Below the pieces are notes generated by a model, which searched no databases, was not told where the DNA came from, and saw nothing but the letters and a program-made list of their open reading frames with translations. From a virus, in IMG/VR virus record IMGVR_UViG_3300009034_000102, positions 1 to 40,923 of that record: 40,923 nt of DNA; one strand, written 5' to 3'. Below are positions 1 to 40,923 of this stretch, piece after piece (the stretch's first letter is position 1; each line of letters opens with the position of its first letter). The translations under genes and the position numbers were made by a program.

Positions 1-119
1 CCCACATCTATCTTGACCTGAGCCTCTTTCCACTCGAATAGAAAGCCGCCAGGTCGCTCGCTTATCTCTGGTGTCATACGATACCCTCAAAGCCTTTGTT
101 GCCCTCTTTTTTCTGCTTC
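1..119. repeat. Terminal overlap of a circular contig, left copy
   Basis: These 119 bases are identical to 40805-40923. Joining the copies restores an uninterrupted pair of genes across the junction: the ATPase start codon (77-75 here, 40881-40879 at the right end) overlaps the stop codon of the DnaB-N gene by four bases. Positions 1-77 therefore also carry, on the minus strand, the first 25 codons of the ATPase. A k-mer-sized assembly overlap is the simplest explanation; a physical terminal repeat is less likely. Confidence 0.97.
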
Positions 120-553
120 TCAACGAGAGGTTTGTAGCCCCGCCTCATCATGGCCAAATCTCTCACCACTTCGGCATAGTATTTAGCGTGAACCGCAGTC
201 GGCGTCTGGCCGATGAGGTAGATAAAATAGTCTGCAATCTGTTTGAAGAACTCCCGCAACTTGTCGGCGTACTCTTCAAGGTGGAGCTTGGGGTACTGCT
301 GTCGAAAGTAATCCATCAGGACGCCTTCCTTGAGCACCGCCATCGCCTTGATGGGGTTCACATAGGGCGTTCCGTCAGGAAGCTCATCTGATAGCCGCTC
401 AAAAGCTGCCCAGATAAGTTGATTGCGCTCCCTGAAAAAATCCTGAGCAGAAACCATACTTCTGACTTCTGCCCAGGATTCAGGCTGGATAATGACGGAT
501 CCTATGAGTCCTTCCTCCGCCTCGAACGAGTGCGGCTGCATCGGTGTCTGCAT
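74..553 (-). CDS. Stand-alone DnaB helicase N-terminal-like domain protein
   Basis: The 159-residue product opens like the N-terminal domain of replicative DnaB helicases: a PHSFEAEEGLIGSVI segment near residues 6-20 (the family has P.n..AE..vLG.il), then FFRERNQLIWAAFERL. In full-length DnaB this helical domain forms the hexamer collar and contacts primase and loader. Here it stops at 159 residues with no RecA-like core. The core is supplied by the next gene on the circle (39643-40881), whose ATG overlaps this stop as ATGA. The start follows the upstream TAG directly, with AAGGCGG as a modest ribosome site. Assignment to DnaB-N is by motif; a split helicase or a helicase-loader pair is inferred. 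Confidence 0.72.
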   Translation of the reverse strand: MQTPMQPHSFEAEEGLIGSVIIQPESWAEVRSMVSAQDFFRERNQLIWAAFERLSDELPDGTPYVNPIKAMAVLKEGVLMDYFRQQYPKLHLEEYADKLREFFKQIADYFIYLIGQTPTAVHAKYYAEVVRDLAMMRRGYKPLVEKQKKEGNKGFEGIV

Positions 554-790
554 CTACCGCCTTCCCCTGTCGCTCTTCTTCTTTAGCGAGCGCATATAGG
601 CTCGCCTGTCTCGTCTGTTTGGCTTTATCTCTTGGGGCTCAATACAATGGCATGGCCCCCATTCAATCTCGCCATCAATCCGATAACCAACCTTCCCCCT
701 GCCCCAGCACATTTTGCAGTGAGGGTTTGGCTTGGGCTCTTCGGCCTTTTGCTTTCGGAAGAACTCGACTAGGTTTTTGATAACTTGCAT
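554..790 (-). CDS. Small zinc-finger protein, DnaJ-like CxxCxGxG motif
   Basis: The 78-residue protein has CKMCWGRG near residues 25-32 and a second Cys pair, CHC, about 20 residues later, resembling one half of a DnaJ-type zinc finger. The C-terminus is very basic (KSDRGRR), suiting nucleic-acid contact. Its stop abuts the start of the DnaB-N gene and it directly follows the gene at 791-1084, so it is part of the replication operon. Function unknown. Confidence 0.7.
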   Translation of the reverse strand: MQVIKNLVEFFRKQKAEEPKPNPHCKMCWGRGKVGYRIDGEIEWGPCHCIEPQEIKPNRRDRRAYMRSLKKKSDRGRR

Positions 791-1084
791 CTACCTCGGC
801 CACTCCTTGCCACAATATGTATATGGTTGCCCCTGGCAGAGCGTGCAGGGGTCAAACCCATCTTTGGGGACAAGTTGAACTAGGGACTCCCCATCGTAGG
901 CGTAATCAATAGCAAGACAAACCAAGCTGGGCCAGCAATGTTCTGGGTGTGCTCCCTCAAACCTTTCTAGGATGTCAATAGCCCTGTGAAATCTCGTTTC
1001 CCAAGTGCTATCATTTAGGCGTTGTGAGAAACGGTCAGCTTTTACTTTTGCGGCTTGTTGGCAGTGTTCACAATTACTGTTCAT
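791..1084 (-). CDS. Cysteine-rich small protein, unknown function
   Basis: The 97-residue product carries CEHC at residues 5-8 and CTLC about 12 residues from the C-terminus, with a helical middle. The ATG at 1084 is chosen over an upstream candidate because GGGGGAG precedes it. The stop is immediately followed by the ATG of the zinc-finger gene at 790. Two separated CxxC pairs suggest one zinc site. No family recognised. Confidence 0.68.
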   Translation of the reverse strand: MNSNCEHCQQAAKVKADRFSQRLNDSTWETRFHRAIDILERFEGAHPEHCWPSLVCLAIDYAYDGESLVQLVPKDGFDPCTLCQGQPYTYCGKEWPR

Positions 1085-1094
1085 CTCTCCCCCA

Positions 1095-1361
1095 TCACCG
1101 CCGCTTCTCAATAATGTCAAGAAGGCGATGTGTAATCTTCAAGTCCTCAACACGGAGGCGCTCGTCCAGACGAGGCTTGATATGCCCCTGTTGCTCCAAG
1201 GATTCGACAAGGCTCGGAATATCTCGAAAGTCAATCCTCACATCAATAGCCTCGTCAGGTAGTTCAATCGCCTCCTCATACCAGCCAGCTTTCACATGGC
1301 ACAATAACCTCCAAGAAGGGTCAAGAAACCAAGCTCCATTGTGATAGCGCTTATCAGGCAT
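1095..1361 (-). CDS. Hypothetical protein, faint ParB-like N-terminal resemblance
   Basis: The product is 88 residues. The segment VRIDFRDIPSLVESLEQQG loosely resembles the ParB/Spo0J nuclease-domain phrase in which a dipeptide after a short strand is followed by LxxSIxxxG, but the GERR box is absent. Two ATGs lie in tandem; the second (1361) gives better spacing from AAAGGAGG. Unknown function; the ParB resemblance is weak and should not be carried forward as an assignment. Confidence 0.62.
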   Translation of the reverse strand: MPDKRYHNGAWFLDPSWRLLCHVKAGWYEEAIELPDEAIDVRIDFRDIPSLVESLEQQGHIKPRLDERLRVEDLKITHRLLDIIEKRR

Positions 1362-1440
1362 CATTACCTCCTTTCTCCCCCATCACCGCCAGCCCTTCAC
1401 CCTGATGAAGGGCCAGCAGGGCGGCCTCATCTCTAGTCAT
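1354..1440 (-). CDS. 28-residue micro-ORF in the early operon
   Basis: A short ORF starts at an ATGA overlap with the stop of the gene at 1437-1655 and ends seven bases inside the next gene, so it exactly fills an otherwise empty 75-base gap. Its 3' end also supplies the GGAGG ribosome site for the following start. It could be a true micropeptide or only a coupling leader. No motif seen. Confidence 0.4.
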   Translation of the reverse strand: MTRDEAALLALHQGEGLAVMGEKGGNDA

Positions 1441-1655
1441 CGGATACCTCCCTTCAGCCCTTCAAATGGCAACTTGCTCAGTAGCTCGCTTTCGCTGCTC
1501 ATGCACTCCACAATTTGGGTCCACAGTGGCAACGGCAATGGTGCTTTCCTTCGTAGCAACCACCTCAAAAGCCCCCGCAGACCACGTTTCCACTCCCGCT
1601 CAGCCGCCTGACGCCTTGTTTCCTCAATATCCCAATCGAGCAATGTGACTGGCAT
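1437..1655 (-). CDS. Hypothetical small basic protein
   Basis: The product is 72 residues from ATG 1655, selected for the strong AAGGAGGAGAG site before it. A central arginine-rich amphipathic helix (REWKRGLRGLLRWLLRRK) could bind nucleic acid or membrane. No recognised family. Confidence 0.6.
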   Translation of the reverse strand: MPVTLLDWDIEETRRQAAEREWKRGLRGLLRWLLRRKAPLPLPLWTQIVECMSSESELLSKLPFEGLKGGIR

Positions 1656-1690
1656 CTCTCCTCCTTTCCAATACACAAGGCTACCCTATA

Positions 1691-1885
1691 TCACCAGCCT
1701 TCCAACCACTCCTCAATTGCCTTAACCCGAGCTGAATCCAAGTCGGCAAGTATCCGTTCGTAGCCAGTTGCGCACGGTTTGCAGAAAACCAAGAAACGCT
1801 TATTGAACTTGTACGTTTCTACCCCAGTTTCCGTTTCCCACTCGACAGCGCACCTGTCGCAGGTAACAACTGTTTTGACTGCCAT
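1691..1885 (-). CDS. Small zinc-ribbon protein
   Basis: The 64-residue product has CDRC near residue 9 and CKPC about 23 residues later, a typical spacing for a treble-clef or zinc-ribbon fold. ATG 1885 is preferred to an in-frame GTG at 1894 because GGGAGGTG lies at normal distance upstream. Target unknown. Confidence 0.68.
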   Translation of the reverse strand: MAVKTVVTCDRCAVEWETETGVETYKFNKRFLVFCKPCATGYERILADLDSARVKAIEEWLEGW

Positions 1886-1978
1886 CTCTATCACCTCCCC
1901 TCAACACACAAGGCCAGCCCCGTGAACCCGAAAGCTCACGAAGTTGGCCTTGAGCAGGAATGTATTTGGTTGTTAGGC

Positions 1979-2149
1979 TTACTTATCCGTTACAGGCTCG
2001 ATGATGATTCTATCTCGTGTTACTGTAGCCTTGAGCCTGGTCGGTATCCAATGCTTGGGTATAGGAAGTTCAAACCCAAGGTAGATAAGTTCTAGGGTAG
2101 GTTCACAGGTCAGTTCATCGAAGATTGGAGTCTCATATTGCTCCATCAT
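1979..2149 (-). CDS. Hypothetical 56-residue protein
   Basis: The reading frame opens with tandem ATGs at 2149 and 2146 after AGAGGTGA, and the first ATG overlaps the preceding stop as ATGA. The sequence is mixed beta-like (LELIYLGFELPIP, RIIIEPV) with no cysteine cluster. Function unknown. 1895-1978, downstream of it, has no gene. Confidence 0.6.
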   Translation of the reverse strand: MMEQYETPIFDELTCEPTLELIYLGFELPIPKHWIPTRLKATVTRDRIIIEPVTDK

Positions 2150-2298
2150 TCACCTCTTAGCCGCCGAGGTCTCCAAGGCCTGCTCAAGACTAATTGGGGG
2201 CAGCCCCAGAAACCCCGACGGCCACTCTTAGCAGTGAAATAGATAGTGCTTGTGCGTAGCAGGCCTTTGGTTACAGGGGCAGGGGTTATCTCTATCAT
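2146..2298 (-). CDS. Possible overlapping 50-residue ORF
   Basis: An alternative frame begins inside the 3' end of the gene at 2228-2515 and runs to a TGA that overlaps the next start as ATGA. That overlap and its filling of a 78-base gap favour it. The arginine-rich tail and lack of a good ribosome site argue against. It may be chance. Confidence 0.3.
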   Translation of the reverse strand: MIEITPAPVTKGLLRTSTIYFTAKSGRRGFWGCPQLVLSRPWRPRRLRGE

Positions 2299-2515
2299 CA
2301 CTGAACCTTTCACCTTCGGCAAACACCCATCCCCCAGCCAGGCCAGTGATAACCGCTGCCATCCGTTCCTTGACTTCTTCAAGGGGCAGAGACGAGCACA
2401 CTGATGCATTGCCTAACCCCTCTGCGTAGATGATAAAGTCATCATCCTCTGCCTTGGATGCCTTGATTGCTTCCTCTAATGCTTCAGGCGAACCATATCC
2501 TAGAAAGTTACTCAT
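2228..2515 (-). CDS. Hypothetical acidic protein
   Basis: The product is 95 residues, beginning MSNFLGYGSPEALEEAIKAS after AGGAGAAACA. A helical acidic N-terminal half is followed by a Cys/His tail (PCPCNQ ... HKHYLFHC) that might hold zinc. No family recognised. Confidence 0.66.
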   Translation of the reverse strand: MSNFLGYGSPEALEEAIKASKAEDDDFIIYAEGLGNASVCSSLPLEEVKERMAAVITGLAGGWVFAEGERFSDDRDNPCPCNQRPATHKHYLFHC

Positions 2516-2524
2516 TGTTTCTCC

Positions 2525-2620
2525 TCATTTCTTCCTCAACCACCACAGCAGAAAGCCATAGAGGGCAAGAAGAACTGTCGCACCAGCGATCATCAGAACC
2601 GCTAACTTCTCAAGATTCAT
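2525..2620 (-). CDS. 31-residue single-span membrane peptide
   Basis: A GAGGTGAAGG site precedes an ATG opening a short acidic/basic N-terminus, one hydrophobic span (VLMIAGATVLLALYGFLLWW) and a basic end RKK. The positive-inside pattern predicts N-out, C-in. It lies between two early genes in the same direction. Possible roles include inner-membrane modulation of the host; none is shown. Confidence 0.6.
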   Translation of the reverse strand: MNLEKLAVLMIAGATVLLALYGFLLWWLRKK

Positions 2621-2623
2621 CCT

Positions 2624-2887
2624 TCACCTCGTGAGCCCTTCTTGGAAGGGTGAAGGATCATCGGTATCCTCTAAAAAGATTACCAAGCCTCTCTTGTTCT
2701 CCACTTCTAGCCTGAGGAAGGGGTGGTCAGTTGGAACTTGAACTCCTGGTATAATCCATACAGTTGGGCATTTGGCCTTCAGCGCCTCCAAGACGGCGTC
2801 AGCGCCAGCCTCATAAGCAGTTCGGTGCATACCCGCATAATAACTAGGTATCGACCACCCCTTGGGTCTCCATCCTTGCTTAGTCAA
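2624..2887 (-). CDS. Hypothetical protein, TTG start
   Basis: The 87-residue frame has no upstream ATG; the start used here is TTG at 2887 behind AAAGGA. It contains GMHRTAYEAGADAVLEALK, a helix seen in many small phage proteins of unknown role, followed by a beta-rich half. The gene overlaps the end of the 43-residue gene before it by eight bases. Confidence 0.6.
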   Translation of the reverse strand: MTKQGWRPKGWSIPSYYAGMHRTAYEAGADAVLEALKAKCPTVWIIPGVQVPTDHPFLRLEVENKRGLVIFLEDTDDPSPFQEGLTR

Positions 2888-3011
2888 AGTAGCACCATCC
2901 TTTCAGGAGTAGCATAAGAAAGCGCCATAGCCTTTTGTGAAGAGGGAAAAGAAGTTCAACCTTTATTCGACCCTGACGGAACTTATATTGTGTATACACC
3001 AAGTCGCTCAC
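2880..3011 (-). CDS. 43-residue basic/aromatic peptide
   Basis: The GTG start overlaps the preceding stop as GTGA, and the frame runs to a stop just inside the next gene, filling the whole gap. The product is rich in Arg, Phe, Leu and Trp (HKRLWRFLMLLLKGWCYF), suggesting an amphipathic membrane-active helix. Existence is supported by spacing rather than homology. Confidence 0.5.
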   Translation of the reverse strand: MSDLVYTQYKFRQGRIKVELLFPLHKRLWRFLMLLLKGWCYFD

Positions 3012-3265
3012 AGCCCAGCCTCCTGCCTGAAGGCTTGCCAGCATAAATTACAATGATGTCGCAAGCGTGGAACAGGGTAATGATTGCAGACTTCCATGCC
3101 CCACTCCGCTATCTTGCGGGCTTGGGCCTGGGCACCATCAGCCCACTCTTCGGCCAGTTGGTTTATCATATGTTTGGGAGGCATCTTCAATCCGTGCTTC
3201 GCCTCCAATTCCAACATACGTTCATACATACCATCCCACGGGCTCTCAACCTTCCAGTCGCTCAT
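3008..3265 (-). CDS. Small protein with EWGxExC...CNxCWQAF zinc motif
   Basis: The 85-residue protein ends with EWGMEVC, a histidine-rich stretch and CNLCWQAF. The same C-terminal pattern occurs in the gene at 7154-7384, so the two are paralogues with different N-termini. Three or more Cys/His ligands suggest a zinc knuckle. The start sits in a GAGGAGGCCAA translation-initiation cassette shared with several neighbours. Confidence 0.72.
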   Translation of the reverse strand: MSDWKVESPWDGMYERMLELEAKHGLKMPPKHMINQLAEEWADGAQAQARKIAEWGMEVCNHYPVPRLRHHCNLCWQAFRQEAGL

Positions 3266-3390
3266 TTGGCCTCCTCAATTTCTAAGCCAAACCACCGACA
3301 CCCATGATTCCACTTGTAGACAAGCCAAGCCCAAAAGCTCTTGCACTGCCAAGGAAAAGAGTAGCTAATGTTGTATCCTAAAACCTTCAT
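3262..3390 (-). CDS. 42-residue aromatic-rich peptide
   Basis: ATG 3390 is chosen because GGGAGGCAAGAAA precedes it, rather than farther upstream. The product is Trp/Tyr-rich and ends EIEEAK, whose codons double as the ribosome site of the next gene (ATGA overlap). No transmembrane span is obvious. Unknown function. Confidence 0.58.
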   Translation of the reverse strand: MKVLGYNISYSFPWQCKSFWAWLVYKWNHGCRWFGLEIEEAK

Positions 3391-3677
3391 TTTCTTGCCT
3401 CCCTGAACCAGCCATCTTTCTGTATAGCCTCTTTCGTTGCGCATATTGCTTCAAACTCGCCCTCATAACTATGCGGGTCAGGGCTAGGCGGTTCCGCCCC
3501 CAAGTCCGCCACCTTCAGGGCGGGGATGTCTCTTAACAATCTTTGTGCCCTAGCTAAGAACATTGGTTTCATATCAGCAGCCCATAAAATTGCCTTGTCC
3601 CACCAATCTTCACCAAAGCCATAATGCTGGGAGAGTTTCCTTGCTATTTCCTCAATTACCTGTTCCCTTATCGACAT
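3387..3677 (-). CDS. Hypothetical helical protein
   Basis: The product is 96 residues from ATG 3677 behind AGGAGGCC. Predicted mostly alpha-helical with an aromatic patch (EDWWDKAILWAADMKPMF). It ends at an ATGA overlap with the next small gene. No family recognised. Confidence 0.64.
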   Translation of the reverse strand: MSIREQVIEEIARKLSQHYGFGEDWWDKAILWAADMKPMFLARAQRLLRDIPALKVADLGAEPPSPDPHSYEGEFEAICATKEAIQKDGWFREARK

Positions 3678-3948
3678 CCCTGGCCTCCTCATTACTCCGC
3701 ACCCATATGGCTCCATCCAAATCTACTTTGCATTTGGGCAGAGGCTTAATCTTCCCTAAGTTAGTTTGTGGCTCTAGCAAGTCACTATCGAGTTTGATGT
3801 CTCCACCTTGGTCTCTGAGAACCGACATTGAGCACCCATCTTCTCGCTGTATGCTTAATCCAAGGTCATGGGCATCCCAAATTACATAACGCAAGCCTCG
3901 GGTTGTTTCCAACACAATTGCATTTGCAGCCCTTGGTTCCACCTTCAT
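3652..3948 (-). CDS. Hypothetical beta-rich protein
   Basis: ATG 3948 overlaps the preceding stop as TAATG and follows AGGAGGCCGAA. The 98-residue product alternates short strands (AIVLETTRGLRYVIWDA) with charged loops. Its last 25 bases overlap the next gene, including the shared EEA codons used as ribosome site. Function unknown. Confidence 0.62.
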   Translation of the reverse strand: MKVEPRAANAIVLETTRGLRYVIWDAHDLGLSIQREDGCSMSVLRDQGGDIKLDSDLLEPQTNLGKIKPLPKCKVDLDGAIWVRSNEEARDVDKGTGN

Positions 3949-4214
3949 TATTCGGCCTCCTCTCTCTTGGCCCACCTATCTATGACCTTGCATCGGATTC
4001 CATAGGATTGAACTTGACCAGTCATCATTTCGATCAAGTCTTTGCGTTTAGGTTTCAATATAACCGAGATATCGCCATTCTCATCTGGGAACTCTTCATA
4101 ATCGGAAACTGTGGCCGCCCCTCTCGCCATACCCTTAATCAAAGCAATTAGGGGAGTGTAGATTGCTCTGTTGTCACCGATATTAAACCAAATCTTAACC
4201 CTTGGTTCCTTCAT
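3948..4214 (-). CDS. Hypothetical protein
   Basis: The 88-residue product begins MKEPRVKIWFNIGDNRAI after a perfect GAGGAGGCCAAGGA site and ends REEAE at a TAATG overlap. Mixed alpha/beta appearance without cysteine pairs. Unknown function. Confidence 0.63.
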   Translation of the reverse strand: MKEPRVKIWFNIGDNRAIYTPLIALIKGMARGAATVSDYEEFPDENGDISVILKPKRKDLIEMMTGQVQSYGIRCKVIDRWAKREEAE

Positions 4215-4244
4215 TCCTTGGCCTCCTCTCCTCGCTCACCGAAT

Positions 4245-4430
4245 TCAGTCCTTATTCCAAGTTCGAGAACCCCACGGGTTATTGTATTTGCAAGTAAATG
4301 ATTTCGTTTCGGTATATGCATCGCAATTCAGACAGCGATAATGGTAGATGAGAACATTGCCTTCCCATCTTGAATCAATAAACCTGATGCTCTCTGAATC
4401 ACACTGAGGGCACCTATCTAATTTCGACAT
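4245..4430 (-). CDS. Zinc-ribbon mini-protein
   Basis: Two CxxC knuckles, CPQC at residues 7-10 and CLNC at about 33-36, with aromatic strands between, give a textbook zinc-ribbon of 61 residues. Such ribbons bind nucleic acid or RNA polymerase, but nothing here shows the partner. Start and upstream C-terminal codons share the repeated GAGGAGGCCAAGG cassette. Confidence 0.72.
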   Translation of the reverse strand: MSKLDRCPQCDSESIRFIDSRWEGNVLIYHYRCLNCDAYTETKSFTCKYNNPWGSRTWNKD

Positions 4431-4722
4431 CCTTGGCCTCCTCGTCTATCAGCATTTCAAAAGTTCTACATACTGACATAGCCGCCTCCTCTTCGCCTAC
4501 CATTGACGCACATTGCACCTCCCCCTTGGGGTTCTGAAGATGACTAAAGTAAAAGAACTTATCATTTGATAGGTCATAGAATGACCATAGCCTAATCTCC
4601 AGTTCCCGCTTGTGCGCTTCAGGCACCAACCACTTGAAGCAGGCATCGAGGCTAGAAGTAAAGAGTATCTCATAGGCAACATTAGCCCACTCCGACAGCT
4701 TCCTATTCAGTTCCTCACTCAT
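4414..4722 (-). CDS. Phage ABA-sandwich-like protein, copy 1
   Basis: The 102-residue product contains SLDACFKWLVP near residue 24 and a C-terminal CRTFEMLIDEEAK, matching the phage ABA sandwich family (xxSLDACFKWLVPKL ... ALCxAIEKLID). A second copy is at 6233-6595. Proteins of this family are common in phages of Gram-positive and related hosts; their job is unknown. The first 21 bases resemble those of the adjacent gene, giving both the start MSEELNRKL, evidence of duplication. Confidence 0.72.
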   Translation of the reverse strand: MSEELNRKLSEWANVAYEILFTSSLDACFKWLVPEAHKRELEIRLWSFYDLSNDKFFYFSHLQNPKGEVQCASMVGEEEAAMSVCRTFEMLIDEEAKDVEIR

Positions 4723-4961
4723 TCCTTGGCCTCCTCAATATTGACCCTTACGATTCGCCCTTCGCCCCTAGCTTCGGCTTCCTTGAAGCCATCGGGGGAG
4801 CACATCTCTACTAGAAATCTTCTATCGTAAACATAACAGTAGGCGCCTGTCTTATTGTCAAACCAAGCCCAATACAACTTCCTATTCAGTTCCTCGCTCA
4901 TGGGTGCTCCTCCGTATTCTTCCCAAGCATCTTGGTCTAGTGGTGCGTATTGGGTCATCAT
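4719..4961 (-). CDS. Small protein with two plausible starts, MSEELNRKL duplicate
   Basis: From ATG 4961 (after GAGGAGGG and overlapping the preceding stop as ATGA) the product is 80 residues. A second in-frame ATG at 4901, with its own GGAGGAGCACCC site, would give 60 residues starting MSEELNRKL as in the neighbouring gene. The C-terminus NIEEAKE is encoded by the next gene's ribosome site. Possibly a truncated ABA-sandwich relative fused to a different N-terminus. Confidence 0.6.
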   Translation of the reverse strand: MMTQYAPLDQDAWEEYGGAPMSEELNRKLYWAWFDNKTGAYCYVYDRRFLVEMCSPDGFKEAEARGEGRIVRVNIEEAKE

Positions 4962-5128
4962 CCCTCCTCTCCGCTGCCTCTCTCCAAATCCTCTGCTGTA
5001 GCATGAGCGACGTATTCAAGGTCGTCAGGATTATGTAGGATATAAATAGAGCCAACCCTTTGCGATATTATAAGCACCTGCCGCTCCCCCTTGAAGACTA
5101 CCTCATCCCCGATTTTGAACTTCGCCAT
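4958..5128 (-). CDS. Small SH3/KOW-like protein
   Basis: The 56-residue product MAKFKIGDEVVFKGERQVLI... has the strand-turn-strand pattern of KOW/SH3-type barrels (KxGDxVVxxG, then a hydrophobic strand, then SIYIL). Such minimal barrels often bind RNA or proteins. It is the first gene after the noncoding structured stretch 5129-5457 and overlaps the next start as ATGA. Confidence 0.62.
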   Translation of the reverse strand: MAKFKIGDEVVFKGERQVLIISQRVGSIYILHNPDDLEYVAHATAEDLERGSGEEG

Positions 5129-5291
5129 CACCGCCTCCGCTGCCGCCGAGGGTGGCTGGTAGTATAAGCCTACTCGGCTTCTCCAGCCTAAACTGAGTAG
5201 CTAATTCAGTCCGCTTTCCCATCGCTGCCTAGCTTATGCCAGTGGTGCGCATGGTTTCGGCGCATACTCCACCCCCAGCGGCAACCGAGAA

Positions 5292-5403
5292 CCCTGCTTG
5301 GCTTAGGACTGTAGCTTGGTATCAGTCACCCGATATGTGCTTTACCCCCAAGCCAGGTATCATCGGTGGGGATTCCATCTACCCGTTACGCCACCAAGCA
5401 GGG
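5292..5403 (-). ncRNA. tRNA-like structured RNA element A
   Basis: On the minus strand a perfect 10-bp closing stem, CCCTGCTTGG (5403-5394) with CCAAGCAGGG (5301-5292), encloses a 92-base interior. The 5' side continues TGGCGTAACGGGTAGATG, which resembles a tRNA D-arm. Inside, CACCGAT can pair with ATCGGGTG (one bulge), and GACTG with CAGTC. A homologous element with the identical closing stem is at 14303-14449. It sits in the roughly 330-base gene-free stretch 5129-5457, which also holds an ATCCCC/GGGGAT hairpin (5409-5414 with 5453-5458) right after the upstream stop. Not a convincing canonical tRNA: no proper anticodon arm is visible. Confidence 0.5.
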
Positions 5404-5457
5404 CACTCATCCCCGAGGCCAACAGCGCTTCATGCGGATAGAGCCGGCTTCAGGGGA

Positions 5458-5685
5458 TTACCACAAAGCTGCTCCACAATCCCTTGTCTCAGTATGTAGC
5501 TGAATCCCAAACAGGAATTTACGGCAACGGGCACAAAAGGCCCAGTATGTTCGATTTGGCGCTAGGGGATAGAGAAGCTTAACTCTCTTGTGCCTACTTG
5601 TGGCCCAGCAAACAAGCCTGCCCAGCGTTATCGCCAACCAATACGGCCATACTGTCGGGTATATCCTTATTGCTTTGTTCATCAT
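5458..5685 (-). CDS. Hypothetical small basic protein
   Basis: Start at 5685 or 5682 (tandem ATG) after GGGAGG, overlapping the upstream stop. The roughly 75-residue product is basic and aromatic with a hydrophobic stretch VWPYWLAITLGRLVCWA and a CARC pair later. It may be membrane-peripheral or zinc-binding; unknown. Confidence 0.55.
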   Translation of the reverse strand: MMNKAIRIYPTVWPYWLAITLGRLVCWATSRHKRVKLLYPLAPNRTYWAFCARCRKFLFGIQLHTETRDCGAALW

Positions 5686-5897
5686 CAGCCTCCCGACAAC
5701 TCGATGGCTTGCAGAACCTCGCACAGAAACTCTATGTAGGCTTGCAATAGCTCTGCGGATGGGAAGACATCGCCAAGCAGGTCTAAGCTGGTAATCTCTC
5801 CATCACGCACTAGTGCCTTCCAAGTACGGTCGCCCCCAAGCATATGTCTGTCGAGCATCTTGACCTCCACCTGTACCTCTTTTACTTCGGTTAGCAT
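5685..5897 (-). CDS. Hypothetical acidic helical protein
   Basis: The 70-residue product opens MLTEVKEVQVEVKMLDRHM after AAGGGGGTATC, a leader resembling those at 8703 and 9086. The C-terminal half is one long helix (SAELLQAYIEFLCEVLQAIEL). No family recognised. Confidence 0.6.
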   Translation of the reverse strand: MLTEVKEVQVEVKMLDRHMLGGDRTWKALVRDGEITSLDLLGDVFPSAELLQAYIEFLCEVLQAIELSGG

Positions 5898-5923
5898 GAT
5901 ACCCCCTTCTACCCCTTACAACG

Positions 5924-6184
5924 CTAGAATGTTATGTCTCTGCTCTTGCTACCGAAGAAACTCATTGACCGCACCTTATCACATCCATCCCGTTTAGCTA
6001 CTGTTAGACCATCCTCCCATCTTCTGAGAAGACTAGCGGGCTTGTTGCAATAGCAGCATTCAAACTCCGCACCGACAAATAGCCATATACATGTATTCGC
6101 CCCCTCCCCTGGTCTACAGAACTCCTTGACCTCATCAGCACTAAGATAGATGTCCGTTGTGAAGTCGCCAACAATAGCTCTCAT
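5924..6184 (-). CDS. Hypothetical cysteine-containing protein
   Basis: The product is 86 residues with CCYC near residue 43 and scattered further cysteines (FCRPGEG, CIWLF, GCDKV). Start follows GAGGAGGCGAAGCT. A zinc site is possible. 6185-6232, upstream of it, holds no gene. Confidence 0.62.
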   Translation of the reverse strand: MRAIVGDFTTDIYLSADEVKEFCRPGEGANTCIWLFVGAEFECCYCNKPASLLRRWEDGLTVAKRDGCDKVRSMSFFGSKSRDITF

Positions 6185-6232
6185 AGCTTCGCCTCCTCAA
6201 ACATCCTGACCTCACCCCTTATCCCGTAAGGA

Positions 6233-6595
6233 TTATTCCTTGGGCTCGTCTATCAGCTTCTCAATGGCACGGCACAGGGCTAGGGCAGGGGTTTCAGCTT
6301 CACCATAGCTTCTGCTTAATAGTTTCCCGACGCCCCCGCCTGCCAATACATCGGCCATCCATTTTGTGGGATGGTCGAGGCCATTACTCAGGGTAACTTG
6401 TCTTAGCTTCGGCACCAGCCACTTGAAGCAGGCATCGAGGCTGGAGGGGAAGTCGGGTAAACGATATAGGTGTTCGTCGCCTATTGATACCTTGCTAGGC
6501 GGTGACATATTGGGTTCAAGCCACAATTCCTCATTGTTCAATGACCAGTAACCCTTTCGAAACCCTGCCCACTCTGCCAGCTTTTCAATGTTCAT
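6233..6595 (-). CDS. Phage ABA-sandwich-like protein, copy 2
   Basis: The 120-residue product has the fuller family pattern: MNIEKLAEWAGF at the start, SSLDACFKWLVPKL in the middle and TPALALCRAIEKLIDE at the end. It is a paralogue of 4414-4722. ATG 6595 is used because it overlaps the upstream stop as ATGA and carries the GGCCAAGGA leader. Family function is not established. Confidence 0.78.
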   Translation of the reverse strand: MNIEKLAEWAGFRKGYWSLNNEELWLEPNMSPPSKVSIGDEHLYRLPDFPSSLDACFKWLVPKLRQVTLSNGLDHPTKWMADVLAGGGVGKLLSRSYGEAETPALALCRAIEKLIDEPKE

Positions 6596-6948
6596 TCCTT
6601 GGCCTTCTTCTCGTTGCACCATTTATTGTCTGCTGTTCTATGAGACCACCAGAACTCATCGCCCTTGGTGCGCTTCTCAAAGGCGCAGCCGTGCTCCGTA
6701 CACCAGTGAGCGGGCTTGGCATCTTCGGGTGCTGGCGTGGTCTTCTCAGGATACACCGCCTTGCGGATTGCGGGGAGAGAATGCGGCTTGTAACCATTCT
6801 TTATCAGCCATTCCGTTGCCAACGGTATCCTTTTGAAAAAATTGGCTGCCTCTTCGTCTGAGCAGGGCACTGCCCGCACTGTGATTTGCCAATCGAATCC
6901 GTCTGCGTCTAGGCATCGTACATTGGCGCTATAAGGTGCTTCTTGCAT
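6592..6948 (-). CDS. Small phage protein with C-terminal Cys/His motif
   Basis: The N-terminal half of this 118-residue protein is a compact alpha/beta unit. The C-terminal half has HWCTEHGCAFEKRTKG followed by WWSHRTADNKWCNEK, a Cys/His set common in small phage proteins that could bind one zinc. Strong GAGGAGGAACC site. Function unknown. Confidence 0.7.
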   Translation of the reverse strand: MQEAPYSANVRCLDADGFDWQITVRAVPCSDEEAANFFKRIPLATEWLIKNGYKPHSLPAIRKAVYPEKTTPAPEDAKPAHWCTEHGCAFEKRTKGDEFWWSHRTADNKWCNEKKAKE

Positions 6949-6957
6949 GGTTCCTCC

Positions 6958-7152
6958 TCACTTATCTATAGGCAGACTCGGTGGTTCCCCCACGCCATAT
7001 CTGGAAACTAGCTCGTCGACCAGCCTGTCGCTTTCTGCCAGGACTTCCTCCATTGTGGCTCCTGTGCCTTCCACAGTGCAATCAAAGGTGAGAACTCCCT
7101 TGCTGGTCTGGCTCACATTGATGCGGTGTCTCCAAGACTTTTCAACTTCCAT
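6958..7152 (-). CDS. Conserved small phage protein (RHRINVSQTSKG type)
   Basis: The product is 64 residues from ATG 7152, behind AAGGAGGGATGAC. A two-strand N-terminus (WRHRINVSQTSKGVLTFDCT) is followed by a helix (MEEVLAESDRLVDELVSRYG). I recognise the general pattern from other phage genomes, where it is unannotated. No enzymatic residues seen. Confidence 0.68.
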   Translation of the reverse strand: MEVEKSWRHRINVSQTSKGVLTFDCTVEGTGATMEEVLAESDRLVDELVSRYGVGEPPSLPIDK

Positions 7153-7153
7153 G

Positions 7154-7384
7154 TCATCCCTCCTTGAAGGCTTGCCAGCAGGCATTGCAACTCTTTCGCT
7201 TCTTGGGCAAATATCTAGGTGCGTAATGCTCCTCACAGAATTCCTCGCCCCACTCCACATCCTTCTGGTGGGTCTTCTTGTCTTGGGCTTGGGCAACATT
7301 TCGTGCTCTCGCAATCTCCTGATGTTCTGCTTCGCCGCCAAGCGCATCTACGATTTCTGGATCCGTCAGCAGTCTCTCGCTCAT
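7154..7384 (-). CDS. EWGxExC...CNxCWQAF zinc-motif protein, second copy
   Basis: The 76-residue product ends VEWGEEFCEEHYAPRY, a lysine-rich stretch and CNACWQAFKEG, aligning with the end of 3008-3265. The N-termini do not match. ATG 7384 has AGAGGAAACAGGC upstream and overlaps the preceding stop as ATGA. Confidence 0.72.
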   Translation of the reverse strand: MSERLLTDPEIVDALGGEAEHQEIARARNVAQAQDKKTHQKDVEWGEEFCEEHYAPRYLPKKRKSCNACWQAFKEG

Positions 7385-7566
7385 GCCTGTTTCCTCTCGG
7401 CCAATTTCCGCTTGCAAGCCGCACAGTTATCGGGACTATCATCGTTCCCTTTTTCTAGTTCGGGATTTCCGACCAAAGCCCAGCGCCGGCACAAACTCCG
7501 AGGACCAACAAAATAGTGCCACTTCCTTGAATTTATCAGCCATGTCCAGCCTTCCTGTTCGCTCAT
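7381..7566 (-). CDS. Small Trp/Cys protein (CAACKRKLAE type)
   Basis: The 61-residue product shows W, KWHYF, LCRRWAL and NCAACKRKLAE in order, giving a probable three- or four-Cys zinc site. Start overlaps the upstream stop as ATGA. Unknown function. Confidence 0.66.
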   Translation of the reverse strand: MSEQEGWTWLINSRKWHYFVGPRSLCRRWALVGNPELEKGNDDSPDNCAACKRKLAERKQA

Positions 7567-7742
7567 GCCTTCACCTTCTCTTTGGCCTCAGCCTCCGCAC
7601 ACGAGTTATTGAAGGCCGCCTTGCTCAGAAACACCTGTTTCCTATGCTTCGCACACCAAGCTCGCCACGCCATGCCCTCTATGCGCTCGCAGAAGCGGCA
7701 ATCACGGCAGTAAACCTTATCGCCCACGTACCATCTCCTCAT
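7563..7742 (-). CDS. Cysteine-rich mini-protein
   Basis: YCRDCRFCE and WCAKH near the middle give four to five possible metal ligands in 59 residues. ATG 7742 (GGAG eight bases upstream) is preferred to ATG 7763, which lacks a good site. It overlaps the end of the 54-residue gene before it by 26 bases. Confidence 0.6.
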   Translation of the reverse strand: MRRWYVGDKVYCRDCRFCERIEGMAWRAWCAKHRKQVFLSKAAFNNSCAEAEAKEKVKA

Positions 7743-7881
7743 AAACTTGCTCCGCCGTTTCATCTTGCCAGCGGTCTTCTGCTATTCTCTGTTGGCAATC
7801 TCGGCATAGCCCCTTGTCCGTCTCGTCCCTGTCCACCAGTTGGTTCTGACATCCTTTGCAGTAGAGCTTGGGATACATCAT
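7717..7881 (-). CDS. Zinc-ribbon mini-protein
   Basis: A 53-54-residue product has CKGC near residue 8 and CRDC 18 residues later, a standard ribbon. Tandem ATGs at 7881 and 7878: the first makes an ATGA overlap with the upstream stop, the second has the better distance from GAGGAGG. Confidence 0.62.
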   Translation of the reverse strand: MMYPKLYCKGCQNQLVDRDETDKGLCRDCQQRIAEDRWQDETAEQVYEEMVRGR

Positions 7882-8027
7882 GCCTCCTCATGGCGCATGC
7901 AGTCGGGATCAGGCAAATCATCACCTCTCAGCTCGTAGGTACATCCCTCCTCGTCATCCCACCACCTGCAAGTTACACAATACTCCCTCCAGAACTTCGC
8001 ATACCTGATGAACTTTGGTATTTCCAT
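7878..8027 (-). CDS. 49-residue cysteine-containing protein
   Basis: The start follows GGGAGGCGTT. CVTCRWWDDEEGC and a C-terminal DCMRHEE offer four Cys plus a His, so a metal-binding fold is plausible. It ends at an ATGA overlap, which supports it as a real gene despite its size. Confidence 0.6.
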   Translation of the reverse strand: MEIPKFIRYAKFWREYCVTCRWWDDEEGCTYELRGDDLPDPDCMRHEEA

Positions 8028-8037
8028 AACGCCTCCC

Positions 8038-8244
8038 TTAGAACCAACTTGGTATCGGCCTTACTTCTCGTTTCTCTGGGCAGTAGCGACATGCCTGCCT
8101 GTCCCCAGCCATGTTTATCACCCAGAAGTGAACTCCACCCTTCGAGCATCGGTGCCTTCCCAGCCTCTTATAGCGGCGATCAGCCCTCAAGACGACTGCC
8201 GACGGCAACGGCCCCATGTTTGGTCTCGCTTGCTTGTGCCTCAT
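8038..8244 (-). CDS. Small basic Cys/His protein
   Basis: The 68-residue frame from ATG 8244 (GAGAGGATT upstream) overlaps the preceding gene by 65 bases; starting at the internal ATG 8217 would reduce this. The core GRHRCSKGGVHFWVI ... CRYCPEK looks like a zinc knuckle. Start uncertain. Confidence 0.55.
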   Translation of the reverse strand: MRHKQARPNMGPLPSAVVLRADRRYKRLGRHRCSKGGVHFWVINMAGDRQACRYCPEKREVRPIPSWF

Positions 8245-8374
8245 AATCCTCTCTCATGCATTTGCCACATAATGCTTCGGCTATCTCAAACTTCCAGAAA
8301 AGCTCTCTCCCGCACCGAGCGCAAAGAAGTGCTGTAATGTCCAGCTCCGCCTTACCTATAACCAGCCTGTTCAT
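8180..8374 (-). CDS. Zinc-ribbon protein
   Basis: CARCGREL near residue 18 and CGKC about 17 residues later form a clear ribbon in a 64-residue product. GAGGAACCGAA precedes the ATG, which overlaps the upstream stop as ATGA. Unknown target. Confidence 0.68.
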   Translation of the reverse strand: MNRLVIGKAELDITALLCARCGRELFWKFEIAEALCGKCMREDYEAQASETKHGAVAVGSRLEG

Positions 8375-8703
8375 TTCGGTTCCTCAAAGCCGCAATCACA
8401 CGGGCCTGCTGGATATGCTGGCTCGTTATGGACAGCGCAATCGCTGCTATGGCAAGTGGGCACTTCCTTCACCCAGCCTGCATCCCGCATGTCCTGCTGG
8501 CAAAGGGCATAGCCAGCCGTGTATGCCTGATGGGGAGGCAGGGTAATAGCACTGATAGGTACATGCTCTGGCAACTCCGCCTCCCTATCCACCACCGCCA
8601 GCTCAGGGACGTAACAGAGCAGTAGTTCAAGAGTTAAAGAGTAGCCATAATTTTGTACCGCATCTTCTAGGTTGCTCTCTGCTCTATCCCTTGTCTCCGA
8701 CAT
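8371..8703 (-). CDS. Small phage protein with CDCG C-terminal motif
   Basis: The 110-residue product is helical up to residue 80, then ends CHSSDCAVHNEPAYPAGPCDCG, a motif found at the end of many small phage proteins. ATG 8703 follows AGGGGGGTATGAG, almost identical to the leader of the adjacent gene at 9086. Confidence 0.7.
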   Translation of the reverse strand: MSETRDRAESNLEDAVQNYGYSLTLELLLCYVPELAVVDREAELPEHVPISAITLPPHQAYTAGYALCQQDMRDAGWVKEVPTCHSSDCAVHNEPAYPAGPCDCGFEEPK

Positions 8704-8714
8704 CTCATACCCCC

Positions 8715-9086
8715 CTAATAAGGATTTGGAGAAGGGAACCGTATCGGCGGCTTCCCCTTCTTCCACTCTGCGTGATATAACTCATATAGCTTTAATCCTT
8801 CTGCGAGCTCGGGGATGGAGAGGATTTGTTTTATTGCTTCCTTGGCCTCTGGGCACAAGCCCCTTTTTTTACTGGCGATGGCCTGTCTCAGTAAGGGCAT
8901 AAATTCCTCAATTTCAAATGGTGAGCCACGCCACCCGTATTCACTAATGACATACCTGATAGCCTCATACATCTTTGGCGCTGCGGCACAGAGAGGGCAC
9001 TTCTGGACTCGTAATTGTATTGAACCCTCGGCAATAGAGCCGCTTATTGCGACAACGTGGCATTCACATTCTGGTGTATGTGCCAT
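8715..9086 (-). CDS. Small phage protein (CPLCAAAPKMYEAI type)
   Basis: The 123-residue product begins MAHTPECECHVV, then CPLCAAAPKMYEAIR, a phrase shared with widespread uncharacterised phage proteins. The remainder is helical. The plus-strand gene at 34250-34522 has a related AAAPEMLATLK segment. Function unknown. Confidence 0.7.
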   Translation of the reverse strand: MAHTPECECHVVAISGSIAEGSIQLRVQKCPLCAAAPKMYEAIRYVISEYGWRGSPFEIEEFMPLLRQAIASKKRGLCPEAKEAIKQILSIPELAEGLKLYELYHAEWKKGKPPIRFPSPNPY

Positions 9087-9087
9087 C

Positions 9088-9273
9088 TCATACCCCCTTA
9101 GCCGCTCGCTTGGGTTCGTGGATTTCTACATCCTGCCTCGGAATCCACATCTTGCCCTTGATAACCCTGACGAGGACATTGTGGCCGCCTCCATCCGCCG
9201 CCACCACGCCATAGATATACTGCCCTGCACCAACATACGCCCTCACGAGCTTCCCTGAAATATTTTTGGGCAT
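9088..9273 (-). CDS. Hypothetical small beta-barrel-like protein
   Basis: 61 residues with strands KLVRAYVGAGQYIYGVV, NVLVRVIKGKMWIP and DVEIHEP; the pattern suggests an SH3-like barrel. GGAGGAGAAGTAG precedes the ATG and the upstream stop abuts it. Confidence 0.62.
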   Translation of the reverse strand: MPKNISGKLVRAYVGAGQYIYGVVAADGGGHNVLVRVIKGKMWIPRQDVEIHEPKRAAKGV

Positions 9274-9432
9274 CTACTTCTCCTCCACTCTTGTCCAAGA
9301 GACAGTCAACGGCTTTCCCTCCAAAACCAACCTCACAGCCTCAGCCTTGGTATCAGCATCAATGGTCTCCGTCCACTTCTTGACAGTTCCCGTTAGAGCC
9401 TCATAGGCCGCTAGATGAACTACGCATTGCAT
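9274..9432 (-). CDS. 52-residue hypothetical protein
   Basis: Starts at a TGATG overlap with the HTH gene and ends one base before the next ATG, so it fills the gap exactly. A central helix DTKAEAVRLVLEG resembles small beta-alpha units that repeat through early phage genes. Unknown function. Confidence 0.58.
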   Translation of the reverse strand: MQCVVHLAAYEALTGTVKKWTETIDADTKAEAVRLVLEGKPLTVSWTRVEEK

Positions 9433-9704
9433 CACTTGCCTCGGAGGAAATCAATCACCAACAAATCGAACTTCCCATCAAACGCCCTCGCCCTCACGAT
9501 GCCCCGTAACAGCTTGAGGCCGATGGGCTGGTGGCCCCTTCTGGTTAAAGACCACAGAGGCTGCGACACGCCAACCAACTTCGCCATCTCCGAGTCCGAC
9601 CACCTCTCCTTTTGCTGGCGAGACATTAGGGCTTTCATAAGCTTGGCGTCAGTGCCGTTTAATGCGTTCATAGTTCCGTTGGCCCTGTTTTGTATCTGTG
9701 CCAT
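9432..9704 (-). CDS. HTH DNA-binding protein, first gene of leftward operon (Cro-like position)
   Basis: The 90-residue form beginning MAQIQNRANG contains a helix-turn-helix: WSDSEMAKLVGVSQPLWS, then RRG and a recognition-helix follow-up. It is transcribed divergently from the repressor and is the promoter-proximal gene, the position of Cro or an early activator in temperate phages. ATG 9704 has TTTAGGA upstream and lies downstream of the predicted transcription start. An ATG at 9743 overlaps the -10 box of that promoter and is less likely. Cro-like role is inferred from position only. Confidence 0.7.
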   Translation of the reverse strand: MAQIQNRANGTMNALNGTDAKLMKALMSRQQKERWSDSEMAKLVGVSQPLWSLTRRGHQPIGLKLLRGIVRARAFDGKFDLLVIDFLRGK

Positions 9705-9741
9705 GAATTTCCTAAAGACCCTCTGTGCTTGCGCTATTAAC

Positions 9742-9770
9742 ATATTAAAGCCCTCCCTCTCTGGTGTCAA
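9742..9770 (-). promoter_or_regulatory. Leftward early promoter, TTGACA-17-TAATAT
   Basis: On the minus strand TTGACA occupies 9770-9765 and TAATAT 9747-9742, with exactly 17 bases between. The start of transcription is expected near 9735, about 30 bases before the HTH gene's ATG 9704. Half-site O1 (9763-9773) covers the -35 box, so repressor binding there would block this promoter. Confidence 0.75.
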
Positions 9771-9826
9771 GGGTGCTCAGGGCAACTAGCAGCCACTCAG
9801 GACGGTTGAGGGATGCCCTTAACACC
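9763..9826. promoter_or_regulatory. Candidate repressor operators between divergent promoters
   Basis: Three related half-sites are visible: GGTGTCAAGGG at 9763-9773, GGTGCTCAGGGCA at 9772-9784, and its inverted partner TGCCCTTAACACC at 9814-9826 (11 of 13 positions match after inversion). They lie between the two promoters and the first overlaps the leftward -35 box. Assignment to the S24-type repressor is inferred. Confidence 0.5.
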
Positions 9827-9851
9827 AATAAGCCCCTTTTTCTTTGTTTTC

Positions 9852-9880
9852 TTGACATCTTAGGTTCTATCATTTAATCT
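9852..9880 (+). promoter_or_regulatory. Repressor maintenance promoter, possibly giving a leaderless mRNA
   Basis: TTGACA at 9852-9857 and TAATCT at 9875-9880 are 17 bases apart. The repressor ATG begins nine bases after the -10 box, so transcription would start at or within a few bases of the A of the ATG. AAGGAG abuts the ATG with no spacer and cannot act as a normal ribosome site. The -10 box is a weak match, as expected for a regulated promoter. Confidence 0.55.
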
Positions 9881-9889
9881 ATTAAGGAG

Positions 9890-10477
9890 ATGCCTTTCGG
9901 GTCACAACTACGACAAATCCGACTACGGCGTGGCCTTAGCCAAGAGCAGTTAGCCGAGGTTGCTGGTATATCACCTGGCTATATTAGCTTGTTGGAGACA
10001 GGCGAATCCCAGAACCCGTCCCATGACAAGGTGCAACGCTTGGCAAGCGCTCTCGGTGTGACCATAGACGAACTGTGGCAAGAGACTGCAAATCCCCGTC
10101 CTCTCAGCCTTCGTGAGCACATTGAGGGCCTTCGCTATGTCCTGCCCGTTGAGGTTCCTATCATTAGCTGTATCCCCTGCGGCGAGTTTTACCCCGAAGA
10201 TGGAGTGCCTGCGAACTATGTGTATATCGCCAAGGAGGATTTGGGAACCGTTCGCAACCCTTACGCATTGAAAGCGGTGGGGGAATCCCTTGCTGAGCTC
10301 GGGATTGAAGAGGGCGATGTCTTGATTGTTGACCCCGACGCCAGCAGCCTTGGGCCTGATAAGATATGTATTGTCCGCACTGAAGATGGCGTAGCAGCTC
10401 GGCGTTGCTCCAATATTCCGCCCGATGCAGAGATTCTTGGCCGGGTAATCCTGGTCAACCGTTGCAGGCGAGTCTAG
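9890..10477 (+). CDS. Phage repressor, HTH plus S24 peptidase-like domain
   Basis: 195 residues. Residues 5-65 form an XRE-family helix-turn-helix (LRRGLSQEQLAEVAGISPGY). Residues about 88-195 match the S24/LexA/UmuD fold: VEVPIISCIPCGEF holds a Cys97-Gly98 pair in the cleavage-site position, and AVGESLAELGIEEGDVLIVD supplies Ser133. Where LexA and UmuD have the catalytic Lys, this protein reads EDGVAARRCSN, with Arg171-Arg172. It should bind the operators upstream, hold lysogeny and be removed during the SOS response, unless the Lys-to-Arg change blocks self-cleavage. Divergent from the HTH gene at 9432-9704; the acetyltransferase gene follows 22 bases downstream. Confidence 0.88.
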   Translation: MPFGSQLRQIRLRRGLSQEQLAEVAGISPGYISLLETGESQNPSHDKVQRLASALGVTIDELWQETANPRPLSLREHIEGLRYVLPVEVPIISCIPCGEFYPEDGVPANYVYIAKEDLGTVRNPYALKAVGESLAELGIEEGDVLIVDPDASSLGPDKICIVRTEDGVAARRCSNIPPDAEILGRVILVNRCRRV

Positions 10478-10499
10478 TATTCGAATCGTAGGCATCACT

Positions 10500-11078
10500 A
10501 TGTTTTTGGAGACAGAGAAAATAGGCTTGAGACAACTTGAAAGAGAAGACTTGGCTCAAGCTCGGGATTGGCGAAACCAGCCCGAGATTCGGGAGAGAAC
10601 CCGAGAGTATGCGCCCCTGAATATGCTCAATCAGGAGAGGTGGTTCGAATCCTTGCTTGACAGGGCAAACATCATGTTCGCAATAGTATCTAGGGAGACA
10701 AGTCCACCTCGGCTTATCGGTGTATGTGGTTTGGCGCATATTGACCGACAAAATAGGAATGCTGAGTTCTCCTACTACATAGGTGATGTGGAATCGAGAG
10801 GCAGGGGTTATGGCCGCCATGTGGCGTACCTGCTCTTCGAATATGGCTTTGGGGAGCTGGGGCTGCACAGGATATGGGGTGAGGTCTACGGGATTGCTGG
10901 GGATATTCTGGAGATAGACAAGAAGCTCGGCTTCAAGGTGAATGGGACATTGAGAGAAACTTATTTTTGCAAAGGAAAATACTGGAACAGTTGGATAGTC
11001 TCCGTCTTGGACAGCGAATGGTTCGCTGTGAGAGAAAGTTATTTGGCAAAAGAGTCGACTGTCTCCAAGAAAGCCTAG
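10500..11078 (+). CDS. GNAT-family N-acetyltransferase, probable lysogenic cargo
   Basis: 192 residues with the RimJ/RimL-like GNAT layout: N-terminal TEKIGLRQLEREDLAQARDWRN, the strand-loop SYYIGDVESRGRGYGRHVAYLL carrying the acetyl-CoA pyrophosphate loop (RGRGYG near residue 100), and LGLHRIWGEVYGIAGDILEIDKKLGFKVNG toward the end. It would transfer an acetyl group from acetyl-CoA to an amine; the substrate cannot be told. It follows the repressor in the same direction and has only a poor ribosome site, so it is probably expressed from the repressor transcript in the lysogen. Confidence 0.86.
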   Translation: MFLETEKIGLRQLEREDLAQARDWRNQPEIRERTREYAPLNMLNQERWFESLLDRANIMFAIVSRETSPPRLIGVCGLAHIDRQNRNAEFSYYIGDVESRGRGYGRHVAYLLFEYGFGELGLHRIWGEVYGIAGDILEIDKKLGFKVNGTLRETYFCKGKYWNSWIVSVLDSEWFAVRESYLAKESTVSKKA

Positions 11079-11092
11079 CACTATTTCCCTTC

Positions 11093-11287
11093 CTAATTCA
11101 GGCATATCGGGATGAGGATTTCGACATCGCCGGCGGGATCGAGCTCCAGCTCTGAGTTGTCCCAACGGCCCCGCAGCGCCCTAGTGTTTCCACGGCTATC
11201 CAGCAGTTCCAGAACTGAGAGATACCTTGCATTCAGCGCCATGATTTGCTCAATCCTCTTGACCATGCCGATTTCACTGAGTTTCAT
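11093..11287 (-). CDS. Hypothetical 64-residue protein
   Basis: Begins MKLSEIGMVKRIEQIMALNA after AAAGGAGGGGAT. N-terminal helix, then RGNTRALRGRWDNSELELD and a hydrophobic end VEILIPICLN. Convergent with the acetyltransferase gene. Unknown function. Confidence 0.58.
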   Translation of the reverse strand: MKLSEIGMVKRIEQIMALNARYLSVLELLDSRGNTRALRGRWDNSELELDPAGDVEILIPICLN

Positions 11288-11336
11288 ATCCCCTCCTTTT
11301 ACTAGAATGCCCGTCTCAGCGCCGAAACGGCGTTTT

Positions 11337-11603
11337 CTAGCTTCGACTCTTTTCACGAATTATCGGCAGCAGTGTGTCAGGGTGTCGCACGGGGAAATGC
11401 TTGCGCAGCAGTATTCGGCGAGTATCGTACCCCACTCGTTTCCATTGCCCCCGCAACCTCCTATCCTCTCGAAGTTTCGAGGCAATATAGAGCCACTCTG
11501 TTGCATCTACTGCCCCAGCCCAATGGGGAATCAGGAGCTTGCGCTGGTACATCTCCAGCAAGAGGCTGCCAGCATACCGCTCTTCCAGAGTTTCAGTTGC
11601 CAT
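11337..11603 (-). CDS. Hypothetical 88-residue protein
   Basis: Starts MATETLEERYAGSLLLEMYQ behind GGAGGAAAG. Basic C-terminal half (TRRILLRKHFPVRHPDT). It lies just downstream of an intrinsic terminator (11617-11636), so it needs its own promoter or terminator read-through. No family recognised. Confidence 0.6.
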   Translation of the reverse strand: MATETLEERYAGSLLLEMYQRKLLIPHWAGAVDATEWLYIASKLREDRRLRGQWKRVGYDTRRILLRKHFPVRHPDTLLPIIREKSRS

Positions 11604-11616
11604 CTTTCCTCCAAAT

Positions 11617-11636
11617 AAAAAAGCCCCCTTGGGGGC
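11617..11636 (-). terminator. Leftward intrinsic terminator
   Basis: On the minus strand GCCCCC-AA-GGGGGC (11636-11623) is followed by six T residues (11622-11617). It would stop leftward transcription entering from beneath the integrase gene, separating the late/accessory transcript from the lysogeny region. The loop is very short, so the functional stem is probably four base pairs. Confidence 0.65.
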
Positions 11637-11836
11637 CGATTACACAGAAAGGGGGTAGGGGAAGCTAAACAGGGGGGATAACCCTATCCGAAGCTAGCGA
11701 GGACAACAAGTGATCATCTTCCCTGCTAGAATACGGTTTATGACACGCTTCCCAATTCAAAATGCTACTTTCCAATCTATTTTCTGGCCTCCGAGGGAAT
11801 ATAACCAGTTGGCGAAAACAGGCAGGGCAGGTTGCG

Positions 11837-12757
11837 ATGAGGCAAGATAACTCTCTTACTCTTGAGCAGGTCTTTGTGCTCTATGGTCAGACGCTCTATA
11901 TTGAGGGGAAATCGCACTATACGATTGAGAGATTCTATTGTAAACATATCACCAACTTTGCAAAGTTCGTCGGAGCTAGCATACCCATCAATCAAATTAG
12001 CACTAACCTCTTACGTAACTTCCTCTCCGAACTCGCGAGCGGGCGTATAACCAACCACCCTGGTGGGCCAGCACGCAACCATGCTTACCATAGGACTTTC
12101 CGAGCCTTCTTCAACTGGATGGTCAGAGAGGGCTATCTTGAGAAAAGCCCCATGACCAACATAAGGCCGCCCAAGCTGCCAAAGATGATGATTGTTGTTT
12201 TCGCCAATGAGGATATTGCTACTCTGCTGAGATGCTGTAACGGCAGGTCGTTTATAGACGTACGGAATAAGGCTATCGTGCTTGTGTTGCTGGATTCGGG
12301 ATTGCGGGAGAGTGAATTCCTTGCCATGAAGCCTGAAGATATAGAGATGGATAACGGCGAGATAAAAGTTTGGGGAAAGGGCAGCAAGGAAAGAGTAGTG
12401 CGGATTGGCAGCAAGGCACGCAAAGCCTTGCTGCGATACTGGTCTGTCAGGGGTAGTGAAAAGGGGGCATTGTGGTTGTCTGCTGACGGCAAGCCCATCA
12501 CTGACTCTGGGTTGTACAAGGTATTCCAAAGACTCGGGAAGGCTGCTGGTATACATAGTGTACGCTGTTCTCCTCATACCTGTCGCCATACGTGGGCTAC
12601 TCGTCTGCTAGACGGCGGCGCAAATATTCGGGATCTCCAAACTCTTGGGGGCTGGGCCACGTTGGAGATGGTTTTGCGCTATGCCCAGAAGCGGGATTCT
12701 GCTGTTGCTCTTCGTGCTCACGAGAAGTATTCTCCGATGGACAGGCTGCTGAGGTAA
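11837..12757 (+). CDS. int: Tyrosine recombinase / phage integrase
   Basis: From ATG 11837 the product is 306 residues (an upstream ATG at 11762 would give 331). A SAM-like core-binding domain (SLTLEQVFVLYGQTLYIEGKS) is followed by the catalytic domain: Arg in SGLRESE (157), Lys in WGKGSKER, HTCRH (His247, Arg250), Trp273 in GGWATLE where many relatives have His, and the nucleophile Tyr282 in VLRYAQ. All residues needed for XerD-like integration are present. It defines the phage as temperate. The gene stands alone on the plus strand next to the repressor block; no attP core could be identified by eye. Confidence 0.93.
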   Translation: MRQDNSLTLEQVFVLYGQTLYIEGKSHYTIERFYCKHITNFAKFVGASIPINQISTNLLRNFLSELASGRITNHPGGPARNHAYHRTFRAFFNWMVREGYLEKSPMTNIRPPKLPKMMIVVFANEDIATLLRCCNGRSFIDVRNKAIVLVLLDSGLRESEFLAMKPEDIEMDNGEIKVWGKGSKERVVRIGSKARKALLRYWSVRGSEKGALWLSADGKPITDSGLYKVFQRLGKAAGIHSVRCSPHTCRHTWATRLLDGGANIRDLQTLGGWATLEMVLRYAQKRDSAVALRAHEKYSPMDRLLR

Positions 12758-12771
12758 TCTCCTCATGGAGT

Positions 12772-12803
12772 ATGCTAAAAAACTGAGCACATGCGCTTAG
12801 CAT
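12772..12803. repeat. 7-bp inverted repeat downstream of integrase
   Basis: ATGCTAA (12772-12778) is repeated inverted as TTAGCAT (12797-12803) across an 18-base loop. It lies in the 84-base gap between the integrase stop and the convergent gene at 12842. It may be a weak bidirectional terminator or part of an attachment site; neither is shown. Confidence 0.35.
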
Positions 12804-12841
12804 CTCTTCTAGGGCTTTGTAGAAGTCAGGATGGCCTGCCA

Positions 12842-13072
12842 CTAACTAACAATCCTCGCATCGTTGTAATAGCCGCCCCTAAAGGGGATAAGCTTTACCT
12901 TCTTGATGCGGCGTGCGGGATACCATACTAGGCAACGCTCCTTACCCGTGCCCTCAACGCCACGATAGCCTTCCTGCGTAATATAGTAGGCATGTTCTCG
13001 TGCCGCTTGCTCGGTACGCACCTTGTAGGCGATAATGTTGCCATCATCGAAATAGATTTTGACCTCTACCAT
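12842..13072 (-). CDS. Hypothetical small beta-rich protein
   Basis: 76 residues from ATG 13072 (GGGAGGTAGAA upstream): MVEVKIYFDDGNIIAYKVRTEQAAREHAYYITQEGY then a basic strand region ARRIKKVKLIPF. A ferredoxin-like alpha/beta fold is possible. Last gene of the leftward accessory run. Unknown function. Confidence 0.62.
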   Translation of the reverse strand: MVEVKIYFDDGNIIAYKVRTEQAAREHAYYITQEGYRGVEGTGKERCLVWYPARRIKKVKLIPFRGGYYNDARIVS

Positions 13073-13074
13073 TT

Positions 13075-13341
13075 CTACCTCCCTGGATACTTCAGCCTGC
13101 AATAGATTGCAGAGAACACGAGAACAGCCAGAACAATTAAGGAGACGATGTAGCTCACCCACCAGCACCAGATGCCGCTATCGGCAGCCTTCACTAGCCG
13201 CCCGCACAGGCTGAATAGCAAGACAATAAGCCAGACAAAGCTGAAGCTCCTGGTGCTCTTGGTCTTCCAGAGCTTCCATATCTGGTGAAGGTTCCCTACC
13301 CATGTCGCCGCCACACAGCTTATGTATAACCAGTCAAGCAC
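13075..13341 (-). CDS. PQ-loop / SemiSWEET-like three-span membrane protein
   Basis: 88 residues with three hydrophobic spans (about residues 4-17, 33-50 and 57-82). Between spans 1 and 2 stands NLHQIWKLWKTKSTRSFSFV, matching the PQ-loop/SemiSWEET signature xPQxxKxxKTKSxxxxS with the Pro replaced by His. Single-repeat PQ-loop proteins dimerise to transport small sugars or other solutes. The GTG start overlaps the stop of the metallophosphoesterase gene by one base, so the two are coupled. Length, spans and motif all fit; transport itself is inferred, and a holin-like use is an alternative. Confidence 0.58.
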   Translation of the reverse strand: MLDWLYISCVAATWVGNLHQIWKLWKTKSTRSFSFVWLIVLLFSLCGRLVKAADSGIWCWWVSYIVSLIVLAVLVFSAIYCRLKYPGR

Positions 13342-14174
13342 TATATTTCGACCCTTATTCTGGGCTGCCCCATACCCTTGAGCTTTATCGTAGGCGTCTC
13401 AAGGTCTACTGGGGGGAAGCCTAGTCTCTCAGCGTATCCGCCCCACTTGAGGTAGGCATTCGTTTTGACAAGCATCTTTCTCTTGGCCGTTACTATACCT
13501 ATCCTGAAGCCGCTCTTTTTGTCGATATGCGTCCGAGCATCAGGCATTAGGTAAACATCGGGGGCTACATTAACCACATGGTCATGGCTCATTGCATAGA
13601 GGTCAGCATGTAGCCAGGTCGCCAGCCTCTCAACTTTCACTGCCTTAGCTGATTTTGTTCTGGCCCCGCCATAGCCGTGAGTGGTATAGATAAAATATGT
13701 GTAGGGCTTGTCCTCGTGTCGATTGTTTCCCTTGCCGAAGCTTACCTTGAGATATAACCCCTCAGGTCTGTAGGGAACGCCGAGAGCTTTGGCAATGTCC
13801 TTGCTAATGTCGATGCCAGCTTCTTTGTAGATGCGCCACTCGTGGTTGCCGTCATCAACGCCCAGACACTTCTCCCGAGTTGGATATAATGCCTCTATGA
13901 CCCAATCTCGCTGGTCCTGGGGGGTTCCCACTTGCCGGTAGATGTCGCCCTTAGAACTCCGTAGCGTCGATTCCGCAAGATCGCCATTAAGGGTATAGAA
14001 CGCATTAGGCGTCTCATCAATGAATTTCATCTGCCGGTGGAAATGACGGGGACTGAACTGGAGACTTCCATAGTGGAGATCGCTGATGTGGAAAAGTAGT
14101 AGTTCCTTGAAGTCGGGGTCTAAGAGGTGGGCAAAGTAAATGATTTCGGCAGGAATCCTGTCGGCTCCTAGCAA
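13341..14174 (-). CDS. Calcineurin-like metallophosphoesterase
   Basis: 277 residues with the binuclear metal motifs in order: HISDLHYG (Asp32, His34), NGDLAE (Asp65), DDGNHEWR (Asn110, His111), THGYGG (His166) and SHDHV (His197, His199). Such enzymes hydrolyse phosphomono- or diesters, in phages often nucleotides or nucleic acid ends. The start appears to be TTG at 14174 with AGGTGATAGT upstream. It is the first gene after RNA element B and is coupled to the PQ-loop gene. Substrate unknown. Confidence 0.85.
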   Translation of the reverse strand: MLGADRIPAEIIYFAHLLDPDFKELLLFHISDLHYGSLQFSPRHFHRQMKFIDETPNAFYTLNGDLAESTLRSSKGDIYRQVGTPQDQRDWVIEALYPTREKCLGVDDGNHEWRIYKEAGIDISKDIAKALGVPYRPEGLYLKVSFGKGNNRHEDKPYTYFIYTTHGYGGARTKSAKAVKVERLATWLHADLYAMSHDHVVNVAPDVYLMPDARTHIDKKSGFRIGIVTAKRKMLVKTNAYLKWGGYAERLGFPPVDLETPTIKLKGMGQPRIRVEI

Positions 14175-14302
14175 ACTATCACCTACCTTCTAATTTGTTG
14201 AGGCCGCCAAGGGTGGCGAGCACTTCCCAGCATTTTGGTACCAGGCACCACCCCAGCGGCCCCATAGAAGCCCCACCAATCGTAACTGGTGGGGAACATT
14301 GA

Positions 14303-14449
14303 CCCTGCTTGGCTAGGGATTTGCACCCTAGATGATGGGGTGAGACCCAGCCCTCTAGGGCCAGCAACGAAGCTGTGCACTTTAGGCTTCTCGTTTGAAC
14401 CGCCCTCATCTCCGCCTCAGCGTCTACCTATTCCGCCATCCAAGCAGGG
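14303..14449 (-). ncRNA. tRNA-like structured RNA element B
   Basis: Minus strand. The same 10-bp closing stem as element A (14449-14440 with 14312-14303) frames a 127-base interior. The 5' part TGGCGGAATAGGTAGACGC is an excellent tRNA-Leu-type D-arm with box A. The 3' part holds a T-arm-like hairpin, TAGGG-TGCAAAT-CCCTA, one base away from the usual loop. Between them are hairpins GCCC-TAGA-GGGC and TGGG-TCTCAC-CCCA, but no 7-base anticodon loop with a five-pair stem, and the total is about 60 bases too long for a tRNA. It lies in the gene-free stretch 14175-14453, five bases after the stop of the gene at 14454-14609. Confidence 0.55.
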
Positions 14450-14453
14450 ATAA

Positions 14454-14609
14454 TTACTCCTTCTCTGCCAGCTTCATAGCCAGCATACCGATACCAGTGA
14501 TTGCGGCTCCTGCTGTCTTCTCGATATGCTCAGGAGCAAGCACAATCACCAATGTCGCCAATAGAGCGATGCACAATATGGCTGCTAGAACCTGCGGTCT
14601 AATCTTCAT
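14454..14609 (-). CDS. 51-residue membrane-spanning peptide
   Basis: MKIRPQVLAAILCIALLATL starts a product with one strong span (residues 7-25) and a second weakly hydrophobic helix with glycines, ending KLAEKE. The ATG overlaps the preceding stop as ATGA. A small holin or spanin-like role is possible from the neighbourhood but unproven. Confidence 0.58.
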   Translation of the reverse strand: MKIRPQVLAAILCIALLATLVIVLAPEHIEKTAGAAITGIGMLAMKLAEKE

Positions 14610-14815
14610 TCCTCTCTTATCCTCCTGTAGATAGCTCTGCCCGCAAGGGCGAGGCAGCTAAATACCCATGCCGTCTCAAGGATAGCCAAGGGTAGACTGG
14701 GCCCCACCCAGTACATGCCGCCAAGGAGGTGTGATGTCCAGATTATCCGTAGTAGCTCAACGGGGGCGTAGATGGCCATGCAAGCTATCGCCAGCCAGCA
14801 GAGATTTCTTGCCAT
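14606..14815 (-). CDS. Two-span small membrane protein
   Basis: From ATG 14815 (TAATG overlap) the 69-residue product has spans around residues 4-23 and 35-57 and ends in a basic tail RAIYRRIREE, a holin-like layout of two helices with positive C-terminus. Family not recognised. Confidence 0.6.
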   Translation of the reverse strand: MARNLCWLAIACMAIYAPVELLRIIWTSHLLGGMYWVGPSLPLAILETAWVFSCLALAGRAIYRRIREE

Positions 14816-15042
14816 TACTCCGCCATCTTTACAAGCCAGGATGCGCCGCATTCAGGGCAGATGGCTTGTATTAAACTCTTATCAACAGGCACGCCTATTA
14901 AGTCGTAGTTATGGAAGCAGTTATGATGGTTCCAGCGCTCAAACGCATATTCCCCCTCGTGTATCTCTCCACAACGGCACGGGTATATGGTTCTGCCATT
15001 CTCAAGAAGTACGGTAAAATCTGTGCTACCTGTTGTTACCAT
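14815..15042 (-). CDS. Zinc-ribbon-like protein
   Basis: The 75-residue product has CRCGEIHEG near residue 22, HHNCFH in the middle and CPECGAS near the end. ATG 15042 follows GAGGAGG at short spacing. Its first 17 bases overlap the shifted frame described for 15142-15375. Confidence 0.62.
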   Translation of the reverse strand: MVTTGSTDFTVLLENGRTIYPCRCGEIHEGEYAFERWNHHNCFHNYDLIGVPVDKSLIQAICPECGASWLVKMAE

Positions 15043-15375
15043 TAGGCCTCCTCTTCGGTGGACTCCACCCACAAATTGGACACGCTCTCCACGGGGGATA
15101 TGGAATCGGGGCTAGGTAAACATTGCACGAAGGGCAAACTACTACGTTGGGGGGACATCAAACTCTTGTCTCCTTAATATTATTTCCCTACTAAGCTCAC
15201 CGTTTATTTCCCTCTCCAGTTCAGTCTCTAGCCCGTCAAGGGCTTCAACCGCCCTCATAGCAATAGGATAGAAACCCTCCGCATACTTGCGGTTTATCGC
15301 CTCCCTGAGCGGGGGCAGGATTTCCAGCGTGAGAGTATAGAGCTTGTAGCAATGCTCAAACCCCCGGTCGTTCAC
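15026..15375 (-). CDS. 77-residue protein with possible -1 frameshift extension to a zinc ribbon
   Basis: In the unshifted frame the gene runs from 15375 to a TAG at 15144-15142 and makes 77 residues ending EFDVPPT. Six C residues (15154-15149) just before the stop form C_CCC_CCA, which fits the X_XXY_YYZ slippery pattern. A -1 shift there continues through VVVCPSC and ACPICGW, a zinc-ribbon, to a stop at 15028-15026. The downstream frame has no ATG, GTG or TTG of its own. The shift may be programmed, or the C run may be a sequence error that hides one longer gene. Function unknown. Confidence 0.5.
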
Positions 15376-15629
15376 TAGAGGACATCCAGAAGTTTTGCTA
15401 TTCCTGCACCGCTAACACCAGAGGCAGCAATAATCCCCATAACCTTCAGGCGCATATTGCGCTTCAATAGCGAGTTCTTCTCCTTAGCCTCCAGCGTAGC
15501 CAACCGTTCCCCGTGCTGGTCAATAATGCCGTTCTGGGCAGTAAGTTGCGTCTTAATCTCGCTAACATCCCTCTCCATGCGCTCCGTTCTCTCGTCAAGC
15601 CTTCCTAGCAGTTCGGCATATTTGCTCAT
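15375..15629 (-). CDS. XhlA-like coiled-coil membrane protein, candidate holin component
   Basis: 84 residues: a long amphipathic heptad region (KYAELLGRLDERTERMERDV through LEAKEKNSLLK) followed by one C-terminal span, VMGIIAASGVSGAGIAKLL. This matches the layout of haemolysin XhlA-type phage proteins found in lysis cassettes. It lies next to the two-span protein at 15642-15860. ATG 15629 is used; an in-frame TTG lies just before it. Confidence 0.66.
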   Translation of the reverse strand: MSKYAELLGRLDERTERMERDVSEIKTQLTAQNGIIDQHGERLATLEAKEKNSLLKRNMRLKVMGIIAASGVSGAGIAKLLDVL

Positions 15630-15641
15630 CAAATCATCCCT

Positions 15642-15860
15642 TCATTTTCCCCTTCTAACCCACCTTATCCATGCCGCAAGACCGCCACACAAGATAATCG
15701 TTGCGATGACTGCCAGACTAAGCTCAAACGCCACCACCGCCTTGTTGCTGTCATAGATATAATACCCACAATAGAGAAGCCAGAGCTGTACGATTGTGGG
15801 GACAGCGAATGCGAGGGCTATAATGAGGGTAATGAGCAAGTAGATTTGGTCCCGAGTCAT
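15642..15860 (-). CDS. Two-span membrane protein, candidate holin
   Basis: 72 residues with spans at about 7-31 and 44-66, a short polar connection and a basic end RWVRRGK. AAGGGGAAAGC precedes the ATG. With the XhlA-like neighbour it makes a plausible lysis pair, though no endolysin is recognised nearby. Confidence 0.65.
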   Translation of the reverse strand: MTRDQIYLLITLIIALAFAVPTIVQLWLLYCGYYIYDSNKAVVAFELSLAVIATIILCGGLAAWIRWVRRGK

Positions 15861-15869
15861 GCTTTCCCC

Positions 15870-16136
15870 TTAAACGGCCTCTTGAGCCTCGCACCAGATT
15901 TGTTGCCCTTCCCTGATTCCGTCTATCTCTTCAGGAACCTTGTCAGGCACAACTACGGCTGCCTGAATTTTTTCTATAGTTAATGGCCGCTCAACCTGTA
16001 CTTTCCGCCCATCATCCAGGTAGATGTTGACGGCACTATAAGGCTCTGGATTAAGGATGGACCCGTCGCTCAGGACAGTGCTGCCCAGCCCTGCCTTGAT
16101 GCTGGTTACTTTGGTCATCTTTACAATCTTGGGCAT
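15870..16136 (-). CDS. Hypothetical virion-associated small protein
   Basis: 88 residues, beta-rich in the first two thirds (KMTKVTSIKAGLGSTVLSDG, AVNIYLDDGRKVQVERP). It starts at a TAATG overlap with the fibre-like gene and so belongs to the tail operon. Unknown role. Confidence 0.62.
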   Translation of the reverse strand: MPKIVKMTKVTSIKAGLGSTVLSDGSILNPEPYSAVNIYLDDGRKVQVERPLTIEKIQAAVVVPDKVPEEIDGIREGQQIWCEAQEAV

Positions 16137-17149
16137 TACTGTGCTCCTACTAGCACGGTAATTCGGTATGTAATAGCCTCTGCCACATTGTCCTTTGCCC
16201 GCACGGCTATCCGGGCATTGTCGGTCAGGTCTACCATGATTGGAACTATGATAGGAGTCGCTGGCCCGCCACTAATGGGCCATTGATAGAGCGGCAGTAT
16301 AGCTCTTGCAACCGCAACCTCACTAGAAGCCGCTCCCTCGCTTACCTCTACCTGAATACGCTCCACAGTCGCTTCGGTCTCATACATGCCTACAACAAGG
16401 TAGTACAGTCTTTTACTCGCCCCTATATCAGCCGAAATTTGCTTCCATGTACCATACGTGTTAGCAGTAGCAGAACTAGCCGGGGCAATCGAGGCATAGC
16501 TCACATCGTCATAAAAAGTCCCCGCAGGAACTGTAGTGAGAGCTGCCACATCGTCGTGTATGTCGTCCAGCCCCTTCGTCCTGGTAATCAGGTCAGCGAT
16601 GTCGGCTGGAATGTTCGTTGACTTGAGTTCCAGAAGATAGCCAATAAAAGGATGCACCACCAGAAGCTCATCATCCACTGCAAGCGGCGTGGTGAACGCC
16701 GAGTGTGTGCAAGTCCCGTCCGAGGATGCGTAGTCGCTAATGGCTTGCAGTTCCCCTTGTGGCGCAGCCCCCGCTCCGCCAGCGTCCCGAACAACATAGA
16801 CATAGTAAGCGTTGAAAAAGTCGTTCCCTTTACCTACCAGATTCGTGGTCTTGAAGTGGGTAGTGTCGGTGTATGTAGTAACCTTTGCGTAGAAAGACAA
16901 GCCATAGTCCTCGACTGCACGGGCATCGGCAAATACATCCCTGAACCAGCGCACCTTCTCCGCCCAGATGCACTTTATATCTATCCTTGTCGGCGCATCT
17001 GTCAGGGCAGTAAAGGAGGCCACGCCGCTGGAGTTGGTATGCTGCGTCTCTACCAGGGCCGCCGTGTCCATGCGGTAAGCCTCGCACTTGACCATGTAGA
17101 GCGCCCTGCCCTTCTCGTCGGCTATCCTCAGCGTGTAGCTTCTGGCCAT
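16136..17149 (-). CDS. Putative tail fibre / receptor-binding-region protein
   Basis: 337 residues, almost wholly beta-rich and Thr/Ala-rich. The N-terminal 60 residues (LRIADEKGRALYMVKCEAYR ... GVASFTALTDAP) look like a carboxypeptidase-regulatory or Ig-like sandwich that could attach to the tail. The C-terminal 130 residues resemble a beta-sandwich head. Directly downstream of the nozzle-like gene with a TAATG overlap. Assignment rests on position and composition. Confidence 0.6.
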   Translation of the reverse strand: MARSYTLRIADEKGRALYMVKCEAYRMDTAALVETQHTNSSGVASFTALTDAPTRIDIKCIWAEKVRWFRDVFADARAVEDYGLSFYAKVTTYTDTTHFKTTNLVGKGNDFFNAYYVYVVRDAGGAGAAPQGELQAISDYASSDGTCTHSAFTTPLAVDDELLVVHPFIGYLLELKSTNIPADIADLITRTKGLDDIHDDVAALTTVPAGTFYDDVSYASIAPASSATANTYGTWKQISADIGASKRLYYLVVGMYETEATVERIQVEVSEGAASSEVAVARAILPLYQWPISGGPATPIIVPIMVDLTDNARIAVRAKDNVAEAITYRITVLVGAQ

Positions 17150-19392
17150 TATGTATCCACAACCTCGCTCACATTCACCTGATAGATTCCTTCTCGCCCG
17201 CCGTATCCTCCGCCCTCTCTCCCTGGCAGCGTCACCATCTTGACGATGTACTTGGTCCCGCTCGTCGGGTCCCCGTCAGGGTAAAAGGTCACCATCGCCG
17301 CCTGCCCGTAGACCGTCCACAGCTTGTCGATAAGGTCTTTGCCCCTCGTGCTTATGCCGATACGCTTGGCAGCCCTGCTGTCGCAGTTCGCCCTGAACTG
17401 AAAACCCCTCAGCGGAGGAGGAAGCGGCAGATACTCGAATGCCAATGCTTCCAGCTTCGGGGAGTAGACCGTCGGTGTGTCCCCCGTAGTCCTCCTTGCC
17501 ATCGCAACCTTGAACTGGATGCGGTTGAACTCCACGCCCACCGCATCGCCAGTTTTAGGGAATGGCAGTGCTGTTGGCCTCGGCGACGATTCAAACGAGC
17601 CGAGTTCTGTCCACCCCGCCGTTGCGTCTGTGCGGTAGGAAATAGTTATTGTTTCGTTTTCATTGCAGTCCTGGGTCAATGCCCAAACCCTCAGCGCCAG
17701 CTTGGAGAAGCCCACTATCCCCGCATCGAAGTAAGGAAGAAACATCTCGCCAGAGGCGGCATAGGGGTGAGTCGCTACCTGCGCCACATTGTCGGCTTCA
17801 TCGGGCACATGGATGCGCCTTACGTAATCAGTGGTGCCAGCAGTCCAATCGTTGTAGTAAAGATAGTCGCTGTACCACCATCCCCTGAACGCCGCTGTGG
17901 GGGCCGCCAGAAAGTGCCAGCCGCCGCCGCTGATATGCCTTTTCAGGATGACCTTTTCCAGCACCAGAATGAGCCAGTAGTCCAGCCCTATGATGTCAAC
18001 GACCGAGCCCTGGTAGGTCGAAAGCAGACCATCATCCAGGTCTGGCCCTATCGCAGTGACCACATTCCCGCTGAGTTCGAGCAGCCCCTTGCCCGTGCCG
18101 ACATAGTGGTTCCCCTTCCAGTAGAGACACGCCAGCCCTCCATCCGCACGAGGCGACCAAGTCATCTCCGTCTTGCCGAAGCTCAGAGTGTCGAAGTCTA
18201 TATAGTAGCGCCCGTCATTTGTCGTAAAATAGAGAGTGTCTTCACCCGCTACATTCTTGCCCGTATAGAACTTATTGAAGAGAAAAGGAACGTTTGGGAA
18301 AGTAGCCTCATCTGTGAAAGTAGACAGGTCGCCCTCATCGCTGTAGTGAAAGCCGTCATACTGGTAGCCCAGTGCCACGAGACGCTTCCTGAAGATCGTC
18401 AGCCAGGTGCCACTGGTATGAGCTTTTGTCCAGCTCAGGCCAGTGGCGCTTGCTGTCGTCCAGATTGCGCCCCCTTGAGTTCCCACACACAGATACCGGT
18501 CTGCCGCCGTAGGATCATAGTAAACCACAGCATCGTAGGGATGCTGTGCCGCCGCACGCAGGTCGTCCAGACGGAGGATAAACGCACCTTTATCAACAAC
18601 CATCTTCACGCCGACGCTCTTGTAGGTAGCGCTGACGGCGCTGGTCGTTGCCAGATTAACCTGAGTCCACGTATCCGCTGCGATAGCGGGGATGTTCAGC
18701 TCCTCAGCAGGCGACGCACAGTTGGCAGAGGCGCTCAGGAGAATCTGTAAATCGTTGGCGTCAAGGGCTACACTCGACTTGATCCACAGGTGGACATTTT
18801 CTACCCCGGATACGCCGGTAAGGTCAATTACCTCGGTAGCCAGAATATCCCCGGCATCGCAGCCATCGGCCACGGTCAGCTTGACAGAACCCGAACCCAC
18901 CTTGTAATCGACGGCATCAAGCTCCGAGGTAACATCCTCGTCGGTAGACTCGTTCCAAGCGTCCTCGCAGTTCTCGATAATGACCTGGCCGCACTCTATC
19001 CAGTCTGAGCCGTCGTAGTAGGCTGTCTGCCCGTCGGCAAAGGCAAATACCGCACCCTTGAACTCAATAATCTTCCGAATCAGCCCCCTGGTGGCGAGTC
19101 CCAGCGAACTCACCAGGGGAGGCAGAACAATGAGGTTCCCCGCAGTATCGAGCGTCCCGTAGTGTATCCTGTCGCTCTGCCCCTGCTTCCACCTCTCAAG
19201 TCCCCACCCGCCTTTCAGCGCCTCCCAGGTCTGGTGACTGGTAGGGGCATAGTCTTCGTACTTCGGCGGCCCCGTGCTGAACCTCGCCGTCCACGGCGTT
19301 ACCGGCGCAAGCTCGACCTCGCCCTCAATAGGAATCTTCGTCCCATCAAGCACCACATACCGCTGCTTCTCCATCGCCTGAGACTGCGGCAT
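17149..19392 (-). CDS. Large tail protein, nozzle / tail-tubular-B-like
   Basis: 747 residues following the 265-residue adaptor gene, the order of gp11-gp12 in T7-like phages. The middle (residues about 290-560) shows repeated short blades such as TYQGSVVDIIGLDYWLILVL consistent with a beta-propeller. Residues about 135-280 (NCEDAWN ... FILRLDDLRAA) read like a carbohydrate-binding jelly-roll inserted near the N-terminus. The C-terminus is a mixed beta domain. No tape measure exists in the genome, so a short tail is likely. Starts at TAATG. Confidence 0.68.
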   Translation of the reverse strand: MPQSQAMEKQRYVVLDGTKIPIEGEVELAPVTPWTARFSTGPPKYEDYAPTSHQTWEALKGGWGLERWKQGQSDRIHYGTLDTAGNLIVLPPLVSSLGLATRGLIRKIIEFKGAVFAFADGQTAYYDGSDWIECGQVIIENCEDAWNESTDEDVTSELDAVDYKVGSGSVKLTVADGCDAGDILATEVIDLTGVSGVENVHLWIKSSVALDANDLQILLSASANCASPAEELNIPAIAADTWTQVNLATTSAVSATYKSVGVKMVVDKGAFILRLDDLRAAAQHPYDAVVYYDPTAADRYLCVGTQGGAIWTTASATGLSWTKAHTSGTWLTIFRKRLVALGYQYDGFHYSDEGDLSTFTDEATFPNVPFLFNKFYTGKNVAGEDTLYFTTNDGRYYIDFDTLSFGKTEMTWSPRADGGLACLYWKGNHYVGTGKGLLELSGNVVTAIGPDLDDGLLSTYQGSVVDIIGLDYWLILVLEKVILKRHISGGGWHFLAAPTAAFRGWWYSDYLYYNDWTAGTTDYVRRIHVPDEADNVAQVATHPYAASGEMFLPYFDAGIVGFSKLALRVWALTQDCNENETITISYRTDATAGWTELGSFESSPRPTALPFPKTGDAVGVEFNRIQFKVAMARRTTGDTPTVYSPKLEALAFEYLPLPPPLRGFQFRANCDSRAAKRIGISTRGKDLIDKLWTVYGQAAMVTFYPDGDPTSGTKYIVKMVTLPGREGGGYGGREGIYQVNVSEVVDT

Positions 19393-20186
19393 TAGATGTC
19401 TCGCACCTTTCTTGCCCCCGCATGGAGAGCAGTCCTGATCCCTTCCTTCTCGCTCAGAGCTATGGCCTGATACGCTATGCCCTTAGCCCGTGTCTCTTCC
19501 TCGCTCTGCAACAGTAGCCCCGCCGTCTCGTAGCAGATATACTTGGTTAAATCCTCGTCCACCGTTGAAGCGTCCGCTGAAAGGCTGGCCTGTCTGCGCT
19601 CCTGCCCGATCAGCCTCAGCGCCCGACCGGCAGTCGGCGTCCAGTATTCCTTGACAAACACCAGCTTGGGCGTCGCACCTTGCATAAAGTAATAGTAGAG
19701 TTGGTCTATGGGAGTGCCTTCAAAGAGGTTGCCTGTAGAGGTCTCCAGGTGAATCTTGCTGATGTAGAGGAAACCAGCGGGGACGCTATATTCATATACG
19801 GCTGCACCGAGGTCAATGCTCGCATCAACCTTGTCCTTGAGGCAGTGTCTGGCCAAGCCGTCAATAACCATATTGATGAGGTCGTTGTACTCGACGACCG
19901 TAAAGTGCCTGTGAAGTTCCACGTTGTCCGCCGCTACCCAGGTCGCAACGGGCTCAAATGTAAACACCGACCCATCATTCGCAAAGTTGGTGATGGTCCC
20001 CGTGTCGGCGACAGAGGCGGCGTTGCCGTCGTAGCAATAAACCTCCCAGTCGTTGTAATAGTCGTCGGGCTTCACCTTGGTCGTGTCGGCGAAGCTCCCC
20101 GAACTGGGAGAGGCGACAGTGGCCAGTTCCAAGTCGCCGCACATCCGGGCGATTCGGTGCCTGAGCTGGTATCTATAGAGACTCAT
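19392..20186 (-). CDS. Head-tail adaptor, tail-tubular-A-like
   Basis: 264 residues from ATG 20186 (a GTG lies in frame just upstream). N-terminal helix RYQLRHRIARMCGD, a beta-rich insertion, then helices (YNDLINMVIDGLARHCL) and a C-terminal helix-rich domain (LTKYICYETAGLLLQSEEET) typical of adaptors that sit under the portal. Size and position before the nozzle-like gene support the call; sequence identity to gp11 was not tested. Confidence 0.6.
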   Translation of the reverse strand: MSLYRYQLRHRIARMCGDLELATVASPSSGSFADTTKVKPDDYYNDWEVYCYDGNAASVADTGTITNFANDGSVFTFEPVATWVAADNVELHRHFTVVEYNDLINMVIDGLARHCLKDKVDASIDLGAAVYEYSVPAGFLYISKIHLETSTGNLFEGTPIDQLYYYFMQGATPKLVFVKEYWTPTAGRALRLIGQERRQASLSADASTVDEDLTKYICYETAGLLLQSEEETRAKGIAYQAIALSEKEGIRTALHAGARKVRDI

Positions 20187-20189
20187 CAC

Positions 20190-20660
20190 TTATACCCCTG
20201 CAACGAATAATTCGAGATCACATGCAGCCGTGTCCGCTAGGGCGGTGATGTCAACCAGGTCTTCAAGGTCCACGGTTAACGCCGACGCAGAAGCGTCCAT
20301 CGTATCCACCACCCCACCTGACAAATCCCCGTTGTAAATGAAGGTCTGCCCCTTGTCCAGCTTTACAGCGAACTCGGCAGCACCTTCACCTCTGAAAACC
20401 AGCGTCACATGGTTCGTGTCATCCAGGTTGGTAATCCTGATATAGCGAACATCGCCCTCCACAAACTCGCCTGCGGCTGGATTAGTGGCTGCGAAAACGA
20501 GGATTATCACTTCAGATGTCGGGACGTTGACGATCCTCTTTGCGACTTCCGTAACACTGGAAATGGTGAGGACATTACTTGCCCCTAGAGCCTGATTATT
20601 CAGCGTAATGGCCTCGGTCACAGTGACCGTTAGAGTTGCTGCTGTCACAGTTGTAGCCAT
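20190..20660 (-). CDS. Small beta-rich virion protein
   Basis: 156 residues beginning MATTVTAATLTVTVTEAITL and rich in Thr/Val strands, typical of decoration, collar or fibre-base proteins. TAATG overlap with the previous gene places it in the structural operon. Exact location in the virion unknown. Confidence 0.62.
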   Translation of the reverse strand: MATTVTAATLTVTVTEAITLNNQALGASNVLTISSVTEVAKRIVNVPTSEVIILVFAATNPAAGEFVEGDVRYIRITNLDDTNHVTLVFRGEGAAEFAVKLDKGQTFIYNGDLSGGVVDTMDASASALTVDLEDLVDITALADTAACDLELFVAGV

Positions 20661-20830
20661 TACTTCCTCGCCTTCTTGCCCGTAGGCTCCCAGCCGTGTC
20701 TTGATGCGTTTCGAGCGTTGGCGCTTCTCTGCGCATCCGCCTTAGTCTCAGAACTGCCCACCACCTTCCCAGACGGCTCGACTATCTTCCACGGCCTACT
20801 ACCCGATTTCCTTTCGACATGAACTGGCAT
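20660..20830 (-). CDS. Small basic protein
   Basis: The 56-residue product reads MPVHVERKSGSRPWKIVEPS then GKVVGSSETKADAQRSANAR and a lysine-rich end. Tandem strands followed by a helix resemble small DUF2188-like phage/bacterial proteins. ATG 20830 is preceded by GGAGGAAT. Confidence 0.62.
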   Translation of the reverse strand: MPVHVERKSGSRPWKIVEPSGKVVGSSETKADAQRSANARNASRHGWEPTGKKARK

Positions 20831-20846
20831 GATTCCTCCTACTTCT

Positions 20847-21065
20847 TCATTTCCTTTTCATTTCCTTGCCAATCTTGGCCAGATTTTCCCTGAAGAAGGT
20901 TATACAAATCTGCTCCAGATGGCCCCAAAGTGTAGCAAGATGACCGTTCTCCTCCATCTCCACAACGGTTACTTTCTCATCGCTGTTTTCTAGTTTGGCA
21001 AGCATCTTGAAGTGATCGCCATTTTGCCAGTCAAGAGTTATCTCGATTTCCTTTTGTTCAGCCAT
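20847..21065 (-). CDS. Hypothetical acidic protein
   Basis: 72 residues, MAEQKEIEITLDWQNGDHFK, strand-rich N-terminus then a helix (LWGHLEQICITFFRENLAKI). ATG 21065 follows AGGAATTTGTG. Unknown function. Confidence 0.6.
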   Translation of the reverse strand: MAEQKEIEITLDWQNGDHFKMLAKLENSDEKVTVVEMEENGHLATLWGHLEQICITFFRENLAKIGKEMKRK

Positions 21066-21074
21066 CACAAATTC

Positions 21075-21350
21075 CTAAAAGTATTTCTTTGTTGGCTCTC
21101 CTAACGCCGTGTGAACCATGCCCTTTGCCCGTTTCAAGCCCTTCGCATTCTGTTCGGCGTCAATCTTGTCCATGTCTACCTCGGGCTCGCCCCGCATGAA
21201 CTTGAAATTGCCTTTCCACACTATTCCCATGCTCTCCCAAACCTGTGCAACCTCACTACCGCAGTCAGGACACACAGATAGGCGTTTCTCAAGCATCCTC
21301 TCCTGCGTTTCAAAATCGCCGCAGTTCGGGCATCGGTATTTATAGAACAT
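21075..21350 (-). CDS. FmdB-type zinc-ribbon protein
   Basis: 91 residues opening MFYKYRCPNCGDFETQERML with a second pair CPDCGSEVAQVW, the FmdB-family ribbon (Y.Y.C..Cg......). The C-terminal part adds a helix NAKGLKRAKGMVHTALG. Found in many phage structural operons, where its job is not known; could be a folding helper or regulator. TGATG start overlap. Confidence 0.75.
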   Translation of the reverse strand: MFYKYRCPNCGDFETQERMLEKRLSVCPDCGSEVAQVWESMGIVWKGNFKFMRGEPEVDMDKIDAEQNAKGLKRAKGMVHTALGEPTKKYF

Positions 21351-21556
21351 CAGCCCTTACCTAGAGCGTGATTGCCCATCTCAGCTATGGAGTTGACCTG
21401 CTGTCTCGGAAATGGCGCAAAGGGGACAAAGAGGATAGCCACAAACTCGCCGTTTTCGTCGACCAGGTTGACTGATGGCGACTTGCGCAACTCTTCAGCC
21501 GTTAGCTTCTTGAAATGAATCTTACTAGCCAGTTCTGCAAGAGGTACGTCTCGCAT
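21350..21556 (-). CDS. Hypothetical small protein
   Basis: 68 residues from ATG 21556, MRDVPLAELASKIHFKKL ... VNLVDENGEFVAILFVP. Small alpha/beta; the middle resembles antitoxin-like N-terminal strands but no partner toxin is present. Overlaps both neighbours by TGATG-type junctions. Confidence 0.6.
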   Translation of the reverse strand: MRDVPLAELASKIHFKKLTAEELRKSPSVNLVDENGEFVAILFVPFAPFPRQQVNSIAEMGNHALGKG

Positions 21557-21954
21557 CACTCCACCTCGATAAACTTCTCTAGTGGTATCAGAATTGACGG
21601 CGCAATCCGCAAAGGTTGCCGACCAATCTTGCTGGGGAGTACGACCTTATCGACCTCGATATCCACTTCATGCTCCATGAGTTCATTGAACTTTGTTAGG
21701 AACTCTCCGTATTCAGGGGATGCTGGCCGCCCACGTGGGTCGTCAGGTGGAATAACCTCTGGGGCCCCAAAGGGTTGCATCTGGCCGTACCGCTGAACGA
21801 GATTGTTCTTCACGAAATCCATCTCCGCAGTCGGGCCATCCAACTGCCTAGCAAGTCTGGCGATTTGGAGCGCCACCTTGATTGGCAGGTCAATGCGCCC
21901 GAGTACCATAAGCGACTCACGTGCGTTGAACAGTTCCTTGTTCAGAACCTTCAT
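21556..21954 (-). CDS. DUF1617-like phage protein
   Basis: 132 residues. The first half (MKVLNKELFNARESLMVLGR followed by LPIKVALQIARLARQLDG) matches the pattern of DUF1617-type proteins in phage structural operons, where two helices bracket a short acidic linker. The C-terminal half is beta-rich (SKIGRQPLRIAPSILIPLEK). AAGGGGAGACT precedes the ATG. Function unknown. Confidence 0.6.
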   Translation of the reverse strand: MKVLNKELFNARESLMVLGRIDLPIKVALQIARLARQLDGPTAEMDFVKNNLVQRYGQMQPFGAPEVIPPDDPRGRPASPEYGEFLTKFNELMEHEVDIEVDKVVLPSKIGRQPLRIAPSILIPLEKFIEVE

Positions 21955-21982
21955 AGTCTCCCCTTCCGTGCAGGTGAGTAGA

Positions 21983-22006
21983 GGGGGCGATTAGAGGCTC
22001 GCCCCC
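21983..22006 (-). promoter_or_regulatory. Strong hairpin between structural genes
   Basis: GGGGGCGA (21983-21990) pairs perfectly with TCGCCCCC (21999-22006) across an 8-base loop. There is no T-run after it in either direction, so it is not a standard terminator. It sits between the zinc-ribbon stop and the ribosome site of the next gene, where it could shield the mRNA end or mark a processing site. Confidence 0.45.
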
Positions 22007-22024
22007 AGAGCCTTTGTTCTACTC

Positions 22025-22150
22025 CTAGAACTCTACGGGAACCGTAGTTGCCCCACAGTCAGGGCAGGGCCCAGGACCCTCTGGTATGGCGTCCTCGACA
22101 GCCACCTCGCCCTCATGACATACAGGGCAGACCCAACTGATGTTTCCCAT
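22025..22150 (-). CDS. 41-residue zinc-ribbon
   Basis: MGNISWVCPVCHEGEVAVED begins a product whose second pair CPDCG closes a compact ribbon. AAAGGAGGATTTGAC precedes the ATG, a strong signal. It lies directly downstream of the decoration-like gene. Confidence 0.68.
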   Translation of the reverse strand: MGNISWVCPVCHEGEVAVEDAIPEGPGPCPDCGATTVPVEF

Positions 22151-22163
22151 GTCAAATCCTCCT

Positions 22164-22967
22164 TTATGCGCTCGTCACTTGTTCCATGCCAGCAGCGGTG
22201 GCGAACTCGACCTTGTCATCGGTCGTGTTGTACCAGATGGTTCCCTCTGAGGGCTGGGTGATTGGCTCGGTTCTCTGGGGCAAGAACAGTTCTCCCGTGT
22301 GATTGGGCCCAAAGTCCAGTGTCCCAGTCGTCCGAATCCTGTAGGCAGTGCTGAGGCCATCGTTGTCCACACTCACAACCGCACCGTGCGTCCCACAACG
22401 GAACTGCACAGTGCCCGCAGACGTGCCGAGGTACAGGATGTTGGCAGTCGAGGCACCGATGTAGACGGTGTAGCCATGATCCATGTAGAAGTGGTGGCCC
22501 AACATGACCACCGACCCCCACGTGAAGTGCTGCACATCCGTCAGGCCGATGCCTGGATTCAGCAGAATCCTGTCTCGGGCCAGCAGATAGCCAATCTCCT
22601 GACGACAGGTATCGCCTATCGTGGACGACGGCTTGCCGCTCTCCCCAAGGTAGAGTTGAGCCCCGAAGAAGTCGGTGGACGCAGCAAAGTAGTTCTGCGT
22701 CACTGCCCCACCAGTTCCAATGGAAGTTGATGCCTTGCACTCTGCTGCCAGACATGCCCAGATGGTGTCTCCCGCAGCGCCGTTCTCACACGCAATGCAG
22801 TCAGCTCGCTGGTCGTCTGAGTCATCTGCGAACTCTACCGTGTAGCTTGCGTCCGTGTTGTAGAAGTGGAGCAGGTCGCCAGCGACCACCGCTTCCAACA
22901 GGGTTACTCGGAACCTGCCCCACGTGTGGAGCATTGTTTTACCGTAATCGGTGTATGTGAAAGCCAT
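22164..22967 (-). CDS. Putative head decoration / stabilisation protein
   Basis: 267 residues next to the major capsid gene. MAFTYTDYGKTMLHTWGRFR then a beta-rich body with repeated small-residue strands (DLLHFYNTDASYTVEFADD) and late SEGTIWYNTTDDKVEFA, a phrase common at the end of phage surface proteins. The N-terminal part resembles DUF2190-like capsid-adjacent proteins. AAAGGAGAGAAAGCAA supports the start. Confidence 0.6.
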   Translation of the reverse strand: MAFTYTDYGKTMLHTWGRFRVTLLEAVVAGDLLHFYNTDASYTVEFADDSDDQRADCIACENGAAGDTIWACLAAECKASTSIGTGGAVTQNYFAASTDFFGAQLYLGESGKPSSTIGDTCRQEIGYLLARDRILLNPGIGLTDVQHFTWGSVVMLGHHFYMDHGYTVYIGASTANILYLGTSAGTVQFRCGTHGAVVSVDNDGLSTAYRIRTTGTLDFGPNHTGELFLPQRTEPITQPSEGTIWYNTTDDKVEFATAAGMEQVTSA

Positions 22968-23092
22968 TTGCTTTCTCTCCTTTTATGTTGATTTTGTCAG
23001 CTCAACTTGTAAGCTTTCTTGGGGATGATTTTGTCGGCTCATCCCCCAAGCCTCCTCCATTGATTGAGGCTCAAGGCGAAAGCCATAACAGT

Positions 23093-24109
23093 TCAGCTCA
23101 CTGTCCAAACTGCGTTGCTGATGCCAGAATACTTGGCGCAACTGATGATGCTTTGCAGCATTATCGCTGGATACCACTTAATCCTGACCCTCTCGGCGTC
23201 CTTGGTCTCCAGCTTGCCCAGCCTGTCAACCGTGATCGGCAGCGACTGGATACCGCAGAGAGCCTCTGGCGCAAAGCGCACGACGAAGATGGTAGTACCG
23301 TTGTCATCATTAGCCAGCGCTCGGCCATCGGTGTAGTCATGCCCGTAGGCTGCATTGCCAGGACCAGCGGCAGCGTCCTCATAGTTGGTGTTGTCGTCGC
23401 AGGACTCATCGTCGCTGAGCCTGTCAGACACAGCTATGGGGGTGTCCAGAACGGATTGAACCGTCTTGCCCATGTGCTCGGTCTTGGTGATTCCACCAAC
23501 GCCGTTCAGGTATTCGTTCATCCTTCTGCGCTGCTGCTTGGTCATGATAATCAGGTCTGGCTTGCCATTCTTGACCGAATCTATGACCGCCTCCAGCTCG
23601 AGCATACTGGCTGCCGCTGGAGTGTTCTCACTGGAATCATTGACCGCCCATGAGTTGCAGTACGGGCTGGTGGTCGCACGAATCAGGTAGTGGAGTCCGT
23701 CAAATGCCTTGGCGTCATCTCCACCGCCAGTTTTGTAGCCGTAGTAAAGCGACTTCTTGAACTCTTCCTTAATCGCCTTGGTCTTGGCTGCAATCTGCTC
23801 AGTCATGAGGTCTTGCAGATTTGACCGAGTGGCTTTCAGGAAGTTGTCCACGTCAGCATCGCCGCCCAGAATGGTCGTGACTGCGGTGTGCTGCGTAACG
23901 ACGGAAGTTGACTCTACCCAAGTATCGCCGACGGCGTAGAAGCCAGCACCTGACATCGTTGTCTCTACATCGTAGGTCAAGCCATTACCAACAATATCCT
24001 TAAACTGGAGCCGTTCCAGAACTGGGTCGTTATAGACCAGCAGCTCGATAACTCCCTTCTGCAAGACATCGTTGGAGTATTTGGCTGCCTCGACAAGTGT
24101 CAAAGCCAC
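23093..24109 (-). CDS. Major capsid protein, HK97-type
   Basis: 338 residues. MALTLVEAAKYSNDVLQKGV, GLTYDVETTMSGAGFYAVGD and the ILGGDADVDNFLKAT segment match a widespread family of phage major capsid proteins with the HK97 fold; residues 95-115 form the long spine helix and 170-200 the A-domain start. The GTG start is preceded by AGGAGGTAAAAGCAA. It follows the scaffold gene and precedes the decoration gene, the normal order. No obvious protease is encoded, so maturation may not need cleavage. Confidence 0.88.
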   Translation of the reverse strand: MALTLVEAAKYSNDVLQKGVIELLVYNDPVLERLQFKDIVGNGLTYDVETTMSGAGFYAVGDTWVESTSVVTQHTAVTTILGGDADVDNFLKATRSNLQDLMTEQIAAKTKAIKEEFKKSLYYGYKTGGGDDAKAFDGLHYLIRATTSPYCNSWAVNDSSENTPAAASMLELEAVIDSVKNGKPDLIIMTKQQRRRMNEYLNGVGGITKTEHMGKTVQSVLDTPIAVSDRLSDDESCDDNTNYEDAAAGPGNAAYGHDYTDGRALANDDNGTTIFVVRFAPEALCGIQSLPITVDRLGKLETKDAERVRIKWYPAIMLQSIISCAKYSGISNAVWTVS

Positions 24110-24122
24110 TTGCTTTTACCTC

Positions 24123-24812
24123 CTATTTAGATTTCTTTGGCGGATGCGTTAGCCCATATGTGATTTTCTCTTCTGGACTCATGCTGTCCACCGAGGGACC
24201 CGTAGTCCCCAGTTGGCCAGAATCGAAGGTTTGAGGCACTTCCTTGGCCGCCTTCAGCTCTTCCTGGGTCTTCTCCAGAGCTATCTTGGCAGCCTTAGCT
24301 TCCATCGCAGCAGGCGAGTCGAGAGATTTGTCGCTCAAGAGTTCGGCAATCTGCGCTTCCTCAAGGTTGTACTTCTTGCCAAAGTCCTGAGCCGCCAGAA
24401 TCCTCCCCGCCTCCTCTGCCCTGGTCATCAGTTGCCGTGCGGCGATTTGCTGAGAGGCTTCCTGCTGCCTCTGCTGTGCCCTCTGAGCAGCTTCGGCTGA
24501 CGTTATCTCGCCTGCCTCTACCGCCTTTTCGTCTTGAGCACGGGCTTCCTTTTCAATAGCCCCAGCCTGCGCCGCTTGCTGTTCTAGGGCTTGCCTCGCA
24601 AGGAGAGTGCGATACTCCGCAATCTCCGTGTCCTTGGCCTTCTCTCGTTCCGACCATTCTTGCTCCGTGTAAGTTCTCGGAGCCTTTTGAGGTTTCTCTT
24701 CCGCCCCAGGCTGAGTCTCCGCAGTTGGCTCGGCAGGGGGAGGAGTTATGTCCCCAGCCTGCTCCGTTGTCTGTGTTCCCTCAGCGGGAGGTTGATTCTG
24801 TTCCTCAGTCAT
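24123..24812 (-). CDS. Scaffold protein
   Basis: 229 residues from ATG 24812, which has AAAGGAGGCAACG upstream (an in-frame start at 24839 is less likely). Composition is Glu/Gln/Ala-rich: a Pro/Thr-rich disordered first 60 residues, a long coiled coil (about 65-190), then a short basic tail THPPKKSK that would bind the capsid. This is the standard build of phage scaffolds, and it stands immediately before the capsid gene. Confidence 0.83.
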   Translation of the reverse strand: MTEEQNQPPAEGTQTTEQAGDITPPPAEPTAETQPGAEEKPQKAPRTYTEQEWSEREKAKDTEIAEYRTLLARQALEQQAAQAGAIEKEARAQDEKAVEAGEITSAEAAQRAQQRQQEASQQIAARQLMTRAEEAGRILAAQDFGKKYNLEEAQIAELLSDKSLDSPAAMEAKAAKIALEKTQEELKAAKEVPQTFDSGQLGTTGPSVDSMSPEEKITYGLTHPPKKSK

Positions 24813-24832
24813 CGTTGCCTCCTTTTCGGCCC

Positions 24833-24858
24833 AAAACAAAAACCCGTCTTTCGACGGG
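24833..24858 (-). terminator. Intrinsic terminator between ejection-protein and scaffold genes
   Basis: Minus strand: CCCGTC-GAAA-GACGGG (24858-24843) followed by TTTTTGTTTT (24842-24833). The GAAA tetraloop and T tract make a convincing terminator 24 bases after the stop of the 973-residue gene and just before the scaffold ribosome site. Capsid expression therefore needs read-through or a promoter not seen here. Confidence 0.75.
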
Positions 24859-24882
24859 CTTGTGCTCTCAAATAGTTATCTG

Positions 24883-27804
24883 TTATTTCACCGCTACGGC
24901 CTCTGGTAGTTGACGTGCATGTTCAAGCGCATAACTCTCAAAGACCTGCCTCAGCGTCCTCTTGAGCCAGGTGTTGAAATTCTCCTCGCCAAACGATACC
25001 CTCTCATATACTCCCCGCAGGGCAATCTCCTCCGCCTCCGTTAGTTTGCCGCCTTCGTACCAGAGCTTATTAAGAGAAAGTATCATTGACCTATCAAGAT
25101 GAGGCTGGACGCTTTGCCATTTCGGGGCAGCAGGCTGCTGGGTTGGTGCTTCAACCGCAGGTTTAGCGACTTCGGGCAACTCAAGTGAGCCAAACACCTT
25201 CTCGTAGCCCTTCACATCTTTGGGATGAATGTTATGCTCCCGCATCAACCGAATAACATGTACCCTTGCCGCAGGCGCTTGGAGTGTTGTAATTTGACCA
25301 GCAATAAATAGTTTTGCTTCTTCCTCTGGATGTGTCTTTCTATACCTATTTCGCTCGCTTGTAGTCTCAAGTTTGAAATACTCGTCCAGCCCCGTCCAAG
25401 GAATTGTCGGGAAAGTCTGGACGCCAACACCAAAGAATCCAGGGGCGACCAGCGGGAAACCTGAAACCTTGTATTCCTCAATGGCGTCCCAAACATCATC
25501 ATAGAACATGGGCAGGAAGGTGTTGCGAATCGCCTTGAGCGCCGTTAGCTCCTCCCCGACATAAGTTTTACCCCTTTTCGCAGCAAGCAACCCACCCACA
25601 GAAGGGTGTAGCTTTGATTCACCAAACCTCAGAAAGGTCTCGGCTACATCGACATCCCGTATTTTGCCAGTGCCAATCGTCTTTGCTTGTCCTGTAATAC
25701 CTTGAGCACAGTATCTTACGACCTGCTGGAGTCCACCCCAAGGGTCGATTCTAGTCTTCCCAATTCTGAATTTACCGAAATCACTGGAGCGAGGGTCGAG
25801 TTCTACGTCTGCTACCCCGGTAAACTTGGCAAGCGAAAGCAATGCCACCACTTCAGCAGTATAGGCCACTATGCTACGAGCCATTAGCCCGCTAAGGCGG
25901 CGATTCCAGAATTGAGGATTTAACGGCATACCAAGAGTCAGGATTCGACCCAGATTGAATCTTGGGGCAAAAAATACCCCATTAAGAATTAGTGCCGCTC
26001 GGTTGAATTTACCCAGACTCGCTCGACCAGAAAGCACGTTAATCATCGAGCCCAGTTTTCTATACTCACCCATTCCAAGGTTCAGCCCTTCCCAAGCATC
26101 AGCATAGCGATAAAACATCTCCGCACGGAGTTTATTCGCCATTGCCGTATAAGCCTCATCACTCCACTCCACGATTTTGCCCACAACAGGGATTTTCCTC
26201 GCCATACGAGAGCCTGCCCAGGGTTCCTCCCGTCCTACAATGCCCCTAGCAACACGGGGGATTGTAAAGTCGACACCCGCCCTTTTTGCCAAATCGTACT
26301 TCGGATGAGACATTATTTCATTGTAAAGAGCTGCCCTAGCCTCAGGCCCCTTGAGGGCTTGGAACTGCACCATAAAGGAACGCCCATATTCCTTGGGGAA
26401 ATTCACAAAAAATGCACCCTGCCTAAGACTATGGCTTAATTCACCCGTTGCTTTCAAGGCACGGGGAACATTCCAGAGTTCAAGGAAAAGGTCGAAAGCC
26501 CTTTCGCCAATTGGCCGTTTGGCGAGTATACTCTCCACAAAGGCAGGCCCAAAGACTTCCTCAAGCAAGTTCAGTTCACTGGCCGCAGGTATTCTGCCAC
26601 CAATAAAGACCTTGTTGAAACCAGTATAGGCTGTGGCCCAGTCAAAGGGCTTATCCTTGAAATGCCGCTGAACCATTCGCAGCAGTTGATCTACTTCTTG
26701 ACTGGAGATTTGTTCGGCTATTGGCGTGAACTGCGCTCGCATCCCAGCGACTTCCTCTGGCGTTAGCAGTTCGCCTTTCAGCGAGCCCATAGCCTTATGC
26801 CATGCCTCCCGTCCTTCTGGCCCCTGGAGTACTTTGGCGGCAACAGCTACCCTTTTTGCCCTTTCCTTAGACATCGCAGCCTCAGCCATTTCTCTAGCTG
26901 GGGCAGCACTCTTAATTGAAGCGATCGCCTTGGCAACTAAAGCACTATCTTCAGGAGGCGGTAGCATAGCACCCGCCGCAGGCGGTGTTGGCGGCCCCGT
27001 CGGTGGCGCAGGAGGCTTCACAGGAGGTGGGGCAGGTGGAGCACCAGGCGTAGCAGGACTGACTTTAGGTATCTTCCCAAAGGCTGCTTTTTCTTCAGTA
27101 GTCATAGTTGCCCATATCCCAGGAGGTGGTGCAGCAGGCTCAGCAGCTTTTGGAACCGCTGGTTTCCCCTTCGGAATCCGTGCAGCCCCAGCCTGTTCAG
27201 CCAGAATCGGCCTCGCCGCCTCGGTTACTCTCCCAACAGCAGGTGCGACTTTCGGTGCTACCGCCCGGGCAGCAGCCATAGCTGGCTTTGCTGCTATAGA
27301 CCCTACAAACGCAGCCTCAAGCGGGATATACAGCGCCTTTTCCCAATCTGACATCTCGTCCCAGTGTCGTGCCAGATGGACACCAGGAACATACATTTCG
27401 GCGGCTCTCTTCCCAAATTCACCCCAACCAGCTCCAGGGGGCACCTCTGGTTTGAACAAACTAGATGGTCTGGTAAGGCGCATTAGCAAATTCTCGAATG
27501 CGCCAGGTGCTAAAAGTGGTTCCTGCTCTGGGGCTGTCTCAGGATACTTCTTGTGATATTCCCCCAAGGCTTTCAGGGCTTGCACACTGTAGGGGCCATA
27601 TTCCTTGGCAGCCTGCTCAAAGGCCCTGTATTCAGGGGTATCCTTTCTATCACCGTCTGGGGGTTTCTCTGGTTCTGGCTCTATCGCCCTCACCCACCTG
27701 AGAGGGTCAGGCTGACGCAACTCTCGGGGTTTCGGCGCAGGCGGACGCAACTCCTTGTCGAGTTGAATAAAGGATTCTGCGATTCGCTCGTACGGAGTTG
27801 ACAT
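24883..27804 (-). CDS. Very large putative internal virion / DNA-ejection protein
   Basis: 973 residues. The first 200 are charged and helical, residues about 205-290 are Pro/Ala-rich linkers (GAPPAPPPVKPPAPPTGPP), and 430-720 form a helix-rich core with LSHSLRQGAFFVNFPKEYGR and MINVLSGRASLGKF; this core resembles domains of large polyvalent phage proteins carried in heads. Hydrophobic helices (RSIVAYTAEVVALLSLAKFT) follow, then more linkers. No peptidoglycan-hydrolase motif is evident. Size and place between portal-proximal genes and scaffold match podovirus core/ejection proteins; this role is inferred. Confidence 0.62.
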   Translation of the reverse strand: MSTPYERIAESFIQLDKELRPPAPKPRELRQPDPLRWVRAIEPEPEKPPDGDRKDTPEYRAFEQAAKEYGPYSVQALKALGEYHKKYPETAPEQEPLLAPGAFENLLMRLTRPSSLFKPEVPPGAGWGEFGKRAAEMYVPGVHLARHWDEMSDWEKALYIPLEAAFVGSIAAKPAMAAARAVAPKVAPAVGRVTEAARPILAEQAGAARIPKGKPAVPKAAEPAAPPPGIWATMTTEEKAAFGKIPKVSPATPGAPPAPPPVKPPAPPTGPPTPPAAGAMLPPPEDSALVAKAIASIKSAAPAREMAEAAMSKERAKRVAVAAKVLQGPEGREAWHKAMGSLKGELLTPEEVAGMRAQFTPIAEQISSQEVDQLLRMVQRHFKDKPFDWATAYTGFNKVFIGGRIPAASELNLLEEVFGPAFVESILAKRPIGERAFDLFLELWNVPRALKATGELSHSLRQGAFFVNFPKEYGRSFMVQFQALKGPEARAALYNEIMSHPKYDLAKRAGVDFTIPRVARGIVGREEPWAGSRMARKIPVVGKIVEWSDEAYTAMANKLRAEMFYRYADAWEGLNLGMGEYRKLGSMINVLSGRASLGKFNRAALILNGVFFAPRFNLGRILTLGMPLNPQFWNRRLSGLMARSIVAYTAEVVALLSLAKFTGVADVELDPRSSDFGKFRIGKTRIDPWGGLQQVVRYCAQGITGQAKTIGTGKIRDVDVAETFLRFGESKLHPSVGGLLAAKRGKTYVGEELTALKAIRNTFLPMFYDDVWDAIEEYKVSGFPLVAPGFFGVGVQTFPTIPWTGLDEYFKLETTSERNRYRKTHPEEEAKLFIAGQITTLQAPAARVHVIRLMREHNIHPKDVKGYEKVFGSLELPEVAKPAVEAPTQQPAAPKWQSVQPHLDRSMILSLNKLWYEGGKLTEAEEIALRGVYERVSFGEENFNTWLKRTLRQVFESYALEHARQLPEAVAVK

Positions 27805-27812
27805 TATCTGCT

Positions 27813-27974
27813 CTACAGTATTACTTTGACCTTTTCTGAATAGGGGTGGTTCTCACAATGGCTAATCAGGTCTCTAAGTATCTGCTCTTGCTGCTCAGGT
27901 GTGGCTTCTGTATCAACGAAGAAACTTGCCTTGAGAATCCGTATCAGGTGCATATCTTTCGGTACAACTTTCAT
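27813..27974 (-). CDS. 53-residue hypothetical protein
   Basis: MKVVPKDMHLIRILKASFFV then an acidic Gln-rich helix (TPEQQEQILRDLISHCENHP) and a final strand. AGGGGCTAAA precedes the ATG. It lies between two structural genes in the same direction; role unknown. Confidence 0.6.
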   Translation of the reverse strand: MKVVPKDMHLIRILKASFFVDTEATPEQQEQILRDLISHCENHPYSEKVKVIL

Positions 27975-27992
27975 TTTAGCCCCTATGTCCTC

Positions 27993-28295
27993 TTAGACGT
28001 TCCACCTCAGCCTTGGCGCATATCGGGCAGGGTATTGTCCTCTCTCTCCTGGAGACATCCCCAGATATTGACTGAGAAACGGATACTGCCCTAGAAACTC
28101 CTGAAAGCCCAGATTCGGAGGCTGGCCAGCCATAGTCATCTGGCCCAAGCGTGCCATGTAGTCTCCATAGACGTTTGACTGCTGGCCTCGCCAGTAGTCT
28201 GTAAACGAGCGTGAGCCAGTTCGGGGTCTCATCGCCCCGTAGAGCGCAGAAGGATAATCTTCAAGCCACGATGCCCAAGGGTTTTCATAAGGCAT
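27993..28295 (-). CDS. Tyr/Gly/Gln-rich virion protein, short form
   Basis: 100 residues starting MPYENPWASWLEDYPSALYG and ending in repeated Pro-Gly-Tyr-Arg turns. It shares the MPYE start, a FxDYxR box and aromatic-Gly composition with the gene just upstream (28305-29045), suggesting duplication. Composition suggests a flexible portal- or core-associated protein. Confidence 0.6.
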   Translation of the reverse strand: MPYENPWASWLEDYPSALYGAMRPRTGSRSFTDYWRGQQSNVYGDYMARLGQMTMAGQPPNLGFQEFLGQYPFLSQYLGMSPGERGQYPARYAPRLRWNV

Positions 28296-28304
28296 AGTTA
28301 TCTC

Positions 28305-29045
28305 CTATGGGGCAAGGCCATAGCGTTGCCTCAAATAATCAAGAAAGGTAGGCCCTTCCTGAGTCGGATACTGCTGTATCCAGCGTTCCCGTTCAACAGG
28401 CATCTGGCCAGCCACATAGCCAGCCCCAAACCTGCCGTACTGTGGCCGCAGCCCCATTTGCATCAGGTTCTCTAATCCCCCGCCCTCGTATGTGAGGCCA
28501 TAGCCAGCCCTTTGCTCGGGTGACATACCCATCGTTTGGCGGAGCATATTCTGGGCCATTCCGTACATAGCAAACGGGTCTCTGGCATACTGGGGTGCCC
28601 ATTCTGAGAGATACCCTAATCCAGACTGCCCCATAGCAGGATAATCGACCGCCATCGCCTGCCTCGCACCCCAGAGACCTGCGAGTTGCTGATAGCGATT
28701 TGCTAAATATTGCTGATAGGGCGTTTGATATTGCCTGCCGTAGAGACCAAGGGCTGAGAGATAGCCAGCCTCTGGCCCATATACCTCCTCCATCCATTGA
28801 TGGCCCCCAGGCTCCATCGGTCCTGGCATCGTTCCACCTCCTTGTGTCCCTGCTAAGCGCAATAGATAATCAGAAAAACTCTCTCCCGCTGCTTGCCCCC
28901 CAGCGCCACTCAAGTCCTGTCCGAAAGTCTCCTCAGGGTATCGTGCGGCAAGATTCGCTTGGCACATACTACGTGCCTCATTTGCGCCATAGCCCTGTGC
29001 CATTATTTGGGTTACGCATGTAGCAAGCTCGTCTTCGTATGGCAT
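28305..29045 (-). CDS. Tyr/Gly/Gln-rich virion protein, long form
   Basis: 246 residues beginning MPYEDELATCVTQIMAQGYG. Residues 1-40 look like a small helical domain; the rest is low-complexity Gln/Tyr/Gly/Met with repeats such as YGRQYQTPYQQYLANRYQQL and ends FLDYLRQRYGLAP. Located between portal and the large ejection-like gene. Likely packaged with the head core; not recognised in any family. Confidence 0.6.
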   Translation of the reverse strand: MPYEDELATCVTQIMAQGYGANEARSMCQANLAARYPEETFGQDLSGAGGQAAGESFSDYLLRLAGTQGGGTMPGPMEPGGHQWMEEVYGPEAGYLSALGLYGRQYQTPYQQYLANRYQQLAGLWGARQAMAVDYPAMGQSGLGYLSEWAPQYARDPFAMYGMAQNMLRQTMGMSPEQRAGYGLTYEGGGLENLMQMGLRPQYGRFGAGYVAGQMPVERERWIQQYPTQEGPTFLDYLRQRYGLAP

Positions 29046-29068
29046 TTCCTATCTCCTCAGTATTATTT

Positions 29069-30829
29069 CTATGGGCCTACCACCCCTGGAGGGGCACCTG
29101 CCATCGGCGGGCCACCCACCGGCCCGCCTCCAGGCGGTGCTCCTTGCCCTTGAGGCGGTTGACCGCTCAACGTAGCTATCAAAGCCTCTGCTAGCTGGGG
29201 TTGCCCGCTGGCCATCAAGGCTTGAACGACCGCCTCAATCAGTTCGGGTGGTAGTTGAGGCGCTTGCTGCCCCTGCTGTGGCCCAAGCATGGCAAGTACC
29301 TCTTGTGCTAATTCAGGCTTGCCCCTTTCCTGGAGAGCACGGGCGATCTGCCTAACCTGAATCGGCGGCAACGACTCCCCCCTCTCTGCCAGAACCTTCT
29401 CCTTCTCCGCAGCGGGGTCTGGGAGTTGCAAGTAGTCATCCCTAGCAGTGTCCATCGACACTAGAGCTTCACCCATAGCGTTGGGGTCGGTCGCAGCCTT
29501 CGCCATAAATATCTCTCTCTCCCTATCCCTGGGCATCCTCGGCTCGCACTTCACCGATATGTGCCAGCTAGGGTCAATCTCAGTAGGCTTGACTTTTTGC
29601 TGAAAGAACTGACCATTCGGCTTGTAGCCTTTCAGATCGACAGCCTTCATCCCCTTCTGCGCATACTGGCTCAAAAGTTCTTCGCACAACCAGGTATAGC
29701 CTTCAGCAAGCCCACCAGACCTCGGGTTGTAAACAGACTTAGTTTGATCTAAGCGGATACTCAAAGCTACGCCGGTCTCGGCTGCTCGTGTCCCGCCGTG
29801 CGCTAGAGGATAGGGAAGGGTGCTCTGCTCTTTGTCCTCGCTAATAACGCCCGCAATCATCCCAGTGGAGGCTGGGGGCTGTGGCATTTCAAGGGGTTTC
29901 AGAATGTCGCCTTTCTTTATCGGTATTATCTTGAAAGTCTGATAGGGATCACCCTCAACGCCCGTCTCCCCGTCCTCGGATTCATAAACCAATGACCCTA
30001 TCCTTGCCCGCTCGTGTATGTCCATGAGTTCGGATATATGCTTGTTGAAAGGCTTATACAAATTGCGGGAGGCGGCCCACACCGAGTCGCCCTGGTATTC
30101 TATCGTGGAGCTGAAGTCCTTGGTCTGAATCGTGGGCATGGAACCTATCGAGCCGATATTCACAGGCACATGGCCAATGTTATGTTTCGTTGGCTTCTTC
30201 GCAAAATCGTTCTTGATTACAACGGAGTTCTTCTCTTCGTCCCAGAAGTCGATAAGCTCCGCATCCTTGCCGCTAATTGTAATGCCATACTCCGCCTGAA
30301 TCTGCGCCTTGGTCACCTTGCGCTTGTACGCTGCCCACAGCAGACCGTTAGGCCCAGTCTCCCAAGTTACATGAAGAGGATCCCACGGTAGAACATCAAA
30401 GACCGTCTCATCTTTTGATGCATACACCAGCGCTCTCAGAGCATACCACCCCCTGAGAGCTATGAAGAAACCCAACCCCTCACGCAGCGATGGTTCCCCT
30501 CGTAACCTCAGCCTGCGGTCAATCGCCGCCAGTGCGCCGAACAGGTAGAGTTCACCTATTGATGCTGCGTCTGTCTGCTTATCTGTTGCCTTCTCAGGGA
30601 GTTCTATCTGGATAGTTAGCTGTGCTCTGTTCAACCCATCGAGAACCTTGTCAAAGAAGTTCCTCGGTGCTGACGATGTGTAGGATTGATACCCCTTCTT
30701 GGCCTCGTATGGTGTCAGACAGAACAGGTCAAAGTCCTCCTCCATCCTGTCTCGGAGGGCCGTAAAGCCAGTCTCGCCCTCTTTCTCTGCTACAAGCTTG
30801 GTGATTTCTGCTGCCGTATCAAAACTCAT
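29069..30829 (-). CDS. Portal protein
   Basis: 586 residues immediately after the large terminase. The body (about 1-470) has the alternating helix/strand pattern of phage portals, with WDPLHVTWETGPNGLLWAAY and KDKEQSTLPYPLA-like surface segments and the long ISELMDIHERARIGS helix. The last 110 residues are Pro/Gly/Gln-rich repeats (PPQGQGAPPGGGPVGGPP), an unusually disordered tail. It would form the dodecameric ring for DNA entry. Position is the main support beyond composition. Confidence 0.78.
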   Translation of the reverse strand: MSFDTAAEITKLVAEKEGETGFTALRDRMEEDFDLFCLTPYEAKKGYQSYTSSAPRNFFDKVLDGLNRAQLTIQIELPEKATDKQTDAASIGELYLFGALAAIDRRLRLRGEPSLREGLGFFIALRGWYALRALVYASKDETVFDVLPWDPLHVTWETGPNGLLWAAYKRKVTKAQIQAEYGITISGKDAELIDFWDEEKNSVVIKNDFAKKPTKHNIGHVPVNIGSIGSMPTIQTKDFSSTIEYQGDSVWAASRNLYKPFNKHISELMDIHERARIGSLVYESEDGETGVEGDPYQTFKIIPIKKGDILKPLEMPQPPASTGMIAGVISEDKEQSTLPYPLAHGGTRAAETGVALSIRLDQTKSVYNPRSGGLAEGYTWLCEELLSQYAQKGMKAVDLKGYKPNGQFFQQKVKPTEIDPSWHISVKCEPRMPRDREREIFMAKAATDPNAMGEALVSMDTARDDYLQLPDPAAEKEKVLAERGESLPPIQVRQIARALQERGKPELAQEVLAMLGPQQGQQAPQLPPELIEAVVQALMASGQPQLAEALIATLSGQPPQGQGAPPGGGPVGGPPMAGAPPGVVGP

Positions 30830-30847
30830 AAGAAAGCCTCACTTACA

Positions 30848-32098
30848 CTAACTCCCTGGCCGAATTGTTTGTACTACTGCGTTGCGCCGTTGCACTACTG
30901 TCTCAGGTGTAAAGTCGCTCAGGATATACCTCTCGGCGTCCATGAGATGGAACCTGGCCTTGCTCTCAATCTCGTCCGTTATCTGTCCGTCTCGCTTCTT
31001 GTAGATGTAACTCAGCTTCTCTCGCAGATAGTTGGTCAAATCATCGAACACGAACAGCTTATTGAGCTTATGCAACCCGAACACTCGCTGTATGCCCGCT
31101 GCAACGTCTCTCAGCTTGGGCTCAGAGATAGGCCAGCCTTGCGAAGTATACCCTTGCCTTATCTCGTCCTCTTGATGACTCCCACCAGCACGCTTGATAA
31201 CATTTCTCCCTGCTGTAATCTCCTTGAACTGCTGCACATGCTCGTAGATGCCTCTCCCAGCACCAGGGAAATACTCTTGCCATGCATAGAAGTATCCTGT
31301 TGCGGGGTCCTGGGCATAGAACATAGCCGCAGGATTTGCCCCACCAAAGTCATGCCCGACATAGATCAACCATTCCTTGGGTATCTCAAAGCGTTTTACC
31401 AAGCAGACCTTCTCATCAAAGCTGGAGTACACCAACCCCTCAAGACCTGTCCACTTGCCCAAGACATATCGCTCGTAGTAAACCCCAGTGTATTCGCCTA
31501 GCCTCTCCTTATAGTCCTCTGGCAGCTCAGGATTCTCCAATGTAGAGGCTTCAAACACCTCTCCCTGCCTCTCGGCGAAGAACATCCTGTGCAGGTAGTG
31601 AGCAGGGGGACCGGGGTTTGTGGCTGCAAATATCTGATGCAACACATTGGGAAGCCTCAAGCGCCCTGCCAGCATCCTCCAGTCGTCTTCCGTGCTCTCT
31701 ATGGCCTCGTCTATGCCTACCCACCCCAACTCTAACGAACCGAGCTTGAGGGGATCATCCAATCCACCGAACACAATCCCAGAACCGTTATGCAGCCTTA
31801 CCAGCCCCTCAGTCTTGTTGTACTCGGCTACCAGCTCACCAGGGCATACCTGCTCCCGCCATGTCCGAATTGTGGTGTGTGTCATCGAGGCCCTGGTCTT
31901 CCGACACAGCAGTCCGAAGTTCCCAGGATAGTCCAGAGACAATTTCAGCGCCTTTGTTGTCAAGGCAACGGTCTTCCCACTCCCGAAAGCCCCAGAGAAT
32001 AGCACCTGGGGCGCTGAGGAGGCCACGAAGCCCCCTTGAGAGGGGTTGATAGGATTGAAGGTTAGCTCAACCTCGGGTGCCTCTATTAGCTGTGTCAT
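30848..32098 (-). CDS. terL: Terminase large subunit
   Basis: 416 residues. Walker A GAFGSGKT (36-43), Walker B LGWVGIDEA (Asp130, Glu131), coupling motif FAATNP (about 157-162), and nuclease-domain first acidic residue in YVGHDFGG (Asp250), with further acids in VFDDL and a C-terminal HLMDAERY region. It resembles PBSX-type TerL. It drives DNA into the procapsid through the portal and cuts concatemers. Packaging strategy (cos or pac) is not fixed by the motifs. Confidence 0.94.
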   Translation of the reverse strand: MTQLIEAPEVELTFNPINPSQGGFVASSAPQVLFSGAFGSGKTVALTTKALKLSLDYPGNFGLLCRKTRASMTHTTIRTWREQVCPGELVAEYNKTEGLVRLHNGSGIVFGGLDDPLKLGSLELGWVGIDEAIESTEDDWRMLAGRLRLPNVLHQIFAATNPGPPAHYLHRMFFAERQGEVFEASTLENPELPEDYKERLGEYTGVYYERYVLGKWTGLEGLVYSSFDEKVCLVKRFEIPKEWLIYVGHDFGGANPAAMFYAQDPATGYFYAWQEYFPGAGRGIYEHVQQFKEITAGRNVIKRAGGSHQEDEIRQGYTSQGWPISEPKLRDVAAGIQRVFGLHKLNKLFVFDDLTNYLREKLSYIYKKRDGQITDEIESKARFHLMDAERYILSDFTPETVVQRRNAVVQTIRPGS

Positions 32099-32216
32099 AC
32101 TCGCATCCTACCACTATATCTTGTGGTTTTGCCGACCTGAAGACGTTCGTCTTCGGCTCTAGCTTCGCTGCTGCGTCGTAAAATGTCCGCTTGGCGACTA
32201 GGCGGCTTTGACGCAC
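32067..32216 (-). CDS. Possible 49-residue ORF overlapping the terL start
   Basis: A GTG (32216) or TTG (32219) opens a frame reading KRTFYDAAAKLEPKTNVFRS and AKPQDIVVGCEYD, which looks protein-like, and runs 32 bases into terL in another frame. No good ribosome site. It fills most of the gap before terL. Confidence 0.38.
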   Translation of the reverse strand: MRQSRLVAKRTFYDAAAKLEPKTNVFRSAKPQDIVVGCEYDTANRGTRG

Positions 32217-32305
32217 CAACTATCTTGACTACCGCTGTGTCGATAGAAATACCACCACCCACAGGCTATCTCACGCTGAGGATACTCTATTCGGTCAGTC
32301 GTCAT
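32198..32305 (-). CDS. Possible 35-residue ORF
   Basis: ATG 32305 follows GAAGGTGTGAC and reads MTTDRIEYPQREIACGWWYF before ending in CVKAA. It lies between the packaging gene at 32324 and terL. Supported only by its ribosome site and spacing. Confidence 0.38.
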   Translation of the reverse strand: MTTDRIEYPQREIACGWWYFYRHSGSQDSWCVKAA

Positions 32306-32323
32306 GTCACACCTTCGCATCCT

Positions 32324-32641
32324 TCATCTGGTGAAGGACGCAGCCTGCACACCGATCACCCTGCCAATGTCTCCCATTGACAGCTCACCAAACCACACCT
32401 CGTCGGCATACTTGCCCAGGCTGCCAGCTATTCTCTGGAGCTTCTCAAGGTTAGGCATCTTGCTGTTGCTCTCCCGGGAGATGAAGTCCTTCACCACCTG
32501 CCACTCAGAAGGCAACGGCGTTACATCAGGCGTTACAACCACACTGGGCGTTACATAGTTCAGCGTTACATCTTTCTTGGCTCTGTAACGCTTTACACGC
32601 TCTCTCGTGGCCTCTCGCTTGGCTTCCTTACTCTGTGGCAT
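32324..32641 (-). CDS. Small DNA-binding packaging protein candidate
   Basis: 105 residues: basic N-terminus MPQSKEAKREATRERVKRYR, a Val-Thr-Pro repeat region and a C-terminal helical domain LEKLQRIAGSLGKYADEVWF. The basic helix resembles bZIP-like or terminase-small N-termini. The Val-Thr repeats arise from the GCGTTACA DNA repeats in this gene (32518-32591). Could be the terminase small subunit or a partner of it. Confidence 0.55.
   Translation of the reverse strand: MPQSKEAKREATRERVKRYRAKKDVTLNYVTPSVVVTPDVTPLPSEWQVVKDFISRESNSKMPNLEKLQRIAGSLGKYADEVWFGELSMGDIGRVIGVQAASFTR
32518..32591. repeat. GCGTTACA repeat cluster, candidate packaging or operator site
   Basis: Four direct copies of GCGTTACA at 32518-32525, 32530-32537, 32548-32555 and 32563-32570, plus one inverted copy TGTAACGC at 32584-32591. 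The spacings are not multiples of a fixed codon unit, so protein repetition alone does not explain all copies. Small-terminase recognition sites often lie within or beside their own gene. Confidence 0.5.
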
Positions 32642-32972
32642 CTTTCTCCTCAGCTTTCATACCTGCATACCCCTTCCCAATAATAAACGTCACCTTCCCC
32701 TGCATCTTCACATCAGCCTGAACAGGGAGAGGCATTCGCCCTTCTAAGCGGTCCTGAAGATCACGGCGAGCCTCGGTTTTCCCTTCAATAGCTTGAGCAA
32801 GCCACCTCTCCACTATCTCCTGAGCCCTCTCTGGCTTCTGCTCTAGCATGGCCTTGGCCAGCGAGGTCAGGGAAAGCTCCTTCTTGGGCCGGCCAGCAGG
32901 ATTCGCATTATTCCCAGGCAGGAAACGACCATCTGGCCCTCGATTTACCGCCGTTTTATTCGGTTCAGTCAC
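32628..32972 (-). CDS. Terminase small subunit-like protein
   Basis: 114 residues with N-terminal GPDGRFLPGNNANPAGRPKK, the DUF5681-type signature seen at the start of many small terminase-associated proteins, followed by helices (LTSLAKAMLEQKPERAQEIV) and a beta end VTFIIGKGYAG. GTG start overlaps the SpeD stop as GTGA. Likely recognises phage DNA for TerL; the neighbouring 105-residue protein is an alternative. Confidence 0.6.
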   Translation of the reverse strand: MTEPNKTAVNRGPDGRFLPGNNANPAGRPKKELSLTSLAKAMLEQKPERAQEIVERWLAQAIEGKTEARRDLQDRLEGRMPLPVQADVKMQGKVTFIIGKGYAGMKAEEKDATE

Positions 32973-33328
32973 TTTAGTCCCATCCTCTTGATATACTGAG
33001 TCTGCATAGCTTCGGGTTTGAAGAGTTCTGTTATGTATTCCACAACCTTCATCGTACTAAAATCCCTGCACGAGAATACCCCGATGTACGCCCGCTCATA
33101 CTCAGGCCACGTATGTATATCAATCCCGCTCTCAGCGATAATGACATTTCCACTTACGCCGGCCTCATGACCGTTCTTCTCAGGCGGTGGATCATACTTC
33201 ACCACTTGGGGCACGGTGATCTTCTGCATCCCCATGAGGACAGGCAGCTCGTCCAACATCCGATAGACAGCCTCCACGCTGGACAGAGCAGGAGACGAGC
33301 TTATGAGGTCGACTACGACATGCTTCAC
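32969..33328 (-). CDS. speD: S-adenosylmethionine decarboxylase (SpeD-type, pyruvoyl)
   Basis: 119 residues, the usual length of one prokaryotic SpeD chain. The processing site GVSGNVIIAESGIDIHTWPE has Glu66-Ser67, where self-cleavage makes the pyruvoyl group. His72 and Cys87 (YIGVFSC) fall at the exact spacings of the catalytic His and Cys in characterised bacterial enzymes. It would decarboxylate S-adenosylmethionine for spermidine synthesis, though relatives have been reported that act on ornithine or arginine. GTG start with GGAG eight bases upstream. Its stop overlaps the start of the packaging gene (GTGA), tying polyamine supply to DNA packaging. No spermidine synthase gene is seen. Confidence 0.87.
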   Translation of the reverse strand: MKHVVVDLISSSPALSSVEAVYRMLDELPVLMGMQKITVPQVVKYDPPPEKNGHEAGVSGNVIIAESGIDIHTWPEYERAYIGVFSCRDFSTMKVVEYITELFKPEAMQTQYIKRMGLK

Positions 33329-33385
33329 CGTCTCTACTCCTCATAAGTCACCGTCCCTTCTTCATGTTATTTTCCTGACATTTTC

Positions 33386-33410
33386 GAAGCTATCATTTCC
33401 CCCTAGCTTC
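33386..33410. promoter_or_regulatory. Inverted repeat in divergent intergenic region
   Basis: GAAGCTA (33386-33392) and TAGCTTC (33404-33410) flank 11 bases in the 140-base space between leftward speD and the rightward gene at 33469. It ends 10 bases before the plus-strand -35 box, so it is placed like an operator for one or both directions. Confidence 0.45.
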
Positions 33411-33420
33411 AACACCCCCC

Positions 33421-33449
33421 TTGACTTGTGTGTGTGTATGTGTTAGCCT
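33421..33449 (+). promoter_or_regulatory. Candidate rightward promoter
   Basis: TTGACT (33421-33426), a 17-base GT-rich spacer and TAGCCT (33444-33449). The -35 box and spacing are good, the -10 box weak. GGAGGTGAGAG and ATG 33469 follow. It would drive the four plus-strand genes up to 34522. Confidence 0.42.
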
Positions 33450-33468
33450 TGACCGCAGGAGGTGAGAG

Positions 33469-33930
33469 ATGAGATTCAAGCTCGGCAGATTCAGAACTGA
33501 AAGCCAGTACAGCGGCAAGCCTGAACCTGTGTACATTGATGGGTCTTTTGAACCCCGTGATGTAGAAAGCAACTGGGCCCTCTACATCGATATGCCAACG
33601 TTGTTTGTCGCATACGGCCCCGCAGTCCAAAGCGGCAACTGGCGCTGGTGTACCTCCATAGCTAACGGCTATGGCCCAATCCAATGGCAAGTCGAAAGCA
33701 AGCCTAGAGAGTGGACAGCCCCCGAATGGTGGGAGTTCTGGGGGCTAGTAAGTGGCATCAGGGCACTTAATGAAGCCTACGAGTTCGCCCGCTTCGGCAA
33801 TAACGGCATAGGCGATGATAAGGCTCTGCTCAAGTGTAAGGACATAAGCCTCGCCCAAACATTGGCCACCAAGCTTGATAACATCATCCCTCGGGCCAAT
33901 GAACTCTTGCATAAGTTACAGGAAGTCTAA
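33469..33930 (+). CDS. Hypothetical protein, first gene of plus-strand cassette
   Basis: 153 residues, Trp-rich (WALYIDMP, NWRWCTS, WTAPEWWEFW), with a C-terminal helix ATKLDNIIPRANELLHKLQE. Strong GGAGGTGAGAG site. Oriented opposite to all its neighbours, which suggests separate control, perhaps in the lysogen. Family unrecognised. Confidence 0.68.
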   Translation: MRFKLGRFRTESQYSGKPEPVYIDGSFEPRDVESNWALYIDMPTLFVAYGPAVQSGNWRWCTSIANGYGPIQWQVESKPREWTAPEWWEFWGLVSGIRALNEAYEFARFGNNGIGDDKALLKCKDISLAQTLATKLDNIIPRANELLHKLQEV

Positions 33931-33961
33931 AAACAAGCCCGATGCAAGGCTAGAAAGGAGC

Positions 33962-34144
33962 ATGATGGCAAACTGTAAGAGATGCGGACAGCCAGTCAAC
34001 AGCTACAACGATGGCATTGACTGCCTCGAATGCAAGCAATGGTTCTGTGACAACTGCTACGATTGTAGTCAAGGTGATGGCTGCCACTGCCATGAGAATC
34101 CGTATCCCAACTTGCCTCTACCCAAGGTTGAGGAGGCCCTATGA
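33962..34144 (+). CDS. Cysteine/histidine-rich zinc-binding protein
   Basis: 60 residues with CKRC, CLECKQWFCDNCYDC and CHCH, about ten possible ligands and so probably two zinc ions in a RING- or B-box-like cross-brace. Tandem ATGs (33962, 33965) follow AAAGGAGC. Overlaps the next gene as ATGA. Confidence 0.68.
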   Translation: MMANCKRCGQPVNSYNDGIDCLECKQWFCDNCYDCSQGDGCHCHENPYPNLPLPKVEEAL

Positions 34145-34248
34145 CTCAGCGCCCGGTCTGCCCCAAATGCGGCTCTAACAATGTCTACGTCCATACCGAT
34201 GGCACTATCGTCTGCCGCCGGTGCGGAGCTCAGACTAGAAAGGAGTGA
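34141..34248 (+). CDS. 35-residue zinc-ribbon
   Basis: MTQRPVCPKCGSNNVYVHTD, then CRRCGAQ: a minimal ribbon of CPKC and CRRC. ATGA overlap at the start, and the codons near its stop form the AAAGGAG ribosome site of the next gene, so it is firmly embedded in the operon. Confidence 0.68.
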   Translation: MTQRPVCPKCGSNNVYVHTDGTIVCRRCGAQTRKE

Positions 34249-34249
34249 G

Positions 34250-34522
34250 ATGGCACACACACCAGGGCCTTGGGAAAGTAAAAGGACTAGCGACGGCTAT
34301 TACATTCACCCTTCTAGCCTTGAAACTGAGATAGCCGACCAAGAGATAGCGCTAGTCTATGACCTGTCTACTGACCAAGAAGAGGCCAACGCTCGCCTCA
34401 TAGCCGCAGCGCCAGAGATGCTCGCAACTCTGAAGGAGGCTTGGGCTTGGCTAGTAGGCTATAAGGAACTAAAAGGCGTAGTCTCATGGGTAGAGCAGAC
34501 CATCGCCAAGGCTGAGGGCTAG
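34250..34522 (+). CDS. Conserved small phage protein (HTPGPW...ARLIAAAPEML type)
   Basis: 90 residues: MAHTPGPWESKR at the N-terminus, EANARLIAAAPEMLATLKEA in the middle and VEQTIAKAEG at the end. This pattern is very common in phages of many hosts and has no known function. Its TAG and the stop of the convergent gene share the palindrome CTAG (34519-34522). Confidence 0.82.
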   Translation: MAHTPGPWESKRTSDGYYIHPSSLETEIADQEIALVYDLSTDQEEANARLIAAAPEMLATLKEAWAWLVGYKELKGVVSWVEQTIAKAEG

Positions 34523-34713
34523 AAAAGCGGCCATCGCCTGACCTTCTCAACACAGAAATCATCGACTAACACCTGGGCATCTTCCAGCATGTCCTCTAAA
34601 GCGGTAGGAATCAGCTCATCCCTTTTCACCGACAGCAGGATGCGCACTATGGCACACTTATTCTCGATACTATCAAGGTAGCCTAGTAATTCCTTCTTCG
34701 CTTCAGAGTGCAT
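34519..34713 (-). CDS. Hypothetical helical protein
   Basis: 64 residues, MHSEAKKELLGYLDSIENKC and ALEDMLEDAQVLVDDF, all-helical and acidic. Last gene of the leftward run from the methyltransferase; ends convergent with the plus-strand cassette. ATG 34713 preferred to GTG 34716. Confidence 0.58.
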   Translation of the reverse strand: MHSEAKKELLGYLDSIENKCAIVRILLSVKRDELIPTALEDMLEDAQVLVDDFCVEKVRRWPLF

Positions 34714-34726
34714 CACTCAACCAACC

Positions 34727-35119
34727 TCACCGCTCCACAATCAAATGCCGAATATCGGCTAAGTTGATGTAAGCCGCATAAGTAGAACCATCCGTGTTAG
34801 CCCTTTGCTCAAAATTGCCAAGTCCAAGACACTCTCGAATGTCCGCCATCCGACAGATAACAACCGCATCAGTAAACTCTTGAACATAAAACGAGGCTGT
34901 TGCCTCACCATCTATTATTTTCTGGCATTCGGTTTTGGTGCCGCTGTTCCTTCGCAAGCGTATAGAAATCTGCCCGTATTTACTAATCGGAATGCGCCGC
35001 TTCCGCCATGCAAAGGCAGTATTGCCAACCCAAATATCAGCTACTTGCTTTTGGTCTTCCGAGTTACTAGACTTTCTGCCATTCACATCGCCAAAGGCGA
35101 AATCATCTTGAAAGGACAT
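34727..35119 (-). CDS. Hypothetical protein next to methyltransferase
   Basis: 130 residues: DIWVGNTAFAWRKRRIPISK and IDGEATASFYVQEFTDAVVI give an alpha/beta layout that could be a small nuclease, but no catalytic signature can be assigned. It overlaps the methyltransferase end by 17 bases, so they are co-translated. A restriction-like partner to the methyltransferase is only a possibility. Confidence 0.62.
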   Translation of the reverse strand: MSFQDDFAFGDVNGRKSSNSEDQKQVADIWVGNTAFAWRKRRIPISKYGQISIRLRRNSGTKTECQKIIDGEATASFYVQEFTDAVVICRMADIRECLGLGNFEQRANTDGSTYAAYINLADIRHLIVER

Positions 35120-35960
35120 TGAATTTGCCCTTTTCTAACCCCCAACCCTCAAAGCCATGCCTATCCTCTCGACTGAACAGGTCAAGCCTCGGCTCAGGAC
35201 TCACAACCCGTACAAGGTCATAGAACTCATCGGGTTTTCTGGAATGCTCTTTGACCTTCCCGTCGAAGTCCAGCCGACGCCCCAACTCAAGCAGTTTTAG
35301 ATTCCCAATCCGTCCAAAGAGACAATGCTCTGTTGAATACATCCAGCTATAGGGTGTGAAACCAACATTCTTTCTCCAAGTTAGCAAGCATTCGTAGTTC
35401 ACACCCCAAACATCAAACATCTGAAACGCATCGGGCACAAACCTGTGAGTAGCCCAGAGATAGATATGGCACCCGTCCTCGGCAACATTCTCGCTGAGGC
35501 GCTGGGCAACCTTGTCTTTTATCTGCTCTAGGGTCATAATGGTATAGTCTAGATTCGTTTGCTGTCTTGGCCGCACTTCACGCTCTATCTTTGCCATCGG
35601 CCAAGGCGGGTCAATAATGATAGTTCGGTAACGGCCTTCGGGTGGGGGAATATCACAAATTTGTGATATTCGTTTTGGCAGATAGTCAGGAAAGTATCTG
35701 TGTAACCAGTTATGACCAGTATTGACATGAACCCCTATATCTTCGCAATATGTCTCAAATGTCTTATCTGACCAGCGGCGTCCTATCTTCTTCTTTGAAT
35801 CCTCCGTTAGAAGTTCATGGGCTATCCGCAACTCAATAAGTGCTTCTGCGCCCTTTTCCCTAACTTCCTTGAATAGATTCCTGCACCTACCAACAGATTC
35901 CTCATAATCCCATTCAGAAGGAATCTCAACCGCTTGCTCAACAACAACCAAATCTGCCAT
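35103..35960 (-). CDS. MT-A70-family DNA adenine N6-methyltransferase
   Basis: 285 residues. Residues 1-100 form a helical DNA-binding-like region (DKTFETYCEDIGVHVNTGHN). The catalytic domain begins RYRTIIIDPPWPMAK with the DPPW motif (117-120), continues YLWATHRFVPDAFQMFDVWG and ends with PEPRLDLFSREDRHGFEGWG, the SAM-pocket closure of MT-A70 enzymes. It would methylate adenine in phage DNA, for defence against host restriction or control of gene expression. A perfect palindrome (35649-35670) lies in the coding link between the two domains. Confidence 0.9.
   Translation of the reverse strand: MADLVVVEQAVEIPSEWDYEESVGRCRNLFKEVREKGAEALIELRIAHELLTEDSKKKIGRRWSDKTFETYCEDIGVHVNTGHNWLHRYFPDYLPKRISQICDIPPPEGRYRTIIIDPPWPMAKIEREVRPRQQTNLDYTIMTLEQIKDKVAQRLSENVAEDGCHIYLWATHRFVPDAFQMFDVWGVNYECLLTWRKNVGFTPYSWMYSTEHCLFGRIGNLKLLELGRRLDFDGKVKEHSRKPDEFYDLVRVVSPEPRLDLFSREDRHGFEGWGLEKGKFNVLSR
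35649..35670. repeat. Perfect 22-bp palindrome inside methyltransferase gene
   Basis: AATATCACAAA (35649-35659) is followed immediately by its exact complement TTTGTGATATT (35660-35670). It encodes the junction between the helical and catalytic domains. AT-rich palindromes of this length are typical of dimeric regulator sites and unusual in coding sequence. Confidence 0.6.
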
Positions 35961-36128
35961 CTATTCAATCAACCTCACCACTCCCGCTACTGCGGCACTG
36001 AATAAGACTATCCCTAGTATTACCCGATAGGGTTTTACCTTCGTGTATCTGCCTACCCACCACCAGAACAAATCACAGAGCGAGTGGATCGCCACCACTA
36101 CCAGAAAGGTCAAGAGGAAGGCTTTCAT
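35961..36128 (-). CDS. 55-residue two-span membrane protein
   Basis: MKAFLLTFLVVVAIHSLCDL gives the first span, a basic loop GRYTKVKPYR and a second span VILGIVLFSAAVAGVVRLI. The start abuts no good ribosome site; it is the first gene downstream of the promoter-terminator unit at 36252-36329, with about 120 empty bases between. Unknown function. Confidence 0.55.
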   Translation of the reverse strand: MKAFLLTFLVVVAIHSLCDLFWWWVGRYTKVKPYRVILGIVLFSAAVAGVVRLIE

Positions 36129-36251
36129 CTTACTAAGTAGCCTGGTGTCCCCTCCAGCACCAAGCGCGCTGCAAACCCCCTGCTTTGTTGCAGCCGCCCT
36201 AAGTAACCCTAATGCGCTCCCGCCAGCATCATCAGGGGTTGCGGGCCCATC

Positions 36252-36273
36252 AAAAAAGCCGCCCGAAGGCGAC
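36252..36273 (-). terminator. Promoter-proximal intrinsic terminator
   Basis: Minus strand: GTCGCC-TTCG-GGCGGC (36273-36258) then six T residues (36257-36252). The UUCG tetraloop is very stable. It lies about 20 bases after the predicted start of transcription, so the promoter at 36329-36301 would yield only a transcript of about 43 bases unless antitermination occurs. Confidence 0.8.
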
Positions 36274-36300
36274 CTAAAGCACAATTATCCAGTTTGAAAT

Positions 36301-36329
36301 ATCATAGAACACCGAAATCACTTTGTCAA
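36301..36329 (-). promoter_or_regulatory. Strong leftward promoter TTGACA-17-TATGAT, late-promoter candidate
   Basis: TTGACA (36329-36324), exactly 17 bases, TATGAT (36306-36301). Transcription should begin near 36294. TTTGTCAAG over the -35 box (36322-36330) is repeated inverted as CTTGACAAA (36358-36366) in the end of the upstream HTH gene, a possible binding site for that protein. This is the best sigma-70 promoter seen in the window. Confidence 0.8.
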
Positions 36330-36338
36330 GCCCCATTT

Positions 36339-36788
36339 TTAGCTTCGTTTTAGCGGACTTGACAAAATGCCCTGTTCGACCGAACAGCTTCGCTCTTTTT
36401 CCTTGTCTGCCATCGCAGTGAAGGCAAGGTTCATCATCTTTTCAATGCCATACTCTGTCGTCTTCAGTTGTTTCGCAAGCCCTGCAATAGACCAGTCTTT
36501 TGCATAGTGGAGATATACAACAAGGCCACCCTGCCCCGCTCTAGGCAAGCGAGATTCAAGTTCAGCGAGAATAACGGCTGATTTCTCAAAATAGCTACCC
36601 GCCTTATAACCAATTCCCCCGACTATAGGCACCTTACCCTCGCCCATTACATTCTCTTCCCGTACTTCAGGTGGCCAGTAGCCCAGTTCCAGAGTATGAT
36701 AATGGAACCATAGCCACCTTATATGCAAGCGCCTATTATAGCGAATCTTGCTGGGCGGCCACCAGAGGTCATCAAGCCTTGGGCGCAC
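36339..36788 (-). CDS. HTH late-transcription regulator candidate (ArpU/RinA or Q-like position)
   Basis: 149 residues: WPPSKIRYNRRLHIRWLWFH in the N-terminal half and a sigma-70 region-4-like HTH, YAKDWSIAGLAKQLKTTEYG then IEKMMNLAFTAMA, in the C-terminal half. Phage late regulators of the ArpU/RinA type have this size and end. The gene stops 10 bases before the promoter that is followed by a terminator, as Q does in lambda. GTG start preceded by AGGAGAAGGC and overlapping the HNH gene by 17 bases. Confidence 0.6.
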   Translation of the reverse strand: MRPRLDDLWWPPSKIRYNRRLHIRWLWFHYHTLELGYWPPEVREENVMGEGKVPIVGGIGYKAGSYFEKSAVILAELESRLPRAGQGGLVVYLHYAKDWSIAGLAKQLKTTEYGIEKMMNLAFTAMADKEKERSCSVEQGILSSPLKRS

Positions 36789-37602
36789 GCCTTCTCCTCT
36801 TCTTCTCAGGGGGCACGGGCTTCAGTTCTAGCTGCCCAACCATAATCTTCTGTTTGGCTGTATCCTTGTTGCCCTTTCGCAAGTTGCATCGCTGGCAGAG
36901 CGTTTGGAGGTTATCTATTTCCGTCTTCCCGCCCTTGCTAACGGGGATTATGTGGTCACAATGCAGATAGCCTGTCGCTGGAAGCCAAGGGGATTCTTCG
37001 TAAACCTCGTGGTGGCCGCAACTCTGACAAGTGAAGTTGTCTCGGATGAATACCGCTCGCTTGAAGGCTGCTATGGAGTACCACCAAGTATAGAAGAGTC
37101 TCCTGCAGTCGCTACCATGAGGCCACCAAGTACCGCATTGGGGACACCCGCCCCGCTTGTCTAGTTGGACACTACATTTAGGGCAAACTTTGATAGGGGG
37201 ACAGAACCGTGTGCTTCGGCCAATTAGTTTCTTGCCGCACCAGTCACAATGTCCTTTGGGGGCAAACTTCGGGATGTATGTTGGTATTGTCACCTTGGCA
37301 GCCGCTAAGTATCGCTTCATCTCAGGGGGCTTCGTTTCACCAATCGCTGAAACATGCTTATCGGGTGAAACTGGCTTCTCTTGACATCCTTGCTTGGGTG
37401 TGGTATCCTTATGCTGGGTATCAACCAAAAGTTCTCCCTTGGGAGCAGCGGGAGCCGCTGGTTTAGGCGGCTCTCGCATAATTTTGTCCACCGTCTCGCT
37501 GTCCTCCCAATCGGGCTCGGGCTTATCAGGGTTCCACTCAGCAGGCATAAGCGACTTCAGGAAAGCCTTCTCTTTCTCTGAAAGGAGTGCCCAGAATCTC
37601 AT
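36772..37602 (-). CDS. HNH endonuclease with extra zinc ribbons
   Basis: 276 residues from ATG 37602. Residues 1-130 are a Pro/Lys-rich variable region. Then CDWCGKKLIGRSTRFC, CPKCSVQLDKRGGCPQCG (zinc-binding) and the HNH core FTCQSCGHHEVYEES ... LHCDHIIPVSKGG, DNLQTLCQRCNLRKGNK. The HNH fold cuts DNA with one metal ion; phage versions act in packaging or as homing enzymes. The RRRRAPKA tail is basic. The start overlaps the preceding gene's stop as ATGA. Confidence 0.88.
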   Translation of the reverse strand: MRFWALLSEKEKAFLKSLMPAEWNPDKPEPDWEDSETVDKIMREPPKPAAPAAPKGELLVDTQHKDTTPKQGCQEKPVSPDKHVSAIGETKPPEMKRYLAAAKVTIPTYIPKFAPKGHCDWCGKKLIGRSTRFCPPIKVCPKCSVQLDKRGGCPQCGTWWPHGSDCRRLFYTWWYSIAAFKRAVFIRDNFTCQSCGHHEVYEESPWLPATGYLHCDHIIPVSKGGKTEIDNLQTLCQRCNLRKGNKDTAKQKIMVGQLELKPVPPEKKRRRRAPKA

Positions 37603-37853
37603 AGCTCCGTCCCATGCCCCTCTGGGCCGAAATGACAGCGAGCACACCAAACCTCGCAATTCTCTCTATTCGTTGGCCCACAATGGCTCAAGAACTCTAG
37701 GTGCACCAGATGTAAACCCCTCTCATCAGGCCCACAACCACAATGCATACAAAGCCCTTCGCTCTCTTCAACGAGTTGCTTCTTGAGCTTTGAACCTTCA
37801 CGATACTCTTTCGCCTTCTTCTTGCTGATAGGCCGTATCCGTGTCTTCTTCAT
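37599..37853 (-). CDS. Small HNH-like nuclease
   Basis: 84 residues: basic N-terminus TRIRPISKKKAKEYREGSKL, CMHCGCGPDERGLHLVHLEF, and NCEVWCARCHFGPEGHG. Four cysteines and the H...N...H order match compact HNH proteins, although the first catalytic His pair reads LVHLE rather than DHI, so activity is uncertain. GATGAGGCT precedes the ATG. Confidence 0.72.
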   Translation of the reverse strand: MKKTRIRPISKKKAKEYREGSKLKKQLVEESEGLCMHCGCGPDERGLHLVHLEFLSHCGPTNRENCEVWCARCHFGPEGHGTEL

Positions 37854-38068
37854 AGCCTCATCGGGGTAGGCACCGCCTCAACTCTTCTCTGCGGCAAGAT
37901 GTCCCACCTCTCATCAGTTAGTAAGAGATGAGAGAAAAACCGCTTATTCAGCCTCCCTCGACTGCCGTAAGAAAGGAAGTCGTTATAGAGCGCCCTCGTC
38001 TCCAACATATACTCATCACCCTCGTCCCAAGCCTCACTAATCCCTGTTGGGCTAATTATGTAGAACAA
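37850..38068 (-). CDS. Hypothetical protein, TTG start
   Basis: 72 residues, MFYIISPTGISEAWDEGDEY, basic C-terminus ending PTPMRL. The TTG at 38068 has GAGG eight bases before it. Its last codons and the ribosome site of the next gene come from the repeated string CCGATGAGGCTAT, also present at the end of the preceding micro-ORF. Confidence 0.58.
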   Translation of the reverse strand: MFYIISPTGISEAWDEGDEYMLETRALYNDFLSYGSRGRLNKRFFSHLLLTDERWDILPQRRVEAVPTPMRL

Positions 38069-38069
38069 T

Positions 38070-38129
38070 CTATAGCCTCATCGGTATCGGGATATCTCGA
38101 TCCTCGTCCTCGGAGGTATACTGAGTCAT
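38070..38129 (-). CDS. 19-residue micro-ORF
   Basis: MTQYTSEDEDRDIPIPMRL starts at a TAATG overlap and ends one base before the TTG of the next gene. It may exist only to carry ribosomes across the gap. Its PMRL end copies the end of the next gene. Confidence 0.35.
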   Translation of the reverse strand: MTQYTSEDEDRDIPIPMRL

Positions 38130-38731
38130 TACAATGCCTCAATCTCGTCATGCTGATTCCACATACCAACTACGAAGGCTAACCCGTGCTCGCACCAATC
38201 AAGATTCTGCACTTCCTGTATCTGACCACTTCCATTCACTACTATCCAAGGATGGTCGATACAACGAAACGGAGCACAAATCAGTACTGGGTCTACCTTA
38301 ACCAATTTGACGGGTAGAGGCTTACAAGATAAGACGGCAAACCTCCAGCATTCAGCTCGTTCACCTTCAAAAACAGTAGGATAGCGCAACGGCAACTGTT
38401 GAATAGATTCAACTCTATCCAGTATTGGGGCCGGTACATCTCCTGCGTAGACAGCAGCATCACCACGCCATGAGCCATCTCTTGTTGAGACGAACGAGTT
38501 TCGCCAATCAAACGAGGCCGCATACCTAAAGCACTTTACAAATGTTTTTCCGACAAACCACCTATAGCCCATGTTCTTGAGAATGCACAGCTGCTCATAT
38601 GTATATGGCCAAGGAGCACAGTCAGTCAGTAGGTCAGACCGATGTTGCAATGCCTGCAACCTGAGAACGTGATAGCTTGTAGCTTCCTCCAACTTAGTTC
38701 CATGCTCAAGTAGATAATCCTTTGCTAGCAC
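38129..38731 (-). CDS. Hypothetical 200-residue protein
   Basis: Starts GTG after GGGAGGTTAGAAA, MLAKDYLLEHGTKLEEATSY. Helical first third, then an aromatic-rich alpha/beta region (FVGKTFVKCFRYAASFDWRN, CWRFAVLSCKPLPVKLVKVD) and WCEHGLAFVVGMWNQHDEIE at the end. Seven cysteines but no regular spacing. Possibly a nucleic-acid enzyme in the recombination block; not recognised. Confidence 0.65.
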   Translation of the reverse strand: MLAKDYLLEHGTKLEEATSYHVLRLQALQHRSDLLTDCAPWPYTYEQLCILKNMGYRWFVGKTFVKCFRYAASFDWRNSFVSTRDGSWRGDAAVYAGDVPAPILDRVESIQQLPLRYPTVFEGERAECWRFAVLSCKPLPVKLVKVDPVLICAPFRCIDHPWIVVNGSGQIQEVQNLDWCEHGLAFVVGMWNQHDEIEAL

Positions 38732-38912
38732 TTTCTAACCTCCCTCGTATTTTGCAGCCCAATAACTGCTCTAGCTGGACAAAAGTTTCCTTGTCAAAGG
38801 TGATTTCTACACATCTGAAGTCAGTCTCCCCGTAGTAGCCAGGGAACGTCGGCCTTACTACAGATGTATTCAGTAGTTCCACAACTCTCGCTACTAATTC
38901 CGATTCAGTCAT
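38706..38912 (-). CDS. Hypothetical small protein
   Basis: 68 residues, MTESELVARVVELLNTSVVR then a beta region and a helix ETFVQLEQLLGCKIRGRLES. AGGAGGGGAT precedes the ATG. Overlaps the next gene by 26 bases. Confidence 0.6.
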   Translation of the reverse strand: MTESELVARVVELLNTSVVRPTFPGYYGETDFRCVEITFDKETFVQLEQLLGCKIRGRLESASKGLST

Positions 38913-38920
38913 ATCCCCTC

Positions 38921-38971
38921 CTATCTCACACTCCTTACCAACTCGAATGCCTCCTGCCTTTCCATAGGCAT
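38921..38971 (-). CDS. 16-residue micro-ORF with strong ribosome site
   Basis: AAAGGAGGAGGAAG stands before an ATG that encodes only MPMERQEAFELVRSVR before TAG, just upstream of the next gene's ribosome site. A leader peptide is possible. Confidence 0.35.
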   Translation of the reverse strand: MPMERQEAFELVRSVR

Positions 38972-38984
38972 CTTCCTCCTCCTT

Positions 38985-39392
38985 TCACCGCTCTAACACT
39001 TCGACTCTTATCTGGGTTCGTGGCGGTACTTGTTTATTCACCTCAAACTTCGGCGGCAGCACCGTCAAGCACTCAGCCGAGTCATCTTTGAGAATCCCAG
39101 CATCCACCAAGCCATCCAGAAAGGGCTTTGCCCTCGCCAAGAAGTTGTCGGCATCACGCCGCCGCTTGTTGGGCACAATGAAGGTGTACTGTAACGTCGC
39201 CCTCTCAGGTGCTTCCCACCCGTCAGGCTTGTCCGCTATCGCCTGCCACCCAGCATTCAGCCTCGCCTTGGTCGTTGCCAAATGCCTCACCGTCCAGTGC
39301 ACCCGGGCGTTAGGCGAGCACTCCTCTGGGGGAAGACCAAGAATCTCTACGGTTATAGAGTCATCCTTGCCTTGGGGTAAGGACTCAGGCAT
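38985..39392 (-). CDS. rusA: RusA-like Holliday junction resolvase
   Basis: 135 residues from ATG 39392. SPNARVHW near residue 27 and RRRDADNFLARAKPFLDGLV then GILKDDS give the RusA signature, with the acidic residues of DADN and KDDS as the metal-binding active site and the Lys of LARAK. RusA dimers resolve Holliday junctions and branched concatemers before packaging. It lies in the early/replication operon close to the helicase genes. Confidence 0.88.
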   Translation of the reverse strand: MPESLPQGKDDSITVEILGLPPEECSPNARVHWTVRHLATTKARLNAGWQAIADKPDGWEAPERATLQYTFIVPNKRRRDADNFLARAKPFLDGLVDAGILKDDSAECLTVLPPKFEVNKQVPPRTQIRVEVLER

Positions 39393-39489
39393 CATCCTCT
39401 CCCTTCGGGTAAATGCGCACCAACCTATCTCCCCTAGCCTCTACTATGGCCTTCAAGGAAGCCACCAGCACCTCTAACTCAGGCATCAT
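39385..39489 (-). CDS. 34-residue hypothetical protein
   Basis: GAAAGGAGGG precedes tandem ATGs (39489, 39486) opening MPELEVLVASLKAIVEARGD and ending YPKGEDDA. Its end overlaps the start of rusA, and both genes begin from the repeated string GATGATGCCTGAGT. Small helix-strand unit; unknown function. Confidence 0.55.
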   Translation of the reverse strand: MMPELEVLVASLKAIVEARGDRLVRIYPKGEDDA

Positions 39490-39537
39490 CCCTCCTTTCT
39501 TTCTCTGAAGGGGAATACAGATTCATTTCTACCCTTT

Positions 39538-39653
39538 GTGACTGTCACGTGACACCTGTCACTACTGTCACGGAGCTATAAAGGTGAAAAGTGTGACGTG
39601 ACAGGGGGGGGATATATATATCCCCCTGTCACAAAACACACATTAGCTGTCAC
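39538..39653. other. Iteron-like palindrome cluster, candidate replication origin
   Basis: TGTCAC occurs at 39543, 39557, 39566, 39627 and 39648, and its complement GTGACA at 39549 and 39598, with near-matches GTGACT (39538) and GTGACG (39593). Two copies abut as the 12-bp palindrome TGTCACGTGACA (39543-39554). At 39598-39632 GTGACA plus G8 faces C5 plus TGTCAC around ten alternating A/T bases, a large GC-rich cruciform with an AT core. It lies between the resolvase operon start and the stop of the ATPase gene. Repeats beside the replication ATPase suggest an origin; operator function is the alternative. Confidence 0.55.
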
Positions 39654-40881
39654 GAACTTGTAACCCCCACCTTTTGTCAGGTAGTTTCACGACCTCTTGG
39701 CGTTTTCTCATCCGCCCTAGTGCTTGCCTCACGGTGTTCGATTTGAGGTCGACTTTCTCAGCGATTTGCTCCACAGTGAGTGCCCCCTCTGAGAGCAACA
39801 GCTCGTGGATTTGCTTCGTTGCGCTGAGCTGATTGAGGAAGTCTGCCATAGAAGTAACTGCTGCTTGCTCTATCCTGAGTTCGTGGTTGTCGTCCGAATA
39901 GCGCAGCCGCCACCCTAGCGGTTCATGCTGCCCCGATGTGTTTGCCTCTCGGTGAAAGAGTGCTACGCTTAATTCTTTCTCCCCTAGTTCTTGGCTCTTG
40001 CGAGCTTCCCAGATAGACCGAGCCCAGTAACCAAAGAGGGTGCTTCCATAAATGCTCTTTTTGCGGTTTTCATCCTTGGATGTCTGCGCTAGGATTAAAG
40101 TTGTCCTGTTAAGCCGCCGAAGCGCAGCATAGAATCGTTCTGGGGATTCGCCCTTCCATAAATCACCCCCCGCTGCCATGCCAAGGCTATCAATTACAAG
40201 CAACCCAGCCTTTGAGTGCTCTGCCATTTGAGCAATTGCTTCCATGTCATCAGCTAAGGGTAGGGCACAACGTCGATAATTGATGGTGACAAAAGGTAAA
40301 CTGTGTGCCGTAGCAATCATCTTCAGCTTCCATGCCAGCTCATCTTTCGTGGTTTCCCAATCTAAATAGAGCACTGGCGTGCTTTGCTCGGTAGGTTGAA
40401 GGCCAAACTCGTTGTCAAGCCACGGCAACAGCACACATAGCGAGGCAAGCTGGGCAGTAGTCGATTTTGCTGCCCCTTTCTCACCAAAGATGATGGTTGC
40501 CATACCTCGGGGGAGAAGAGGCCAGAGCAGGTAGTCTGGTGGAACCAGTTCCTCTTCGGTGGAGATTTCCACCATCTCCTCGCCCTGCCGTAGTCGCCGC
40601 AGGAGGTGAGAGCAAAGCTGCTCAAAGATAGTTTTCCAGGGGAACTCAGCGAATTGATCGGTAAGATTCTTAACCTCTGTTCTGCGTGCTTGCGCCGACG
40701 AAAAATTGAACAGGGCTTGATGCAGGTGGGGCTCATAGCCCTCTCTCGTAGTTGTGATATGGATTTCGCCTGTTACTCTGCCATCTCGGTGCTCCCTGGT
40801 TCGGCCCACATCTATCTTGACCTGAGCCTCTTTCCACTCGAATAGAAAGCCGCCAGGTCGCTCGCTTATCTCTGGTGTCAT
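39643..40881 (-). CDS. RecA-like replicative ATPase/helicase with C-terminal winged helix
   Basis: 412 residues. Walker A FGEKGAAKSTTAQ (about 132-144), LYLDWET (171-177), Walker B LLVIDSLG (227-234), then LILAQTSKD and a YGSTLFGYWARSIWEARKS segment, matching the AAA_25/RepA-type hexameric ATPases. Residues about 355-405 form a winged helix-turn-helix (ALTVEQIAEKVDLKSNTVRQ) absent from normal DnaB. The start overlaps the stop of the DnaB-N gene (ATGA) once the circle is closed. It probably unwinds or remodels DNA at the phage origin, with the winged helix perhaps reading the TGTCAC repeats just downstream. Confidence 0.83.
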   Translation of the reverse strand: MTPEISERPGGFLFEWKEAQVKIDVGRTREHRDGRVTGEIHITTTREGYEPHLHQALFNFSSAQARRTEVKNLTDQFAEFPWKTIFEQLCSHLLRRLRQGEEMVEISTEEELVPPDYLLWPLLPRGMATIIFGEKGAAKSTTAQLASLCVLLPWLDNEFGLQPTEQSTPVLYLDWETTKDELAWKLKMIATAHSLPFVTINYRRCALPLADDMEAIAQMAEHSKAGLLVIDSLGMAAGGDLWKGESPERFYAALRRLNRTTLILAQTSKDENRKKSIYGSTLFGYWARSIWEARKSQELGEKELSVALFHREANTSGQHEPLGWRLRYSDDNHELRIEQAAVTSMADFLNQLSATKQIHELLLSEGALTVEQIAEKVDLKSNTVRQALGRMRKRQEVVKLPDKRWGLQVRDS

Positions 40882-40923
40882 ACGATACCCTCAAAGCCTT
40901 TGTTGCCCTCTTTTTTCTGCTTC
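40805..40923. repeat. Terminal overlap of a circular contig, right copy
   Basis: Identical to 1-119. It contains the start of the ATPase gene (up to 40881) and, beyond 40878, the last codons of the DnaB-N gene. One copy should be removed to obtain the true circle. Confidence 0.97.

Follow-up and report, generated by a model that had tools for sequence, protein, structure and literature searches.

A divergent phage SpeD homologue with a non-canonical sequence profile heads a packaging operon

The window analysed here is the whole 40,923-nucleotide stretch of IMG/VR record IMGVR_UViG_3300009034_000102, a linear fragment. We found that positions 32628-33328 contain two genes on the minus strand: a homologue of the SpeD/AdoMetDC-fold pyruvoyl decarboxylases (32969..33328, 119 aa, GTG start), and a gene encoding a DUF5681 protein of 114 aa in the small-terminase position (32628..32972; PF18932, 35.3 bits). 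A ribosome-binding site, GAGGAG (33329..33345, minus strand), was read 8 nt upstream of the SpeD start codon. As the sequence-only reading had reported, the two genes overlap; the TGA stop of SpeD and the GTG start of the DUF5681 gene share the tetranucleotide GTGA (32969..32972, minus strand), an arrangement compatible with translational coupling. Further along the same strand lie an ORF of 105 aa that overlaps the DUF5681 gene by 14 nt and had no match in Pfam, PHROGs or NCBIfam (32324..32641), the terminase large subunit, TerL (30848..32098; PF04466, 2e-17; phrog_2, 1e-38), a probable portal protein (29069..30829), and, downstream in the same leftward block, a major capsid protein of the SU10 type (23093..24109; PF17236, phrog_212). 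The portal candidate carries no Pfam or PHROGs name; its assignment comes from its being a conserved gene directly after TerL, a place occupied by homologues in the related records L006, L008-L019 and L082. The block begins with SpeD, whose upstream neighbour, from 33469, is on the opposite strand. A search for sigma-70 promoters of the late operon showed no excess over shuffled sequences, and none was located upstream of SpeD. Elsewhere in the window, an MT-A70 type adenine methyltransferase is encoded at 35103-35960 and a tyrosine integrase at 11762-12757 (plus strand); given the integrase, the phage may be temperate.

The gene that follows SpeD had been described as small-terminase-like. 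Its Pfam family is DUF5681, no TerS family was present among its Pfam, PHROGs and NCBIfam matches, and PHROGs returned weak matches of unknown function only. The description agrees, however, with the gene order and with the C-terminus of the protein. In L007, whose TerL is 67% identical to that of the window, the gene directly before TerL also encodes a DUF5681 protein (41% identical to ours), and in L008 (TerL, 66%) a recognised TerS (phrog_51) occupies that place. The three proteins have in common a C-terminal tail of the IG[KR]GY type, IGKGY being shared with L008. Position and tail together suggest that the DUF5681 gene may encode the small terminase. One DUF5681 protein of a Salmonella phage has been found in virions (PMC8954984).

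The SpeD homologue matched Pfam AdoMet_dc (PF02675) with 81.7 bits (E 6e-23; cut-off 25), and the SAM decarboxylase families of PHROGs matched it as well. An AlphaFold2 model built on 40 homologues had a mean pLDDT of 95.1, and its five top PDB matches in Foldseek were all AdoMetDC from T. maritima or A. aeolicus, with a TM of about 0.8. The Pfam score, the model and the PDB matches indicate that the assignment is not due to chance. The earlier observation that the active-site residues are intact and correctly spaced was confirmed, since Ser67, His72 and Cys87 pair, in a gap-free alignment, with S63, H68 and C83 of the T. maritima enzyme. The spacing is 5 and 15 residues in both proteins, which puts the His and the Cys at +5 and +20 from the processing serine. 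These three residues are also the sole invariant columns in the 40-homologue alignment. We conclude that this is a real gene whose catalytic residues are under constraint, and that a genuine, divergent phage SpeD homologue heads a packaging operon. The predicted self-cleavage site is Glu66-Ser67.

Besides true AdoMetDCs, the SpeD homologues of phages and bacteria comprise enzymes that decarboxylate arginine (SpeDA) or ornithine (SpeDC), and arginine or ornithine decarboxylase activity has been proven for phage members (Li et al. 2023; PMC9992855, PMC10407285). Using homologues gathered from phages, viral contigs and CPR genomes, we obtained for the window protein 97.9 bits with the SpeDA-like profile, 55.8 with the canonical AdoMetDC profile and 52.0 with the SpeDC-like profile; the name SpeDA-like was given by gene context, and the set used contained no assayed arginine decarboxylase of the window branch. 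The non-canonical profile thus exceeds the canonical one by 42 bits, and leave-one-out controls cleanly separated these two classes, SpeDA-like and canonical. With the AdoMetDC equivalog TIGR03330 the protein reached 62.5 bits, under the curated cut-off of 75.65. According to these scores, the name S-adenosylmethionine decarboxylase, proposed by the sequence-only reading, is probably wrong.

The possibility of a changed substrate had been raised at the same time, together with a phylogeny including neofunctionalised relatives. In a tree of 114 rows, canonical SpeD was split from a superclade containing the window protein and the SpeDC rows. In a tree of 64 rows, canonical SpeD was separate (support 100/99) and the window protein grouped with L060, L082 and L129 (support 91/84). 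Both trees place it with non-canonical rows, on a long branch. However, joining it to canonical SpeD was not rejected by the AU test (p 0.216), and moving its subclade to canonical SpeD cost 1.16 log units (p 0.449). As these tests permit the canonical grouping, the sequence class of the protein appears well supported, whereas its branching position is not settled. The suggestion of a changed substrate was rightly made.

Identification as SpeDC was set aside as a first choice, given that only Tyr81 corresponds to the four diagnostic residues (Gln, Thr, Phe, Tyr; PMC10407285, Fig. 8), at whose positions, inferred here from the sequences, the window protein has Val62, Glu66, Thr73 and Tyr81. It keeps Pro75 of H72-T-W-P75-E (the presumed gamma position), the HTWPE proline that true AdoMetDCs are reported to have without exception (PMC10407285), but many non-canonical rows keep it too. 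The assayed arginine decarboxylase of a Pelagibacter phage lies on a separate branch, nearer SpeDC. The enzyme of Sinorhizobium phage phiN3 scores as SpeDC-like by profile yet is a proven AdoMetDC (PMC9992855), which indicates that the class does not fix the substrate.

We infer the substrate of the window protein from its class, and the gene context of other members is informative in this respect. In Microcystis phage MaAM05 the order is speH_2 (canonical), speH_1 (the window class), speE and speB. In the CPR genome G219 a class member is accompanied by genes of the arginase family and of the deoxyhypusine synthase type, with no speE over the cut-off; Li et al. tied this kind of combination to arginine decarboxylase. 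Since both represent agmatine-using pathways, an arginine decarboxylase is favoured. The statement that the phage lacks a spermidine synthase holds for the record, which has no match to PF01564 or to arginase/agmatinase (PF00491); likewise, none of 50 related viral records contains an arginase-family or spermidine-synthase gene over the cut-off. Solo SpeD genes are therefore the norm among these records.

From this evidence, we regard it as somewhat probable that the window protein decarboxylates arginine (or ornithine) by means of a pyruvoyl cofactor and supplies a pathway of the host. The chain would be cleaved at Glu66-Ser67, Ser67 would become the pyruvoyl cofactor, and His72 and Cys87 would act in processing and catalysis. 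The reaction would most likely be the conversion of L-arginine to agmatine (or of L-ornithine to putrescine) rather than the decarboxylation of AdoMet, and host enzymes would convert the product into putrescine, spermidine or homospermidine. Because SpeD heads the late block, which goes on to terminase, portal and capsid, we expect the enzyme to be synthesised while virions are assembled, its translation probably being coupled to that of the next gene.

A residue-level comparison leaves room for a true AdoMet decarboxylase whose product goes to a host spermidine synthase, which we consider rather unlikely. The window protein keeps HTWPE and GVSG as T. maritima AdoMetDC does, the AU tests leave the canonical grouping standing, and AdoMetDCs standing alone are frequent in phages and proven there, phiN3 being an example of a non-canonical sequence with this activity (PMC9992855). 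Besides the 42-bit deficit of the canonical profile and the missed TIGR03330 cut-off, it is opposed by FSCRDF, where canonical SpeD has FTCG, and by the missing HxFxPxG stretch. Speaking against the arginine/ornithine reading, Gly68 and Gly83 stand where most relatives keep conserved residues. The VDVFTC motif, in turn, has Gly in place of its Asp. Together with the long branch and the small divergent subclade in which Ser-Gly or Ser-Ala replaces Ser-His, the VDVFTC change would be in keeping with another substrate, or with a decarboxylase activity lost in favour of another role in the late operon; this seems unlikely, as the triad conserved in all 40 diverse homologues and the well-predicted fold argue for a working self-cleaving enzyme. 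The subclade comprises the window protein, L082, L060/L067/L139 and L129, and possibly L146, L165 and L166. A speculative extension, which we would not expect to hold, is that in this phage subclade with Ser-Gly/Ser-Ala and HTWPE the AdoMetDC fold has changed substrate once more, the gene being wired in several of the phages into the packaging or head operon so as to make a small cation just as DNA is packaged.

A role in depleting AdoMet, by which restriction-modification of the host would be weakened in the manner of phage SAM lyases, is very improbable. Phage SAM-degrading enzymes exist (PMC7877911), and the model has a weak fold likeness to a phage SAM lyase (TM about 0.4, E 0.06), but the phage's own MT-A70 methyltransferase would need AdoMet, the profile class points away from this substrate, and the gene belongs to the late block.

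The location of SpeD in other phages bears on its possible link with packaging. L007 and L008 have the packaging block, but SpeD is absent from that place, which indicates that it is accessory at this spot. Among the nearest phages by terminase (L005-L020) SpeD was not found; the records of L005 (identical to the window) and L006 (73%) start at TerL or immediately ahead of it and are uninformative here. A single-sequence scan for close relatives gave no match among viral contigs and, in Kaiserbacteria genomes, a single one that was weak and short. More distant homologues do occur in late regions. In L082 the order is SpeD-TerS-TerL-portal, and its TerL and portal are homologues of the window proteins; in L097 the SpeD stop overlaps the TerL start by ATGA; L091 shows TerL-SpeD-portal; and in L132 SpeD is about 2 kb from the terminase. 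In L129 SpeD is near a P22-type coat gene. In L060 (4947-5552) and L139 (2981-3589) SpeD is fused to a C-terminal DUF3310 and lies upstream of the head maturation protease gene, just after DNA methylase genes. On the other side, SpeD of L146 lies among tail genes, many other homologues are in tail, lysis or non-structural regions, and most copies in large phages are elsewhere. In an informal count, biased by fragment length and with TerL located by PF03237 and phrog_2 in only some of the 50 records, there was no enrichment of SpeD beside the terminase, the fraction being approximately that of a random slot near TerS-TerL-portal. Insertion of SpeD into late operons is recurrent, and a role in packaging is a hypothesis. 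The earlier proposal that polyamines are timed for packaging has only gene position in its favour; the predominance of homologues elsewhere and the blocks devoid of SpeD speak against it.

The survey also revealed other arrangements. L116 carries three tandem SpeD homologues (2298-3448), two SpeDC-like and one canonical. A canonical SpeD is directly followed by a SpeDC-like gene in viral contigs L089, L094, L095, L099, L100 and L135, and in L127 such a pair is followed by speE; these pairs likely represent an ornithine decarboxylase plus an AdoMet decarboxylase. CPR proteins of 437-472 aa (L037, L042, L044-L051) have a degenerate C-terminal SpeD domain with NSN or similar for ESH. In Croceibacter phage P2559S (L052), whose AdoMetDC has been assayed, speD (43987-44307) is one gene from the record end, and the terminase is at the start.

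For phage polyamine genes, the annotation SAM decarboxylase is often a misnomer. The sampled phage homologues found with the window profile are mostly non-canonical and stand alone, so proposals of a SAM-based boost of spermidine by phages should be checked. If the position in a packaging operon were shown to matter, genetics could be used to ask directly whether phages themselves supply the counter-ions of the DNA they package. SpeD homologues of phages, neofunctionalised forms included, were described in 2023, and in the literature searched we found no arrangement of phage SpeD genes together with terminase; what is new, to a modest degree, is the divergent subclade and where it is placed.

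Among known systems, the class 1b AdoMetDC of T. maritima (1TLU/1VR7/3IWB) resembles the window protein in fold, triad and spacing, length and HTWPE. The two are 26% identical, and the window protein differs in falling under the equivalog cut-off, in having FSCRDF instead of FTCG, in a longer loop in place of HxFxPxG, and in the Ser-Gly after the cleavage serine. With respect to SpeDA and SpeDC (Li et al. 2023, PMC10407285), it matches the SpeDA-like rows best and is likewise a solo gene without speE, but it differs in keeping the proline of true AdoMetDCs and in having just Tyr81 of the four SpeDC residues. The nearest proteins in the annotated phage collection are speH_1 of MaAM05 and a homologue in the 735-kb phage LR756501 (33-37% identity over 85-95%); both are large phages, and MaAM05 has a full polyamine cluster, whereas the window phage has none. 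L082 (IMGVR_UViG_3300028840_003151) shares with the window the SpeD-TerS-TerL-portal order and the AESG...HTWPEY motif; its SpeD is about 30% identical to that of the window, its TerS belongs to another family, and its genes abut without overlap.
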